Of a stretch of 64,000 bases of DNA, positions 1-64,000 are shown piece by piece. The DNA is from Bartonella grahamii ATCC 700132 (GTDB lineage: Bacteria > Pseudomonadota > Alphaproteobacteria > Rhizobiales > Rhizobiaceae): the NCBI RefSeq assembly GCF_000518085.1, contig NZ_JACX01000001.1:186001-250000 (forward strand), written 5' to 3'. Position 1 is the stretch's first letter; the number at the start of each line of letters is the position of its first letter. Made by a program: the position numbers and the translations under genes. The notes beneath the pieces are model-generated. The model had not been told where the DNA came from. It did not search any database and saw nothing but the letters and a program-made list of their open reading frames with translations.

Positions 1-918
1 AATACGATCACGATGATTAGGATCCATATTTGCTTGAATTTTAAAAACAAATCCCGTCATTTTAGGTTCCATGGCTATGACATTGCGCTGATCTGCACTT
101 TGGTCACGAGGACTTTGACCAAAATCAATAAGCGCATTGATCAAATCACGAACACCAAAATTTCGCAAAGCTGAACCAAAATAAACCGGAGTCATATGAC
201 CTTCATGGAAAGCTTGAAGATCAAAATTCTTGCAAACACTTTGAGCCAGTTCTACCCCTTCAATAAAAGTTGAATGTTGATATTCAGGAAGTAAATGGAC
301 AACCTCTCTGGGATTTGAAACTATCTGCTGTGTTATCTCATCATCTTTTTGACGAAAACGATTATGATAAAGGTCATAGGTACCAACAAAATCTTTACCC
401 GTACCAATTGGCCATGTTATAGGCGCAGTATCAAGAGCAAGCTTTTCTTCAATTTCATCTAAAAGCTCTATAGGATCACGTGCCTCACGATCCATTTTAT
501 TGATAAACGTAACAATAGGAATATCCCGCATCCGACACACTTCAAACAATTTTAATGTTCTAGGCTCAATTCCCCGTGCCGCATCCAAAACCATGACAGC
601 ACTATCAACAGCTGTGAGTGTGCGATAGGTATCGTCCGCAAAGTCCTCATGTCCTGGAGTATCTAGGAGATTAAAAATATGATTTTCATATTCAAACGTC
701 ATCACCGAAGTCACAACAGAAATACCACGATCACGCTCAATATTCATCCAATCAGAACGGGTTTGAATACGATCTTTTTTGGCTTTTACTTCTCCTGCAA
801 GTTGAATAGCACCACCAAACAATAAAAGCTTTTCTGTCAATGTTGTTTTCCCAGCATCTGGGTGAGCAATAATTGCAAATGTACGGCGTCGCTTTACTTC
901 CTGCACTCTCTTTTCCAT
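1..918 (-). CDS. prfC: Peptide chain release factor 3 (N-terminal 306 residues; 3' end outside window)
   Basis: RF3 is a translational GTPase that removes RF1/RF2 from the ribosome after termination. I translated the minus strand from the ATG at 918 and the frame stays open to the window edge, so the gene is truncated only by the window. The G domain is clear: G1 AHPDAGKTT at residues 18-26, G3 DTPGHED at 86-92 and G4 NKMD at 140-143. Opening with a short basic segment directly before the G domain, and the residues around switch I, fit RF3 rather than EF-G. The ATG overlaps the lysK stop codon by one base (TAATG), so the two genes are probably translationally coupled with lysK first. Confidence 0.93.
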   Translation of the reverse strand, partial: MEKRVQEVKRRRTFAIIAHPDAGKTTLTEKLLLFGGAIQLAGEVKAKKDRIQTRSDWMNIERDRGISVVTSVMTFEYENHIFNLLDTPGHEDFADDTYRTLTAVDSAVMVLDAARGIEPRTLKLFEVCRMRDIPIVTFINKMDREARDPIELLDEIEEKLALDTAPITWPIGTGKDFVGTYDLYHNRFRQKDDEITQQIVSNPREVVHLLPEYQHSTFIEGVELAQSVCKNFDLQAFHEGHMTPVYFGSALRNFGVRDLINALIDFGQSPRDQSADQRNVIAMEPKMTGFVFKIQANMDPNHRDRI

Positions 919-2579
919 TATTCCTCCGTCGGCCGTGCAAGCGCTTCAGCAATCAGTGCACGCATTTCATTAATCCCATAAAGCGCTATAAATGATCCCC
1001 ATCGTGGACCTCGCTCTTGTCCCAGAAGGACTTCATACAACATTTGAAAAAAAACATTGGAAACACCAGGCCCACCTTCAGGGCTTTTTTTGCTATGGTC
1101 TTGATAGCGTTCCGTTAACCGTGCAACGTCAAGAAGCATATTTTGTAGCATGTTGCCATCAACAGTTTCAGGTAAATTAGCTAATTTTTCATCAATTTGT
1201 GCTAATGTTGTGCGTTCACTTTCATCAGGGAGCCGGAATTTTTTGTTTGGTTTAACAAAAACATCAAAATATCTAATGGCAAACTTCACTAATTGATCAA
1301 GTTCTGGATAAGTTTGTGCATTTGCTCCTTTAGCGTAACGAGAAATAAAACCCCAAAGAACTTCTGCATTCTCCGCATTTGAAGCACTTACCAAATTTAA
1401 AAGCATCGCAAAGGAAACAGGCAAATCAACCTGCGGAGGACAACCATTATGAATATGCCATACAGGATTATTCAACCGCTCTTTCCATTCTTGGCGACCA
1501 TAGGCTGAAAGATGCGCATAGTATTCATCAACCGCTTTAGGAATGACATCAAAATAAAGCCTTTTTGCTGTTTTAGGCTTTGAAAACATATAAAGCCCTA
1601 AACTCTCTGTTGGGGCATAAGTAAGCCATTCATCAATGGTTAAGCCATTTCCCTTGGATTTGGAAATTTTCTGCCCTTTCTCATCTAAAAATAGCTCATA
1701 GTTGAATCCTTCTGGGGACTTCCCACCTAATACTTTACAAATTTTAGAAGAAAGATTTGTGGAATCGATAAGGTCTTTTCCTGCCATTTCATAATCAATG
1801 CCAAGTGCTGTCCAACGCATTGCCCAATCCACCTTCCACTGACATTTAACCTTGCCCCCCGTAACCTCTGTTTCTATGGTTTCTCCTGTTTCTGGTTCGA
1901 TATAAGTAACTGTACCTTTTTCAACATTACGCTCAATCATCGGTACCTGTAATACTTTTCCAGAAAAGGGAGAAATTGGTAAAAAGAGCGAATAGGTCGC
2001 TTGCCGCTCTGCACCCAATGTTGGTAAAATAATTGCCATAACCTTGTCATAACAGGCAAGGATTTTCAAAAGTGTTTCATCAAAACGACCAGAATGGTAA
2101 TAATCCGTAGCACTTGCAAATTCATAATCAAAACCAAAACGATCAAGGAAAGCCCGTAGCCGCGCATTATTTGCTGCCCCAAAAGAAGGATAGTCATCTC
2201 CAAAAGGGTCTGGTACACGGCTCAACGGTTGACCAAGATAATGTTCCATCCTCTCGCGATCAGGCACATTCTCAGGAACCTTGCGCAAACCATCCATATC
2301 ATCAGAAAAACAAAGTAATTTTGTTTTTACTTTATTCTCCGTAAGAATATGAAATGCATGACGCACCATGGTTGTACGTGCAACTTCCCCAAAAGTACCA
2401 ATATGCGGTAAACCAGAAGGTCCATAACCTGTTTCAAATATCACACTGTCTGGATAACCCGTCTTTTCATACCGTTTGATAATCTTACGTGCTTCTTCAA
2501 ATGGCCAAGTTCTCGATTGAGAAGCCGCATCTTTTAATTCAGGCGTAAGGTTAAGGGTATCACACTGATCACGCATCAT
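918..2579 (-). CDS. lysK: Lysyl-tRNA synthetase, class I
   Basis: This enzyme charges tRNA-Lys with lysine in the cytoplasm. It is the class I form (LysRS1), typical of archaea and many alphaproteobacteria, not the class II LysS of most bacteria. The 553-residue protein has the class I signatures: HIGT at residues 59-62 in the Rossmann fold and KISKSKG at 304-310. The length fits the family. The start is one of two adjacent ATGs; either works. It lies upstream of prfC with a one-base stop/start overlap, so the two are probably cotranscribed. No class II lysS is visible in this window, so this may be the only lysine enzyme, but that cannot be shown here. Confidence 0.96.
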
Positions 2580-2943
2580 TATTTGTCCTAAAAATTACAC
2601 TCTTTCAAAATAGGGTGTATGGTTCTTGAATTTATTCGTCAATAATAGCAAGCAAAAAGATGAAAATTTCTTTATACTCTTAAGTCACAATAAAAAAACC
2701 GCCCTCGCTATAAACATATTTTGTTCTGATAAAAATCAAAAACATTCAATATTATAAAGCAAAATTGACTTGTTTTGATTATCAGAGCCTTCATTGCTAT
2801 TATTATCATGAATTTTGCTTATTATACTGATTTAGTACAAAAGCGAAGCCTCTAACATTGAATGAAAGGACTGCAAAAACCAACAGATAAAAATGCTTAA
2901 GTTAGGCATTCCATACAAAAGTACTTCCCCTACTTTACACTTG
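2580..2943. other. Spacer between lysK and argG, nothing recognised
   Basis: This AT-rich spacer of 364 bases has no convincing ORF, RNA gene or strong hairpin by eye. It should contain the lysK promoter and the end of the argG transcript, since both genes are on the minus strand. I could not place either with confidence. Confidence 0.5.
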
Positions 2944-4191
2944 TCACTGTAATTTTCTATTTCTTTTTTTGTCACCTTGATGACGCATTGCTAATGTACG
3001 CAAACGTAAAGCATTTAATTTAATAAAACCAGTTGCATCTCTTTGATCATAAGTACCTTGATCATCCTCGAAAGTTACCAACTCACTCGAATAAAGTGAT
3101 TTTTTACTTTGGCGCCCTTCAACAATCACGTTTCCTTTATAGAGTTTTAACGTGACTTCACCTTCAACATGTTCTTGAGATAAATCAATAGCTGCCTGCA
3201 GCATCTTACGTTCCGGCGAAAACCAAAATCCATAATAAATGAGTTCTGCATAACGTGGCATCAATTCATCTTTCAAATGAGCTGCACCACGATCTAGCGT
3301 TAAAGATTCTATAGCTCTGTGAGCCGTTAAAAGAATGGTCCCCCCTGGTGTTTCATAAATACCCCGCGATTTCATACCCACAAAGCGATTTTCTACCAAA
3401 TCTAACCGACCAATACCATTATCGCGCCCATAATGATTTAATTCTGCAAGTAAAGTTGCAGGAGATAAATTTTTTCCATTGATTGAAACAGCATCACCTT
3501 TTTTAAAGCCAAGAGTGATTCTGGTTGCTTGATCTGGAGCATCTTCCACCGAAAGAGTACGCATATGGACATATTCAGGAGCAGGAAGTGCTGGATCTTC
3601 TAAAATCTTTCCTTCTGATGAAGAATGCAATAAATTTGCATCCACTGAAAAAGGTGCTTCGCCTTGCTTATCCTTTTCTACAGGAATTTGATGTATACGA
3701 GCAAATTCAAACAGATCTGTCCGACTCTTAAAATCCCAATCACGCCATGGAGCAATAATCTTTATATCAGGGTTAAGAGCATAAGCGGAAAGCTCAAAGC
3801 GTACCTGATCATTGCCTTTGCCCGTTGCCCCATGAGCAATTGCATCTGCTTCTGTTTCCTTAGCAATTTCAATAAGGCGTTTTGAAATAAGTGGGCGTGC
3901 AATTGATGTTCCTAAAAGATAAGTTCCCTCATAAACGGTATTGGCTCGAAACATCGGAAAAACAAAATCACGCACAAATTCTTCGCGCAAATCTTCAATA
4001 TAGATTTCTTTAACACCTAACATTTCAGCTTTACGACGAGCAAATTCTAGCTCTTCCCCCTGCCCCAAATCCGCTGTAAAAGTTACAACTTCAACGCCTA
4101 GCGTACTTTGCAACCATTTGAGAATAATTGACGTATCCAATCCCCCTGAATAAGCCAAAACAACTTTTCTAATATTTTGCCACTTCTTCAT
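2944..4191 (-). CDS. argG: Argininosuccinate synthase
   Basis: The enzyme joins citrulline and aspartate with ATP to form argininosuccinate, the penultimate step of arginine synthesis. The 415-residue protein begins with the PP-loop nucleotide-binding motif AYSGGLDTS at residues 13-21. It continues through the conserved substrate-binding region ([14 protein letters not shown] near residue 120), as expected for the family. The length is normal (about 400). It stands alone, with long spacers on both sides and no other arg genes nearby. The C-terminus is rich in Lys and Arg and slightly longer than in many homologues. Confidence 0.97.
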
Positions 4192-4361
4192 TTCAAAGTT
4201 CTATATGAGCTGCTCTTTTATCTCTACCTAGAAATCAAAACAATGCAACAAATATAAAAATAAATTCTCTTTAAGAAACATTAAAAAGACGCAAAAAACG
4301 TAAATAAAAACGCTTTAGAGTGTAAATAATGAATACTGCTTAAAAATAAAAGGAGATTTAC

Positions 4362-5009
4362 GTGTCATTTCTACCGGAGTGGTCTATTGTTGTACAATTT
4401 GCTTTAGCATCGTTGATTTTAGCACTTATTCCAGGACCTGATATGATGCTTTCTGTAGGACGAACCATTACACAAAGCAAAAAAGCTGGAATTATGTGCG
4501 CCTTGGGTAGTGCAACAGGGTTTGCCATTCAAGTTACCGCTGTAGCACTTGGCTTATCAGCGCTTATTTTTGCTGCGCCACACACTTTTATTCTTCTAAA
4601 AATTGCTGGCGCCTTTTATCTTTTATGGTTTTCTTTTCAAGCGTTACGGAGAAATCCAACTTTTTCCTTCGAACAGACATCTTCTAAATCTCAAAGCGCT
4701 AAACGTAACTATCTTGCTGGTATTGGAATCAATCTTTTAAATCCTAAAGTTATACTCTTTAACGCGACATTCTTACCACAATTTATCAATGCGGATGATC
4801 CTATGGCAACACAAAAGCTACTCTTTTTAGGACTCTCTTATATTCCTATTTCTTTTCCCATTACAATTTCTATCGTTTTTACAGCGCATAAACTTGCAAA
4901 AATTCTCAAGAAAAATCCTCTTTATATTCGCTTTCTCGACTGGCTTATTGCTGGTACTTTTACTATCTTTGCCCTCCATCTCCTTATAGTTACAAAAATT
5001 GATTTATAA
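4362..5009 (+). CDS. LysE/RhtB-family amino-acid exporter
   Basis: This is a 215-residue integral membrane protein of the LysE/RhtB translocator family, which exports amino acids such as homoserine, threonine or lysine. The family signature GPDMMLSVGRT is at residues 25-35. About six hydrophobic segments follow, with the conserved GINLLNPKVILF stretch near the middle. The start is a GTG with a good AGGAG ribosome site six bases upstream; no ATG start is nearby. The substrate cannot be read from the sequence. It is transcribed divergently from argG, and no regulator gene is adjacent. Confidence 0.88.
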   Translation: MSFLPEWSIVVQFALASLILALIPGPDMMLSVGRTITQSKKAGIMCALGSATGFAIQVTAVALGLSALIFAAPHTFILLKIAGAFYLLWFSFQALRRNPTFSFEQTSSKSQSAKRNYLAGIGINLLNPKVILFNATFLPQFINADDPMATQKLLFLGLSYIPISFPITISIVFTAHKLAKILKKNPLYIRFLDWLIAGTFTIFALHLLIVTKIDL

Positions 5010-5505
5010 ATGTAATTTATCGTTTTTAATTTAAATGAGAACCAAAATATTGTAGGATTCTCTCATTTCAAACCTGTTTATTTTGAATCAAACAATATCT
5101 TTCCCTTGTACGTTATAAGCGAATCGGGAGTTTTCGTGTGTGAGGCGAAATCTTTTTAAAGAACGTAATAAACAAAAGAGTGAGGCAATACACAATCTCC
5201 ACTTTTTAAAAGATATTACCGTAGATGCTTTTAAAAGTCATAAAATAGAATTAAAATGTATGATAATAATATGGAAATTAGTTAAGACCCTTAAGACTTC
5301 ATATTGCCTCTAAATGAGGTTTCCTCCTTATTTTAGAAATTACGCAAACAGACTGCTATATACAATATTTCTCCCCATTGAGCATATAAAAGCTGAAACT
5401 GTTCGTCTAACACTTATCCATCTTAATCTCTGTCTCACACATGCTATTATATGCTGATTTACTGAAAAAAAGCATAGGCTTTAATATCGCAGAAAGTTGC
5501 ATTAA
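5010..5505. other. Convergent spacer without recognised gene
   Basis: These roughly 500 bases lie between the LysE-type gene and rlmN, whose 3' ends face each other. Apart from the weak hairpin at 5033-5068 I see no ORF with coding character and no RNA gene. It looks like eroded intergenic DNA. Confidence 0.45.
5033..5068 (+). terminator. Weak hairpin downstream of the LysE-family gene
   Basis: An 8-base arm AAATGAGA is repeated inverted as TCTCATTT after about 20 bases, 24 bases past the stop codon. The inner ACC/GG can extend the stem. No strong T-run follows, so it may only be an mRNA 3' end stabiliser. Confidence 0.35.
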
Positions 5506-6732
5506 CTAATGACCAATGGCATTTTCAAGTCGCAAACGTTCAGATTTCCGTAAACGCTCTGAAGCTGATTTAAGTTGTCCACATGCCGCTAAAATATCGC
5601 GTCCACGCGGTATCCGAATAGGAGAAGCATAGCCCGCTTGATTAACGACATCAGCAAAACGCTCGATTTGCTCCCAATCAGAACACTGATAATTGCTCCC
5701 TGGCCACGGATTAAAAGGGATTAAATTGATCTTAGCAGGAATCCCTTTCAATAACTTAATCAATCGCTTAGCATCATCTAAACTATCATTGATATCTTTC
5801 AGCATAACATATTCAAAAGTGATTCGTTTTGCATTGGAAAGACCAGGATAATTACGGCAAGCCTCCATTAGTAAAGCAAGCGGATATTTTTTATTAATGG
5901 GAACAAGCATATCCCTTAATGTATCGTGTACTGCATGGAGTGAAATCGCCAACATAACACCAATTTCTTCTCCGGTTCGGATAATTCCAGGAACAACCCC
6001 ACTGGTTGAAAGCGTAATCCGACGTTTTGATAAAGAAAGCCCGTCGCCATCAGAAGCAATCAATAAAGCTTTTTTAACAGCTTCAAAATTATAAAGAGGT
6101 TCTCCCATCCCCATCATAACAATATTGGTAATTTTGCGACCTTCAATGGGAACTATTGCCCCATCAGGGGTATTTTTATCAGGAAAATCACCCAAACAAT
6201 CACGTGCAACCAATAATTGTGCCAAAATTTCTTCCGCAGTCAGATTGCGAACAAGCATCTGCGTTCCCGTATGGCAAAAAGAGCAAGTTAACGTACACCC
6301 TACTTGCGATGAAAGACATAAAGTACCACGTCCTTCTTCAGGGATATAAACCGTTTCAATTTCAACAGGCCTTCCAGCTCCACGTGCAGGAAAACGTAAG
6401 AGCCATTTACGCGTACCATCTTTTGATATTTGTTCTCCAACAATTTCTGGGCGCGCAATGGAGAAATGACACTTAAGTGTTTCTTGCATTGCTTTAGAAA
6501 TATTCAGCATCTCATCAAAATTTGAAACGCCACGCACATAAAGCCAATGCCAAAGCTGACGCACACGCATACGCGTTTGATGCTCTGGTACACCAACTGT
6601 CTTTAAAGCCTGCACCATCTCATCTTGCGACAAACCAATTAAAGAGAGCTTAGAACTCTCCTTCACGACCACATTATCTGTTTCTCGCGCAAAACATGAA
6701 CCAACTGGTCTAAGGTCATAGGAAATGGCCAT
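5506..6732 (-). CDS. rlmN: Dual-specificity rRNA/tRNA adenine-C2 methyltransferase
   Basis: RlmN is a radical-SAM enzyme that methylates C2 of A2503 in 23S rRNA and A37 in some tRNAs. The cluster motif CX3CX2C is present (CTLTCSFC, near residues 146-153). The GMGEPLYN motif for SAM binding lies in the middle, and a late cysteine in DILAACGQL is the likely methyl-relay residue. I prefer the ATG at 6732 because GGAAAG sits at ribosome-site distance. An in-frame GTG at 6747 would add five residues. The protein is about 408 residues, close to the family length. It is upstream of nothing co-directional; the IalB-like gene lies 42 bases away on its 5' side. Confidence 0.95.
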
Positions 6733-6774
6733 TGCTTTCCAATTCACATCACTATTTTAGAAATTATCGAAACC

Positions 6775-7284
6775 TTAATGGCACTTTTGAGCTGCATTTA
6801 ATGCAGCAGTGACCCCTTTTAAGGAATAAGTATAAGTGGTATGCGTTCCTCGTTTTGATATCGCTTTCACTGTCATATTGCTTCCTGCACGCATAGCAGA
6901 AACAAGCTGCTTTTCTAGCTCTGATGAAGCCAACCAAGCTGAGGAATCTTTCGTGAAAAAATCAAAGTCCTTACCTCCAATGGTCACTGTCACTCTCGAC
7001 CCTTCTTGAAGGGTATAACCAGCCATAAACTGCGGTTCAAACGAAATAGGTGAATGAGAACGCTTGGTAACCAAGAAAAAGTTATCACCATGATTAACTG
7101 TCGTTGGAAGAGCCTTCAAAGGTACCGATAACACATAGCAAATCGTATTTTTGGGCGATTTATAAGAATAGGCTCCCCACGCTTCAAATTGATTTAAACG
7201 GCTTGGCGTTTGTGCATATGCCACGCCCGCTGTAACAAAAACCATTACAGATGCAGCAATAACAGTCTTTTCAAACATCTTCAT
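6775..7284 (-). CDS. Invasion-associated locus B (IalB) family exported protein
   Basis: This 169-residue protein starts with a signal peptide (basic MKMFEK, hydrophobic core, likely cleavage after AYA near residue 24). The mature part resembles the IalB family, small periplasmic or outer-membrane proteins first known from Bartonella invasion of erythrocytes. It has the family's layout: an N-terminal W/F-rich segment, a cysteine in NTICYVLS, a central beta-rich region and a terminal cysteine (QKCH), which may form a disulfide. It is a paralogue rather than the ialB gene itself, which is normally beside ialA; no ialA is seen here. It lies 42 bases upstream of rlmN on the same strand, and the pair may share a transcript. 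Confidence 0.8.
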   Translation of the reverse strand: MKMFEKTVIAASVMVFVTAGVAYAQTPSRLNQFEAWGAYSYKSPKNTICYVLSVPLKALPTTVNHGDNFFLVTKRSHSPISFEPQFMAGYTLQEGSRVTVTIGGKDFDFFTKDSSAWLASSELEKQLVSAMRAGSNMTVKAISKRGTHTTYTYSLKGVTAALNAAQKCH

Positions 7285-8272
7285 TTAGCTCACTTCTTTA
7301 GTCTCTAACAAGATTCTCTTCATTGGAAAAATTCAACAAAAACTCCTCGATATTCATGTGTTATTGTCTTAATTCCTTCAATAAGCGAAATATTTTCACA
7401 CTAACCAGAATAGATTTCCACGTTCCATTGTGACCTTTTAATCGTTACCAAAACATAAACTTCTTATTCAATAACCACATTAAAAAATAACATCTTCATT
7501 TTATGCTACTCATTTCGTTTTTGTATAAAAAACGGTTTCTTTAAGCTATAGAACTTCAAAACGAGATGAAAATATACCATCACTCTGTTAAGAAATAAAC
7601 CATACTCTTTATGTCACATTATGTCACAAGCAATCTGATGCAAAATTTTGAAAATACACCCCGTACTCCCCGCAAAAAAGCTTAATCGCCTTACGGATAT
7701 CACTTCTCGACTTTATGCATTCAATACATTTATGTTCGCAAAATACTCCATCTTTCACCCATTATAGTGCATTCATACTTCGTATTCAATATCGTCCCGA
7801 TAACACTTTTTCTCAATCTTCAAAATATCTTGTAAAAATAATAAAATATTATCAAGATATTAATAATAAAACATAAAGAATTCAGATTCTATCTCAATAA
7901 TCACATACCACTTTGTTTCTTTTGATCTTATTTCCCTATATATTTTATCTCCAATTATTAATTTCTAAAATGATTTTAGTAGCTTATAATAGCTTAATCA
8001 TATTATTTTAATACGTTAGACGACATTTTCCTTTCTGTTATAAAAAACTTCCTAAGAATTCTTTTGAAAAGTTTCCTTCTCTTATTTCTAAGTAATTTAT
8101 CAACAAAAATATAAAATCTTTTTCTACAGCAATTTTAACCTTATCGTTTTTTAACAACATTTTAATCAATTAAAGTGGATCTGAATAAATCTTCCCATGC
8201 ACAAAGCTGTTTCACCCAACCTAAAGCTATAACTTTCATTTTTACCGTACAAAATTGTTTTTTAGCATGGGC

Positions 8273-8321
8273 TCTATAAAACAGCTGACATCTAAATCAT
8301 ATCTATAAAATAGTTGACCTC
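8273..8321. repeat. Imperfect direct repeat, possible insertion-sequence end
   Basis: TCTATAAAACAGCTGACATC (8273-8292) recurs as TCTATAAAATAGTTGACCTC (8302-8321), with three differences in 20 bases. Read on the minus strand, each copy is a GTCA(G/A)CT(G/A)TTTTATAGA-like unit. IS21-family elements carry repeated ends of this general type, but no transposase gene is left and no partner end was found, so the identity is open. Confidence 0.4.
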
Positions 8322-8903
8322 CCCACTTGTGAAGAAGCAAACCGGCACCATAACACTATTTTCCAGCTCCCAATGTTTTGCTACAACCCTCGATACTTGA
8401 GACGATTCATAGGAAGCATTTTTACCCTTTCTTGTACAGTTTTTATCCACACGCTAATTCCATTTACAACATGCAAAATAGTGAATTATATTTATAAATC
8501 AATATCTTGCTATACTGAGGATACACTCTTATTTCTTCTTGAGCATTAAAATATTATCCCTAAACACTCAAACTCAATTTACGAAAAAATTCGATGCACA
8601 AATAAATTTTTCTGTTGATTTCTTTCCCGCTTTCAAAGGACAAAGATTCTTAATCCAATCTGGACTGAAAAAGTCTGGATTCTTGTCGAGCGGTCTCCTC
8701 TTGTCTTCCCACTTATGTGATTTACCTAACCAAAAGCTCTACAAACAAGTCCTGCTTAAGAATATTTACCACACATTCTAAATGCATTTAATGTATTAAG
8801 AAGACTTACATGCCTTATCTCTCCACACCTCAAATGATGGCTTTTTACAGTACAACAGGATAAATGAACCCACGAAGCATAATGATTAGATGCTTTAATA
8901 TAC

Positions 8904-8950
8904 AAGAGCAAGTAACAAAAACAAGTACTTCGTTTTTGTTACTTGCTCTT
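8904..8950 (-). terminator. Perfect 19-bp hairpin downstream of ptsN
   Basis: AAGAGCAAGTAACAAAAAC (8904-8922) is matched exactly by its inverse at 8932-8950 around a 9-base loop. It lies about 140 bases past the ptsN stop and is the only strong hairpin in the gap, so it may end the ptsN transcript. On the plus strand only three T residues follow, so the orientation of termination is uncertain. Confidence 0.5.
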
Positions 8951-9089
8951 TAAAAAGAAGGTTCGCTTAGAAACGATTTCTCAAAATTGCATGACATAAC
9001 CTTTTGTTATCAGTCTTTTAAGATAAAAATTATATTATTTTCTACGTTCCGTGGTGTATACCTTGCAACTTATACACTCATAATATCTT

Positions 9090-9554
9090 CTAAGCTGCAT
9101 TTGATTCTGAAGTTTGAATCAGTAAAGCATAAAGCGCATTAGCATTATGCGTATTGCGCAATTTTTGCACAACATCAGTGTGACGCAAAACACGTGCGAT
9201 CTGTGATAAAGCCTTTAAGTGATCTGCACCAGCATTTTCAGGTGCTAAAAGGAGAAAAACGAGATCTATAGGTTCGTCATCAAGAGCTTCAAAATCAACA
9301 GGACTTTCAAGACGTGCAAATATACCAATGATCCGATTAATATCAGGTAATTTTCCATGAGGAATCGCAATACCTCCACCCAACCCCGTTGAACCAAGCT
9401 TCTCGCGTTGTAAAACAACATCAAAAATCACATGCTCACTAAGACCTGTTAGCTTGGAAGCTTTTTCGGCTAAAATTTGCAGAACCTGTTTTTTCGAATT
9501 AGCCTTAAGAGCCGGAATGATCGCTTCCGGTGCTATTAACTCACTCAAATTCAT
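9090..9554 (-). CDS. ptsN: Nitrogen-type phosphotransferase EIIA protein
   Basis: EIIA-Ntr is the terminal acceptor of the regulatory PTS-Ntr phosphorelay; it carries phosphate on a histidine and adjusts other proteins rather than moving sugar. The 154-residue protein is one PTS EIIA type 2 domain with the active-site histidine in GGGIAIPHGKL (near residue 66) and the family motif LVFLLLAPE. The length is normal. In related alphaproteobacteria this gene follows rpoN and hpf; here 911 bases of empty DNA separate it from lptB. Other PTS-Ntr parts (ptsP, npr) are not in the window. Confidence 0.93.
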   Translation of the reverse strand: MNLSELIAPEAIIPALKANSKKQVLQILAEKASKLTGLSEHVIFDVVLQREKLGSTGLGGGIAIPHGKLPDINRIIGIFARLESPVDFEALDDEPIDLVFLLLAPENAGADHLKALSQIARVLRHTDVVQKLRNTHNANALYALLIQTSESNAA

Positions 9555-10465
9555 ACTTTAATTTTCCTCTTACACGCTAAAATGCTCATCAATAAACCTA
9601 TAAACGGTATAGATACTTAACGTTCTTTCACTTTTCGCAACATCGCATGTGTTTTTACTTTTCAATTTATAATGGGTGATGGCTCAATACATCTCATATC
9701 ACTTCTAACACAACAATAAATAGTATTCGGATCATCATTAACGGCATGAGAAACCAAAGAAATGAAGTTGTTCATAAAGTTAATTTCCTCACGACTCTAG
9801 AAAAGGTCATTATTCATAAATTTATTAAACTTGTCATAAGAGTTGATGTATAATTCGCCATCAGAGTTTTTCTTTCTTTAAAAATGAGCCCTTAAATTAA
9901 GATGAAAAGCATACTGAGCAAAATGGACCTTTACTTTGAAAATTACTGTATAGCTTGAACATCGCCTTATAACAAGAATATAAAGGTTTTTAGAGATTTA
10001 ATGATTATTTTGAAAGGTTTATAGATTTATCCTGATATCTTTAGCCGAGCTCCTATTTTCAAATAGGCCATATAAACCAATAAAATACAACAACTCCTAT
10101 TGAATAACCGCAATATATAACCGGTGCTCTCATCAAAATACCTAAAACAGCATCATCGATATATTATTTGATTCGACAGAGAAAAATATGATAAATATCT
10201 CTTACCTTTCAATAACACACGCATTTATTGAGAGCTTCGTTTATCACTCATTATCAAGTTAATCTAGTGATATCTTTTCTATGATACAATCATGAGCAAG
10301 CTAAACTTATAAAACAACAAACTAACCCTCTAATGATGAAGTCTTTTTCACCACTCAATAACAGCATTAAGGTTATAGTCATAAAAGAAGTTTTGGCATA
10401 AATAAGGAGATTTTCAGTAATAATGTTTGGTTAAACTTAAATGGAAACTCGTGAAAGCTGTAAAA
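9555..10465. other. Empty spacer where rpoN-hpf would be expected
   Basis: There are 911 bases between lptB and ptsN with stops in every frame and no recognisable domain. In many Hyphomicrobiales the order is lptA-lptB-rpoN-hpf-ptsN, so this gap sits exactly where the sigma-54 gene and the hibernation factor gene would be. I could not see protein-level remnants by eye. Confidence 0.5.
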
Positions 10466-11260
10466 TCAAAGAGAAAACTGATTTCCCAAATAAATTCTGC
10501 GTACATCAACGTTGTTGATAATATCATTAGGACAACCGTGAACTAACACCCGCCCTGTATGAATAATATAAGCGCGATCGACAAGCCCTAATGTCTCACG
10601 CACATTATGATCCGTTATTAGAACACCAATGCCACGCCTAGTTAAATGACGAATAAGTTGTTGAATATCGAAAATAGCGATAGGATCAATTCCTGCAAAT
10701 GGTTCATCAAGTAACATAAAATGGGGACGAGAAGCTAAAGCGCGCGCAATTTCAAGTCGCCGACGTTCACCTCCAGATAACGAAAGTGCAGACATTTTAC
10801 GTAAATGATCAATTTTAAATTCATGTAAAAGGCTATCTAACTCTTCACGTTGTTTAAGGCGATCTTTTTCAACGACCTCTAAAACAGCTTTAATGTTATT
10901 TTCTACTGAAAGACCACGAAAAATAGAAGCTTCCTGTGGAAGATATCCAATACCTAAACGCGCACGTCGATACATCGGAAGATGCGTAATATCAAATCCA
11001 TCAATTTTAATGGATCCTCCATCAGATTTTATGAGCCCCGTAACCATATAAAAACAAGTTGTTTTACCTGCCCCATTGGGCCCCAAAATGCCAACGGCTT
11101 CTCCCGTACGAATGCCAAAAGAAACACCATTAACAGTTCGTCTTCCTCGATAAACTTTAATCAAGTTACTGGCAATCAAGGTCCCTTTTAAGGGATTTTT
11201 TGAAGCTTCACTTTCAAGATTATACCTATCGGTCTGCTTTTTTCTTTTGATTCCAAACAT
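10466..11260 (-). CDS. lptB: LPS export ABC transporter ATPase
   Basis: LptB is the cytoplasmic ATPase that powers extraction of lipopolysaccharide from the inner membrane by LptFG and its passage to LptC and LptA. The 264-residue protein has Walker A GPNGAGKTT (60-68), a Q-loop (YLPQEASIF), the ABC signature LSGGERRRLE and Walker B FMLLDEPFAGIDP, then the switch histidine in ITDHNVRE. It has an N-terminal extension of roughly 25 basic residues compared with E. coli. It lies 6 bases after lptA, in the order lptC-lptA-lptB, surely one transcript. Confidence 0.96.
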   Translation of the reverse strand: MFGIKRKKQTDRYNLESEASKNPLKGTLIASNLIKVYRGRRTVNGVSFGIRTGEAVGILGPNGAGKTTCFYMVTGLIKSDGGSIKIDGFDITHLPMYRRARLGIGYLPQEASIFRGLSVENNIKAVLEVVEKDRLKQREELDSLLHEFKIDHLRKMSALSLSGGERRRLEIARALASRPHFMLLDEPFAGIDPIAIFDIQQLIRHLTRRGIGVLITDHNVRETLGLVDRAYIIHTGRVLVHGCPNDIINNVDVRRIYLGNQFSL

Positions 11261-11266
11261 GAAATC

Positions 11267-11866
11267 TTAACGGCCATTCTTTTGATTTTGTTTTAAAATA
11301 ATAGAAACACGACCTTTTTTTTTAGGCGTCTCACAACCTTCTAAAAAAGCCTTTCCGCTTTCCATATTTGCCGTTAGTTTGCACCCCGTGGCCACATTGT
11401 CACCATCAGTTAATACAACATGACTCCCTGTCAAACTCATCATTTTTGACTTTCCATCAAAAACGCCTTTGTCACCCGTAGCAATTTGCGTAGCAATTTT
11501 TATATAAACTTTTCCTAAAGCTTCCATTTTTTGTATACCCGACGAACCAAATAAAGAAACAGATGATGCCTTTGTATCTTCCTTGTTTTTATCAATTTCT
11601 TTATATGCTTTATCGTAGTAAACAACTAATTTTGCCGTTCTTAAAAGACGTTCACCTTGCACCACTGAAACATCACCTTTAAAAAGCGCTATCCCTTCTT
11701 TATCACGTATTTCCAAAGAATCTGCATGAAGTTCTACCGGTTCTTTGTCGCTTGATAAACTTATTCCAAAATGGGCCACTTCAGCATATCCTAAAACTGC
11801 TCCTCCTCCTAACATTCCCATGCTAAAAGCCAAGGTCACACCTATCCATCTTTTGTACGATTTCAT
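11267..11866 (-). CDS. lptA: Periplasmic LPS transport protein LptA (OstA domain)
   Basis: LptA forms the periplasmic bridge that carries LPS between the membranes. The 199-residue protein has a hydrophobic N-terminus that serves as a signal peptide (MKSYKRWIGVTLAFSMGMLG). An OstA/LptA beta-jellyroll domain follows, with the pattern VELHADSLEIRDKEGIALFKGDV near residues 43-65 and further beta repeats ending in a basic, Lys-rich tail. The family is weakly conserved, but position between lptC and lptB settles the call. The gap to lptC is 76 bases and to lptB six. Confidence 0.9.
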   Translation of the reverse strand: MKSYKRWIGVTLAFSMGMLGGGAVLGYAEVAHFGISLSSDKEPVELHADSLEIRDKEGIALFKGDVSVVQGERLLRTAKLVVYYDKAYKEIDKNKEDTKASSVSLFGSSGIQKMEALGKVYIKIATQIATGDKGVFDGKSKMMSLTGSHVVLTDGDNVATGCKLTANMESGKAFLEGCETPKKKGRVSIILKQNQKNGR

Positions 11867-11942
11867 TATTTCAATTCTTCTGTTTGTATATACACATACT
11901 TCTCTTTATAAATATCCTTTGAAGATTCGTATTGATCTTGCG

Positions 11943-12587
11943 TCATTGCTTTTGAAGCACTAAATGCACACCACCATGGAAATACATGTTTTTTCCTTTT
12001 TCTCGAATTTGTAAGGCATTTGCGGCAAGATGCAAACCCGCTTGCTGAATATTAACACGTTGATCTGTTTTTAACTGTCCCTCGGATAAGTTAATACTCG
12101 CTGACATAAATTGTACCATGATCCCATCATTCGTCGTAATGGTGAATGGCTTGTCCAACTGTAAAAAACCATTAATGTTATCGTAAACCCCCCCTTGTGC
12201 TGCGAGAAAAACCTGTTTTTGTTGGCCCATAAATGCTTTAGCTGTAATGTTTTGCAACCCAATCATTCCAGAGTGTGTATGGTCTTGAAATGCCTTTTCT
12301 GCTTTAAGCCAATAAGGTTCATGAGCACGCGTATACCCTTCTAACTTTGGATTGAGCATTGTCAAATTCACCACGCCACTTTCTTCATTATTCAAAGGCA
12401 TAGAATCAGAAGTAACGGGAACCAAGAAAAACGTAAACCAGCAAAAAACCAGCGCTGAAATTAACGCTAAGAGAGGTAAAAAAATTTTTAATACGCTAAT
12501 GCGACGCGAATGACGGGATGCTTTTTTTAAAACATCTCCAAAAGATGATTGCGTTGAAAAGGCTTCATAATTATTGTGTACGGACAT
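11943..12587 (-). CDS. lptC: LPS export inner-membrane anchored protein LptC
   Basis: This 214-residue protein has one membrane span near residues 31-56 and a periplasmic beta-strand region. That is the layout of LptC (DUF1239), the bitopic partner that receives LPS from LptBFG and hands it to LptA. Conserved-looking parts include MLNPKLEGYTRAHEPYWLKAE. It heads the lptC-lptA-lptB group. Upstream, 184 bases separate it from ihfB, which is transcribed in the opposite direction, so both promoters should lie in that gap. Sequence identity alone is modest; the context is strong. Confidence 0.88.
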   Translation of the reverse strand: MSVHNNYEAFSTQSSFGDVLKKASRHSRRISVLKIFLPLLALISALVFCWFTFFLVPVTSDSMPLNNEESGVVNLTMLNPKLEGYTRAHEPYWLKAEKAFQDHTHSGMIGLQNITAKAFMGQQKQVFLAAQGGVYDNINGFLQLDKPFTITTNDGIMVQFMSASINLSEGQLKTDQRVNIQQAGLHLAANALQIREKGKNMYFHGGVHLVLQKQ

Positions 12588-12771
12588 ACTCTCCTAATCT
12601 CTTAAATACTCCGCATTTTTAATCTGTATAACCTTTATAGAAGGTATTTTCAAATTTTGTTTCTTGCAATTTGTTTTTTCTTGGTTTTATTTTGCTTTTA
12701 TCCGTTTATATATTGTAATATGCATGAAGTGCACAATTACAAAAAAATTTTTGTGTGAAAGTGAGGCTATT

Positions 12772-13050
12772 GTGGTAAAATCAGAGCTTGTGCAAATTAT
12801 CGCTCGTCATAACCCGCATCTTTTTCAACGGGATGTGGAGAATATTGTAAACGCTATTTTTGAGGAAATTTCAACAGCACTTGCAAATGGCAATCGCGTT
12901 GAACTTCGTGGATTTGGAGCTTTTTCTGTAAAAAGCCGTTCAGCCCGTAATGGACGTAATCCACGAACAGGTGAAGCTGTTTCTGTTGAAGAAAAGTGGA
13001 TTCCTTTTTTTAAAACTGGCAAGGATTTACGCGACCGTCTTAATCAGTGA
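12772..13050 (+). CDS. ihfB: Integration host factor beta subunit
   Basis: IHF beta pairs with IHF alpha to bind and sharply bend DNA at specific sites in replication, recombination and transcription. I place the start at the GTG at 12772, after a GAGG ribosome site, giving 92 residues that begin [18 protein letters not shown] as in other alphaproteobacteria. The frame stays open upstream, but that part is unlike the family. The DNA-binding arm [15 protein letters not shown] and the preceding [12 protein letters not shown] are intact. The LapA-domain gene begins 7 bases after its stop, so the two are likely cotranscribed. Confidence 0.94.
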
Positions 13051-13057
13051 GAAACTT

Positions 13058-13354
13058 ATGATAATTAAACGTATTCTTCTAACAAGTATCGGTGTGATTC
13101 TTGCAGCTTTTTTGATTGTTTTTATCGTGGCTAATCGGCAAATGGTTCCGTTAACCCTTGATCCTTTTCGAGCAGATTCTGAAAGTTTTACTTATCATGC
13201 TCCCCTCTTTATATGGCTCTTTATTTTCTTTGGTTTTGGTATTTTATTAGGAAATCTGATCAGTTGGTTTTCCTATCACAAATACAAAAAAGATCTCAAA
13301 AAAAGTAAAGCCGAGATCGAAAAATTGAAAACATCTATCACAAATCTTGTGTAA
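13058..13354 (+). CDS. LapA-domain (DUF1049) small membrane protein
   Basis: A 98-residue protein starting at the ATG at 13058. It has two hydrophobic segments (about residues 4-24 and 48-70) followed by a charged, coiled tail rich in Lys and Glu, the layout of LapA/DUF1049 proteins. E. coli LapA acts with LapB in LPS assembly control; whether this one does is not known. An open frame extends upstream into ihfB, but the real start is clear from its position 7 bases after the ihfB stop. The link with ihfB is common in alphaproteobacteria. Confidence 0.8.
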   Translation: MIIKRILLTSIGVILAAFLIVFIVANRQMVPLTLDPFRADSESFTYHAPLFIWLFIFFGFGILLGNLISWFSYHKYKKDLKKSKAEIEKLKTSITNLV

Positions 13355-13525
13355 TTGGTATTTTAATTAAATCTTTTCTCTCTGTATTTTATATTCAGTA
13401 CAGAGTTAAAAGTGCTCTTTTCTTTTTTATACATATTTTAATTGGCTTTAGCTCTTTTGCACTTTTACTAAACACTTAAGAGCTTTATAATATATTTTCA
13501 TACCTCATATACCGTGATACAAAAC

Positions 13526-14461
13526 ATGCCCGCACAATGCTTTCAATCCTCCTCCCATAACAATAGATATCCGCAGGAAAAGTTGCCACTTATTTTAGAA
13601 ACAGGTGTAAGTGAAAACTATGCTCTCATTGATTCTGGTCATGGACAAAAATTAGAACGTTATGGAGCTTACCGCATTATTCGACCAGAAGGTCAAGCAC
13701 TATGGAAACCCGCTTTACCACGAAAACAATGGGCTAATGTTGATGCTATTTTCACAGGAAACCGTGATGAAGAAGGGGTTGGTCGTTGGCATTTTCCTAA
13801 AAAGCCACTTGATGAAACATGGACTCTTTCTTGGAATGGATTGTTTTTTCTAGGCCGTTTTACTTCCTTTCGGCATGTAGGGGTTTTTCCTGAACAAGAT
13901 GCTCATTGGCGCTCTATGGAAGAACAAATTGTTAAAGCCGAACGTCCTATAAAATTGTTGAATCTTTTTGGCTATACAGGTATTGCCTCTTTGATTGGGG
14001 CACGAGCGGGTGCGAATGTTACCCATGTTGATGCTTCTAAAAAAGCCATTGCGTGGGCAAAAGCTAATCAAGAAAAAGCAGGATTACCAGATCATTCTAT
14101 TCGCTGGATTTGCGATGATGCTATGAAATTTGTCGAGCGTGAACTGCGTCGTAAGAAAAGCTATGATATGATTCTTCTTGATCCCCCTGCTTATGGGCGT
14201 GGACCCCATGGTGAAATTTGGCAACTGTTTGATCATTTACCCGCTATGATCACAAATTGTCGTAAACTTCTCTCTGATAAACCGCTCTCTGTTGTCCTTA
14301 CAGCTTATTCTATTCGTGCTTCCTTTTTTGCACTTCATGCTTTAATGCGTGATGCATTTGTAAATCTTGGTGGTACGGTCGAATCAGGAGAACTCATTTT
14401 GCGTGAAGAAGTTGCAGGACGTGCTCTTTCTACTTCTCTTTTTAGCCGTTGGATTGCTTGA
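13526..14461 (+). CDS. Class I SAM-dependent methyltransferase (RlmI/RlmK-like)
   Basis: A protein of about 311 residues with a SAM-binding Rossmann fold: motif I LLNLFGYTGIASLIGARAG, an acidic residue after strand 2 (THVDASKKAI), and a catalytic-type DPPAYGRG motif. The latter is typical of RNA or N-methyltransferases of the RlmI/RlmK group. I prefer the ATG at 13526; a GTG at 13514 is in frame and neither has a good ribosome site. The stop is followed within a few bases by the start of a second RNA methyltransferase, so the pair may be translated together. The substrate is probably rRNA, by inference from the fold and neighbour. Confidence 0.8.
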   Translation: MPAQCFQSSSHNNRYPQEKLPLILETGVSENYALIDSGHGQKLERYGAYRIIRPEGQALWKPALPRKQWANVDAIFTGNRDEEGVGRWHFPKKPLDETWTLSWNGLFFLGRFTSFRHVGVFPEQDAHWRSMEEQIVKAERPIKLLNLFGYTGIASLIGARAGANVTHVDASKKAIAWAKANQEKAGLPDHSIRWICDDAMKFVERELRRKKSYDMILLDPPAYGRGPHGEIWQLFDHLPAMITNCRKLLSDKPLSVVLTAYSIRASFFALHALMRDAFVNLGGTVESGELILREEVAGRALSTSLFSRWIA

Positions 14462-14463
14462 AT

Positions 14464-15318
14464 ATGTGTAGACCCAAAACTGGTAGAGTGAAAGAAATTA
14501 CCTCTCTTAGCAACCCCATCATAAAAGACCTTAAAGCACTTAGCCAAAAGAAAAACCGTAATAGAGAAGGTCTTTTCATGGCAGAGGGATTGAAATTAGT
14601 CATTGATGCTCTCGATCTCGGCTGGACAATACAGACGCTTATTTTTTCTAAAAGTAAAATTGGTAATGCTGCTATCGAAAATACTGCCGCACGTGCTGTA
14701 GCCAACGGTGGTTTTGTTATTAAAGCCTCACAAAAGGTTATGGAATCACTTACCCGACGCGATAATCCACAAACAGTTATTGGTATTTTCAAGCAAAAAT
14801 GGCACCCTTTTGAAATGATAAAAGGACAGATTAAAGATGTTTACATCGCGCTTGATCGTGTACGTGATCCTGGAAATCTTGGTACCATTATTCGAACCGC
14901 TGATGCTGTAGGTGCTAAAGGTGTTATTTTAATTGGCGAAACAACAGACCCTTTCTCGCCTGAAACAGTTCGTGCAACCATGGGATCTATTTTCTCTGTA
15001 CCACTTTATCGTCTTGATGAAAGCGCCTTTTTAAACTGGTCTGCTCACTTTAAAGGTATGATCGTTGGAACACATCTCAAAGGATCTCTGGATTATCGCA
15101 CACTTGATTTCAAAAATGGCCCTATTATCCTTTTAATGGGAAATGAAAAACAAGGATTATCAGATCTTCTTACAAATCGGTGTGATAAACTTGCGCGTAT
15201 TCCACAAAGCGGACGTGCAGACTCGCTTAATCTAGCTGTAGCAACAGCTGTTATGCTTTATGAAATCCGTCGCCCCTATTTAATACTGGAACCATGTGAG
15301 GAAAAATATGATGCGTAA
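14464..15318 (+). CDS. SpoU/TrmH-family RNA 2'-O-methyltransferase
   Basis: This is a 284-residue SPOUT-class methyltransferase. It has an N-terminal substrate-binding domain (KKNRNREGLFMAEGLKLV, typical of the SpoU substrate-binding module). The knotted catalytic domain follows with motif 1 LDRVRDPGNLGTIIRTADA, motif 2 ILLMGNEKQGLS and motif 3 RIPQSGRADSLNLAVATAV. Members methylate ribose 2'-OH in 23S rRNA or tRNA; which nucleotide cannot be told. I chose the ATG at 14464; a TTG at 14449 overlapping the previous gene is possible. The end overlaps the start of lspA by 11 bases. Confidence 0.9.
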   Translation: MCRPKTGRVKEITSLSNPIIKDLKALSQKKNRNREGLFMAEGLKLVIDALDLGWTIQTLIFSKSKIGNAAIENTAARAVANGGFVIKASQKVMESLTRRDNPQTVIGIFKQKWHPFEMIKGQIKDVYIALDRVRDPGNLGTIIRTADAVGAKGVILIGETTDPFSPETVRATMGSIFSVPLYRLDESAFLNWSAHFKGMIVGTHLKGSLDYRTLDFKNGPIILLMGNEKQGLSDLLTNRCDKLARIPQSGRADSLNLAVATAVMLYEIRRPYLILEPCEEKYDA

Positions 15319-15811
15319 ATCACTCCCTTTTCTTCTCTTGGGCTTGGCTTTTACAGTAGTACTTGATCAAGCTGTCAAATACTGGGTTATGCACAATATG
15401 CCTTTAGGAACAGAAATTTCGCTTATTCCTTTTCTTTCCCTTTATCATGTGCGTAATTCTGGCATTGCATTTTCGTTTTTTTCTTCCTTTTCTCACTGGG
15501 GAATCATCGCCATCACAATCATTGTGATTATCTTCCTTCTACGGCTATGGAAAAATACTGAACATAATAAGTCTTTAATGCGCTTTGGCCTTATTCTTAT
15601 TATTGGGGGAGCAATTGGCAATCTCGTTGATCGTATTCGCTTTCATCATGTCACTGATTATATACTCTTTCATATTGATGATATTTTTTATTTTGCTATT
15701 TTCAACCTTGCAGATAGTTTTATCACTCTCGGTGTTATTGCCATCCTTATTGAAGAATTGCGCACTTGGATGAAAGAAAAACGTCATTCTAACAGTACAT
15801 CTTCTCATTGA
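15308..15811 (+). CDS. lspA: Prolipoprotein signal peptidase (signal peptidase II)
   Basis: LspA is the inner-membrane aspartyl protease that removes the signal peptide from lipid-modified prolipoproteins. The 167-residue protein has four membrane spans and the diagnostic boxes: RNSGIAFSF, then GGAIGNLVDRI with the first catalytic Asp, then FNLADSFITLG with the second. I take the ATG at 15308, six bases after a GAGG site; a GTG at 15296 is also in frame. The start is inside the end of the preceding methyltransferase gene, so expression is coupled. Lipoproteins such as the Omp19-like protein at 39.9 kb would be its substrates. Confidence 0.95.
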   Translation: MMRKSLPFLLLGLAFTVVLDQAVKYWVMHNMPLGTEISLIPFLSLYHVRNSGIAFSFFSSFSHWGIIAITIIVIIFLLRLWKNTEHNKSLMRFGLILIIGGAIGNLVDRIRFHHVTDYILFHIDDIFYFAIFNLADSFITLGVIAILIEELRTWMKEKRHSNSTSSH

Positions 15812-16927
15812 TATGCTCATTGTCTTAGAAAACAGAGCTTATTGACCATCATAAGCCTGATTATAAATTGATTTTTCTTGGATAATTCTTGCAGCTAATT
15901 GTTTTTCGTGTTTCTTTTCATAAAATTATAAAATCTTATTTTTCAAATTTACACTTCTACACTTGGTCAATGCAAAAGAAATGAACTCAAATAGAAATCA
16001 ATATTTTTTATCCATATGTCCTCTATCAAATTCAGAGAGAAAATATTTTACAGCATTTAAAGTTCTATTATTTGCTTAGAACATTTGCTTTTCATATGTT
16101 TTTTAGTTTTTACAGGTATTGTTTTCTACAGAGCCTTTCTTAAGTGCTTCGTTAAAAAACTCTCCTTTTTTATTTTATATATTGTTTAATAAAAAACATT
16201 TTTTCAACTATTTTCAATGGTATCTTGTTAAACCAACCTATTGATTATAGATATAAATTACCTTTTTTATATTGGATAAAAGCCCTTAATAGTCTAAATC
16301 TCTTTTATTTGGAATCTGTTCATGTTGAATCCATTAAAACCATGTCTCTTGAAAGACACAAGCAAGTCAATAATCCTGATTGATTTAATATAAACAAATT
16401 TGCAACCAGAGAATCTTACGATATTCAGAATATCATTTAACATACAAAAAAGACAGTTTATCATTATATATCAATATGTTAAAAATCAAATTCAATACCT
16501 CTTCTAACCATGCAAAACAGGTGCAATATTGAAGGTTGAAAAATAGTGTTATGATTGTTGCCGCTCTTCCCATAAACGCAAAATAGTGGATATTTTATAA
16601 AGGATTGTATTACATAGTTTCTGTGAATAATAAAAATTTTTTGAGTATAGTCTTTTTATCTTGTAAAAACATGGCGAAAAATGAAAATATTTTTTATTAA
16701 AATGAACCGTTTCCTTACCAATTTGTAAGGTTCCTTCTTCATATAAATCTCTTGTAATTTTTAAATAAATCTCCATAATAAGAGCAAATATGCTGGAATT
16801 CTGTCAGTGATTCTTAGGGTTTTTTGTATTTGCCCAATTAAGGCTTATGCCAAGCTTATCTGTGTAATGACAGAGACACTTTTAAAGCCCTATACCTGAC
16901 GGAACATATGCTAAAGGATTTTATATT
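15812..16927. other. Long AT-rich spacer, no supported gene
   Basis: About 1.1 kb between lspA and the Bax-inhibitor-type gene. A 75-codon frame on the minus strand (16549-16776) has no ribosome site, low complexity and no family likeness. I see no tRNA, strong hairpin or repeat. The last 100 bases should hold the promoter of the downstream gene. Confidence 0.45.
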
Positions 16928-17701
16928 ATGGCTAATTTTAAAAATTTACGTTCGGCGCCTACTTCTCACGCCGATGCATCAATTGATCAGGGATTGCGCG
17001 ACTATATGTTGGGTGTCTACAATACAATGGCCATTGGTTTGCTTATTACAGCTGCTGCCGCTTATGTAATTGTATCATTAGCAACGACAACAGATATGAG
17101 CCAAGCAGCAGCTCAGATCAATAGCAGTGTTTATTTAACATCATTTGGAGTAACATTTTATACATCGCCATTCTCTTACATTGTTATGTTTGCACCACTC
17201 ATAGCAGTTTTATTCCTCAGTTTTAAAATTAATACATTGAGCACAAATGCTGCTCGTAGCCTCTTTTTTGGTTATGCTGCTCTGGTTGGTCTTTCACTGT
17301 CTTCAATCGTTTTGCGCTATACGACAGAAAGTGTTGTGCAAACATTTGTTATTTCCGCTGCAGCTTTTGGAGCTCTTTCACTTTATGGTTATACGACAAA
17401 GCGTGATCTCACAGCAATCGGTTCATTCCTATTCATCGGATTAATCGGCTTGTTTCTTTCCATGATTGTGAACATTTTTCTTGGATCAAGCGCTTTGCAA
17501 TTTGCTATTTCTGTGATTGGCGTGTTGATCTTTGCTGGTTTAACAGCCTACGATACCCAAAGCATTAAGTTGATGTATTATGAAGGAGATGAAAGCGACA
17601 CCAGAGGACGTAAAGTTATTATGGGCGCGTTGAATCTTTATCTTGATTTCATCAATATGTTTGTCTTCTTGCTACAATTTCTTGGCTCAAACCGTGATTG
17701 A
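16928..17701 (+). CDS. Bax inhibitor-1 / YccA family membrane protein
   Basis: This 257-residue protein has seven predicted membrane spans and the UPF0005/BI-1 pattern, including the late motif FAGLTAYDTQSIKLMYYEG and a final hydrophobic segment ending in LNLYLDFINMFVFLLQ. BI-1 homologues leak calcium or protons across membranes in other systems; bacterial YccA interacts with FtsH. The role here is not known. The soluble N-terminus of about 28 residues is normal for alphaproteobacterial members. It stands alone, followed by a clear terminator. Confidence 0.9.
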   Translation: MANFKNLRSAPTSHADASIDQGLRDYMLGVYNTMAIGLLITAAAAYVIVSLATTTDMSQAAAQINSSVYLTSFGVTFYTSPFSYIVMFAPLIAVLFLSFKINTLSTNAARSLFFGYAALVGLSLSSIVLRYTTESVVQTFVISAAAFGALSLYGYTTKRDLTAIGSFLFIGLIGLFLSMIVNIFLGSSALQFAISVIGVLIFAGLTAYDTQSIKLMYYEGDESDTRGRKVIMGALNLYLDFINMFVFLLQFLGSNRD

Positions 17702-17723
17702 TTACAGAAATCATAACTTAATT

Positions 17724-17765
17724 AAAGAACCTTGTTTCTAAAAGAGACAAGGTTCTTTTGTTTTT
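17724..17765 (+). terminator. Rho-independent terminator after the BI-1 family gene
   Basis: A 16-base-pair stem (AAAGAACCTTGTTTCT with AGAGACAAGGTTCTTT, one G-T pair) with a 3-base loop is followed by TTGTTTTT. It starts 22 bases after the stop codon and is a textbook intrinsic terminator. Confidence 0.85.
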
Positions 17766-17813
17766 AGTGTAAGTCTTTACCCTTTGCCTCTTAGGGACTA
17801 TCCTTTTCGCAAA

Positions 17814-18677
17814 ATGACAAAAATACCTTATAAGCAAAAATTCCCTTGGTTTACCAGTTTTATCCAACAAAAACTCCATAGCTCCCTTTTAAATGCAATT
17901 CACAGCCGCTCTCATCATCAATCAAACATCATCAATCAAAATAGTAATTATGATCTGACTGTTGCTTCCTATAATGTGCATAAATGTGTAGGTGTTGATA
18001 AAATTTTTAATCCTACAAGAATTGTCCGTGTTATTACTGAATTACAAGTTGATATCCTTGCTCTTCAAGAAGCAGATAGACGTTTTGGAGAACGCGTCGG
18101 TTTGATTAATCTTCAGCTATTAAAAGCTGAAACCGGTTTGATTCCTGTACCTCTTAATACTATGTCACCTCATGGACACGGTTGGCATGGGAATGCTCTT
18201 TTTTTGCGAAAGGGATATGTACGTGATACTTTACAAGTCACTCTGCCTAGTATTGAACCACGTGGGGCTGTAATTGTAGAGTTGGAAATGGCAGCAGGCC
18301 CTATTCGTATTATTGCGGCTCATTTTGGCTTATTACGTTACTCTCGTAAACAACAAACAAAAATGCTCCTTGAAATTTTCCAAAAACGCTCCCTTATGCC
18401 TACACTCCTCATAGGAGATTTTAATGAATGGCGGATGGGAAAAGGCTCATCTTTAAATCATTTTTCTCCCTATTTTGATAGCACTTTTGAAGTTGTACCA
18501 AGTTTTCCATCTCGCTTTCCTTTTTTAGCCCTTGATAGAGTTTTTTCTTTTCCCCACCAATTGGTAACAAGTATTGAAAATCATCATTCACCGCTTGCAC
18601 GCATTGCTTCAGATCATTTGCCTATCAAAGCCTATCTTAATCTTTCCAACGCAATCAACATTCTTAAAAATAAATAA
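17814..18677 (+). CDS. Endonuclease/exonuclease/phosphatase family protein
   Basis: A 287-residue protein of the EEP (DNase I-like) superfamily. The metal- and phosphate-binding motifs are present in order: ASYNVHKCVG, LALQEADRRFG with the metal-binding Glu, IGDFNEW with the catalytic Asp and Asn, and the terminal SDHLPI. Such proteins hydrolyse phosphodiesters in nucleic acids, phosphoinositides or sphingomyelin; the substrate here is unknown and no signal peptide is seen. I took the ATG at 17814; a TTG at 17784 would extend it by ten residues. It converges on polA with only five bases between the stop codons. Confidence 0.85.
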   Translation: MTKIPYKQKFPWFTSFIQQKLHSSLLNAIHSRSHHQSNIINQNSNYDLTVASYNVHKCVGVDKIFNPTRIVRVITELQVDILALQEADRRFGERVGLINLQLLKAETGLIPVPLNTMSPHGHGWHGNALFLRKGYVRDTLQVTLPSIEPRGAVIVELEMAAGPIRIIAAHFGLLRYSRKQQTKMLLEIFQKRSLMPTLLIGDFNEWRMGKGSSLNHFSPYFDSTFEVVPSFPSRFPFLALDRVFSFPHQLVTSIENHHSPLARIASDHLPIKAYLNLSNAINILKNK

Positions 18678-18682
18678 AAAAA

Positions 18683-21592
18683 TTAATGTGCCTCATCCCA
18701 ATTTTGAGCCGTCATGACTTTTACTTCAAGCGGTACAGATAAAGATAAAATCGGCATTGTAGCATTTTCCATAACATTTTTAACAACAGCCATGGTTTTT
18801 TTACTCTCTTCTTCTGGTACTTCAAAAATCAGTTCATCATGCACTTGCAGCAACATTTTTGCTGATAGTTTTTCTTCTTTTAAAGCATTTTCCATCTGTA
18901 TCATAGCGCGGCGAATAATATCAGCCGCGGAACCTTGAATTGGAGCATTGATAGCTGCTCGCTCATTAAGAGAACGAATTTTTACATTCTTTGCTTTTAT
19001 TTCTGGATAATGGATACGACGTCCAAAAATTGTTTCTACGTAACCATTTTCACGTGCAAAGATTTTGGTCTTCTCCATATAATCTTTAATTCCTGGAAAT
19101 CTTTCAAAATACAGTTGAATATAACGACCCGCTTCTTGGCGTGAAATTCCCAATTGATTGGCTAATCCAAAAGCTGAAATACCATAAATAATACCAAAAT
19201 TAATCGCTTTTGCACGCCGTCGTATATCTGAATGCATTCCTTCTATCGCAACACCAAACATTTGTGATGCCGTTATAGCGTGAATATCATGCCCTTTAGC
19301 AAAAGCTTCTTTTAATGCTTTTATATCCGCAATATGTGCAAGAATACGCAATTCAATCTGACTATAATCAGCAGAAAGTAACACATGTCCTTTGGGAGCA
19401 ATAAAAGCTGTTCGAATTTTACGTCCTTCAGCAGTCCGCACTGGAATATTTTGCAAATTTGGCTCTGATGATGATAACCGCCCTGTTGATGTTATTGCCA
19501 AAGAATAATTCGTGTGAACTCGCCCTGTTTTTGAAAAAATATAAGAAGGCAAAGCATCTGTATAGGTAGATTTTAGCTTTGCAAGTTGACGCCACTCAAT
19601 AATTTTACGCGGTAAAACATGACCTTCAGCAGCCAACTCTTCTAAGGTCTGAGCAGAAGTTGACCATTGTCCACCCTTAGTTTTAGCGCCTCCAGATAAT
19701 CCCATTTTTCCAAAAAGGATATCCCCTAATTGCTTTGGCGAAGCAAGATTAAACTTTTCATCAGCTTGTTTGTAAATTTCCTCTTCTAGAATCAAAGCAG
19801 CTTGTGCCAATTCTCCTGAAAGACGCAATAAAATCTGCCGGTCAATAAGAATCCCACGTTCTTCCATTCTTGCAAGAACTTCTACAAGGGGTCGATCAAG
19901 ACGTTCATAAATTTTTGTCATTCCACGAGCAACAAGTTGCGGTTTTAATACTTGCCAAAGGCGTAGCGTTATATCAGCACGTTCCGCCGCATAAAGGGTT
20001 GCTTGTTTTAAATCTACTTGTGCAAAAGAAGTAATTTTTTTTCCGTTATGCGTTAAATCTTTATAGGAAATTGGTTTATGCTTAAGCCAACGTTCAGACA
20101 AATCATCCATATTATGGGTTAATATTCCAGCATCAAAAGCATATGATAAAAGCATGGTATCATCAAAAGAGCTTATAATAATGTCGTATTGCTTCATCAC
20201 CAACCAATCATATTTTATATTCTGACCAATTTTTAACACCGATGAATCTTCTAATATTGGTTTTAAAAGTGCTAAAGCTTTTCGGGTCTCAATCTGCGAG
20301 GCAATGTGCCCGCCCCTCAAAAGATCCTCTTCTCCTTCATCAAAATGTTCAAGAGGTATATAAGCTGCTTTTTCTGGCTGTAATGCGAGTGAAAAACCAA
20401 CAAGCTTTGCTTGCATCGGATCAAGAGATGTTGTTTCAGTATTAAAAGCGAAAAAACCCTGCTCTTGTGCTTGTGATAACCAATCTTTTAAAATTTCCTC
20501 ATCAAGAATTGTTGTATAAGCATCTCTTGTAATTTTTTGAGTCAGCGCTTGATCTTTACGTTTTTGTGCAAAAACTTGTGGAGAATTTTCAGAAAAATTA
20601 TGAAGAGATGCGCGCTCAGTATTTTTGATATCAGAATCATGCCCGTGGCTCAGTTTTTCCCATTCAACATCTATATCAAGTGCATCAATAACAGTTGCAT
20701 CGCATGTCGTTGCCTCTGCCACGCGACGCGTTAATGTTGAAAATTCCATCGCTTTCAAAAAAGCAATTAAACGTGGACCATCTTGTGGCTCCAAAATAAA
20801 ATCATCTAAATCATTATCTATAGGAACATCTGTTTTAAGCCTAACAAGTTCACGAGAAATTTTAACTTGTTCTCTATAAGCTTGAATGTTTTCACGTCGT
20901 TTTGTTTGTTTAATTTCTGTTACATTTTGCAACAAAAGATCTAGAGAATCAAACTGATCTAACAACTGAGCTGCAGTTTTGGGACCAATGCCTGGAATAC
21001 CTGGTACATTATCCGTTGAATCTCCAATTAATGCTTGTAAATCAATCATTTTTTCAGGTGCAACACCCCATTTTTCTACAACTTCTGAGATACCTATATG
21101 CTTGTCTTTCATTCCATCATACAAAGATACATGCGTATTTACGAGTTGCATAAGATCCTTATCAGAAGAGATAATGGTTGTTTTTGCCCCAACCTTTGTT
21201 GCCAATTTTGCATAGGTAGCAATCAAATCATCCGCTTCAAAGCCTTCCTTTTCAATACAAGGCAAATTAAAAGCCTTCGTTGCTTGGCGTATTAGCGCGA
21301 ATTGAGGAATTAGATCTTCAGGAGGTTCAGCGCGATTCGCTTTATATTCAGGATAAATTTGTTTCCGAAAAGTATCAGATGAATAATCAAAAATAACAGC
21401 AAAATGTGTTGGAACAATACCAGTAGCTGTATTACGAGCATCACAAAGTAATTTCCATAACATATTGCAAAAACCAGCTACTGCTCCTACAGGAAGTCCA
21501 TCCTTTTTACGTTTTAAAGGCGGCAAAGCATAATAAGCACGAAAAACATAGCCTGATCCGTCAACCAAAAAAAGATGATCTGTTGCTTTCAT
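18683..21592 (-). CDS. polA: DNA polymerase I, with a probably inactive 3'-5' exonuclease domain
   Basis: Pol I fills gaps and removes RNA primers. The 969-residue protein has all three domains: an N-terminal 5'-3' nuclease (LVDGSGYVFRAYYA, DSTDNVPGIPGIGPKTA), a central DnaQ-like exonuclease and a C-terminal polymerase with motif A DYSQIELRILAHI, motif B RRRAKAINFGIIYG and motif C QVHDELIFEV. In the exonuclease domain the first metal-binding Asp (E. coli D355) is Asn384 (FNTET, codon AAT), and the YxxxD residue (D501) is Arg538 (YAAER, codon CGT). Glu386 and Asp462 remain. The proofreading site is therefore probably dead while the polymerase looks intact. The start is the first ATG. Confidence 0.96.
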   Translation of the reverse strand: MKATDHLFLVDGSGYVFRAYYALPPLKRKKDGLPVGAVAGFCNMLWKLLCDARNTATGIVPTHFAVIFDYSSDTFRKQIYPEYKANRAEPPEDLIPQFALIRQATKAFNLPCIEKEGFEADDLIATYAKLATKVGAKTTIISSDKDLMQLVNTHVSLYDGMKDKHIGISEVVEKWGVAPEKMIDLQALIGDSTDNVPGIPGIGPKTAAQLLDQFDSLDLLLQNVTEIKQTKRRENIQAYREQVKISRELVRLKTDVPIDNDLDDFILEPQDGPRLIAFLKAMEFSTLTRRVAEATTCDATVIDALDIDVEWEKLSHGHDSDIKNTERASLHNFSENSPQVFAQKRKDQALTQKITRDAYTTILDEEILKDWLSQAQEQGFFAFNTETTSLDPMQAKLVGFSLALQPEKAAYIPLEHFDEGEEDLLRGGHIASQIETRKALALLKPILEDSSVLKIGQNIKYDWLVMKQYDIIISSFDDTMLLSYAFDAGILTHNMDDLSERWLKHKPISYKDLTHNGKKITSFAQVDLKQATLYAAERADITLRLWQVLKPQLVARGMTKIYERLDRPLVEVLARMEERGILIDRQILLRLSGELAQAALILEEEIYKQADEKFNLASPKQLGDILFGKMGLSGGAKTKGGQWSTSAQTLEELAAEGHVLPRKIIEWRQLAKLKSTYTDALPSYIFSKTGRVHTNYSLAITSTGRLSSSEPNLQNIPVRTAEGRKIRTAFIAPKGHVLLSADYSQIELRILAHIADIKALKEAFAKGHDIHAITASQMFGVAIEGMHSDIRRRAKAINFGIIYGISAFGLANQLGISRQEAGRYIQLYFERFPGIKDYMEKTKIFARENGYVETIFGRRIHYPEIKAKNVKIRSLNERAAINAPIQGSAADIIRRAMIQMENALKEEKLSAKMLLQVHDELIFEVPEEESKKTMAVVKNVMENATMPILSLSVPLEVKVMTAQNWDEAH

Positions 21593-21764
21593 GACAATTT
21601 TATTTCTCCATTTCAGCTAAAAACGCAAATTACCCTTATATATTTTTTTCACTTTTATTTTATTTTTTTCACTTTGCCTCTAAAAAGCCATTTTTTCTTT
21701 TCATAAGACATGAAGTCGTTGCACTTTATATTAAGTACCTAGAGCTTTTCTTTGCTGTTACAGG

Positions 21765-21866
21765 ATTAATAGCTTTCATTTTGCTCCTCCTATGATAGCT
21801 GAGGTACGATGTAGCGACAGGGTCGTTGTGGTGTTCCCCTCCCCACAACGACCGTTTTTTTTGACA
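21765..21866 (+). ncRNA. Candidate small RNA with two C-rich loop hairpins (possible EcpR1 relative)
   Basis: Between polA and dnaQ, on the strand opposite both, two hairpins lie in a row. The first has arms 21771-21779 and 21792-21800 (one mismatch) and a 12-base loop containing CTCCTCC. The second is an 11-bp perfect stem GGTCGTTGTGG/CCACAACGACC (21821-21831, 21843-21853) with a CCCCTC loop, followed by eight T residues, a strong intrinsic terminator. No gene on the plus strand needs this terminator, so a short transcript is the simplest reading. C-rich loops of this kind pair with Shine-Dalgarno sequences. As I recall, Sinorhizobium sRNA EcpR1 lies next to polA; homology here is an inference. 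The promoter and 5' end are not resolved. Confidence 0.6.
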
Positions 21867-21914
21867 TCCATATTCTTTAATTTAAATGGTGACTTTTTTA
21901 GAGAAAAGATGATT

Positions 21915-22622
21915 TTATTCATGAATTTTGAAGTTATTCCACAGAGCTTTTTCACCCATCGTGTTGATAAAATCGGCATGCAACCTTTTTTCTTGCATAC
22001 TCAATCTTGAAGGTAAAGCCTGTGGGCGAATTTTAACTGCATAAGATGTATCTTTATCATTCTGGATATGTTCATCAACACCCCTTCTATTACCAAAGCC
22101 CAATACACCTTGTTTTCCACCGATCAGTTCAATATAAACATCGGCTAGAATTTCTGCATCAAGCAAAGCACCATGAAGAACACGATGGCTGTTATCAATT
22201 CCAAAACGTTTGCATAAAATATCAAGAGAATTAGGCCCCATAGGGAATTTACGCCGTGCCATAGCCAATGTATCAAGAATATTATCAACACTGATGAGCG
22301 GTTTGTTGACGCGTTTTAATTCTGCATTAATAAAACCAATATCAAAACTTGCATTATGCGCAATCATTGTCGCGCCTTTAATAAATTCCAAAAATTCATC
22401 AACAATATCACTAAAACTTTTCTCGTTTTTTAGGCGTTCATTGGTTAATCCGTGAATTGCTACAACTTCATCAGGAATAATAACGCCTTCAGGGTTTAAA
22501 TAAACATGAAATTGGCGCCCCGTAAGATAACGATCAACCATTTCTACACAACCAATTTCGATTATGCGATCTTTTTCTTTATCTAAACCTGTTGTTTCTG
22601 TATCAAAAATAATTTCCCGCAT
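21915..22622 (-). CDS. dnaQ: DNA polymerase III epsilon subunit (proofreading exonuclease)
   Basis: Epsilon is the 3'-5' exonuclease of the replicative polymerase. The 235-residue protein has all the catalytic positions: Exo I FDTETTGLD with Asp7 and Glu9, Exo II HNASFDIGF, and Exo III HGALLDAEILADVY with the HxxxxD pair. This contrasts with the damaged exonuclease site in the neighbouring polA product. A C-terminal tail after residue 180 probably holds the alpha-subunit binding part. It lies 4 bases after coaE in the run ppsR-maf-aroE-coaE-dnaQ, and is probably in the same transcript. Confidence 0.95.
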   Translation of the reverse strand: MREIIFDTETTGLDKEKDRIIEIGCVEMVDRYLTGRQFHVYLNPEGVIIPDEVVAIHGLTNERLKNEKSFSDIVDEFLEFIKGATMIAHNASFDIGFINAELKRVNKPLISVDNILDTLAMARRKFPMGPNSLDILCKRFGIDNSHRVLHGALLDAEILADVYIELIGGKQGVLGFGNRRGVDEHIQNDKDTSYAVKIRPQALPSRLSMQEKRLHADFINTMGEKALWNNFKIHE

Positions 22623-22626
22623 GACT

Positions 22627-23211
22627 TCAATTCTTTAGTTTTTTTATCACATCAAAAACCTGTTGACGTGTATTCTCTAAATCTTTCCCTGTATAAATAA
22701 TAAAATCAGCACGTTCTCGTTTTTTTTCATCCGGCATTTGTTGAGCATTGATAAAGGCAAATTTTTTCTCATTCATACCTTTGCGAATCATTACACGTTC
22801 TTTTTGTATTTCTGGTGGGGCAGAAACAACAATAACGCTATCCACACGACTTTCACCATTTTTTTCAAATAGAAGTGGAATATCAAGAATAACTAATTTT
22901 TTCCCCTGTTCACGCGCTATATTAATAAATTCCCTTTCTTTTTCTTGCACCAAAGGATGAATTATTTTTTCTAATGTTTGTAATTTTTCCTTATCATCAA
23001 TCAAAATTTCAGAAAGTTTCAAACGGTTAACTTCACCGTTTTCAACAACACCTGGAAAAATACGCTCTATGAATGACAAAGCTGGCTCACTTTTATAAAG
23101 CTGTTGTACTGCTTCATCAGCACTAAAAACAGAAATACCCGCTTGCTTGAAAAAATCAGCAACTGTTGATTTTCCCATAGCAATTGATCCTGTTAATCCT
23201 ATGATCTTCAT
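22627..23211 (-). CDS. coaE: Dephospho-CoA kinase
   Basis: CoaE phosphorylates dephospho-CoA on the ribose 3'-OH, the last step of coenzyme A synthesis. The 194-residue protein starts with the P-loop [12 protein letters not shown] (residues 5-16) and contains the CoA-binding-domain pattern [14 protein letters not shown] and the later VLDIPLLFE motif. It overlaps aroE by four bases (stop and start share ATGA). The order aroE-coaE-dnaQ is standard in Hyphomicrobiales. Confidence 0.95.
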
Positions 23212-24083
23212 TCTCTTTTTTCACTCATATCCTCTAAAATGGCTGTCCGTAACGCTTTTGTTACCTGTGGTCTTATTCCAAACCACTGTTCAAACCCTAT
23301 AACAGCCTGATGTAGAAGCATCCCAAGCCCATCAACCGTCTTGAGATCACAAGCCTTTGCCTGTTGTAAAAAAGGAGTTATCAATGGTGTATAAATAATA
23401 TCTGTTACTAACGCCGTTTTTTTTGCTTTATGAAAATCACAAAAAAAAGAATCACTTTTTTCTTCTGGATTTTTTATACCAATAGAGGTTGTATTAACAA
23501 TCAAATCAGCTTGATGGAGTATTTCATGGATTTTATGCCAATCGTAAACTTTAATGGTTTTTCCAAAATGCTGAGCTAAATTATCGGCGCGTTGTTTTGT
23601 ACGGTTAACCAAATAAATCTGTTCAAATCCGCGTTTTTTTAAGGCGTATATGATAGCGCGTGCGGCACCACCTGCTCCAAAAACAAGAGCTGTTTCCCCT
23701 CCCCAATCAGATGCAAAATCATCAAGATTAGCGCTAAAACCATAGGCATCGCTATTCGTGGCAAAAAGCTTATTTCCTTCATACCAAAGTGTATTAACAG
23801 CACCAATCATTGTTGCTCTCTCATCTTTATAATCTGCTAAACGAAAAGCTTCCTGTTTATAAGGCAAAGTAACATTTCCTCCACAAAAGCCTATTTTTTG
23901 TAAAGACGCAATAAAATGACTGAATTCTTCAGATGTTACTTCTTGTGCAAGATATTCTCCTTGTAAACCATATTGTTTAAGCCAAAAATTGTGAATTTTA
24001 GGCGATTTTGAATGATGAATTGGAGAACCAACAACAAAAGCACGCGGATAATTTATTTTTTTTATTGTTAAGTCAACCATCAA
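23208..24083 (-). CDS. aroE: Shikimate dehydrogenase
   Basis: AroE reduces 3-dehydroshikimate to shikimate with NADPH in the chorismate pathway. The 291-residue protein has the substrate-binding motif [16 protein letters not shown] near residues 17-32, [10 protein letters not shown] with the catalytic Lys, and the NADP-binding loop [11 protein letters not shown]. Two adjacent ATGs could start it; both fall within the end of the maf gene (11 bases of overlap). It belongs to the maf-aroE-coaE-dnaQ run. aroB and the end of a probable aroK lie at the far end of this window. Confidence 0.95.
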
Positions 24084-24669
24084 TAATTCCTAAATGACGC
24101 AGTTTTATGAGTAGAGGCAGCAAAGGTAAACCAACAATGGTAAAAAAATCTCCTTCAATTTTTTCAAAGAGATGAATCCCTTCCCCTTCAATTTGATATA
24201 CTCCCACGCTGTTTAGAATATCTTTTCCTACGCGTGCTAAATAATGTTCAATAAATTCTGACGAGAGCAAACGGACGGACATATGTGCACTAAAAGCTTC
24301 AACCCAAATTTTTTGACCATTTTTAAATAAAGCTACCGCACTATGAAGAGAATGGGTTTTTCCTGATAACTCACATAAACGTTGATGTGCTTCCTTAATA
24401 TTTGTTGCTTTGTGAAAAACTTTACCTTCCAAATCAAGCACTTGATCACAACCAATAACGAAAGCATCAGGAAAACGATCTGAAACATTTTTTGCTTTTG
24501 CACCCGCAAGAAAACAGCTGAGTTCTTTAGGTGTTTTTTCTTTTGCTTTTTTTTCTACTTCTCTTTCATCAAAAGAAGCTCCTTCAATGAAAAAATTTAA
24601 ACCTGCTTTTTTTAATAATTTTGCACGATAAAAACTAAGAGATGCTAATATTAACGTATCTGTGTTCAT
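24073..24669 (-). CDS. Maf-family nucleoside triphosphate pyrophosphatase
   Basis: Maf proteins hydrolyse non-canonical or specific nucleoside triphosphates to monophosphates and act as housecleaning enzymes. The 198-residue protein has the family start [19 protein letters not shown] (near residues 8-26; canonical members read SxSPRR, here SLSFYR), EVEKKAKE, and the catalytic Asp region [15 protein letters not shown], plus [11 protein letters not shown] near the C-terminus. The substitution of PRR by FYR at the substrate-binding loop is common in the YceF/Maf-2 type of this order. It is 12 bases downstream of ppsR. Confidence 0.88.
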
Positions 24670-24681
24670 GAGAATTTTCTC

Positions 24682-25506
24682 TCATTTTCCTTCACGAAAT
24701 CGTGATAAAAGTTCAAATATTGCAGCAGCAGTTTCTTCAATAGAGCGTCTTGTGACATCAATAATAGGCCAACCAAAACGTTCGCAAATGCGTTTTGCAT
24801 AGATTAATTCTTCAGCTATGTTGATACGATTTGTATAACTATCAAGAGCAAAACCTTCTCCCAAATCTCGATTTTGGCGAATATGTGAGATTCTTTCAGC
24901 TGAAGCAATTAAACCAATAATTAAAGAATTTTTTGCCTCTAAAAGGGATTCTGGCAAATCAATATTAGGAATAAGAGGAACATTAGCCGTTTTTATTCCG
25001 CGATTTGCTAAATAGATACTTGTTGGCGTTTTAGAGGTTCTTGAAATTCCAACAAGGATCACATCTGCTTCGGATAAGCTACTGGAAGACTGTCCATCAT
25101 CATGCTCTATTGTAAAATCCAGTGCTTCAATACGGCGAAAATAATCTGCATTAAGATCATGTTGTGCGCTCGCACGTAAATGTGTTGGCATTCCAAGGTA
25201 AGACTGAAAAGCATTTAAAACAGGATGCAATATATCAATACAAGGAACTTTTATTTTTTTACACCTTTTTTGAAGGAGAAGTTTAAATTCTTCATCAATC
25301 ATTGTGTAAAGAACAATACCTGGCTCTTGTTGTATTTCATCAAGAGCTTTTTGTAACTGTATTTTATTACGAATCATAGGGTAGATATGCTCTGTTGCCT
25401 GACTCATTGTATACTGCGATGCTACAGCTCTCCCAACAGAGATTAATGTTTCTCCCGTTGCATCAGAAAGCATGTGTAAATGAAAGAATTTTTTTTCTTT
25501 TGTCAC
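24682..25506 (-). CDS. ppsR: Pyruvate, phosphate/water dikinase regulatory protein (DUF299)
   Basis: These bifunctional kinase/pyrophosphorylases reversibly phosphorylate a threonine of PEP synthase or pyruvate phosphate dikinase. The 274-residue protein begins FHLHMLSDATGETL, the usual DUF299 N-terminus, and has the P-loop VGISRTSKTPTSIYLANRG near residue 150 with the following NVPLIP motif. It heads the minus-strand run ppsR-maf-aroE-coaE-dnaQ. In related genomes hemE lies upstream; here there is only the AT-rich origin-like spacer. Which dikinase it controls is not visible in the window, since both pps and ppdK lie elsewhere or are absent. Confidence 0.92.
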   Translation of the reverse strand: MTKEKKFFHLHMLSDATGETLISVGRAVASQYTMSQATEHIYPMIRNKIQLQKALDEIQQEPGIVLYTMIDEEFKLLLQKRCKKIKVPCIDILHPVLNAFQSYLGMPTHLRASAQHDLNADYFRRIEALDFTIEHDDGQSSSSLSEADVILVGISRTSKTPTSIYLANRGIKTANVPLIPNIDLPESLLEAKNSLIIGLIASAERISHIRQNRDLGEGFALDSYTNRINIAEELIYAKRICERFGWPIIDVTRRSIEETAAAIFELLSRFREGK

Positions 25507-25590
25507 AGAATTTTTAACTCCTTGTTAAGATATGTGTATATATCCTTACCGTTTTTTATAAAACTAAAATTTAGGAAAAATTCTTCGTTT

Positions 25591-25599
25591 TTATACACA
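25591..25599 (+). promoter_or_regulatory. DnaA-box match
   Basis: TTATACACA fits the relaxed DnaA consensus TTWTNCACA exactly. Confidence 0.5.
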
Positions 25600-25694
25600 A
25601 ATTAAATGCTTGTGATAATTTTATACCTCTTATAAAAAAGAGGGGATAATATCTTTAAGATAGTGTTATTTTTATTCTTTTTTTTAGTCCCTTT

Positions 25695-25703
25695 TGTGGA
25701 TAA
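25695..25703 (-). promoter_or_regulatory. Perfect DnaA box
   Basis: TGTGGATAA is the reverse complement of the strict DnaA consensus TTATCCACA. A one-mismatch copy (TAATCCACA) follows 16 bases later at 25720-25728. Confidence 0.65.
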
Positions 25704-26061
25704 AATTGAGGATAAATACTAATCCACACTAAACACAGTTATAAATAAGAAGAATCCTTTCTTTAATATAAATTTATTAATATAAATTTCTGTAAAAAAT
25801 ACTTTTGAATAGCATTTAATTAATGCTATAACTCTAACTCATATTTTTGTTATAAAATAAATTAAACACTATTTGTATTTTTATATTTTTTCAAGTTTTT
25901 CATACAATTACTTAATATTACAGGGATAAATTTCATATAAATGGTACTTGCAGATTTAAAAAATTGAGTGTAAAATATTTTTCTTCTTAAGAATATTTCA
26001 TTCATAAATTTCCATAAATTATTTAAGATAATTTTCTCCTTAATTACAAAGAGCATATTTC

Positions 26062-27327
26062 ATGCAAAAAATGAAACTACAAGAACTTAAAAGCAAAAAT
26101 CCCGTTGAACTTGTTTCTTTTGCTGAAACATTAGAAGTTGAGAATGCCTCTCTTATGCGCAAACAAGAATTAATGTTTGCTATCTTGAAAAAACTTGCTC
26201 TACAAGATGTAGAAATTATAGGAGAGGGTGTTGTTGAAGTTTTACAAGACGGATTTGGTTTTTTGAGATCTGCTGACGCTAATTATCTTCCTGGTCCTGA
26301 TGATATTTATCTTTCACCAGCACAAATACAGTCATTTTCTTTAAAAACAGGCGATACCATTGAAGGTCCTATACGTAGTCCAAAAGAGGGAGAACGTTAT
26401 TTTGCTCTCCTTAAAATTAATACAATTAATTTCGAAAAACCTGAAAAGATTCGTTATAAAATTCACTTTGATAATCTTACTCCTCTTTATTCAAATGAGC
26501 GTTTCCAAATGGAAATACAAGATCCTACAGAGAAAGATATGTCATCACGCGTGATTGATTTGATATCTCCATTGGGAAAAGGACAAAGAGGGTTAATTGT
26601 TGCTCCTCCTCGGACAGGAAAAACAGTTTTACTTCAAAATATTGCTCATTCTATTACCACTAATCATCCTGAATGTTATCTCATTGTTCTTTTAATTGAT
26701 GAACGACCAGAAGAAGTTACAGATATGCAGCGTTCAGTAAAAGGAGAAGTGGTTTCTTCTACTTTTGATGAACCTGCAATACGTCACGTACAAGTAGCAG
26801 AAATGGTCATTGAAAAAGCCAAACGCCTCGTTGAATATGGACGCGATGTTGTTATTCTTCTTGATTCTATTACACGTCTTGGACGTGCATATAATACAGT
26901 TGTTCCTTCTTCGGGTAAAGTTTTAACAGGTGGTGTGGATGCAAATGCTCTCCAGCGTCCAAAACGTTTTTTTGGTGCAGCACGTAATATTGAAGAAGGT
27001 GGATCTTTAACCATTATTGCAACGGCTTTGATTGATACAGGAAGTCGTATGGATGAGGTTATTTTTGAAGAATTTAAAGGAACAGGTAATTCTGAAATTG
27101 TTCTTGATCGAAAAGTTGCTGATAAGCGTATTTTCCCTGCTATGGATATTTTAAAGTCAGGAACGCGTAAGGAAGAACTTCTGGTAGAACGACAAGATTT
27201 GCACAAAATTTTTGTTCTTCGTCGTATTTTAGCATCTATGAATGTAACAGATGCAATTGAATTTCTGATTGATAAATTAAAGCAAACAAAAAACAATAGT
27301 GAATTTTTTGATTCAATGAATACTTAG
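26062..27327 (+). CDS. rho: Transcription termination factor Rho
   Basis: Rho is the hexameric RNA-dependent ATPase that ends transcription at C-rich, poorly structured RNA. The 421-residue protein has an N-terminal helical part ([15 protein letters not shown]), the RNA-binding cold-shock-like domain ([21 protein letters not shown]), Walker A APPRTGKT, Walker [12 protein letters not shown], the Q-loop and R-loop ([15 protein letters not shown]) and the arginine finger region. A second ATG nine bases on is also possible. It is the first plus-strand gene to the right of the origin candidate and is 31 bases from mnmE. Confidence 0.97.
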
Positions 27328-27358
27328 AGTCATTAAAGTTTTTATTAGGATAAAACCT

Positions 27359-28666
27359 GTGGATACAATCTTTGCTGTTTCGAGTGGATTGTTACCTTCG
27401 GGGGTTGCAGTCATTCGGCTTTCTGGTCCTCATGTTGTGAATATAGTTAAAACGCTTTGTGGTCGTTTACCTAAAGCACGTTTTATGCATTATGGAAATC
27501 TTACTGCTCGTGATGGGAGCTTTTTAGATTCTTGTTTAACTGTTTTTTTTCCTGCTCCTCATAGTTTTACGGGGGAAGATTGTGCAGAATTCCATTTACA
27601 TGGAGGAAAAGCCGTTGTTAGTCGTTTTCTCGATGAATTGTCGACATTTTCTGGATGCCGTATTGCAGAAGCAGGTGAATTTTCACGTCGTGCTTTTATG
27701 GAAGGAAAATTAGATCTTGTTCAAGCAGAAGGTCTTGCTGATTTAATAGAAGCAGAAACGGAAAGCCAACGGCGTTTAGCTGTTATGGGTACAAGTGGAC
27801 ATTTAACGACGCTTTATCGTGATTGGCGTCATAAGCTTATGAAGGCGCGTGCTTTTATTGAGGCAGAACTTGATTTTGTTGATGAAGCAGATATTCCCAA
27901 CGCAATATCTGATAAAGTTTGGAAAGATGTTGAGGATCTTTGTACTTCTATTCGTGAATATATTACTGAAGGAGAGCGTGCTAGTATTTTACGTGATGGA
28001 TTAAAAATTGTTATTGCTGGTGCTCCAAATTCTGGAAAATCAAGCATTATGAATCGTCTTTCAGGAAGATCTGTTGCTATTGTAACGGAAGAAGCAGGAA
28101 CAACCCGTGATGCTTTAGAAATGAGAATTATTCTTGGTGGTTTACCTATTTTTTTAACGGATACTGCTGGTTTTAGAAAAACAGAAAATAAAATAGAACA
28201 AATGGGAATAGAAGTTGCTAAACAGCATGTTAGGGAAGCTGATTTAGTTATTTTGGTTTATGATATAGGAAATCCTGAGCAAGTTGATTTACCAGAAACA
28301 TCGGCTGAAATATGGTGTGTTGGCAATAAGCTTGATCTTTATGAAAAAAATGATCAGCATTGGTCTATACAATTTTCCGCATTAACTGGTTTAAATTTTG
28401 ATTATTTTATCAAAGAACTTGAATCATTTTGTCATCATCGTGCTTCTGAAATTGGAAATATTGTTCCGGCGCGTAAAAGACAACTTCAATTATTAAAGGA
28501 GGCTGTTAAAGAGATTGAATATTCTCTTAATTATCATTCTCTTGATCTCAGTTTACGTGCAGAACATCTCCGTTGTGCAAGTGATTTTCTTGGAAAAATT
28601 ACAGGAGATATTGATGTTGAAGATTTGCTTGATATTATTTTTTCAGAGTTTTGTGTTGGTAAATAA
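27359..28666 (+). CDS. mnmE: tRNA-modification GTPase MnmE
   Basis: MnmE works with MnmG to place the (carboxymethyl)aminomethyl group on U34 of tRNAs reading two-fold codon boxes. The 435-residue protein has the N-terminal folate-binding domain (DTIFAVSSGLLPSGVAVIRLSG). It also has a G domain inserted in the helical domain (Walker A GAPNSGKSS, switch region GTTRDALE, DTAGFR, and a GNKLDL box for NKxD), and it ends in the essential C-terminal CVGK. The start is a GTG after AGGA. It is directly followed by a spacer with two parS sites and then mnmG, its functional partner. Confidence 0.96.
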   Translation: MDTIFAVSSGLLPSGVAVIRLSGPHVVNIVKTLCGRLPKARFMHYGNLTARDGSFLDSCLTVFFPAPHSFTGEDCAEFHLHGGKAVVSRFLDELSTFSGCRIAEAGEFSRRAFMEGKLDLVQAEGLADLIEAETESQRRLAVMGTSGHLTTLYRDWRHKLMKARAFIEAELDFVDEADIPNAISDKVWKDVEDLCTSIREYITEGERASILRDGLKIVIAGAPNSGKSSIMNRLSGRSVAIVTEEAGTTRDALEMRIILGGLPIFLTDTAGFRKTENKIEQMGIEVAKQHVREADLVILVYDIGNPEQVDLPETSAEIWCVGNKLDLYEKNDQHWSIQFSALTGLNFDYFIKELESFCHHRASEIGNIVPARKRQLQLLKEAVKEIEYSLNYHSLDLSLRAEHLRCASDFLGKITGDIDVEDLLDIIFSEFCVGK

Positions 28667-28682
28667 TGATTCACGTGAAACA
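28667..28682 (+). promoter_or_regulatory. parS-like centromere site 1
   Basis: TGATTCACGTGAAACA matches the ParB-binding consensus TGTTTCACGTGAAACA at 15 of 16 positions. It starts at the base after the mnmE stop codon. Confidence 0.85.
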
Positions 28683-28728
28683 TTGATTATTTCATAGACA
28701 GATTATAAAGATTATGTAATTTATATTC

Positions 28729-28744
28729 TGTTTCACGTGAAACC
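28729..28744 (+). promoter_or_regulatory. parS-like centromere site 2
   Basis: TGTTTCACGTGAAACC matches the parS consensus at 15 of 16 positions. It lies 20 bases before the mnmG start, so ParB bound here could also affect mnmG transcription. Confidence 0.88.
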
Positions 28745-28763
28745 TTAGAATATTTTCTACGGA

Positions 28764-30641
28764 ATGAATAAAATGCAATCATATGATGTTGTTATTGTTG
28801 GTGGTGGTCATGCTGGCTGTGAAGCGGCTTCAGCTTCAGCGCGTGTAGGAGCCAAAACAGCGCTTGTTACACATAAAATATCAGCACTGGGAACAATGTC
28901 GTGTAATCCTGCTATTGGTGGACTTGGAAAAGGGCATCTAGTTCGTGAAATAGATGCGTTAGATGGTCTCATGGGAAGAGCAGCAGATGCTGCTGGAATT
29001 CAGTTTAGACTACTTAATAGACGTAAAGGACCGGCAGTAAGAGGACCACGGACACAGGCGGATCGACAACTTTATAAAAAAGCAATTCAAAAATTATTAA
29101 AAGAACAAGAAAATCTTACTCTTATTGAGGATGAAGTTATTGATCTGGTTGTTAAAGATAATTGTGTATCAGGTGTTATTTTAAAAAAACAAGGAACAAT
29201 TTTATCTGGTGCTGTTGTTTTAACAACAGGAACATTTTTAAATGGCTTTATTCATATTGGTGATAAAACATGGGCTGCTGGACGTATGGGAGATCAGTCA
29301 AGTGTGCATCTTGCTAAACGTTTAAAAAATTATCATATAAAACTTGGTCGATTAAAAACAGGAACCCCTGCTCGTTTGAGTAAAAAAACAATTGCTTGGG
29401 ATCATCTTCCAAAACAACAAGCAGATGAAAATCCCATTCCCTTTTCTCTTTTAACAGAGAAAATTGAACAACCACAAATTGAATGTGCAATAACACGTAC
29501 AAATGAGAGAACACATCAAATTATTTGCGATAATATTTATCGTTCTGCTTTATATTCTGGAAATATTGAAGGGTTAGGACCACGTTATTGTCCTTCTGTT
29601 GAAGATAAAATTGTGAAATTTGGAGAACGTGATGGACATCAGATCTTTCTAGAACCAGAAGGATTAAATGATGATACTGTTTATCCAAATGGTCTTTCTA
29701 CTTCTCTTCCTGAAGATGTACAAATTTCTCTATTGAAAACCATTGAAGGGTTGGAAAATGCTATAGTTTTGCAACCTGGTTATGCTATTGAATATGATTT
29801 TGTTAATCCACAACAATTAACGAGAAGCTTAGAATTACGTTCTTTACCGGGTTTGTTCTTAGCAGGCCAAATTAATGGTACTACAGGATATGAGGAAGCA
29901 GCAGCTCAAGGACTTTTAGCTGGATTAAATGCGGCACATAAAGTAGGTAAATTAGATGAAATACTTATAAGTCGTTCTACCGCTTATATTGGTGTTATGG
30001 TTGATGATTTGGTTTCACGTGGTGTTTGTGAACCTTATAGGATGTTTACATCACGTGCTGAATTTCGTTTATCTTTACGATCTGATAATGCTGATACGCG
30101 TTTAACACCTTTGGCACAAAAATGGGGTATTGTGAGTGAAATACGTTGGGAATGTTATCAGAAAAAACAAGAACGCCTTGATCAAGCACGATCAATATGT
30201 CAAAATCTTTTTTTAACACCCAATGAAGCTTCTGCTCATGGATTACACGTTAATCATGATGGAATTCGGCGTTCCGCTTATGATTTTCTTGCTTATCCTC
30301 ATATGACTTTAGAGCGTCTTTCAGATTTTTGGCCACAATTACAAACGATTGATTCTAAAACAGCAGAATCTTTAGAAATTGAAGCACAATATGCGGTTTA
30401 TTTAGATAAACAAGCACAAAATATTGCCTCTCTTCAAAGAGATGAGCGTTTAGAAATTCCTTCTTCTCTTGATATTCAGGCAATTTCAGGTCTTTCAAAT
30501 GAACTTAAATCAAAAATTCAAGAAGTGTCGCCGCGTTCAATTGCTGATGCACAAAAAATTGATGGTATGACACCCGCCGCGTTATCGCTTATTATTACAT
30601 ATATTCAACGTCAACGACGTGAAAAGGCTAAAACAGCTTAA
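28764..30641 (+). CDS. mnmG: tRNA uridine-34 5-carboxymethylaminomethyl modification enzyme
   Basis: MnmG (GidA) is the FAD-dependent partner of MnmE in wobble-uridine modification. The 625-residue protein starts with the FAD Rossmann motif [14 protein letters not shown] (residues 9-22). It carries [22 protein letters not shown], the conserved block of the family, and ends with the helical C-terminal domain ([31 protein letters not shown]) that contacts MnmE and tRNA. Its stop overlaps the rsmG start by one base (TAATG). Confidence 0.97.
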
Positions 30642-31288
30642 TGGATTTTTCTACAGAAAAAAAATATCAACAATTATTAAATATTGTTCCTTCTGTTTCA
30701 CGTGAAACGATGGAAAATTTAATTCAGTTTGAGTCTTTAATACTTCAATGGAATGCACATATTAATTTGATATCTGCTACAACGATACCAGATCTATGGA
30801 CACGGCATATTCTAGATTCAGCACAAATTTTTCCTTTGTATGCTCATTCTTTACATTGGTGTGATTTAGGATCAGGAGGAGGTTTTCCTGCAATTGTGAT
30901 TGCTATCTTTTTGAAAGAAAAAAAAGTAGGACATATTAATCTTGTTGAAAGTAGTGGAAAAAAAGTTGCTTTTTTGCGAACAGTTATTGCTCAACTTAAT
31001 CTTCCAGCAACGGTTTATCACGCTAGAATTGAAGATGTATATCAAAAAATTCCCGCATCTGATATTATAACGGCACGGGGATTAGCGCCGCTCAATAGTC
31101 TTTTACAACTTATTTTTCCTTTATTAACAGAAAAAACAATAGCTCTTTTGCAAAAAGGTCGGGATTACGCTACAGAAATAAAAAATGCCTCTGCCAATTG
31201 GCACTTTGATCTGTTAAAACATAAAAGTAAAGTTGATGAAAATTCTGTTATTTTAGAAATTTCTCATATTCGATCATATAGAGGGTAG
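30641..31288 (+). CDS. rsmG: 16S rRNA (guanine-527-N7) methyltransferase
   Basis: RsmG (GidB) makes m7G527 in 16S rRNA, whose loss gives low-level streptomycin resistance. The 215-residue protein has NAHINLISATT and TRHILDSAQIFPL near the start. The SAM-binding loop DLGSGGGFPAIVIAI and the later ITARGLAPLNSLL motif follow, as in the family. A complete parS-like palindrome lies inside its coding region (30694-30709, reading SVSRET), so that protein stretch is also shaped by DNA function. The order mnmE-mnmG-rsmG-parA-parB is the widespread origin-proximal arrangement. Confidence 0.95.
   Translation: MDFSTEKKYQQLLNIVPSVSRETMENLIQFESLILQWNAHINLISATTIPDLWTRHILDSAQIFPLYAHSLHWCDLGSGGGFPAIVIAIFLKEKKVGHINLVESSGKKVAFLRTVIAQLNLPATVYHARIEDVYQKIPASDIITARGLAPLNSLLQLIFPLLTEKTIALLQKGRDYATEIKNASANWHFDLLKHKSKVDENSVILEISHIRSYRG
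30694..30709 (+). promoter_or_regulatory. parS-like centromere site 3, inside rsmG
   Basis: TGTTTCACGTGAAACG matches the parS consensus at 15 of 16 positions and is fully inside the rsmG coding sequence, near codon 20. Confidence 0.85.
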
Positions 31289-31294
31289 AGCAAA

Positions 31295-32092
31295 ATGAGC
31301 GAAACACGAATTATCGCTATTGCAAACCAAAAGGGTGGAGTCGGAAAAACAACCACAGCAATTAATCTTGCAACAGCTTTAGCGGCTATTGGTGAAAATG
31401 TCCTTATTATGGATGTTGATCCACAAGGTAATGCTAGTACAGGTTTAGGGATTGATCGTAATAACCGTCCTTTATCTTCTTATGATGTTTTAGTTTCGGG
31501 AATTTCAATTACACAAGCGGCTTTAAAAACAGCAGTACCTAATCTTTATATAGTTCCCTCTACACTTGATCTTTTAGGTGTGGAAATGGAAATTTCTTCA
31601 TCACAAGATCGCATACAACGCTTACGTAAAGCTCTCTATGATGATCCGGAAATGGAAAAAAAATTCAATTATATTTTAATTGATTGTCCTCCCTCCCTTA
31701 ATCTTTTAACACTTAATGCTATGGGGGCAGCTAATTCTGTTTTAGTGCCTATGCAGTGTGAATTTTTAGCACTTGAAGGTTTAAGTCAATTACTTGAAAC
31801 AGTAAAACAAGTGCGATCCGTACTTAATCCATCTTTAGAAATCCAAGGTATCGTTCTAACAATGTATGATGGACGTAATAATCTTTCAAATCAAGTTGTT
31901 GAAGATGTACGTTCTTTTATGGGGGATAAGGTTTATCGTACTGTTATTCCACGAAATGTAAGAGTATCAGAAGCGCCCTCTTTTGGAAAACCTGTATTGC
32001 TTTATGATCTCAAATGTGCTGGGAGCCAAGCTTATTTGCGTCTAGCATCAGAAATGATTCAACGTGAAAAACAAGCGCGTGCTGCTGCTTAA
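31295..32092 (+). CDS. parA: Chromosome-partitioning ATPase ParA
   Basis: ParA binds DNA in its ATP form and moves ParB-parS complexes to segregate the origin region. The 265-residue protein has the deviant Walker A KGGVGKTTTAINLATALA (near residues 14-31), motif A' DVDPQGNAS and Walker B YILIDCPPSLN. It lacks the long DNA-binding N-terminus of plasmid ParA, so it is the chromosomal (Soj) type. It begins six bases after rsmG and is followed at 32 bases by parB. Confidence 0.96.
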   Translation: MSETRIIAIANQKGGVGKTTTAINLATALAAIGENVLIMDVDPQGNASTGLGIDRNNRPLSSYDVLVSGISITQAALKTAVPNLYIVPSTLDLLGVEMEISSSQDRIQRLRKALYDDPEMEKKFNYILIDCPPSLNLLTLNAMGAANSVLVPMQCEFLALEGLSQLLETVKQVRSVLNPSLEIQGIVLTMYDGRNNLSNQVVEDVRSFMGDKVYRTVIPRNVRVSEAPSFGKPVLLYDLKCAGSQAYLRLASEMIQREKQARAAA

Positions 32093-32124
32093 AAAAATCA
32101 ACTAAAAATTTAAAGAGCAAAATT

Positions 32125-33030
32125 ATGAATGATGATCAATCAAAAAAAAGACTGGGTCGTGGATTAGCGGCATTAATTGGGGATATCAGTTTAAACAGTG
32201 ATCTTACACGTTCATCAAATACTGACAAATTTACAGAGTCCAATACAGCTTCTCCTGTTTCTGAACGATTTGTTCCACTTGAATCTATTTCGTGCAATCC
32301 ACATAATCCGCGACGTCATTTTACCGATTCAGAACTTGATAATTTAGCACAATCAATTCGCCAGCACGGTGTTGTTCAACCTGTTATTGTAAGACCATCA
32401 CGTGATCATCCTCATCGTTTTGAATTAATTGCTGGCGAACGGCGTTGGCGTGCTGCACAGCGAGCTAATTTAAATAAATTACCTGTTATTGTTCGCGATG
32501 TAGATGATAAAACGGCTTTGGAATTGGCAATTATTGAAAATGTTCAACGTGCCGATCTTAATCCTATCGAAGAAGCAATGGGATATGAAATTTTGCTGAA
32601 TGAACATGGATATACACAGGCAGATTTAGCGCAAGTTATTGGAAAAAGTCGCAGTCATGTTGCTAATACGCTTCGTTTGTTAAAACTTCCACCAAAAGTA
32701 CAACAATTCTTAACCGACGGGCAACTCTCCGCTGGTCATGCACGCTGTCTTATCACTGTTGAGAATCCACAGGATTTAGCTGAAAAAATTATTCGCGAAG
32801 GGCTTTCTGTGCGCCAAACAGAAATACTTGCGTATGAACAGGCAAATCCAAAAGTCAAAAAACGAACTGCTGTTGAGAAAGATACAGAAACAAAATCTTT
32901 AGAAAAATTACTTGCAGACGTGATCGGAATGAAAGTGACTATTCGGCATGGCAAAAAAGGTGGTGATTTAAAAATACGCTACTCTTCACTAGAACAATTA
33001 GATGATATTTGCCGGCGTTTGCAAAACTAA
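32125..33030 (+). CDS. parB: Chromosome-partitioning protein ParB
   Basis: ParB is the parS-binding CTPase clamp that marks the origin region for ParA. The 301-residue protein has the ParA-activating N-terminus KKRLGRGLAALIGD. It also has the CTP-binding motifs (NPHNPRRHF and GERRWRAAQ), a helix-turn-helix (YTQADLAQVIGKSRSHVANTLRLLKLP) and a C-terminal dimerisation part. Four parS-like sites, three of them within 4 kb, are its likely targets. Its stop codon is directly adjacent to the stop of a broken minus-strand gene, so nothing separates the two ends. Confidence 0.96.
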   Translation: MNDDQSKKRLGRGLAALIGDISLNSDLTRSSNTDKFTESNTASPVSERFVPLESISCNPHNPRRHFTDSELDNLAQSIRQHGVVQPVIVRPSRDHPHRFELIAGERRWRAAQRANLNKLPVIVRDVDDKTALELAIIENVQRADLNPIEEAMGYEILLNEHGYTQADLAQVIGKSRSHVANTLRLLKLPPKVQQFLTDGQLSAGHARCLITVENPQDLAEKIIREGLSVRQTEILAYEQANPKVKKRTAVEKDTETKSLEKLLADVIGMKVTIRHGKKGGDLKIRYSSLEQLDDICRRLQN

Positions 33031-33492
33031 TTAATTGTCTAAAATAGCACGAATTCTATCTATATATTTTTGACTGAAATTAAAATTATCTGAAGGTATA
33101 GTATTTTTGAAGAGAATTTTTATCTTCAAAGGCTATTATTACAGCTAAAGTTGTTTGAAGGACCATGAGACCAATAACATAATCTTTAGGTGAGAGATTA
33201 TATTTTCTTAAAAGATCTGTTAGTTTTGATCTAGCAGAAATAGAAGCAATGAACCCTTCAATGCTGTTATCATTTCCGGTATTGGATGGCTCTGGAGGAA
33301 AATCCTCAATTTATTTGTTTTAGTTATTCTATTTTTGAGAGGAAATATTCTGTTAAAAGATAATTTATAATGATATTTGGATTGCTGCTAGAGAGAAAAC
33401 AAATTGATTGTCTGTTTGCTTTTTCTTTTCCATTGTTAATTGAACATATGTTAAAAAAGGGAAAGAAAGCAGATACAATACCAATTAAAACA
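33031..33492 (-). pseudogene. Broken third copy of the small exported-protein family
   Basis: The minus strand here encodes pieces clearly like the two intact neighbours but in different frames. DNSIEGFIASISARSKL matches DHSIEGFVASISNQPKL, then SPKDYVIGLMVLQTTLA matches TPKDFAIGTLALQATLT. After a frameshift, KNTIPSDNFNFSQKYIDRI matches the copy-1 C-terminus. Residues INYLLTEYFLSKIE near 33340 match ENYTLTEDLLLKMEQ. Stops and frameshifts prevent a continuous product. The end at 33031 abuts parB. The 5' limit is approximate, since the signal-peptide region is scrambled. Confidence 0.8.
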
Positions 33493-33499
33493 TTGTTTG

Positions 33500-33555
33500 A
33501 AATTTTACTTTCTTTTTCGTATTTCAGTAAAGACTTTTTCGTCTGCGAAGTCAAC
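33500..33555 (-). repeat. Copy of the gloB 3' end upstream of the broken gene
   Basis: TTTCTTTTTCGTATTTCAGT and the bases after it align closely with the coding end of gloB at about 34797-34850 (which reads TTTCTTTTTCGAATTTCAGC on the plus strand). It is a duplication scar in the same relative place, just upstream of the broken copy. Confidence 0.75.
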
Positions 33556-33579
33556 CGTCTGTTCAAAATAGAACTAATT

Positions 33580-34092
33580 CTATTTACAACGACTTTTTAA
33601 AATAGCAAGTATTCTATACATATATTTTTTACCAAATTCTAAATTGTTTGAAACTACAGTATTTTTTTCATCAAAAGAAATCCCTTCTTCTTTAAGAAGT
33701 TCAAGAGGAACTAAAAGCGTTGTTAATGTTGCTTGAAGGGCGAGGGTTCCTATAGCAAAATCTTTAGGTGTTATATTATTTTTTTTTAAAATATTCATTA
33801 ATTTTGGTTGATTAGAAATAGAAGCTACGAATCCTTCAATACTGTGGTCGTGTTCAATTTCAATATCAGGTTCTTTTTCAGTATCGGATACTTTTGATTC
33901 TGATGGTGAGCTTTCACACTCTTCTTTATTAATTTGTTCCATTTTTAAAAGCAAATCTTCTGTTAAGGTGTAATTTTCAATAACATGCGGGAACTCGAAT
34001 TTTTTATCTGTTTCCTTTTCCTTTGCCATTGTTAGTTGAGTATGTATTACGAAAAGAAAAAGAAGAGACAAACGTAACACTAACTTGAACAT
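33580..34092 (-). CDS. Small exported protein of unknown function, copy 1
   Basis: A 170-residue protein with a signal peptide (MFKLVLRLSLLFLFVIHTQL, cleavage likely near residue 23), then an acidic, Glu/Lys-rich mature part. It is a clear paralogue of the gene at 34287-34784: both share the start RLxLxFLFVIHxQLTMAxEKETD, ENYTLTED-like and NILKKNNITPKDFAIGTLAL segments, and the C-terminal KNTxxxNNxEF. I do not recognise the family and assign no function. Exported and apparently lineage-specific, it could act in the periplasm. The copy unit includes a piece of gloB on its 5' side. Confidence 0.75.
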   Translation of the reverse strand: MFKLVLRLSLLFLFVIHTQLTMAKEKETDKKFEFPHVIENYTLTEDLLLKMEQINKEECESSPSESKVSDTEKEPDIEIEHDHSIEGFVASISNQPKLMNILKKNNITPKDFAIGTLALQATLTTLLVPLELLKEEGISFDEKNTVVSNNLEFGKKYMYRILAILKSRCK

Positions 34093-34155
34093 GATTAAAA
34101 ATTATCCTTTCTTTTTTGAATTTCAATAAATATTTTTTCATCTGTTATTCTTTAT
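34093..34155 (-). repeat. Copy of the gloB 3' end upstream of copy 1
   Basis: ATCCTTTCTTTTTTGAATTT, followed by CAATAAATATTTTTTCATCTG, mirrors the coding end of gloB (ATCCTTTCTTTTTCGAATTT, then CAGCAAAAACTTCTTCATCTG at 34796-34837). The match stops inside what would be gloB coding sequence, so this is a duplicated tail, not a gene. Confidence 0.8.
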
Positions 34156-34286
34156 TTGTAGAAAAACGTTTGTAAATATAATCAAAATAAAAGTAATTAT
34201 TAGTAATGATAAAAACACTGTGATTTTTAATGCACTGACTTCTTATTAGATTAGTGGGATGATATTTTTTAACGTTTCATAACTGA

Positions 34287-34784
34287 TTAGTTGCTCAAAA
34301 TGAGTTTTTCACAGCTCTCTAAAAGAATTGTTGCTTTGTAAAAATGTTTTTTAACAAATTCAATATTGTTTAAAAAGATAGTATTTTTCTCAGTAGAATA
34401 TTCCTGTTCAGGTACAAATGTAAGAAGCGTTGATATTTCTTTGAGTGCTAAGGTTCCTGCAGCAAAATCTTTTGGCGTGATATTATTTTCTTTTAAAATA
34501 TTTACAAATTTTGGTTTACTAGAAATATAAGTAGCATAGTTTTCAATACTAGAGTGGATAATAGAATCATAAGTGATAAGATCATTTTTTGTTTCTGGAA
34601 GTAAATTTTTACATTCTTTTTCAATTTTTTCCAGCTTTAAAAGAAAATCTTCTGTTAAGGGGTAATTTGCAATGAGAGGTAATATAAGAGAAGAATTATC
34701 TGTTTCCTTTTCCTCTGCCATTGTTAGTTGAATATGTATCACGAAAAGAAAAAAGAGAAACAAACGTAATACGAACTTAAGCAT
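34287..34784 (-). CDS. Small exported protein of unknown function, copy 2
   Basis: A 165-residue paralogue of the preceding gene, with the same signal peptide (MLKFVLRLFLFFLFVIHIQL) and the same NILKENNITPKDFAAGTLAL core and C-terminal KNTIFLNNIEFVKKHF. Its middle (residues 45-75) differs most between copies. It begins two bases after the gloB stop, so it is probably read from the gloB transcript. This copy keeps the original junction with gloB and is likely the founder of the array. No known domain is recognised. Confidence 0.78.
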   Translation of the reverse strand: MLKFVLRLFLFFLFVIHIQLTMAEEKETDNSSLILPLIANYPLTEDFLLKLEKIEKECKNLLPETKNDLITYDSIIHSSIENYATYISSKPKFVNILKENNITPKDFAAGTLALKEISTLLTFVPEQEYSTEKNTIFLNNIEFVKKHFYKATILLESCEKLILSN

Positions 34785-34786
34785 GG

Positions 34787-35548
34787 TTAAAATTTATCCT
34801 TTCTTTTTCGAATTTCAGCAAAAACTTCTTCATCTGTAGCATTGGTCATTGAGAGGTTCTTTCTGATTGCAGGATTATCCCAACGAAGAAAGGGATTTGT
34901 TGTTTTTTCTTGTCCTAAAGTGACAGGTAAAGTCATGGCATTTCCTGCACTCAATAAAAAAACTTCCTCTATTCTTTGGTGGAGCTTTTTATTATGTGGA
35001 TCAATTGTTAGCGCAAAAAAAGCATTGTTTTTTGTATATTCATGTCCACAATAGAGAAGTGTTTCATCGGGAAGTTGACGAAGCTTTTTTAAAGAGTTCA
35101 GCATTTGAACAGGTGTTCCTTCGAAAAGGCGTCCACAACCGAGTGAGAAAAGTGTATCTCCAGCAAAGAGTAAACCTTTCTCAGGAAAATAATAAGATAA
35201 TGCGCCCGAAGTGTGACCAGGTGTTGAAAGAGCCAAAAGTGAGTGAGAACCAAAGAGAAGTTTTTCATCAGGTTGAAGTGTTTGATCAAGATGATGAATC
35301 TTTTCTTTTTCTGCTTCTGGTCCGATAACCATAGCGTTGTATACTTGTTTTAATTCTTCCAATGCTTCTACATGGTCGTGATGATGATGAGTTACAAAAA
35401 TAGTCTGAAGTGTCCAGTTACGGCGTTTTAAGGCGTTATGAATCGCTTCACTTTCAGGTGCATCAATTGCAGCTGTGTAGCCACTTTTTTCATCATGAAT
35501 GAGTACACCAAAGTTATCTTTTCGACAAATAAACTGTTCAATCAACAT
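34787..35548 (-). CDS. gloB: Hydroxyacylglutathione hydrolase (glyoxalase II)
   Basis: Glyoxalase II hydrolyses S-lactoylglutathione to lactate and glutathione, completing methylglyoxal detoxification. The 253-residue metallo-beta-lactamase-fold protein has the metal motif THHHHDH (near residues 53-59), GHTSGALSYYF, FAGDTLFSLGCGR and the CGHEYTKNN region, with a C-terminal glutathione-binding domain. The length is normal. Its last roughly 20 codons have been copied twice downstream (33500-33555 and 34093-34155), together with the small exported-protein gene that follows. Confidence 0.94.
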   Translation of the reverse strand: MLIEQFICRKDNFGVLIHDEKSGYTAAIDAPESEAIHNALKRRNWTLQTIFVTHHHHDHVEALEELKQVYNAMVIGPEAEKEKIHHLDQTLQPDEKLLFGSHSLLALSTPGHTSGALSYYFPEKGLLFAGDTLFSLGCGRLFEGTPVQMLNSLKKLRQLPDETLLYCGHEYTKNNAFFALTIDPHNKKLHQRIEEVFLLSAGNAMTLPVTLGQEKTTNPFLRWDNPAIRKNLSMTNATDEEVFAEIRKRKDKF

Positions 35549-35610
35549 GTTTTTCTCCTGAACAGTATTTGGTGATGAATCTATAAAATAATATATAGTA
35601 GTGAATTTTT

Positions 35611-36297
35611 TTAAGAATCAGATTTGTCCTCTTCTGTGAAAAGTTCTTTTGAATGTTTCATAATGATAGGCATTTGGGTAAGCATAAAGAGGACTGTTAG
35701 GGGCATGACGCCAAATACTTTAAAACTTGTCCAAAAATTATCGCTAAAATTACGCCAAATAATTTCATTCAAAAGGGCAAGAAAAACGAAAAAGAATGCC
35801 CAACGATAGGTAAGTTTTTGCCAGCCTAAATCATCAAGTTTTAAGGTAGAATCAAGAGCATAACGTAAAAGTGGTTTTTTAAAACACATACCACCAAAGA
35901 GGATGAACGCAAATAAGCTATTAATAATTGTTGGTTTCATTTTTATGAAAGTTTCATTGTGAAGCCAAAGAGTTAGAAAGCCAAAAACTAAAACAAATAT
36001 TCCTGAAATAAGAGGCATAATAGGAATTTGTCTTGCAAGGATCCATGATAAGCTTAGAGAAATAATAATCGCTATCATAAAAATAGCTGTTGCAGGGAAA
36101 ATAGGCTTACTAAAATTTTGAAAAAATCCAATGTTTTTTATTAACCATTCTCCCTTATAATTGGCAAAAAAGAAGGCAACCAATGGACCCATTTCTAAGA
36201 GAAACTTAAGTGTTGGTGAGAGAGGGGGTTTCTTATTGTTATTCATATTTTTGTCAGAATTATTGTGTGAATTAGAGTTAGATAAAGGCTGTTTCAT
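35611..36297 (-). CDS. Inner-membrane septation protein (YciB/IspZ family)
   Basis: This is a 228-residue membrane protein with five or six spans and the family pattern LLEMGPLVAFFFANYKGEW near residues 33-51, then the late WAFFFVFLALLNEIIWRNF. YciB proteins are linked with cell-envelope synthesis and septation; the biochemical role is unsettled. It begins inside the end of ftsY (four-base overlap), an arrangement common in Hyphomicrobiales. The N-terminal 25 residues are Asn/Ser/Lys-rich and poorly conserved. Confidence 0.88.
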   Translation of the reverse strand: MKQPLSNSNSHNNSDKNMNNNKKPPLSPTLKFLLEMGPLVAFFFANYKGEWLIKNIGFFQNFSKPIFPATAIFMIAIIISLSLSWILARQIPIMPLISGIFVLVFGFLTLWLHNETFIKMKPTIINSLFAFILFGGMCFKKPLLRYALDSTLKLDDLGWQKLTYRWAFFFVFLALLNEIIWRNFSDNFWTSFKVFGVMPLTVLFMLTQMPIIMKHSKELFTEEDKSDS

Positions 36298-37547
36298 GTA
36301 TGTTTTCCTGCAATAGTTTCGGCAAAGTCAGAAGCAGAAAAAGGTTGAAGGTCTTCAATATTTTCTCCTATACCGATAAAATAAACGGGTAATTTATATT
36401 TTGCTGCTATAGCGACAAGAATTCCTCCTCGTGCGGACCCATCCAGCTTTGTCATGACTAAACCATTAACACCAGCAATATCACGGAAAATTTTCACTTG
36501 GTTGAGTGCATTTTGTCCGGTAGTTGCATCAAGCGTTTGAAGGATTGTATGGGGTGCTTGGGGAGTGTGTTTTTTTAAAACACGAATAATTTTTGCCAAC
36601 TCATCCATCAATTCAGATTTATTTTGTAAACGCCCTGCTGTATCAATAATTAATACATCGCTGTTTGCTTTTTTTGCTTTTTCATAAGCATCAAAGGCTA
36701 AGCTGGCGGCATCTGCACCCAATTTTGTTGAAATAACAGGAGAATCAGTACGTTTACCCCAAATATGCAATTGCTCAATAGCTGCGGCTCGGAAGGTATC
36801 ACCAGCTGCAAGCATAACTTTTAATCCCCCTGCTGTTAATTTTGCTGCAAGTTTTCCTATTGTTGTCGTTTTTCCAGTTCCATTTACACCTACTAGCAAA
36901 ATAACATGAGGTTTATAGCTGAGATCAAGTTCTAATGGAATTGCAACAGGTTCCAGAACTTTTTTGACCTCATCAGCTACAATAGTATGAATATCGTCTG
37001 GGGAAAGATCTTTTCCGTAACGACTGGAAGCTAAAGTATTTGTGATGCGTGTCGCCGTTTCTACCCCAAGATCAGCTTGGATAAGGATATCTTCGAACTC
37101 CTGCAATGTATCTTCATCAAGTTTTCTTTTAACAAAGAGGTCGCTAATTGATCCGCTTAGGCGTTGTGAAGAAAGAGATAGACTTTTTTTAAGGCGCCCA
37201 AACCACGCTATCTTTTTTTGTTCAACAGAAGGTTCAGATAAAATTTCTTCATTCTTTTTTTCACGGATGTTGTCTGTGACAATAATTTTACCAGAAAGAG
37301 GAATTTTATCAGAATGGGATTCTAGAAATGGAGATTTTTCATCATATTTTGTAAGTGTTGACTCTCGATTTTTTGTTTGTTCTTCTTTTTCTGTGTCTAT
37401 AGAGATTTGGTTATTTTTTGTCCTTTCATTTTTGTCTTTATTTTCTTCAATTATATCGCTTTTATCAGGAATAGAAATCTGTTCTTCCATTTCCTGCTCT
37501 TGAGATTTGTTAAAAGAGAATATTTTTTTTATAAAAGATTTCGTCAT
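36294..37547 (-). CDS. ftsY: Signal recognition particle receptor FtsY
   Basis: FtsY is the membrane-associated SRP receptor GTPase that docks ribosomes making membrane proteins. The protein has about 417 residues from the ATG at 37547 (AGGA upstream). A long acidic, low-complexity N-terminal A domain comes first (about 110 residues). Then come the N domain and a G domain with G1 GVNGTGKTT, DTAGRLQNK and TKLDGSARGG, and a C-terminal amphipathic helix. A TTG at 37565 is in frame but unneeded. It follows mtaB closely and overlaps the yciB/ispZ start by four bases. Confidence 0.95.
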   Translation of the reverse strand: MTKSFIKKIFSFNKSQEQEMEEQISIPDKSDIIEENKDKNERTKNNQISIDTEKEEQTKNRESTLTKYDEKSPFLESHSDKIPLSGKIIVTDNIREKKNEEILSEPSVEQKKIAWFGRLKKSLSLSSQRLSGSISDLFVKRKLDEDTLQEFEDILIQADLGVETATRITNTLASSRYGKDLSPDDIHTIVADEVKKVLEPVAIPLELDLSYKPHVILLVGVNGTGKTTTIGKLAAKLTAGGLKVMLAAGDTFRAAAIEQLHIWGKRTDSPVISTKLGADAASLAFDAYEKAKKANSDVLIIDTAGRLQNKSELMDELAKIIRVLKKHTPQAPHTILQTLDATTGQNALNQVKIFRDIAGVNGLVMTKLDGSARGGILVAIAAKYKLPVYFIGIGENIEDLQPFSASDFAETIAGKHT

Positions 37548-37561
37548 AAGAATTTTCCTGC

Positions 37562-38845
37562 TCAAGCAGCGTTTAATTTTGGAAGGACAGCAATCAATTT
37601 ATCGCCATCATGATCAACGATAAGGGCTTGAACAATTGTTCCTGCTTTTGCACCTTTAACTTGTACAAGAGTATAATCTTCTGTTCGTCCGATTTCATCT
37701 TTTTCAATGAGAACTGTTTGTAGACTGTTTTGCAAATGAGAAAGATGCTTTTGGTAAGCCTCTTCACCTGCTTTACGTAATTTTTCAGCACGTATCTTAA
37801 CTATTTTACGGTTGATTTGTGGCATACGTGCGGCAGGTGTTCCTTCTCTTGGACTAAAGGGGAAGACATGGAGATGGGTTAAATTACAATCTTTGATTAA
37901 AACAAGACTGTTTTGAAACATCTCTTCTGTTTCTGTAGGAAAACCAGCAATTAAGTCGGCACCATAAACCATTGTAGGACGTTTGGCACGCAATTCTTGG
38001 CAAAATTGAATGGCATGTTCGCGTAAGTGTCGCCGTTTCATCCGTTTTAAAATCATATTATCACCTGCTTGCAAAGATAAATGCAAATGGGGCATGATCC
38101 TTGTTTCATAAGCTAAAAGATTGATGAGTTCTTCGTCTGCTTCAATAGAGTCAATAGATGAGAGGCGTAATCGCGCTAAGTTAGGGACATGATGCAAAAT
38201 TGCTGAAGTTAATTTTCCTAGAGTAGCTTTTCCAGGAAGATCGTGGCCATAACTTGTAAGGTCAACACCTGTAAGGACAACTTCTTGAATACCCTCACCT
38301 ATCAGCTTTTTAATTTGTTCTATGACAGCACCCATGGGAACTGAGCGAGATGGTCCTCGTCCATAAGGAATAATGCAAAATGTACAGCGATGATCACATC
38401 CATTTTGTACCTGTACAAAAGCGCGGGTGCGCTCTTGCATTGCACTGACCATATGTGGGGCAATTTTTTGTACTTCCATAATGTCATTGATACGCACCTT
38501 TTCGGAATGGTTAATACCAAAATCAGGAAGTTGACGATAAGAATGGGCGTGAAGTTTATCTTCGTTTCCTAAAACGAGATCCACTTCTCTCATTGAGGCA
38601 AAATTTTGTGCTTCTGTTTGAGCTGCACACCCTGTTACAATGATACGTGCGTGAGGATTTTCACGTCGTGCTTTGCGGATAGCTTGTTTTGCTTGTCGTA
38701 CGGCTTCGGCAGTGACAGCACAGGTATTAAAGATAATAGCACCATCTTTAAGCTGATCTAGCCCTGAAGAAGTACTTTCTTTGCGAATGATTTCCGATTC
38801 GTAGCTATTAAGTCGACAACCAAAAGTTACAATTTCTATTGCCAT
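37562..38845 (-). CDS. mtaB: tRNA threonylcarbamoyladenosine methylthiotransferase MtaB
   Basis: MtaB converts t6A37 to ms2t6A in tRNA, using radical SAM chemistry with two iron-sulfur clusters. The 427-residue protein starts at the ATG at 38845, overlapping the dapF stop (TGATG). It has an N-terminal UPF0004 domain with three cysteines (VTFGCRLNSYE, NTCAVT, TGCAAQ) and the radical-SAM CX3CX2C motif in GCDHRCTFCIIP. A C-terminal TRAM domain is present. Cluster spacing and the RGPSRS motif favour MtaB over MiaB or RimO. It is within the dapF-mtaB-ftsY-yciB run. Confidence 0.93.
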   Translation of the reverse strand: MAIEIVTFGCRLNSYESEIIRKESTSSGLDQLKDGAIIFNTCAVTAEAVRQAKQAIRKARRENPHARIIVTGCAAQTEAQNFASMREVDLVLGNEDKLHAHSYRQLPDFGINHSEKVRINDIMEVQKIAPHMVSAMQERTRAFVQVQNGCDHRCTFCIIPYGRGPSRSVPMGAVIEQIKKLIGEGIQEVVLTGVDLTSYGHDLPGKATLGKLTSAILHHVPNLARLRLSSIDSIEADEELINLLAYETRIMPHLHLSLQAGDNMILKRMKRRHLREHAIQFCQELRAKRPTMVYGADLIAGFPTETEEMFQNSLVLIKDCNLTHLHVFPFSPREGTPAARMPQINRKIVKIRAEKLRKAGEEAYQKHLSHLQNSLQTVLIEKDEIGRTEDYTLVQVKGAKAGTIVQALIVDHDGDKLIAVLPKLNAA

Positions 38846-39696
38846 CAGGAGTGATCCTTTTTGTAGCACCCTGTTAAAGGGCTTAAAAAACCACTAAATT
38901 GATATTTTATTGGTCCTGTCATAATAACATGATCGTCTTCTCGGTAAAAAATATTAAGTGTTCCCTTTGGTAAGTTTACATCAATATGGCGTTGTGTAAG
39001 ACCACGACGATAAGCAGCCACTGCACTTGCACAGGCAGCACTTCCACATGCTTGTGTTAATCCTACTCCTCGCTCCCATGTCCGTAAATTTAGACTTTTC
39101 TTTGACGTTATGCAAGCAATGGAAATATTGCACTGTTCGGGAAATAGGGGATCATGTTCAAGTTTTGGTCCATATTTTTCTAATGGAATATGTTGAATAT
39201 CATTTTCAACAAAAAAGATAGCATGGAGATTGCCAATGGATATGAGACAAGCATCTTTTAGAGGACCAGCCGTAATTTCTACGTGATTGGTATCAACTAT
39301 TTCACGTGAAACAGGCATCTTTTTTGCATTGAAATTTGGGCATCCCATATCAACAGAAATGAGATTATCGGTTTTATATGTCCCTTCAATAATTCCAGCG
39401 GGAGTTTCTAAACGAAATTTTTCACCAAAATTGTGATCTTTAAGCCATGCAACGACACAGCGGGTACCATTGCCACAAGCTTTAGCCATTGATCCGTCGG
39501 CATTCCATATTTCTATGCGGAAGTCGGCTTTTTTCTGGGTTGGTGTGTGGATAGCCATGATTTGATCAAAGTGTATTTCGGGATCTGCTGACAAAGCAAG
39601 GATTGCTTGTGGTGTAAGAGCATGAGTGCTTTCACGCATATCAATAACAATAATTTGATTTCCAAGACCGTCCATTTTGCTAAATGGCGTTTTCAT
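38845..39696 (-). CDS. dapF: Diaminopimelate epimerase
   Basis: DapF interconverts LL- and meso-diaminopimelate, for lysine and peptidoglycan synthesis. The 283-residue protein has both catalytic cysteines: ACGNGTRC (near residue 75) and TQACGSAACAS (near residue 225), with N-terminal KMDGLGNQIIVID. A parS-like palindrome lies inside it (39298-39313). It is first in the minus-strand run ending with the yciB/ispZ gene, so it is probably transcribed first. Confidence 0.96.
   Translation of the reverse strand: MKTPFSKMDGLGNQIIVIDMRESTHALTPQAILALSADPEIHFDQIMAIHTPTQKKADFRIEIWNADGSMAKACGNGTRCVVAWLKDHNFGEKFRLETPAGIIEGTYKTDNLISVDMGCPNFNAKKMPVSREIVDTNHVEITAGPLKDACLISIGNLHAIFFVENDIQHIPLEKYGPKLEHDPLFPEQCNISIACITSKKSLNLRTWERGVGLTQACGSAACASAVAAYRRGLTQRHIDVNLPKGTLNIFYREDDHVIMTGPIKYQFSGFLSPLTGCYKKDHS
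39298..39313 (+). promoter_or_regulatory. parS-like centromere site 4, inside dapF
   Basis: TATTTCACGTGAAACA matches the parS consensus at 15 of 16 positions, about 8.6 kb to the right of the rsmG site and within the dapF coding region. Confidence 0.8.
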
Positions 39697-39922
39697 GAAA
39701 CTTCTCTATTTCTAATGATTACTTATAAAGGGATATATGACCGAAAATCTTATAAATTTCTAGTCTTTAATAAAGATAAAATTGGGTACATAAATTATTT
39801 CGTTTAAAAATAAGTGATTTTAACCTGTTTTTTTTAATTTGTTAATTTATCTTTGTAAATATAACAAATATTCACTTAATTTTTTTGTGAACTTATTTAT
39901 TGTCGTGGGAGAGAGTACAGAT

Positions 39923-40468
39923 ATGTCGTTTTCAAAAATTTCGTTTTTCGTTGCACTATCAACTGTAATGCTTTTAGGGGGATGTTCAACAACACGGTTT
40001 GACAGCAATGACGGTAGTAACGCATTAGAAGTTTTTTATCCATCTCAACAAATGACAACATTGGAAGTGTCTGATCTGTCATCTACTTCTTCGTCGATAT
40101 CTGAGGCAGCAAACGCTTCGATGTATGAAAAAGGAGATTCTCAGAGTGATGGACGAATGGCTAGTCTCGAATTGCCAAGTAATGCTACTGATTTATTTCC
40201 TGCAAGTGTTGCTGGTGTATGGAATCTTTCTATGGGGGGTAAAGTTTGCCGGATCGCAACGCCGCAAACAAAGTTTGGACAAGGGTACCGCGCTGGTCCT
40301 TTACACTGTCCAGGAATTGCTTCCCAAGTGAGATCGTGGGCTGTTAAAGGAAAAAGATTATATTTTTATAATAACTCTGGACGTGTTATCCTTGCTCTCT
40401 ACTCTTCAAATGTTGATCGTTTTGAGGGACGTACACTTGATGATCATCCAGTTGTTTTAAGTCGTTAA
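39923..40468 (+). CDS. Omp19-like outer-membrane lipoprotein (protease-inhibitor fold)
   Basis: A 181-residue lipoprotein: signal peptide with lipobox LLGGC (Cys near residue 22), a Ser/Asp-rich linker, then a domain with VAGVWNLSMGGKVCRIATP and QGYRAGPLHCP. This is strikingly like the C-terminus of Brucella Omp19, as I remember that sequence (VAGVWNASLGGQSCKIATP). The fold is the AprI/Inh metalloprotease-inhibitor type with a conserved disulfide pair. In Brucella, Omp19 protects antigens from host proteases; the role here is inferred only. I start at the ATG at 39923; the upstream frame lacks a signal peptide. Confidence 0.85.
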   Translation: MSFSKISFFVALSTVMLLGGCSTTRFDSNDGSNALEVFYPSQQMTTLEVSDLSSTSSSISEAANASMYEKGDSQSDGRMASLELPSNATDLFPASVAGVWNLSMGGKVCRIATPQTKFGQGYRAGPLHCPGIASQVRSWAVKGKRLYFYNNSGRVILALYSSNVDRFEGRTLDDHPVVLSR

Positions 40469-40565
40469 ATCATTTTTGATCGTTTATGAAAAACTAAGCT
40501 AGACGGGCAGATTCGTGAAAAGTATTTGTATTTTTCATTGAGAACGGTTTGAAAAGGTTATTTGG

Positions 40566-41765
40566 ATGATTCTCGTTTCAACACGTTATAAAGAGCTTGT
40601 CTCTAAAGGGGAGGTTTGTTTTGATCCCGCTCAATTAGCTATAACAGAATATTTTGATCATTTATTAAAAAAAATTGCGGAACAAAACATCTCTCGTCCT
40701 TGGACTTGGATATTTTGCTCTTTCTTTAATAGAATATTCAAGAGGAAAAAACAAAATATCTCTTGTGTTGTAAAACAAGGGGATGAAAAAGGTTCTTTTC
40801 AGGGGTTGTATGTTTTTGGTGAAGTAGGACGGGGCAAAACCATGCTGATGGATTTGTTCTTTTCTTGTTTGCCTAAAGGTCATAAAAAGCGTGCTCATTT
40901 TAATGATTTTATGACTGATGTGCATGAGCGTATTAATTTTTATCGTCAAGCATCTGGGGGTGAAAAGTTTAAACAAGATAATCCTATTTTAGCTGTTGCT
41001 GAAGATCTTGCACGAGAAGCAAAGGTACTTTGTTTTGATGAGTTTAGTGTAACAGATATTGCTGATGCTATGGTATTGGGGCGGCTTATTTCTGCTTTGT
41101 TTGATAAAGGAATTTTCTTTATTGCGACTTCAAATGTGGCGCCGGATAACCTTTATTATAACGGTTTAAATCGTGAACTCTTTTTGCCTTTTATTCAAGT
41201 TTTGAAAGCATATGTTCGTGTTGTTAATCTTGATGCAAAAACAGATTATCGTCTTGAAAAATCAAATCTACAGCCTGTGTATGTAGCACCTTTAGGGAAA
41301 AAAGCAGATGAATGCATGGATCAAGCATGGGCACTTGTATTGCAAGGACATAAGGAGATATCTGATAAAATTTCTATAAAAGGGCGCCTTATTCCTATTC
41401 CGCGTGTTGGTGCAGGATGTGCACGCTTTGATTATAGAGATTTATGTGCAAAGCCTTTGGCAGCGGCTGAGTATTTGGTATTAGGGGAGCGTTATCATAC
41501 GATTTTTATTGATAATGTACCGGTCATGGATGATACATGTCGCAATGAAACAAAACGGTTTATTTTGCTTATTGATATTCTTTATGAGCGCCACATACGG
41601 TTATTTATGTCGGCTGCGGCAGAGGTGGGGGATTTGTATAAAGGGCATGCGCAGATTACGGAAACATTTGAATTTCAAAGAACACAGTCACGTCTTTTTG
41701 AAATGCAAAGCCACGATTATTTAAAACTTTGGGAAGAACATTTTCTTTTGAAGAAGAAGCATTGA
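40566..41765 (+). CDS. zapE: Cell division protein ZapE (AFG1-like ATPase)
   Basis: This 399-residue AAA-type ATPase of the AFG1/ZapE family has Walker A GEVGRGKT (residues 85-92), Walker B LCFDEFSVTDIADA and sensor-type IATSN. E. coli ZapE acts at the division ring under stress; the mitochondrial relative Afg1 acts in protein quality control. The segment at residues 50-70 contains a basic insert (FNRIFKRKKQ). It is followed by mdh and the suc genes, the usual rhizobial order, although 288 bases separate it from mdh. Confidence 0.92.
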   Translation: MILVSTRYKELVSKGEVCFDPAQLAITEYFDHLLKKIAEQNISRPWTWIFCSFFNRIFKRKKQNISCVVKQGDEKGSFQGLYVFGEVGRGKTMLMDLFFSCLPKGHKKRAHFNDFMTDVHERINFYRQASGGEKFKQDNPILAVAEDLAREAKVLCFDEFSVTDIADAMVLGRLISALFDKGIFFIATSNVAPDNLYYNGLNRELFLPFIQVLKAYVRVVNLDAKTDYRLEKSNLQPVYVAPLGKKADECMDQAWALVLQGHKEISDKISIKGRLIPIPRVGAGCARFDYRDLCAKPLAAAEYLVLGERYHTIFIDNVPVMDDTCRNETKRFILLIDILYERHIRLFMSAAAEVGDLYKGHAQITETFEFQRTQSRLFEMQSHDYLKLWEEHFLLKKKH

Positions 41766-42035
41766 TTATACTTTTACCTTTACGTAAACTGTAAAAACAA
41801 TAACTCTTTGAAATTAAAGAAATGTAATAATTCTGTTGTATTTTTTTTAAATTCACTTTATCGATACATCGTGATAATTTTCTAATAGTTGTTTCAGCGG
41901 AGGGTTGTTGTTTCTGTAAGGAGAAAAATTTGTAAATTTCATTTCTTTACTCCTTTTTATGATATTGTTTGAATATGGTTGAAGTCAAAAATATTCAGTA
42001 TACGGACGCTGATGGGTGTGCGCTGAATTATCTAA

Positions 42036-43016
<981 letters not shown>

Positions 43017-43106
43017 ATTGAACAAGATTTAATTCATTAAAACTAAGTATTTAGAATATTAAAACTTTAGGATTAATAATGATCCATAAAAGAAAAGGAC
43101 AAATGC

Positions 43107-44303
43107 ATGAATATCCATGAGTATCAGGCCAAACGTCTGCTTCATGAATATGGAGCACCAATTGCAAATGGTGTTGCTGTTTATTCTGTTGAGCAAGCTG
43201 AAAAATGGGCGGAAAAATTGCCCGGACCTCTCTATGTGGTTAAAAGTCAGATACACGCTGGTGGTCGTGGTAAGGGTAAGTTTAAAGAACTTGGTCCTGA
43301 TGCAAAGGGTGGTGTTCGGCTTGCAAAATCTGTTGAAGAAGTTGTTGCAAATGTTCAAGAAATGCTTGGTAAAACTTTGGTAACCAAACAAACGGGTCCA
43401 GAGGGTAAGCAGGTCAATCGTCTTTACATTGAGGATGGTGCTGATATTGAAAGGGAGCTTTATCTTTCACTTTTGGTTGATCGTAGCGTTGGTCGAATTG
43501 CTTTTGTTGTTTCAACAGAAGGTGGAATGGATATTGAAACGGTTGCTGAAGAGACACCAGAAAAAATATTCACGCTTCCCATTGATGCTGTAGAGGGTGT
43601 TACTTCGGTTGATTGTGCAAGACTTTGTGATGCATTGAAACTACAAAGTAGTGCGCGAGAAGATGGTGAAAAGCTTTTTCCGATTCTCTATAAGGCATTT
43701 TGTGAAAAAGATATGAGCCTTTTAGAAATCAATCCGCTTATTGTGATGAAAGATGGTCGTTTACGTGTTCTTGATGCAAAAGTTTCTTTTGATAATAATG
43801 CTCTGTTTCGTCATCCAGATATTTTAGAATTACGCGATCTTTCAGAAGAGGATCCAAAAGAAATTGAAGCATCAAAGCATGATCTTGCTTATGTTGCTCT
43901 TGAGGGTACAATTGGCTGCATGGTTAATGGTGCGGGTCTTGCTATGGCAACAATGGATATTATCAAACTCTATGGAGCTGAGCCTGCAAATTTTCTTGAC
44001 GTTGGTGGTGGAGCGTCAAAAGAAAAGGTGACAGCTGCTTTTAAAATTATTACGGCCGATCCAAATGTTAAGGGCATTTTGGTTAACATTTTTGGTGGTA
44101 TTATGCGTTGTGATGTCATTGCTGAAGGTGTGGTTGCTGCTGTTCGTGAGGTTGGTTTAAAGGTTCCCTTAGTTGTTCGTCTTGAAGGCACTAATGTTGA
44201 GCAGGGTAAAGCAATTATCAATGAAAGTGGTTTGAATGTTATTCCTGCTGATGATTTAGATGATGCTGCCCAAAAAATTGTTGCAGCCGTGAAGGGAGCT
44301 TAA
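43107..44303 (+). CDS. sucC: Succinyl-CoA synthetase beta subunit
   Basis: The beta subunit supplies the nucleotide-binding ATP-grasp domain of the enzyme that turns succinyl-CoA into succinate with ATP or GTP formation. The 398-residue protein begins [12 protein letters not shown] and shows the ATP-grasp features ([14 protein letters not shown]). The C-terminal CoA-ligase domain has [17 protein letters not shown] and [12 protein letters not shown]. Four bases separate its stop from the sucD start, so the subunits are made together. Confidence 0.97.
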
Positions 44304-44306
44304 GCT

Positions 44307-45209
44307 ATGTCGATTCTTGTGAATAAAGAGACAAAAGTTCTAGTTCAAGGGCTTACAGGAAAAACAGGAACATTTCATACAGAACAGGCGCTTGCTTATC
44401 ATGGTACGCAAATGGTTGGGGGTGTTAATCCTAAAAAGGGTGGAGAAATATGGGAAGGTTCAAAAGGCGAAGCTCTTCCTATCTTTGCTAATGTTGCAGA
44501 AGCAAAGGAAAAAACAGGCGCGGATGCTTCTGTTATTTATGTTCCTCCTGCAGGGGCTGCGGCAGCTATTATAGAGGCTATTGAAGCTGAAGTTCGTTTA
44601 ATTATCTGTATTACGGAAGGTATTCCCGTTATGGATATGGTTAAAGTGAAGGCGCGATTAGAAAACTCAAAGTCTCGTCTTATTGGTCCTAATTGTCCTG
44701 GTATTCTTACACCAAATGAATGTAAAATTGGTATTATGCCTGGTTCTATTTTTAGAAAAGGTTCTGTTGGGGTTGTTTCGAGGTCGGGAACTTTAACTTA
44801 TGAAGCCGTTTTTCAAACGAGTCAGGAAGGTCTCGGGCAAACAACTGCGATAGGGATTGGTGGCGACCCTGTTAAGGGCACTGAATTTATTGATGTGTTG
44901 GAAATGTTTTTAGCGGATGATGAAACTCAGTCTATTGTTATGATTGGGGAGATTGGTGGTTCTGCTGAAGAAGAAGCAGCACAGTTTCTGCAAGATGAAG
45001 CAAAAAAAGGTCGTAAAAAACCAGTTGTTGGCTTTATTGCTGGCCGTACAGCTCCTCCAGGACGTACAATGGGACATGCTGGTGCTGTTATTTCTGGTGG
45101 TAAAGGTGGAGCAGAAGATAAAATTGCGGCAATGGAATCAGCAGGGATTCGAGTGTCTCCTTCACCATCACAGATAGGTAAGACTTTGATGTCAGTTTTG
45201 AAGGGCTAA
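44307..45209 (+). CDS. sucD: Succinyl-CoA synthetase alpha subunit
   Basis: The alpha subunit binds CoA and carries the phosphorylated histidine. The 300-residue protein has [12 protein letters not shown] near the start, [10 protein letters not shown] in the middle and the active-site histidine in [14 protein letters not shown] near residue 252. The length is normal. A stable hairpin (45217-45256) lies just after its stop, before sucA. Confidence 0.97.
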
Positions 45210-45216
45210 AAGAAAA

Positions 45217-45256
45217 TTTCACCTGAATAAGAAAAAGTTCTTAGATTCAGGTGAAA
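45217..45256 (+). promoter_or_regulatory. Hairpin between sucD and sucA
   Basis: TTTCACCTGAAT (45217-45228) pairs exactly with ATTCAGGTGAAA (45245-45256) around a 16-base loop that can itself pair further. A-residues rather than T-residues follow, so on the plus strand it is not a normal intrinsic terminator. It may be a processing or stability element that sets relative levels of sucCD and sucAB. Confidence 0.5.
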
Positions 45257-45373
45257 AAACTTGAGTATAAAAAGGTAAAACTTTTTTGAATGTTTGAATC
45301 ATTGCTTGTTTTGTAAGCATTTAAAGGTCGAAAAGAGATATAAGGAGACGGAATAGATGTTCCGGAGAGGTAT

Positions 45374-48373
45374 ATGGCAAGGCAGGACGAAATAAATAGC
45401 CTTTTTGCACAGACATCATTTCTTTATGGTGGCAATGCGGATTATATAGATCAACTTTATGCTCAATATGAAAAAGATCCTACCAGTGTTGATTCACAGT
45501 GGCGTGCTTTTTTTGAAGGACTTCATGATAATAAAGAAGATGTTCTCAGAAATGCTGAAGGGGCAACATGGCAAAGTGATCATTGGCCAGTAAAGGCAAA
45601 TGGAGAATTGGTTTCTGCTCTTGATGGTGATTGGTCTTCTCTTGAAAAATATCTTGGTGATAAATTAAAGGAAAAAGCAATAACAGGTGCTGCACAAAAG
45701 GGAAAAACTTCCAGTGAGCAAGATGTTATTCGTGCAACACGTGATTCCGTTCATGCAATTATGATGATTCGTGCGTTTCGAGCACGGGGGCATCTTCGTG
45801 CGCGGCTTGACCCTCTTCAATTGGTCGAAAAACAAGAAGATTACAAGGAACTTTCTTCAGAAGCTTATGGTTTTACTCCAGCTGATTACGAGCGTCCCAT
45901 TTTTATTGATAATGTTTTAGGGTTGGAATATGCAACTATTCCACAAATGCTTGAAATTCTCAACCGTACTTATTGTTCAACAATCGGTGTGGAATATATG
46001 CATGTTTCTGATCCGGTTCAGAAAGCATGGCTTCAAGAACGCATTGAAGGGCGAGATGAAAAAATTTCTTTCACACAACAAGACAAGAAAGCTATCCTTA
46101 ATAAGCTTATTCAGGCGGAAGGTTTCGAACAGTTTTTAGACACTAAATATAAAGGTACAAAGCGTTTTGGACTCGATGGTGGTGAGGCGCTGATTCCCGC
46201 TCTTGAACAGATTATCAAATGTGGTAGTGCTTTAGGGGTTAGGGAAGTTATTTTAGGAATGGCACATCGTGGTCGTTTAAATGTTCTTTCACAAGTTCTT
46301 GCCAAGCCGCATAGGGCTATCTTTCATGAGTTCAAAGGGGGATCTTATAAGCCTGATGATGTGGAGGGATCCGGTGATGTCAAATATCATTTGGGAACTT
46401 CAGCTGATCTTGAATTTGATGGTAAAAAAGTTCATTTATCGCTGTTGGCCAATCCATCTCATCTTGAGATTGTTGATCCGGTTGTTATAGGAAAAGCACG
46501 TGCTAAACAAGATCAACTTATGGGACCTGCGCATACTGATTTACTCTCATTAAGTGAGCGTTCAAAAGTGATGCCACTGCTTATTCATGGTGATGCTGCT
46601 TTTGCAGGACAAGGCGTTATCCAAGAAACTTTTGGTCTTTCAGGTCTTAAAGGTTATCGTGTTGCAGGCTCACTTCATGTTATTATCAATAATCAGATTG
46701 GTTTTACAACATCTCCACGTTTTTCACGTTCTTCGCCTTATCCATCAGATGTTGCAAAAATGATTGATGCACCAATTTTCCATGTGAATGGTGATGATCC
46801 TGAGGCAGTTGTTTTTGTTGCCAAAATAGCAACAGAGTTTCGCCAAATTTTCCATAAACCAGTGGTTATTGATATGTTTTGTTATCGCCGTTATGGGCAT
46901 AATGAAGGTGATGAGCCTTCCTTTACGCAGCCGCTTATGTATAAGGCAATTCGTAATCATAAAACAACACTTCAGCTTTATAGTGACCAATTGGTAGCAG
47001 AAGGGGTGATTTCTTTAGAAGAGATTGAGCAACAAAAAAAATTATGGCGCGATAAGCTTGAAGGTGAATTTGAAGCAAGTGCTTCTTATAAGCCTAATAA
47101 GGCTGATTGGCTTGATGGAAGCTGGACGGGTCTCAAAGCTTTTAGTAGTTCTGATGAACAACATTCTAGAACAACCGGTGTTGAATTAAAAATTTTAAAG
47201 GAAATTGGTCAGAAAATTGTCGAAATTCCGGCAGATTTTCACGTTCACAAAACCATTCAACGTTTTTTAAATAATCGTGCTAAAATTTTTGAAACCGGTG
47301 AGGGTGTTGATTGGGCAACCGCTGAAGCTCTAGCTTTTGGTTCACTTTGTTTGGAAGGGGCACCGGTTCGTCTTTCCGGTGAGGATGTTGAACGGGGAAC
47401 TTTTTCACAACGTCATTCAGTTCTTTATGACCAAGAAAATGAGGCGCGTTATATTCCTTTGAATCATTTACAAAAAGGGCAAGCGCTTTATGAAGTTGTT
47501 AATTCTATGCTTTCTGAAGAAGCTGTTCTTGGTTTTGAATATGGATATTCTCTTGCTGAACCACGAGGATTAACACTTTGGGAAGCACAATTTGGTGATT
47601 TCTCTAATGGTGCACAGGTCATTTTTGATCAATTTATTTCATCCGCAGAGCGTAAGTGGCTTCGTATGTCTGGTCTTGTGTGTTTATTGCCTCATGGTTT
47701 TGAAGGGCAAGGGCCGGAGCATTCTTCTGCACGTTTAGAACGGTTTCTTCAACTTTGTGCGGAAGATAATATGCAGGTTGCTAATTGTACAACCCCTGCA
47801 AATTATTTTCATATTTTGCGTCGACAAATTAAGCGTGATTTCCGTAAGCCATTGATTTTGATGACACCGAAATCACTTTTACGTCATAAGCGAGCTGTTT
47901 CTCTTCTCAATGAAATGGGGCCAGAAACAAGTTTCTGTCGTGTGTTGCTTGATGATGCAGAATGTCTCAAAGATTCTGTCATTAAGTTGCAGAAAGATAA
48001 TAAAATTCGCCGTGTCGTTCTTTGTACTGGTAAGGTTTATTACGACCTTTATGAAGAACGTGAAAAAAAGGGTATTGATGATGTTTACCTCCTTCGTGTT
48101 GAACAACTTTATCCTTTTCCTGCTAAAGTTTTGGTGAATGTGTTGTCGCGCTTTTTGCAGGCGGAAGTTTTTTGGTGCCAAGAGGAACCAAAAAACATGG
48201 GGGCTTGGTCATTTATTGAGCCTTATTTGGAATGGGTTTTGACGCATATTAATGCGCAATATTCACGTGCTCGTTATGCAGGGCGTCCTGCGAGTGCGTC
48301 ACCGGCCTCTGGGTTAATGGTGAAACACCTTGAACAACTGGCTGCGTTTCTTAAAGACGCGTTAGGTTCTTAA
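45374..48373 (+). CDS. sucA: 2-Oxoglutarate dehydrogenase E1 component
   Basis: E1o decarboxylates 2-oxoglutarate with thiamine diphosphate and passes the succinyl group to the E2 lipoyl arm. The 999-residue protein has an N-terminal E2-binding segment, [11 protein letters not shown], the ThDP region with [10 protein letters not shown] and [26 protein letters not shown], and the C-terminal transketolase-like domain ([22 protein letters not shown], cited in part). The length is usual. GGAGAGG lies upstream of the ATG. 164 bases after sucD make a second promoter possible. Confidence 0.97.
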
Positions 48374-48405
48374 TTTATTACTACTCTGATGTATGGAAAA
48401 ATATT

Positions 48406-49617
48406 ATGACTACTGAAATTCGTGTTCCTACTTTGGGCGAATCGGTTACCGAAGCAACGATTGGCAAATGGTTTAAAAAACTTGGCGAAGCTGTCGCTAT
48501 GGATGAGCCTTTGGTTGAATTAGAAACTGATAAGGTGACCGTTGAAGTTCCTTCTCCTGTTGCAGGAAAATTATCTGAAATCATTGCAAAAGAAGGCGAT
48601 ACGGTTGAAGTAAATGCTCTTTTAGGAGTGGTGGAAGCTGGAGAAGCTGGTGTCTCCCAATCATTTTCACCTTCTGCTACACTTGTTCCAGCGGCTTCAT
48701 CTGAATCGGAGAAGCCTGCTTCGGGCAGTACAATGCCTCCTTCTCCTTCAGCAGCAAAATTGATGGCTGAAAATAATGTTGCAAAAAGCGATATTTCAGG
48801 TTCTGGAAAACGTGGACAAATTCTTAAAGAAGATGTTCTTGGTGGATTAAAACAAAGTACAAATGCCCCTACACCCTCTTCTTCTGCGACGAGTTCTTCG
48901 GCAACTCCTGTCCAAGAAACACGTGAAGAGCGGGTTCGTATGACGAAATTGCGTCAAACAATTGCTCGCCGTCTTAAAGATGCACAAAATGTAGCAGCAA
49001 TGTTAACCACATTTAATGAGGTTGATATGTCAGCGGTGATGGATTTGCGCAAGCGTTATAAGGACCTTTTTGAAAAGAAAAATGGTGTTAAACTTGGTTT
49101 TATGGGTTTTTTTACCAAAGCTGTTTGTCATGCATTAAAAGAACTTCCTGCTGTTAATGCCGAGATTGATGGGACAGATATTGTTTACAAAAACTATGTC
49201 AATGTTGGAATTGCTGTTGGAACGGATAAAGGGCTTGTTGTTCCAGTAGTGCGAGATGCAGATCAAATGTCATTGGCAGAGATTGAAAAAGAGATTGGTC
49301 GTTTGGGGCGTCTTGCGCGTGATGGAAAATTAGCCGTTTCTGATATGCAAGGGGGAACTTTTACCATTACCAACGGTGGTGTGTATGGATCGTTGATGTC
49401 AACACCGATTTTGAATGCACCACAATCTGGTATTTTGGGAATGCATGCGATTAAAGAGCGAGCAATGGTTGTTGAGGGCCAAGTTGTGATCCGCCCCATG
49501 ATGTATTTAGCGCTTTCTTATGATCACCGTATTGTGGATGGGCAAGAAGCTGTAACTTTCCTTGTGCGTGTTAAGGAAAGCTTAGAAGATCCGGAACGCC
49601 TTGTTCTTGATTTGTAA
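48406..49617 (+). CDS. sucB: Dihydrolipoyllysine-residue succinyltransferase (E2o)
   Basis: E2o is the core of the 2-oxoglutarate dehydrogenase complex. The 403-residue protein has a lipoyl domain with the modified Lys43 in [11 protein letters not shown], a Ser/Pro/Ala-rich linker, and the peripheral-subunit-binding domain ([14 protein letters not shown]). A second flexible linker follows, then the catalytic domain ending in [15 protein letters not shown] with catalytic His and Asp. One lipoyl domain is normal for E2o. Its gap to sucA is 32 bases and to lpdA 30. Confidence 0.97.
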
Positions 49618-49647
49618 ATACAGTTTCCAGGATGAAAGGAGAAACGG

Positions 49648-51054
49648 ATGTCTTATGATGTGGCTGTGATCGGAGCGGGTCCAGGTGGTTATGTAGCAGC
49701 AATAAAGGCTGCACAACTGGGACTTAAAGTAGCGATTATTGAAAAGCGTACAACATTAGGAGGAACATGTCTCAACGTTGGTTGTATTCCTTCTAAAGCG
49801 TTGTTGCATGCTTCAGAAGTGTTTTCTGAAACCCAGCATGGTTTTGAAACACTTGGTATTTCTATTGGCAAATCTAAGCTTAATCTTGAACAAATGATGG
49901 TTCATAAGAAAGCTGTGGTGACAGCCAATACAAGTGGCGTTTCTTTTTTGATGAAAAAAAATAAAGTTGATACTTTTTTGGGGACAGCTAAAATTTTGAG
50001 TGCGGGTCATGTGGAAGTTGTTGCCAGAGATGGTAATAAACAAACAATTGAAACAAAAAATATTATTATTGCTACGGGCTCAGAGAGTTCAGGCATTCCA
50101 GGTGTGAATGTTGAAATTGATGAAAAGACTATTGTTTCTTCTACGGGAGCCCTTTCACTTGAAAAAGTACCAGAGCATATGATTGTAGTGGGTGCTGGTG
50201 TTATTGGTTCAGAACTTGGATCAGTTTGGAGCCGTTTAGGTGCTAAAGTTACCATTATTGAGTATCTTAATAAAATTTTGGGCTCAATGGATGGTGAAGT
50301 TTCACGGCAATTTCAGAAATTAATGGAAAAACAGGGGATAGAATATAAGACGGGAACAAAGGTGACAGCTGTTACACAATCTGGCTCAACTGCTCAGGTG
50401 ACTTTTGAAGCCGTCAAAGGTGGTGCAGCTGAAACTTTAGAGGCTGATGTTGTGCTTATTGCTACTGGACGTTCTCCGTATACGGAGGGGCTTGGCTTAG
50501 GGGAGGCTGGTGTTCAGTTAGATGAACGCGGATTTATTGCAATTGATGCCCATTGGCAGACGAATGTTCCAGGAATTTATGCGATTGGTGATGTCGTAAA
50601 AGGGCCAATGTTAGCGCATAAAGCAGAGGAAGAAGGCGTTGCTGTGGCAGAAATTTTGGCAGGTCAAAAAGGGCATGTTAATTTTGATGTCATTCCTAGT
50701 GTTGTTTATACACAGCCGGAAATTGCTAGTGTAGGAAGGACAGAAGAAGAGCTAAAAACTGCTGGTATTGAATATAATGTTGGCAAATTTCCTTTTATGG
50801 CTAATGGTCGTGCTCGTGCAATGCAAAAGAGTGATGGGTTCGTTAAAATCCTTTCTGATAAAAAAACAGATCGGGTATTAGGGGGGCATATTCTTGGATT
50901 TGGTGCTGGTGAAATGATCCATGAAATTGCAGTTTTAATGGAATTTGGTGGTTCATCAGAAGATCTGGGGCGTTGTTGCCATGCACATCCTACCTTATCA
51001 GAAGCCGTGCGTGAGGCAGCTTTGGCAACATTTGCTAAACCACTTCATATTTAA
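49648..51054 (+). CDS. lpdA: Dihydrolipoyl dehydrogenase (E3)
   Basis: E3 reoxidises the lipoyl arm and passes electrons to NAD. The 468-residue flavoprotein has the FAD loop VIGAGPGGYVAAIKAAQLG (near residues 6-24), the redox disulfide GGTCLNVGCIPSKALL, the NAD-binding GAGVIGSELGSVW, and the C-terminal catalytic HAHPTLSEAVREA. Its place after sucB suggests it serves the oxoglutarate complex first. The transcript probably ends at the hairpin at 51108-51184. Confidence 0.97.
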   Translation: MSYDVAVIGAGPGGYVAAIKAAQLGLKVAIIEKRTTLGGTCLNVGCIPSKALLHASEVFSETQHGFETLGISIGKSKLNLEQMMVHKKAVVTANTSGVSFLMKKNKVDTFLGTAKILSAGHVEVVARDGNKQTIETKNIIIATGSESSGIPGVNVEIDEKTIVSSTGALSLEKVPEHMIVVGAGVIGSELGSVWSRLGAKVTIIEYLNKILGSMDGEVSRQFQKLMEKQGIEYKTGTKVTAVTQSGSTAQVTFEAVKGGAAETLEADVVLIATGRSPYTEGLGLGEAGVQLDERGFIAIDAHWQTNVPGIYAIGDVVKGPMLAHKAEEEGVAVAEILAGQKGHVNFDVIPSVVYTQPEIASVGRTEEELKTAGIEYNVGKFPFMANGRARAMQKSDGFVKILSDKKTDRVLGGHILGFGAGEMIHEIAVLMEFGGSSEDLGRCCHAHPTLSEAVREAALATFAKPLHI

Positions 51055-52213
51055 AAAGCTTTTAAAAAGTACATTTTAAAAGGCACAGGAGGCAAAAAAT
51101 ATTTGTGAAGCATACAACAACATTTTAAAACTTTAAAAAGGAATACAACCAATTGTATTGAAATATTCCGTTTGTTGTATGCTTTTCTATAATTACTGTT
51201 TTAAAATTCAGTTGTGTAGTTTTTATTGATTATCCTGTTGTGCATTATTGTTTAGAGCGGTGGTGTTTGTTTGGTTTATGTAAAGTTTTACATATGGGGT
51301 GGTTTTTATACTATTATAAAATATTTAGGATAGGGTTCTGAGCCTATTTGCGTGCTTTGTTTTAAGAACACATCTCTCAAAATGCGCAAACCTATTTCAC
51401 GATGGTGCTCGTTAATGGTATAGCTGTAAAGTTCCTCTTGAAATATATAAAATTCATTCAAATTGTTATAAGACCTATTTGTGCATCATCATCTTTATGT
51501 TTAGTAAACGTATACGCTGACATTATAATGCACTTTTTCAGTTCTCAATATTGCTAAAGCTCTTTATTATTTGAGAGTTTTTATAAGAGAAATTTTTATT
51601 CTTTTCTTATTTTTACTCACATTCTTGCTCTGTTTGTGATGTGCAGACAAAAGATATTAATTGATTCAATGTGAGAGAGTTTGCGATAAGAGAATATTAC
51701 AGTTTTCAGCGTTATGAATCAAGTTGAAAATGATATTTATTGTTATAAATCAATGTATTATATATGAAAATGAATCATGTGAAGAGGGAAGCCAAGAGGA
51801 ATTCGCTCAAAGAAATTGAATTGTTTAATGATTGGAGCGGGTTAAGGATCTTTGTCATTTAAGATAAAGAGGGGAGGGATTGAATATTCTACAAAATACC
51901 ACTCTTTTTTAAAAGAGCGGTATTTTTATATCTTTTCTTTATCACACTATCTTTTTGATGATAATGACAAGTTATACAGTGTGATTAAATTAGTTTTTGC
52001 TTCTCTGTTTTTCTTGATCATTGCTTGTTATGTCTTAGAAAGATGATATGTTTCTTCTTTAAGGTTGTTAAGAAATCGTAATGTTGCCAAAATATAACGA
52101 ATAGCTAAAATTTTTTTGAAAACCATAATTACATGAGAATATTAAGTTTGTTTTCATTGGGCAGTTTTCTGATAACTTAAAAAATCAAGCATATGCTTTC
52201 TATAGGTATAAAT
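51055..52213. other. Long spacer with hairpin, no supported gene
   Basis: Apart from the hairpin at 51108-51184 I see no defensible feature in this 1.16 kb. A 64-codon frame at 51852-52046 starts at TTG without a ribosome site and has one hydrophobic C-terminal stretch; I do not call it. The two flanking genes converge. Confidence 0.45.
51108..51184 (+). terminator. Long branched hairpin after the suc-lpd block
   Basis: AAGCATACAACAA (51108-51120) pairs with TTGTTGTATGCTT (51172-51184), 54 bases past the lpdA stop. Inside, GGAATA/TATTCC and ATACAA/TTGTAT form a second stem. The next bases are only weakly T-rich, so it may protect the mRNA end as well as terminate it. Confidence 0.55.
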
Positions 52214-53452
52214 TTAAAATTCTAATTTTTTATCCTCTTGTTGTTCTCTTATAAAAGTGGGAAGCCCCATACGATCAAGATATTTAAGGAAAGGGCGGGG
52301 TGGTAATTCCTCTACATTGACCATAGTCTTAACATCCCATTCGCCTGTAGCAATGAGAAGGGCTGTAGCAGCAGCTGGTACGCCAGCGGTATAGGAAATG
52401 CCTTGTGCTCCAGTTTCATGAAAAGCTTGTTTGTGATCGGCTATATTATAGATAAAAATTTCTCGCAGGTGTCCATCTTTTTCGCCTTTAATAAGATCTC
52501 CAATACAGGTTTTTCCTGTGTAGTCTGGGGCGAGAGAGGAAGGGTCGGGTAAGACGGCTTTCACGACTTTCAAGGGCACGACTTCTTGACCTTCTGCCGT
52601 TTTAATCGGTTGTTCGGATAAGAGTCCGAGGTTTTTTAGAACCGTAAAAACAGTGATATAACGTTCACCAAATCCCATCCAGAAACGAACATTCTCCACA
52701 TCGAGATTTTTTGATAATGAATGAATTTCATCATGTCCTGTCATATAGGCTTTTTGTTTTCCAACAACGGGAAGATCCCATTCATGGCTGACTTCAAACA
52801 TTTTATTGGAAGTCCATTTTTTATTTTGCCATGACCATACTTGTCCTGTAAATTCACGGAAGTTAATTTCTGGATCAAAATTTGTAGCAAACCAACGCCC
52901 ATGATTTCCGGCATTAATATCAATAATATCAATATCTGTGATTTTATCAAAATAATTATCGCGCGCTAATGCTGCATAGGCATTCACTACACCTGGGTCA
53001 AAACCTGCTCCTAAAATAGCGGTTATACCAGCTTTTTCACATTCTTGACGCCGAGGCCATTCATAATTGCCATACCAAGGAGGTGTTTCACAAATTTTCA
53101 AGGGGTCTTCATGGATCGCTGTATCGATATAAGCGCATTTGGTTTCAATACAAGCTGAAAGAACAGACATATTAAGAAAGGCAGAACCAACATTAATGAC
53201 AATTTCGCATTTGGTCTTTTGGATGAGCTTTATAGTTTCTTCTACATTCATGGCATTGAGCGAATGGCTTTTGAGAACACCCTGTTCTTTCATAGTGTTT
53301 TTTTCTTTAATAGAAGCAATGATGGCTTCACATTTTTTGAGTGTTCGTGAAGCAATATGAATTTCACCAAGAATATCGTTGTTTTGAGCACATTTGTGTG
53401 CAACAACTTGTGCAACACCTCCAGCACCAATAATGAGAACATTTTTTTTCAT
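52214..53452 (-). CDS. Carboxynorspermidine/carboxyspermidine dehydrogenase (saccharopine dehydrogenase family)
   Basis: A 412-residue NAD(P)-dependent enzyme with the Rossmann loop LIIGAGGVAQVVAHKCAQN at residues 6-24 and the saccharopine-dehydrogenase-like fold (GAGFDPGVVNAYAA, INAGNHGRW). Next to it lies a carboxynorspermidine decarboxylase gene, which points to the alternative polyamine route. In that route aspartate semialdehyde and putrescine (or diaminopropane) are condensed and reduced to carboxy-spermidine and then decarboxylated. I infer this role from family plus neighbour; lysine metabolism is the other option. It is the second gene of the pair, 53 bases after the decarboxylase. 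Confidence 0.85.
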   Translation of the reverse strand: MKKNVLIIGAGGVAQVVAHKCAQNNDILGEIHIASRTLKKCEAIIASIKEKNTMKEQGVLKSHSLNAMNVEETIKLIQKTKCEIVINVGSAFLNMSVLSACIETKCAYIDTAIHEDPLKICETPPWYGNYEWPRRQECEKAGITAILGAGFDPGVVNAYAALARDNYFDKITDIDIIDINAGNHGRWFATNFDPEINFREFTGQVWSWQNKKWTSNKMFEVSHEWDLPVVGKQKAYMTGHDEIHSLSKNLDVENVRFWMGFGERYITVFTVLKNLGLLSEQPIKTAEGQEVVPLKVVKAVLPDPSSLAPDYTGKTCIGDLIKGEKDGHLREIFIYNIADHKQAFHETGAQGISYTAGVPAAATALLIATGEWDVKTMVNVEELPPRPFLKYLDRMGLPTFIREQQEDKKLEF

Positions 53453-53505
53453 TGTAGGTTCATCTCCTTTTTAATACTGTTGTATGACGTTTTTATGGTT
53501 GATCT

Positions 53506-54606
53506 TTATGAAAGACTTTCCTGATAGTCGTTATAGCTGAATTGGCGTTGAAGTGTTAATGTACCATCGCACTCTTTGAGAACAATAGCAGGCATTGTAA
53601 CGCCATTAAACCAGTTTTTCTTGACCATTGTATAACCTGCTGCATCCTGAAAAGACAGCCGATCGCCTATTTTAAGAGGTTTTTGAAATTGAAATGTTCC
53701 AAAAATATCGCCGGCAAGACAAGATTTTCCACAAATCATAATTTCGTATGGTCCTTGATTGGGCTCTAATTTGGCATTTTCACGATAAATGAGAAGATCA
53801 AGCATATGTGCTTCAATTGAGCTGTCAACGATGGCAAGATTCTTTTCATTATACAATGTGTCAAGAACACTGACTTCTAATGTGGTGCTTTTGGCGATAG
53901 CAGCTTCTCCTGGTTCTAGAAAAAGAGTAACACCATGGGTTTTAGAAAATTGTTTTAAACGTTTTGCGAAAGATTCTAAAGGATAATTTTCAGCTGTAAA
54001 ATGGATTCCGCCACCAAGGCTTATCCAGTCAACCGCAGCGAAAAGTTCTGCAAATTTTTCTTCCATGTGATTCAGCATTTGGTTAAAAAGATTAAAATCA
54101 GCATTTTCGCAATTGTTGTGGATCATTAGGCCATTTATGAGGGGTAGAACTTCTTTTATAGCGCTTTGATTGGTTTCGCCTAAGCGGCTAAAAGGGCGGG
54201 AGGGATTGGCAAGATCAAAATTGGATGCGCTGATTCCTGGATTTAACCTCAAACCCCGTTGGATGGTTTTGCTAGCGTTAGAAAAACGTTGAAGCTGTTG
54301 GATTGAGTTAAAGATAATTTTGTCTGCATAGCTACAGGCTTCATCAATTTCATGATCGGCCCAAGCAACCGAATAGGCATGGGTTTCTTTGCCAAATTTT
54401 TCTCTTCCTAAACGCAGTTCATAAAGGGATGATGATGTGGTTCCATCCATGAACTCGGACATTAAATCAAAAACACTCCATGTAGCAAAACATTTCAAAG
54501 CAAGTAAAATTTTAGCTCCAGACATTTCCCGTAAACGAGAAATTGTTTGCATGTTTTTGATGAGTTTCGATTTGTCTATAAGGTAGTAGGGGGTTTTTAT
54601 CATCAT
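53506..54606 (-). CDS. nspC: Carboxynorspermidine/carboxyspermidine decarboxylase
   Basis: A 366-residue PLP-dependent, alanine-racemase-fold decarboxylase. The PLP lysine is K38 in ILLALKCFATW. Later features include HNNCENADF, WISLGGGIHF and FLEPGEAA, and the C-terminal CGKSCLAGDIFG gives the conserved cysteine at the dimer active site. It removes CO2 from carboxy(nor)spermidine to give (nor)spermidine. Together with the downstream dehydrogenase it can make spermidine without S-adenosylmethionine decarboxylase. The start could be the first or second ATG. Confidence 0.9.
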   Translation of the reverse strand: MMIKTPYYLIDKSKLIKNMQTISRLREMSGAKILLALKCFATWSVFDLMSEFMDGTTSSSLYELRLGREKFGKETHAYSVAWADHEIDEACSYADKIIFNSIQQLQRFSNASKTIQRGLRLNPGISASNFDLANPSRPFSRLGETNQSAIKEVLPLINGLMIHNNCENADFNLFNQMLNHMEEKFAELFAAVDWISLGGGIHFTAENYPLESFAKRLKQFSKTHGVTLFLEPGEAAIAKSTTLEVSVLDTLYNEKNLAIVDSSIEAHMLDLLIYRENAKLEPNQGPYEIMICGKSCLAGDIFGTFQFQKPLKIGDRLSFQDAAGYTMVKKNWFNGVTMPAIVLKECDGTLTLQRQFSYNDYQESLS

Positions 54607-54770
54607 TTATTCATTCTTTTTTGAAGGATCTTATTACCAAGATCAACGTTTAGTACAAAGAGTAACAGAATGTCTCAAGAAAAAAGAGTCTTAAGAAAAG
54701 AATCTGTTTCTGTCTAGAAAGAGAAAGGCTTTCTGTAATTACTGTTGTTTATTATTTTGAGTTTTGCGTT

Positions 54771-55268
54771 ATGAGTATGAAAAAAAAATTATATTATGCT
54801 TTAGCTTTTGTATTGGTTAGCAGTTTTTTCATTATAACAACTACTCTTGTTAATTGGGGGCAAAATAGGAGTGATGCTAAAGCCAAACTGGTTACTCAGA
54901 CTTCTGTCCAAGATAGTTCGGTGCCTTTGATTTTTACGGGGCGTAGAGAACTTAATGGTTTTAAAGGTTATCGTCATTATCGGCGTGGTTATCGTAAATA
55001 TAGTGATAATTGGTGGTATCCTGAAGTGGCATTTGTTACGTCACCGCACTTAAGCACAAAAAGCGCATCATTAAAAGTTGTACCAGATGCTAAAAAAGTG
55101 TTTTTAACGTCTTCTTCGGAAAAATTAGAAAAAAAAGAGCCATGGATGCTTAAACAACATATTGAATCTTGCCGTGCGCGTTATCGCTCTTATAATAAAA
55201 ATGATAATAGTTTTCAGCCTTTTCACGGGGGGCGTAAACAGTGTTTATCACGCTTTTTTAAAGGATAG
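54771..55268 (+). CDS. BA14K-like exported protein
   Basis: A 165-residue protein with an N-terminal membrane or signal segment (residues 5-27), a basic and aromatic middle (GYRHYRRGYRKYSDNWWYP), and a C-terminal motif HIESCRARYRSYNKNDNSF followed by FHGGRKQC. The C-terminal motif matches the BA14K family, named for a 14-kDa immunoreactive Brucella protein. The function is not known beyond reported lectin-like activity. After its TAG stop the same frame continues for 41 codons and contains a second, degraded motif (IASCRGRYCSYNK), see findings. Confidence 0.75.
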   Translation: MSMKKKLYYALAFVLVSSFFIITTTLVNWGQNRSDAKAKLVTQTSVQDSSVPLIFTGRRELNGFKGYRHYRRGYRKYSDNWWYPEVAFVTSPHLSTKSASLKVVPDAKKVFLTSSSEKLEKKEPWMLKQHIESCRARYRSYNKNDNSFQPFHGGRKQCLSRFFKG

Positions 55269-55289
55269 AAATTATTAAATAAATTTTTA

Positions 55290-55328
55290 ATTGCTTCTTG
55301 TCGTGGGCGTTATTGTTCTTACAATAAA
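55290..55328 (+). repeat. Degenerate second BA14K motif after the stop codon
   Basis: Codons 55290-55328 read IASCRGRYCSYNK, resembling IESCRARYRSYNK inside the preceding gene, and are in the same frame after the TAG at 55266-55268. No start codon with a ribosome site precedes it, so it is probably a remnant. Confidence 0.6.
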
Positions 55329-55500
55329 GAGAAAACTTGCGTGGTGCGCAGCATTTTCATGCAAGCGTTTTTTTTTGAAAAATTTAAATACTTTTAAGTT
55401 TTATTAAATCTTATTATCATTAAGTGTGGAATGGGGGGTGAGGATATAAGTTTTTGTTTTGTCGATGACAAAATATTAAGGACAGGATGGAGTTGAAAGA

Positions 55501-58422
55501 ATGACAACACGGGAAGCAATGTTGATATTGCTCGTTTTGCTTCCCTTTGGTGGAAGTGCTATCATTGGCTTTTTTCGTTCGACAGCAAAAAATAATGAAG
55601 CGTGGTTTGCTGGGATTGTTGCACTTTTCTGTCTTATTTTTACAATAATGCTTTATCCGGAAGTTCGCGGAAACCACGTAGTGCGTTTAGATATTTCTTG
55701 GCTTCCAGAATGGGGGAGCGATTTGATTCTCCGTATAGATGGTTTGTCGTGGCTTTTTTGCTTGCTCATTACAGGAATTGGGCTGCTTGTTGTCATTTAT
55801 TCACGTTATTACATGGATCCAGCAGATTCTGTACCGCGTTTTTTTTCCTTTTTTTTGGCCTTTATGGGATCAATGACAGGAATAGTCTTATCAGGCAATC
55901 TCGTCTTTTTGGTTATTTTTTGGGAACTCACCAGTATTTTTTCTTTTTTGTTGATCGGCTATTGGTACCATAATGCAAGTGCGCGTGAGGGGGCGCGTAT
56001 GGCTCTAACAATCACAGGTTTTGGCGGTTTTGCCCTTTTTATTGGGGTTTTATTGATTGGGTATATTGTTGGCAGTTTTGATTTGGATAAGGTATTGCAG
56101 TCTGGGGATATGATTCGGTCAAGTTCTCTTTACAGTCCTGTCCTTATTTGTATTTTATTGGGGGGATTAACAAAAAGTGCGCAGTTTCCCTTTCATTTTT
56201 GGCTGCCCAATGCGATGGCTGCTCCAACCCCCGTATCGGCTTATTTGCATTCAGCAACAATGGTAAAAGCGGGATTGTTTTTACTTGTTCGTTTATGGCC
56301 TGTGCTTTCTGGGACAGAATCTTGGTTTTGGCTGGTTGGCTTTTCAGGACTCTCTACATTGCTGCTTGGTGCCTATTTTTCCATGTTTCAGCAAGACTTG
56401 AAGGGACTGCTTGCTTACTCGACTATTAGTCATCTTGGATTGATTACCACGCTTTTAAGTCTTGGTAGTCCACTTGCTTGTGTTGCAGCGATCTTCCATA
56501 TGGCTAATCATGCTACTTTTAAAGCTTCTTTATTTATGGCTGCTGGTATTATTGATCACGAGACGGGAACACGTGATATGCGTAAATTGTCAGGGCTTTA
56601 TCGTTCTATGCCTATTACAGCAACTCTCGCTTTAGTTGCAAGCGCAGCGATGGCTGGAGTTCCTTTGTTGAATGGTTTTTTATCGAAAGAGATGTTTTTT
56701 GCTGAAGCTGTTGAAACGCATATGGAATCATGGCTCGATTGGATTGCACCTTATGTAGCAACGCTGGCTAGTCTGTTTAGTGTAACCTATTCTATACGCT
56801 TTATTCATGGCGTTTTTTTGGGACCAAAACCTGTCAATTTACCCAAAACTCCCCATGAACCACCGCATTTCATGCGTTTACCAATGGAGCTTTTGGTGTT
56901 TATTTGTTTAGCAGTTGGTATTTTTCCTAATTTAACAATAGGACCTATTTTAGATAACGCGGTTGTGTCTGTTTTAGGATCAATGACAATCCCTTATAGT
57001 TTAGCTGTTTGGCATGGGTTCAATACTCCATTAGTGATGAGTTTTGTTGCGTTATTAGGAGGCGGATTGCTCTACGCTGTCGGGCACCGTTATTTTTTAT
57101 CCTGTGATGATGGAGCACCTTTTTTTCGTCACTTAAATGGACCGCGTATTTTTGAACGCATTCTCGTGATTATTTCTTGGAAATGGGCACGTGCGGTGGA
57201 ATCTATTTTATCAACACGCCGTTTGCAGATACAGTTGCACTGGATTTTTTGGGTGTGTTTTGCATTTGTTGGTTTTTTACTTTGGTGCGATGGTTTCATT
57301 TCAGCGGGGGCGTTACCGCTTTTTCCAGTTGATATTCCTTTTCTCGCTCTTTGGTTAGTCGGCGGATTATGTGCGCTTTTAGTTGCTTGGCAAGCGAAGT
57401 TTCATCGTCTTGCATCACTCATGTTGTTGGGGGGAGCTGGTTTGATGACTTGTGCAACCTTTTTATGGCTTTCTGCTCCTGATTTAGCAATAACACAATT
57501 AGTTGTTGAGGTTGTTACAGTCGTCTTATTATTGCTTGGTTTACGGTGGTTGCCTAAACGTTTGCATAATCCTACACCAACGCCTGTTCGTTTTTTCGTG
57601 CGCTTGCGTCGTATCCGTGATTTTATCATAGCTCTTGTGGGAGGTGCTGGTGTAGCATGGCTCTCTTTTGCAGTGATGACACGTCCTCAAGGTACGACGA
57701 TTTCTGATTTTTTTCTCACCAAGGCTTACTCTGATGCTGGTGGTCGCAATGTTGTGAATGTGTTGTTGGTTGATTTCCGTGGTTTTGATACTATGGGAGA
57801 AATTGTCGTTTTGGGTGTTGTATCACTCACTGTTTTTGCCCTTTTACGGCGGTTTCGTCCTGCCCCTGAAAGTATTGATGCACCTTTTCAGCAACGTGTC
57901 CAGAAAGCCTTTGATATGGCACAGCCTAATCGAAATGTGGGAGATACAGTGTTGAATTATTTAGCTGTTCCTGCTGTTATTATGGGTTGGCTCTTTCCGA
58001 TTATTATCGCTTTTGCTATTTATTTATTTATGCGAGGGCATGATCTGCCAGGAGGTGGATTTGTCGGTGGTGTTACTTTGGCGATAGGATTTATTTTACA
58101 ATATCTTGCACGCGATATTCGGTGGGTGGAAACGCATTTGAGAGTTTTACCTTTGCGTTGGATGGGCTTTGGTTTATTGTTGTCAGTCGTAACGGGGATG
58201 GGCTCTTGGTTTTTTGGATATCCTTTTTTAACATCCTTTTTTCGATATATTCATTTTCCGTTAATTGGAAAAGTTCCCATGGCATCTGCTTTTTTGTTTG
58301 ATTTTGGTGTGCTTTCTCTTGTGTTAGGAGCAACTGTTCTCATTTTAATTGCACTTGCACACCAGTCAATTCGGAGTTACCGAATCGGTAAGAAACCTGT
58401 TTTGAAAGAGAAGGAAAATTAA
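55501..58422 (+). CDS. Mrp/Pha cation-proton antiporter, fused A and B subunits
   Basis: A 973-residue, roughly 20-span membrane protein, the first gene of a complete Mrp (Pha/Mnh) antiporter operon. The first two thirds are the NuoL-like MrpA core (GLTKSAQFPFHFWLPNAMAA, with the key Lys in the proton path; HSATMVKAGLFLL). The last 150 residues are an MrpB domain (VDFRGFDTMGEI, then RGHDLPGGGFVGG). Fusion of A and B is typical of rhizobial group 2 systems such as PhaAB. The complex exchanges Na+ or K+ for protons and supports pH and salt tolerance. Overlap with the C gene is one base. Confidence 0.93.
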   Translation: MTTREAMLILLVLLPFGGSAIIGFFRSTAKNNEAWFAGIVALFCLIFTIMLYPEVRGNHVVRLDISWLPEWGSDLILRIDGLSWLFCLLITGIGLLVVIYSRYYMDPADSVPRFFSFFLAFMGSMTGIVLSGNLVFLVIFWELTSIFSFLLIGYWYHNASAREGARMALTITGFGGFALFIGVLLIGYIVGSFDLDKVLQSGDMIRSSSLYSPVLICILLGGLTKSAQFPFHFWLPNAMAAPTPVSAYLHSATMVKAGLFLLVRLWPVLSGTESWFWLVGFSGLSTLLLGAYFSMFQQDLKGLLAYSTISHLGLITTLLSLGSPLACVAAIFHMANHATFKASLFMAAGIIDHETGTRDMRKLSGLYRSMPITATLALVASAAMAGVPLLNGFLSKEMFFAEAVETHMESWLDWIAPYVATLASLFSVTYSIRFIHGVFLGPKPVNLPKTPHEPPHFMRLPMELLVFICLAVGIFPNLTIGPILDNAVVSVLGSMTIPYSLAVWHGFNTPLVMSFVALLGGGLLYAVGHRYFLSCDDGAPFFRHLNGPRIFERILVIISWKWARAVESILSTRRLQIQLHWIFWVCFAFVGFLLWCDGFISAGALPLFPVDIPFLALWLVGGLCALLVAWQAKFHRLASLMLLGGAGLMTCATFLWLSAPDLAITQLVVEVVTVVLLLLGLRWLPKRLHNPTPTPVRFFVRLRRIRDFIIALVGGAGVAWLSFAVMTRPQGTTISDFFLTKAYSDAGGRNVVNVLLVDFRGFDTMGEIVVLGVVSLTVFALLRRFRPAPESIDAPFQQRVQKAFDMAQPNRNVGDTVLNYLAVPAVIMGWLFPIIIAFAIYLFMRGHDLPGGGFVGGVTLAIGFILQYLARDIRWVETHLRVLPLRWMGFGLLLSVVTGMGSWFFGYPFLTSFFRYIHFPLIGKVPMASAFLFDFGVLSLVLGATVLILIALAHQSIRSYRIGKKPVLKEKEN

Positions 58423-58763
58423 TGGAAATTGTTCTTTCTTTAGGTATTGGTATTCTTGTTGGATCAGGAATTTGGCTTATTTTACGTCCACGCACTTTTC
58501 AAGTTATTCTTGGTTTGTCTTTGATTTCCTATGGTGTCAATCTTTTTATGTTTTCAATGAGTAGACCGCGTAGTAATGCCGCTCCAATTGTTGATCCTAC
58601 TACTGTTATTAATCCAGCTAATTATGTCGATCCTCTTCCTCAAGCCTTGGTTTTAACTGCGATTGTGATTGGTTTTGCAACGACAGCTTTATTTTTAGTT
58701 ATTCTCTTGGTTTCACGCGGTTTAACGGGTTCAGATCACGTTGATGGACGTGAGGTGCAGTGA
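58422..58763 (+). CDS. Mrp/Pha antiporter subunit C
   Basis: A 113-residue, three-span protein, homologous to NuoK. It has the family motif FQVILGLSLISYGVNLFMF near residues 26-44, then DPLPQALVLTAIVIGFATTA. It belongs to the seven-part antiporter and has no known activity alone. It is joined by overlapping stop/start codons to both neighbours. Confidence 0.93.
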   Translation: MEIVLSLGIGILVGSGIWLILRPRTFQVILGLSLISYGVNLFMFSMSRPRSNAAPIVDPTTVINPANYVDPLPQALVLTAIVIGFATTALFLVILLVSRGLTGSDHVDGREVQ

Positions 58764-60385
58764 TGGAAGTAGGGGTGCACCATCTCCTTATTTTGCCTAT
58801 TCTTTTGCCGTTAATCACTGGAGCACTTCTTCTTTTTTATGATGAACGGCGTTCGAAATTTAAATCATTGATTAGTCTTTTTTCGGCGGGATTGTCGGTC
58901 GTTATTGCTGTTTTACTGATTATACGTACTCTTGAAATAGCGCCGGCTTGCGATGTTTATCGGCTTGGCAATTGGCTCTCTCCCTTCGGAATTGTTTTGG
59001 TCCTTGATCGTTTAAGCGCCATGATGCTTTTACTTTCAAGCTTATTGGTGACTAGCGTACTGGTTTTTGCGCGGGCTCATTGGTACAAAGCGGGTTCTCA
59101 TTTTCAGTCATTGATGCAATTTTTCATGGTTGGAATAAACGGCGCTTTTTTGACCGGTGATTTATTTAATTTATTTGTATTTTTTGAAGTTATGTTAACG
59201 GCTTCCTATGGGCTTGCTTTGCATGGTTCTGGTCAGACACGCGTGCGTGCAGGGTTGCATTATGTTGTGGTTAATCTTGTTGCTTCATTACTTTTTTTAG
59301 TTGGTACAGCCCTCATTTATGGAGTCGCTGGTACTCTTAATATGGCCGATTTGGCTGTTAAAATAAAATATATATCTTCTACAGATATTGTTTTGTTCGA
59401 AATAGGTGTTGCACTTCTAGGTATTGCTTTTTTGCTTAAGGCTGGTATGTGGCCGCTTAATTTTTGGTTGGTGCCAACTTACAGCGCGGCAGTAGCGCCC
59501 GTTGGAGCTTCTTTTGCACTTTTGAGCAAGGTGGGTATTTATATTATTTTACGTTTAACGCTGCTGTGGTTTGGTCCTGAAAGTGAATATTTTAACCATT
59601 TTGGTCATACGGTTTTGTTTTATGGTGGGCTTGCCACTTTGATTTTTGGTTTTATTGGGGTATTGGCGAGCCAAGTTTTGGTGCGTTTGGCAGCTTATAG
59701 TGTTCTTGTCTCTTCTGGTACATTGTTGGCAGCAATAGGGATTGGCAATGCAGCACTGACAGCAGGTGCACTTTTTTATATTGTTTCTTCAACTTTAGCA
59801 CTGGGAGCTTTTTTTCTTTTGGTAGAGTTGGTTGAACGCTGTCAAGATGTGGCTGCTAATGTTCTGGCTGTCACAATGGAGGTTTATGGTGACGATGAAG
59901 AGGAGGAAGAAGATGAAGTTGGCACATATATCCCTGTAACCTTGGCAATTCTTGGGGCTTGTTTTGGTATCTGTGCCATTTTGATTATTGGATTGCCACC
60001 TTTTTCTGGTTTTGTTGCTAAACTTATGATGTTCATGGCAGTTTTAAACCATAGTAGAGAGGATTTTTTTGCCTCTCTTCCGGTTTATCACGATTGGCTT
60101 TTTGTGGTTTTTGTCACCCTCTCAGGTTTTGCAGCTTTGATTGCTCTGACACGAACGGGGATTCGAACTTTTTGGGTTTCTCTTGAAGGTCGCGTTCCCC
60201 GTGTGCAGGTGATAGAATTTGCGCCTATTGCTGTTCTTCTTGCCTTGTGTTTTCTTATAACAATTGTAGCCGGTCCTGTTGGTCATTATATGTCTGAAAC
60301 TGCTAAGACTTTGTATGAACCTCAGAATTATATTGGGAGCGTTTTAACGGATTTTTCTCTCGAAAAGAGGGAGATGAATAAATGA
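58763..60385 (+). CDS. Mrp/Pha antiporter subunit D
   Basis: A 540-residue, 14-span protein homologous to NuoM/NuoN. It has FFEVMLTASYGLALHG, the Lys-bearing AFLLKAGMWPLNFWL, and a late IIGLPPFSGFVAKL motif. The cytoplasmic loop around residues 370-385 has an acidic run (GDDEEEEEDEVG), which I believe is usual for rhizobial PhaD. An upstream GTG at 58760 is also possible. It lies between C and E with overlapping ends. Confidence 0.93.
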   Translation: MEVGVHHLLILPILLPLITGALLLFYDERRSKFKSLISLFSAGLSVVIAVLLIIRTLEIAPACDVYRLGNWLSPFGIVLVLDRLSAMMLLLSSLLVTSVLVFARAHWYKAGSHFQSLMQFFMVGINGAFLTGDLFNLFVFFEVMLTASYGLALHGSGQTRVRAGLHYVVVNLVASLLFLVGTALIYGVAGTLNMADLAVKIKYISSTDIVLFEIGVALLGIAFLLKAGMWPLNFWLVPTYSAAVAPVGASFALLSKVGIYIILRLTLLWFGPESEYFNHFGHTVLFYGGLATLIFGFIGVLASQVLVRLAAYSVLVSSGTLLAAIGIGNAALTAGALFYIVSSTLALGAFFLLVELVERCQDVAANVLAVTMEVYGDDEEEEEDEVGTYIPVTLAILGACFGICAILIIGLPPFSGFVAKLMMFMAVLNHSREDFFASLPVYHDWLFVVFVTLSGFAALIALTRTGIRTFWVSLEGRVPRVQVIEFAPIAVLLALCFLITIVAGPVGHYMSETAKTLYEPQNYIGSVLTDFSLEKREMNK

Positions 60386-60867
60386 GTCGTTTTTGTCCTT
60401 CTCCTTTTTTCAGTAGTGTCATTGTCCTTATGTGGCTTATTTTAAATGGTTTTAGTTTAGGGCAATTGCTTTTAGCCATTATAACCGCTTTGTTTTGTGG
60501 TTGGATGATACGGCTCCTTGAGCCGGAGAAGGTTGCTATTAAAAGCTGGAGTGCGGTTTTTCGTCTTATTTTTCGAGTCTTAATAGATTCTATATCCTCA
60601 AATATCTCGGTGGCTTGGTTTGTTTTAACAAAAAGGTCTCGAAAACAGCGATCTGGCTTTATTGTAGTGCCTCTTCTGCTTCATAATCGCACTGCTTTGG
60701 CTATTTTAGCGTGCATCCTTTCAGCAACTCCTGGAACGGCTTGGGTTGCCTATAATAGTAAAAAGGGTGAGCTTTTGCTCCATGTCTTAAATTTAAAAAA
60801 AGGATATAATTATCAACGATTGATAAAACAACGGTATGAGCAATTACTTTTGGAGATTTTCTTATGA
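60382..60867 (+). CDS. Mrp/Pha antiporter subunit E
   Basis: A 161-residue protein with two or three N-terminal spans and a soluble C-terminal part containing LSATPGTAWVAYN and LLLHVLNLKKG, the MrpE signature. It starts four bases inside the D gene and overlaps the F gene by four bases. It is needed for assembly of the antiporter in studied systems. Confidence 0.92.
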   Translation: MSRFCPSPFFSSVIVLMWLILNGFSLGQLLLAIITALFCGWMIRLLEPEKVAIKSWSAVFRLIFRVLIDSISSNISVAWFVLTKRSRKQRSGFIVVPLLLHNRTALAILACILSATPGTAWVAYNSKKGELLLHVLNLKKGYNYQRLIKQRYEQLLLEIFL

Positions 60868-61145
60868 GTATGGTGATCCTTTATTGGGGGCTTTTCTTTT
60901 CACAGTTTTTTTTAAGTTTGGCGGTGATCTTCGCATTGTTTCGGTTGATTCGTGGTCCACGGGCACAGGATAGAATTGTTGGTTTGGATGCTCTTTATAT
61001 AACCACGGTTCTTTTGTTTCTTACATTCGATATCCGTTCAGGAACAACTATTTATTTTGTCGCAGCTCTCATTATTGGGTTGTTGGGGTCTATCTCAAGC
61101 ATCGCTTTAGCGAAGTTTCTTATGCGGGGGGAGATTATTGAATGA
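60864..61145 (+). CDS. Mrp/Pha antiporter subunit F
   Basis: A 93-residue protein with three spans, with the conserved FRLIRGPRAQDRIVGLDAL near residues 26-44 as in other MrpF proteins. It overlaps its neighbours by four bases on each side. Confidence 0.92.
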   Translation: MSMVILYWGLFFSQFFLSLAVIFALFRLIRGPRAQDRIVGLDALYITTVLLFLTFDIRSGTTIYFVAALIIGLLGSISSIALAKFLMRGEIIE

Positions 61146-61552
61146 AAGATGACGTATCGCTTGTGGTGGCTATTGCTATCACGGTTTTCTTAATATTAGG
61201 GTCTGGATTGACACTGATCGCAACGATAGGTTTGGTGCGTTTTTCCAGTTTTTATGAGCGTTTGCATATGCTTTCAGTATGTACGAGTTGGGGCGTTGGT
61301 AGCATTCTTATTTCTTCATTTCTTTATTCAATATTTGTGGACCATTATTTTGTTTTTCATGAAGTGTTGCTGATGTTTTTTTTGTTTTTAACAGCACCGG
61401 TAGCTTCTATGTTGCTCTCACATACAGCAGCTTATCGACATCATTCAGAAGAACAGTCAGAAAAACCGCTGGCTCTTTTATTAAACCAGACGGAGGAAAA
61501 GTTACCCACGTCAGAAGGAACATCAAGCGATGAGAGCCAGCGCGGTTCTTGA
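61142..61552 (+). CDS. Mrp/Pha antiporter subunit G
   Basis: A 136-residue protein with three spans and the MrpG pattern IATIGLVRFSSFYERLHMLS, then LFLTAPVASMLLSHTAAYR. The last 30 residues form a hydrophilic tail not needed by the family. It ends the antiporter operon; a small hairpin overlaps its stop. Confidence 0.92.
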   Translation: MKDDVSLVVAIAITVFLILGSGLTLIATIGLVRFSSFYERLHMLSVCTSWGVGSILISSFLYSIFVDHYFVFHEVLLMFFLFLTAPVASMLLSHTAAYRHHSEEQSEKPLALLLNQTEEKLPTSEGTSSDESQRGS

Positions 61553-61564
61553 AATGTAAGAACC
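61544..61564 (+). terminator. Short hairpin at the end of the antiporter operon
   Basis: GGTTCTT (61544-61550) pairs with AAGAACC (61558-61564), spanning the stop of the G subunit gene. The T-run is weak and further on. The convergent mliC-type gene ends five bases later. Confidence 0.4.
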
Positions 61565-61568
61565 TTCC

Positions 61569-61958
61569 TTATTCTGTGCTTTTTTCTTCTACACACGTGA
61601 GGGACGTTGCGTGGTCTTCAGTAAGGGTATTGTAGAATGAGGCCTCGTTTCCTTTTGTCCACCAAACATATTCACCCCCTACATATTTTGCTCCAGAAGC
61701 AGAAACGACATTGGAAGCGATGATGCGCTTTCCATTCCATTTGAGATCAACTAATGCAATATCATTGGTAGTGTAGTAGGTTGCTTCAACACGTTCTTTT
61801 TTTGTTTCATTGCTGCATTGATAGACAGCGGTTTCTTTTTTTGGTTCTGAATCGTCTGGTACCTCAATGACTAAAGAGCCGGCAAAGGCACTCGTTGAGC
61901 TAAAAAGCGATAGACTTAAAACGGCTAAAAACCGTAAATTAAAAAGAGTTTTTTTCAT
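61569..61958 (-). CDS. MliC-family C-type lysozyme inhibitor, copy 1
   Basis: A 129-residue exported protein: signal peptide cleaved near AFAGS (residue 27), then the MliC/PliC domain. The pattern is YQCSNETKKERVEATYY, then ASGAKYVGGEYVWWTKGNEASFY, then a closing LTCVEE. The two cysteines probably form the family disulfide. MliC proteins plug the active site of animal C-type lysozyme with conserved Ser and Lys residues, here the S of SASGAKY and the K of WWTKG. It lacks a lipobox, so it is periplasmic. It is the second of two tandem copies. Confidence 0.82.
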   Translation of the reverse strand: MKKTLFNLRFLAVLSLSLFSSTSAFAGSLVIEVPDDSEPKKETAVYQCSNETKKERVEATYYTTNDIALVDLKWNGKRIIASNVVSASGAKYVGGEYVWWTKGNEASFYNTLTEDHATSLTCVEEKSTE

Positions 61959-61975
61959 AATGATTCCTTCGTTAT

Positions 61976-62371
61976 TTAGAACAACAATGTTGATTCATCT
62001 TTACAGTGGATGGGGGTTTTTCTTTCTGGATCACGAAGATGATCGTAAAGTGTGACTTCGTTGTTCTTTTTCCACCAAATATACCAAGTTCCTTCGTATT
62101 TTTCCCCTGTGTCTGCGACTACATTTGCAGCAATGACGCGATCGCCTTTCCATTTGAAATCAACCAACGAAATATTATCAGCATTGAGATAGACTGCTTC
62201 AACGCGCTCTTTACTTGTTCCAGTATCACACTGGTAGGTAATGGTCTCAGTTTTTGGCTCTGGATTGTCTGGTACCTCAATGATAAAAGAACCAGCTAAG
62301 CTATTGTTTGAGCTGAAGATTGATAAACTTAAAGCGGTGAAAAATCCTAAAATATGTAAAGTTTTTTTCAT
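61976..62371 (-). CDS. MliC-family C-type lysozyme inhibitor, copy 2
   Basis: A 131-residue paralogue 17 bases upstream of copy 1, with the same signal-peptide style (MKKTLHILGFFTALSLSIFS) and the MliC frame YQCDTGTSKERVEAVYL, then DTGEKYEGTWYIWWKKNNEVTLYD, then PIHCKD. Where copy 1 has SASGAKY and WWTKG, this copy has ADTGEKY and WWKKN. Residues thought to contact lysozyme therefore differ, and this copy may have weaker or other specificity. The pair is probably cotranscribed. Confidence 0.8.
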   Translation of the reverse strand: MKKTLHILGFFTALSLSIFSSNNSLAGSFIIEVPDNPEPKTETITYQCDTGTSKERVEAVYLNADNISLVDFKWKGDRVIAANVVADTGEKYEGTWYIWWKKNNEVTLYDHLRDPERKTPIHCKDESTLLF

Positions 62372-62424
62372 GATGCTTCCCTATATTCCTATATTGCGCA
62401 CAAAGAATAATTTGATTGATACGA

Positions 62425-62727
62425 TGGTGTCTACGGCAGGATTCGAACCTGCGACCCCAGGATTCATACCACTTCGATTTTCACCGCCAGCCTTATCGGC
62501 TGTTTGTGGTCTGGACTGTCTCTTCACCTTGAAGCTTTTGCTCTTTAGGTGCTGCCCGTTCAGTCTCTACACCTTTCTCTCATTTGAAGAGAGACTTGGC
62601 TCGGGATTGGCATATAGTCTCCCATGAAGCTTTCCCCGAATTTGAGCAGATTCACTTTGAGGATTTCTCCTCAAAATGCCCAATTTCTTTAGGAATCCTG
62701 TGCTCTATCCTACTGAGCTACGCAGAC
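62425..62727 (-). tRNA. tRNA-Arg(CCT) split by a group I intron
   Basis: On the minus strand the 5' exon (62691-62727) holds GTCTGCG, the D-arm and the anticodon-loop start ending in CCT. The 3' exon (62425-62464) holds AATCCTGG, the T-arm GGTTCGAATCC, the acceptor strand CGTAGAC, and an encoded CCA. Joined, they make a normal 77-base tRNA-Arg with anticodon CCT, a 7-bp acceptor (one G-T pair) and the loop TTCCTAA. Intron positions are 62465-62690. The same tRNA is interrupted at the anticodon in Agrobacterium tumefaciens, as established. Confidence 0.9.
62465..62690 (-). other. Group I intron (probably subgroup IC3)
   Basis: The intron has 226 bases between anticodon CCT and AATCC. The last intron base is G and the 5' exon ends in T, as group I splicing requires. 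Core strings on the minus strand resemble the trnL (cyanobacteria/plastid) introns: GCCAATCCCGAGCCAAG (62595-62611) and GGTGTAGAGACTGAACGG (62556-62573). An R/S-like GACAGTCCAGACCA follows. There is no ORF for a homing enzyme, so it is a small ribozyme-only intron, presumably self-splicing. Confidence 0.88.
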
Positions 62728-62787
62728 ATCATCATACTTATTCCTTTAATAGAAGTATAAAAACGAATCAATTATATTCAATATGAA

Positions 62788-63921
62788 TTAACGAATTTCT
62801 GCTAATTTTTGTTCCAGAAAAGTCAAAACTGCTTCCGGAGAGACATTTTTTGCAATAAATGATTGACCAAGTCCGCGTGTTAAGATGAAGGTCAAATTGT
62901 TTTTTGAGACTTTTTTATCTTGGGCAATGAGAGTCATTAAAGTTTCAGTATCTGGTAAGTTCCCTGGGATATCCTTTAATTGTGTAGGCAACCCTATAGA
63001 TTTAAAGTGTGCTCCAATGCGTTGTGTAAGTGTGGGGCTTATCAAATTTAGTTGAGCAGAAAATTGATGCGCTAGAATCATTCCAATTGCTACAGCTTCA
63101 CCGTGAATTAAACGCTTTGAGTTATAAGCCGTTGCTGTTTCAAGCATGTGTCCAAATGTATGGCCGAGATTTAAGAGCGCGCGCTCTCCTGTTTCTTGTT
63201 CGTCACGTGCTACAATGGCGGCTTTAAATTGGCATGAGCGGACAATGGCTTCTGTTCGCATAGGGCCATTAGAAAAGACTTCTTGTCCATTTTTTTCAAG
63301 CCACTCAAAAAAATCAGGCTGGTTAATGAGTCCATATTTAACCATTTCTGCGTAACCAGCACGAAATTCGCGCGGTGGTAGGGTATCAAGAAGACATGTG
63401 TCAGCAATAACGCATTGCGGTTGATAAAAAGTACCAATAAGATTTTTACCATATTGGCTATTGATTCCAGTTTTTCCACCAACGGAGGAATCAATTTGTG
63501 CAAGAAGCGTTGTGGGCATTTGAATGAAGTTCATACCACGGCGGATTATACTTGCCGCAAATCCTGCTAGATCGCCAATGACACCACCACCAAAAGCAAT
63601 AACACAATCGCCTCTTTCTAAACGCGCAGCAAGAATTTGATCGATGACAACTTGCAGGGTTGAAAATGATTTTGATTGTTCTCCCGCTTCTACAATAATA
63701 GGGACAGTATGAATTTTATTTTTTGTTAACTCTGCTTGTAATATCTCCAAATGAAGAGAAGCAACATTTGTATCTGTAACAAGTGCCAAGCGCGTTGGAT
63801 GAGGATCTTTTTTGTTAAGAGCATGTTTAATCTGTGAAGCAGCTTGGGCAATCAGACTCGGACCAATGATGATATCGTAACAGTGTTTGTCCAGTTTAAC
63901 AGTGACGGTCTTTGTTTGCAT
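62788..63921 (-). CDS. aroB: 3-Dehydroquinate synthase
   Basis: AroB converts DAHP to 3-dehydroquinate with NAD and a metal ion, early in the chorismate pathway. The protein has about 377 residues from the ATG at 63921 ([10 protein letters not shown]). It has the NAD region [29 protein letters not shown], the metal ligands in [11 protein letters not shown] and GHTFGHMLE, and HGEAVAIGM. The upstream frame adds 20 residues unlike the family. It overlaps a partial gene upstream by 26 bases, consistent with the aroK-aroB order. Confidence 0.95.
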
Positions 63922-64000
63922 GCTGGTTTTCCCTATTGTTAATTTCTGTGTATAGGTAGTGCTGTACAGATCGTATAACATTTTGTGCTACGGTATGACG
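63896..64000 (-). CDS. aroK: Probable shikimate kinase, C-terminal 34 residues only (5' part outside window)
   Basis: The minus-strand frame entering the window at 64000 runs for 34 codons to a TAA at 63896-63898. It reads [19 protein letters not shown] and onward, the kind of amphipathic last helix seen at the end of AroK. No catalytic motif is included, so the call rests on position: aroK usually lies directly before aroB in this order. The overlap with aroB would be 26 bases. Confidence 0.5.

Follow-up and report, generated by a model that had tools for sequence, protein, structure and literature searches.

What occupies the gap between polA (18683-21592) and dnaQ (21915-22622) in Bartonella grahamii? 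Both genes lie on the minus strand of the window, by which we mean the whole 64,000-nt stretch of DNA analysed, and the gap between them carries hairpins and a terminator that read in the other direction. A preliminary description, made from the sequence, likened this element to EcpR1, a small RNA (sRNA) of Sinorhizobium. Judging from sequence comparisons, Bartonella probably does make a small regulatory RNA from this gap, and its origin appears to be a different one. We estimate at roughly three in four the probability that the element is the gene of a trans-acting sRNA of about 150 nt, descended from the rhizobial ar7 locus, remodelled, and acting on ribosome-binding sites.

Results

A hairpin element between polA and dnaQ

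Two plus-strand hairpins are present beside polA, as first described. When 21755-21863 is folded, its energy is -33.8 kcal/mol versus -22.7 ± 3.2 for shuffled sequences (z -3.49), and none of 200 shuffles was as good. The second hairpin is indeed a perfect 11-bp terminator followed by eight T; it does not appear in our automatic terminator scan, whose rule admits loops of 3–8 nt, the loop here having 11. The preliminary description had also remarked that this terminator is useless to the flanking genes, and rightly so: because polA and dnaQ are both on the minus strand, only a plus-strand transcript begun within the gap could use it. The C-rich loop motifs CTCCTCC and CCCCTC were located at 21784-21790 and 21836-21841, respectively. 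The extent proposed for the element, 21765-21866, includes the hairpins and misses the 5' third, since the conserved unit starts near 21711. The features of the locus, all on the plus strand, are as follows.

21676-21707, plus: promoter-like element GCCTCTAAAAAGCCAT (putative function)
21678-21683, plus: –35-like box CTCTAA, where ar7 has the box CTTGAA, with an 18-nt spacer to the –10-like box
21702-21707, plus: –10-like box CATAAG, 18 nt after the –35-like box
21711-21862, plus: predicted sRNA, about 150 nt, its 5' end estimated to within a few nt (match of the ar7-only model described below, 21714-21857)
21715-21723 with 21810-21818, plus: outer stem P1; 5 of 9 pairs changed on both sides, the highest count, and 98.0% of cells paired
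21735-21740 (GUACCU) with 21802-21807 (AGGUAC), plus: stem P2; 1 of 6 pairs changed on both sides, 97.7% of cells paired
21754-21799, plus: inner stem P3/P4, pairing GCUGUUA (21754-21760) with UGAUAGC (21793-21799) and AGGA (21762-21765) with UCCU (21788-21791)
21770-21801, plus: alternative inner hairpin, the first hairpin of the preliminary description, UAGCU-UCAU with AUGA-AGCUG around the 12-nt loop UUUGCUCCUCCU
21784-21790, plus: anti-Shine-Dalgarno motif CUCCUCC (UUCCUCC, CUCCUUC or UUCCUUC in some species)
21821-21862, plus: terminator hairpin, common to canonical ar7; stem 21821-21831 with 21843-21853, loop UGUUCCCCUCC, one G and eight T (21855-21862)

We searched the genus with 176 bases around the element as query, counting matches with E below 1e-20 as window-type. 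Window-type copies were found in 57 of 71 Bartonella genomes, and the same query gave chance-level matches (E 0.1 to 0.41) in nine of the remaining 14 and no match in five. Synteny is plain from the loci themselves, polA and/or dnaQ standing alongside the element in 57/57 window-type slices. Pattern extraction recovered 55 of these 57 loci (L047 and L061 were missed), and leaving out L003, L009, L010 and L015, which are identical or near-identical to retained rows, gave an alignment of 51 sequences. Throughout these 51 copies, GCC, AAAAG, most of the next CAT and the T run of the promoter-like element are invariant or nearly so. In five genomes assembled in one or two contigs (G006, G012, G022, G032 and G037) the element lies 3.1–3.8 kb from base 1 of its contig, a spacing that fits origin-based numbering; the contigs of most other genomes start elsewhere. 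In G007 and G008 the element occupies C1:4994-5143 and C1:263919-264063, respectively. The idea that the RNA persists in a very reduced genome does not hold, as this genome comprises 2.2 Mb in 66 contigs and the genus ranges from 1.4 to 2.9 Mb.

Covariation of the stems in other Bartonella, which the preliminary description had named as a check, was observed in this alignment. RNAalifold predicted 38 pairs from the 51 sequences, 10 of them with changes on both sides. In a separate count over 37 pairs, 99.1% of cells were paired and 10 pairs had double-sided changes, compared with 3.3 ± 1.2 after shuffling; none of 500 shuffles reached 10, a lenient control since the 51 sequences are related. 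When partner columns were slid, 32–61% of cells were paired, the 61% belonging to a slide of +3, which yet retained 8 double-change pairs (10 observed). Most of P1, the stem with the highest count, lies outside the span first assigned to the element. Taken from sequence, these results support a putative sRNA gene that is conserved, covarying and ended by a terminator.

The inner part of the RNA can fold in two mutually exclusive ways that have a common 3' strand. P3/P4 encloses a 22-nt loop (21766-21787), with pair probabilities of 0.92–0.96, 100% of cells paired and 2 of 11 pairs changed on both sides; the alternative inner hairpin has 98.9% of cells paired and 2 of 9 pairs changed on both sides. 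Because the two helices share a strand and vary little (two double-change pairs each), covariation counts do not decide between them. The divergent copy L066 has a base change in the shared strand that is compensated in each of the two alternative partners, and both folds survive. The predicted full-length RNA favors P3/P4 (-49.5 vs -46.2 kcal/mol), whereas 21755-21863 folded alone gives the hairpin first described. We do not accept the latter as the sole fold: it is 3.3 kcal/mol weaker than its rival, and both are kept in the alignment.

Relation to rhizobial ar7

The polA-side sRNA of rhizobia is known as SmelC023, sra03 or SmrC7 and corresponds to Rfam ar7 (RF02342) (PMC2245857, PMC3927594, PMC2573895, PMC2873474, PMC7143759). 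In S. meliloti the gene order is polA< smrC7> (PMC2573895), and smrC7 is also on the plus strand in PMC2873474; in contrast, sra03 is printed on the strand of polA in PMC2245857. The SmrC7 transcript measures 148–150 nt, with a 106-nt form produced by processing, and its level in nodules is raised about 13-fold (PMC2780559); no SmrC7 was detected with Hfq (PMC2848018). A survey of Rhizobiales sRNAs assigns ar7 relatives to Rhizobiaceae, Brucellaceae and Phyllobacteriaceae (PMC3927594).

Of the 199 genomes searched in the GTDB family, 166 had an ar7 match (E ≤ 0.1), 133 of them over the cut-off. The strict family search gave no ar7 match in this genome, in G015 and G028, or in 13 further genomes. 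Among 27 loci fetched by their ar7 match, polA adjoins ar7 in 24 (the exceptions being L095-L097). All 14 Bartonella genomes that are not window-type carry canonical ar7 at the site upstream of polA, with 69.4–84.2 bits against a cut-off of 60. On the window element the Rfam ar7 model scores 14.6 bits, under the gathering cut-off of 60. The element falls outside ar7 as Rfam defines that family, yet from the comparisons below it appears to descend from the ar7 locus in remodelled form. Given how the two forms are distributed among species, we infer that the remodelling happened once.

A covariance model was built from ar7 only, with 27 sequences (9 canonical Bartonella, 16 other genera and 2 from genomes of 1.0–1.1 Mb), none window-type and with L094 left out. 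In the window this model aligns from end to end, at 21714-21857 (41.2 bits, E 1.6e-9), and it matches 36/36 window-type sources (the window and 35 loci, including L047 and L061) with 27.2–44.6 bits. At E ≤ 10, the 125,880 bases searched held one other match, in L083, one of five further polA loci. The polA site was the sole match at E ≤ 1 in each of 16 whole window-type genomes searched, and the canonical-ar7 genome G003 gave one additional match (E 0.24). In L083 (516-621; G146, a 1.4-Mb genome), a shortened ar7-like element with a terminator hairpin stands beside polA, matching model positions 41-141 with 20.4 bits; the other polA loci, L081, L082, L084 and L085, had no match to the ar7-only model.

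The relation of the two ends of the element to ar7 was examined with position matrices. With a matrix built on the terminators of 14 Bartonella loci that carry canonical ar7 (6 distinct sequences), position 21824 came first among 127,954 positions on both strands, with 30.6 bits versus 10.2 for the runner-up. A 16-bp promoter matrix from 13 such loci (3 distinct sequences) ranks 21677 second among 127,970 positions on both strands, and a promoter matrix from other genera (19 loci) ranks the window site only ninth. The body of the RNA is another matter. An ar7-body model deprived of the terminator found no match in 19 window-type sources and L083 (E ≤ 10, default filters), which leaves a replaced body and an extremely diverged one indistinguishable. 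None of the 51 aligned window-type copies shows the two middle hairpins of ar7, whose strongly conserved loops are GUCCCCCGCC and UCCCCCUCUCC; in place of these hairpins the window type has one long stem with a CUCCUCC loop.

The case for descent from ar7 rests on the terminator, the promoter box, the place and the length. Like ar7, the element lies upstream of polA on the opposite strand and reads away from it, has the same terminator hairpin with a C-rich loop, and has the same length, with the difference that SmrC7's 148–150 nt is an expressed length and that of the window RNA is predicted by the model only. Its –35 box region resembles that of Bartonella with canonical ar7. The terminator, place, strand and length thus look inherited from ar7, the promoter box less clearly.

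Candidate targets

We ranked pairing with 317 start regions, taken from the window and 20 other stretches of this genome, with start codons chosen by script and the energy of opening the sRNA left uncounted. Three targets, dnaA, gcrA and ctrA, had been proposed in the preliminary description, and the prediction favored ctrA alone. The start region of ctrA, a gene identified by NF045991 (415.6 bits), forms the best duplex with the CUCCUCC loop (-24.0 kcal/mol, z -3.3 among the 317 regions, with an unbroken run of 16 pairs when G-U is counted), ranking first by duplex energy and fifth when target accessibility is included. The corresponding ranks are 15 and 88 for gcrA, and 60 and 86 for dnaA. 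In the ctrA leader (L291:5405-6133, minus strand), GCUCCUU is followed 10 nt later by AAGGAGC, and a hairpin between them would hide the gene's own Shine-Dalgarno site. The dnaA gene of G037 (C1:137346-138727, L190/L191) appears in two overlapping pieces in different frames, through either a frameshift or an assembly error.

Among the 317 regions, parA comes fourth by duplex energy and eighth once target accessibility is counted, its rank for the terminator loop being 42; within the 46 start regions of the window it is best for both loops. It comes first for the CUCCUCC loop in 26 of 34 Bartonella loci holding both, most of them close relatives, and in none of the six loci with a changed UCAUUUUGCUCC core (L221-L226), where complementarity is not kept. 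We regard ctrA and parA, on these predictions, as weak candidate targets and as leads only.

Alternative explanations

The preliminary description saw in the element a possible homologue of EcpR1 that would control dnaA and gcrA. The two resemble each other in having two main stem-loops with C-containing loops, and the gcrA start region is in the top 5% by duplex energy; however, gcrA and dnaA do not stand out once target accessibility is counted, and the locus and loop motifs are different. EcpR1 (SmelC291/sra33) sits between divK-pleD and rpmG, not beside polA, and its first loop, SL1, is UCCGCCGCAUCU (PMC4414408); Bartonellaceae are named among the families without EcpR1 (PMC3927594). The loop UCCGCCGCAUCU is not in the element, nor does it occur exactly in any of nine Bartonella genomes, a result that is weak alone, since a 12-mer is rare by chance and an altered loop would escape. 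The same 12-mer occurs somewhere in eight of nine other genomes, 2–11 times each, and, among two non-Bartonella rpmG loci, lies beside rpmG only in G223. The EcpR1-like stretch at rpmG of G223 is 72% identical over 90 nt to L176, the rpmG locus of another genus (E 1.1e-7); at Bartonella rpmG, its best scores were 21.1 bits in this genome, 22.9 in G006 and 27.4 in G014 (E 0.03). We consider EcpR1 homology highly improbable; the sRNA known beside polA in rhizobia is of another family, ar7. A member of the ar14 family (RF02344, NfeR1) beside polA is slightly less far-fetched and still very unlikely: no family has a lower E-value here than ar14 (E 0.058, 21.0 bits), which has anti-Shine-Dalgarno loops, but 21.0 bits is far under the cut-off of 58.8, and the same site in 14 relatives is held by canonical ar7. 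Moreover, 17 of 18 Bartonella genomes have an ar14 match away from the polA site (E ≤ 1, a threshold at which 3 of 14 control genomes also match, so that the weakest may be chance), two of them over the cut-off. NfeR1 has three hairpins, each with an anti-Shine-Dalgarno motif (PMC7143759), whereas here there is one internal hairpin and a terminator. A sub-threshold ar14 match of 31 bits lies in this genome at C1:92382-92499 (L274:2382-2499), about 115 kb from the polA site.

Two further readings were considered. One holds that the hairpins are a by-product of a short minus-strand peptide gene with the Shine-Dalgarno sequence AGGAGG, an ATG and 17 codons. By eye, such a frame is found at 21726-21791 on the minus strand, with a good Shine-Dalgarno sequence and start opposite the sRNA loop in a highly conserved stretch. 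Also by eye, 7 of 51 copies (L050-L054, L065 and L066) lack the start codon, and clades differ in frame because of a 1-nt difference in length. Neither start nor frame being conserved across species, we rejected the peptide, which has next to no chance of being the explanation. The other reading is that of a newborn Bartonella sRNA that took the promoter and terminator of ar7 as spare parts, with no functional continuity. The undetectable similarity of the body to ar7 in the body-only search speaks for it, as do inner hairpins that differ from those of ar7 in number and kind. The terminator loop, itself a candidate pairing site, is nevertheless common with ar7, and ar7's length and place are kept, and we think this reading unlikely, though deserving of more weight than the others.

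Discussion

Under the interpretation we prefer, that of a remodelled ar7, the predicted sRNA would read away from polA and end at its own terminator. The window-type lineage would have kept the terminator hairpin, position, strand and length of ar7, and less clearly its promoter box, while the inner hairpins would have been replaced by a single long hairpin whose loop carries CUCCUCC. By pairing with target mRNAs at their purine-rich Shine-Dalgarno region, this loop and the C-rich loop of the terminator would hinder translation. NfeR1, an sRNA with anti-Shine-Dalgarno loops, silences its targets (PMC7143759), and by analogy with sRNAs of this type, ribosome-binding sites would be the partners of the CUCCUCC and CCCCUCC loops. 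Half closed in the predicted fold of the full-length RNA, the CUCCUCC strand would become open if the RNA were shortened at its 5' end, as in the processed form of SmrC7. Transcription, such processing and mRNA pairing are predictions in Bartonella. A bolder proposal is that the lineage rewired an ancient sRNA, retaining its ends, exchanging its targeting body for a hairpin with two states, one concealing and one exposing an anti-Shine-Dalgarno loop, and so redirecting it to cell-cycle and segregation mRNAs, ctrA and parA among them. We offer it as speculation, with the odds well against it.

Bartonella sRNAs are already known from RNA-seq, among them the Brt RNAs of B. henselae and the sRNAs of B. 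bacilliformis. The Brt RNAs differ from the element described here in being 194–203 nt long with a helix-turn-helix gene downstream. For B. bacilliformis, 160 sRNAs are tabulated in a supplement (PMC7717549), and the main text of that paper mentions neither polA, dnaQ nor Rfam; the transcript may already have been published in that table under a different name. Among the literature matches listed, mostly open-access, none described ar7, or any sRNA beside polA, in Bartonella. According to the B. bacilliformis study, an unannotated tRNA-Arg(CCU) gene of that species contains a group I intron (PMC7717549). We observed a group I intron in the window as well (62500-62703, minus strand; Rfam RF00028, 66.3 bits), and ARAGORN found no tRNA at 61500-63500, a result consistent with a tRNA gene interrupted by the intron.

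By our analysis, reading this locus as EcpR1 is a plausible error, and a Bartonella element that has had no name finds its place in the history of the ar7 sRNA. ar7 is an sRNA of most genomes searched in the family, and the cited papers, in their available parts, do not state its function. Since the old form, in bee Bartonella and B. tamiae, and the new form occupy the same site, it becomes testable which part of the RNA carries that function.
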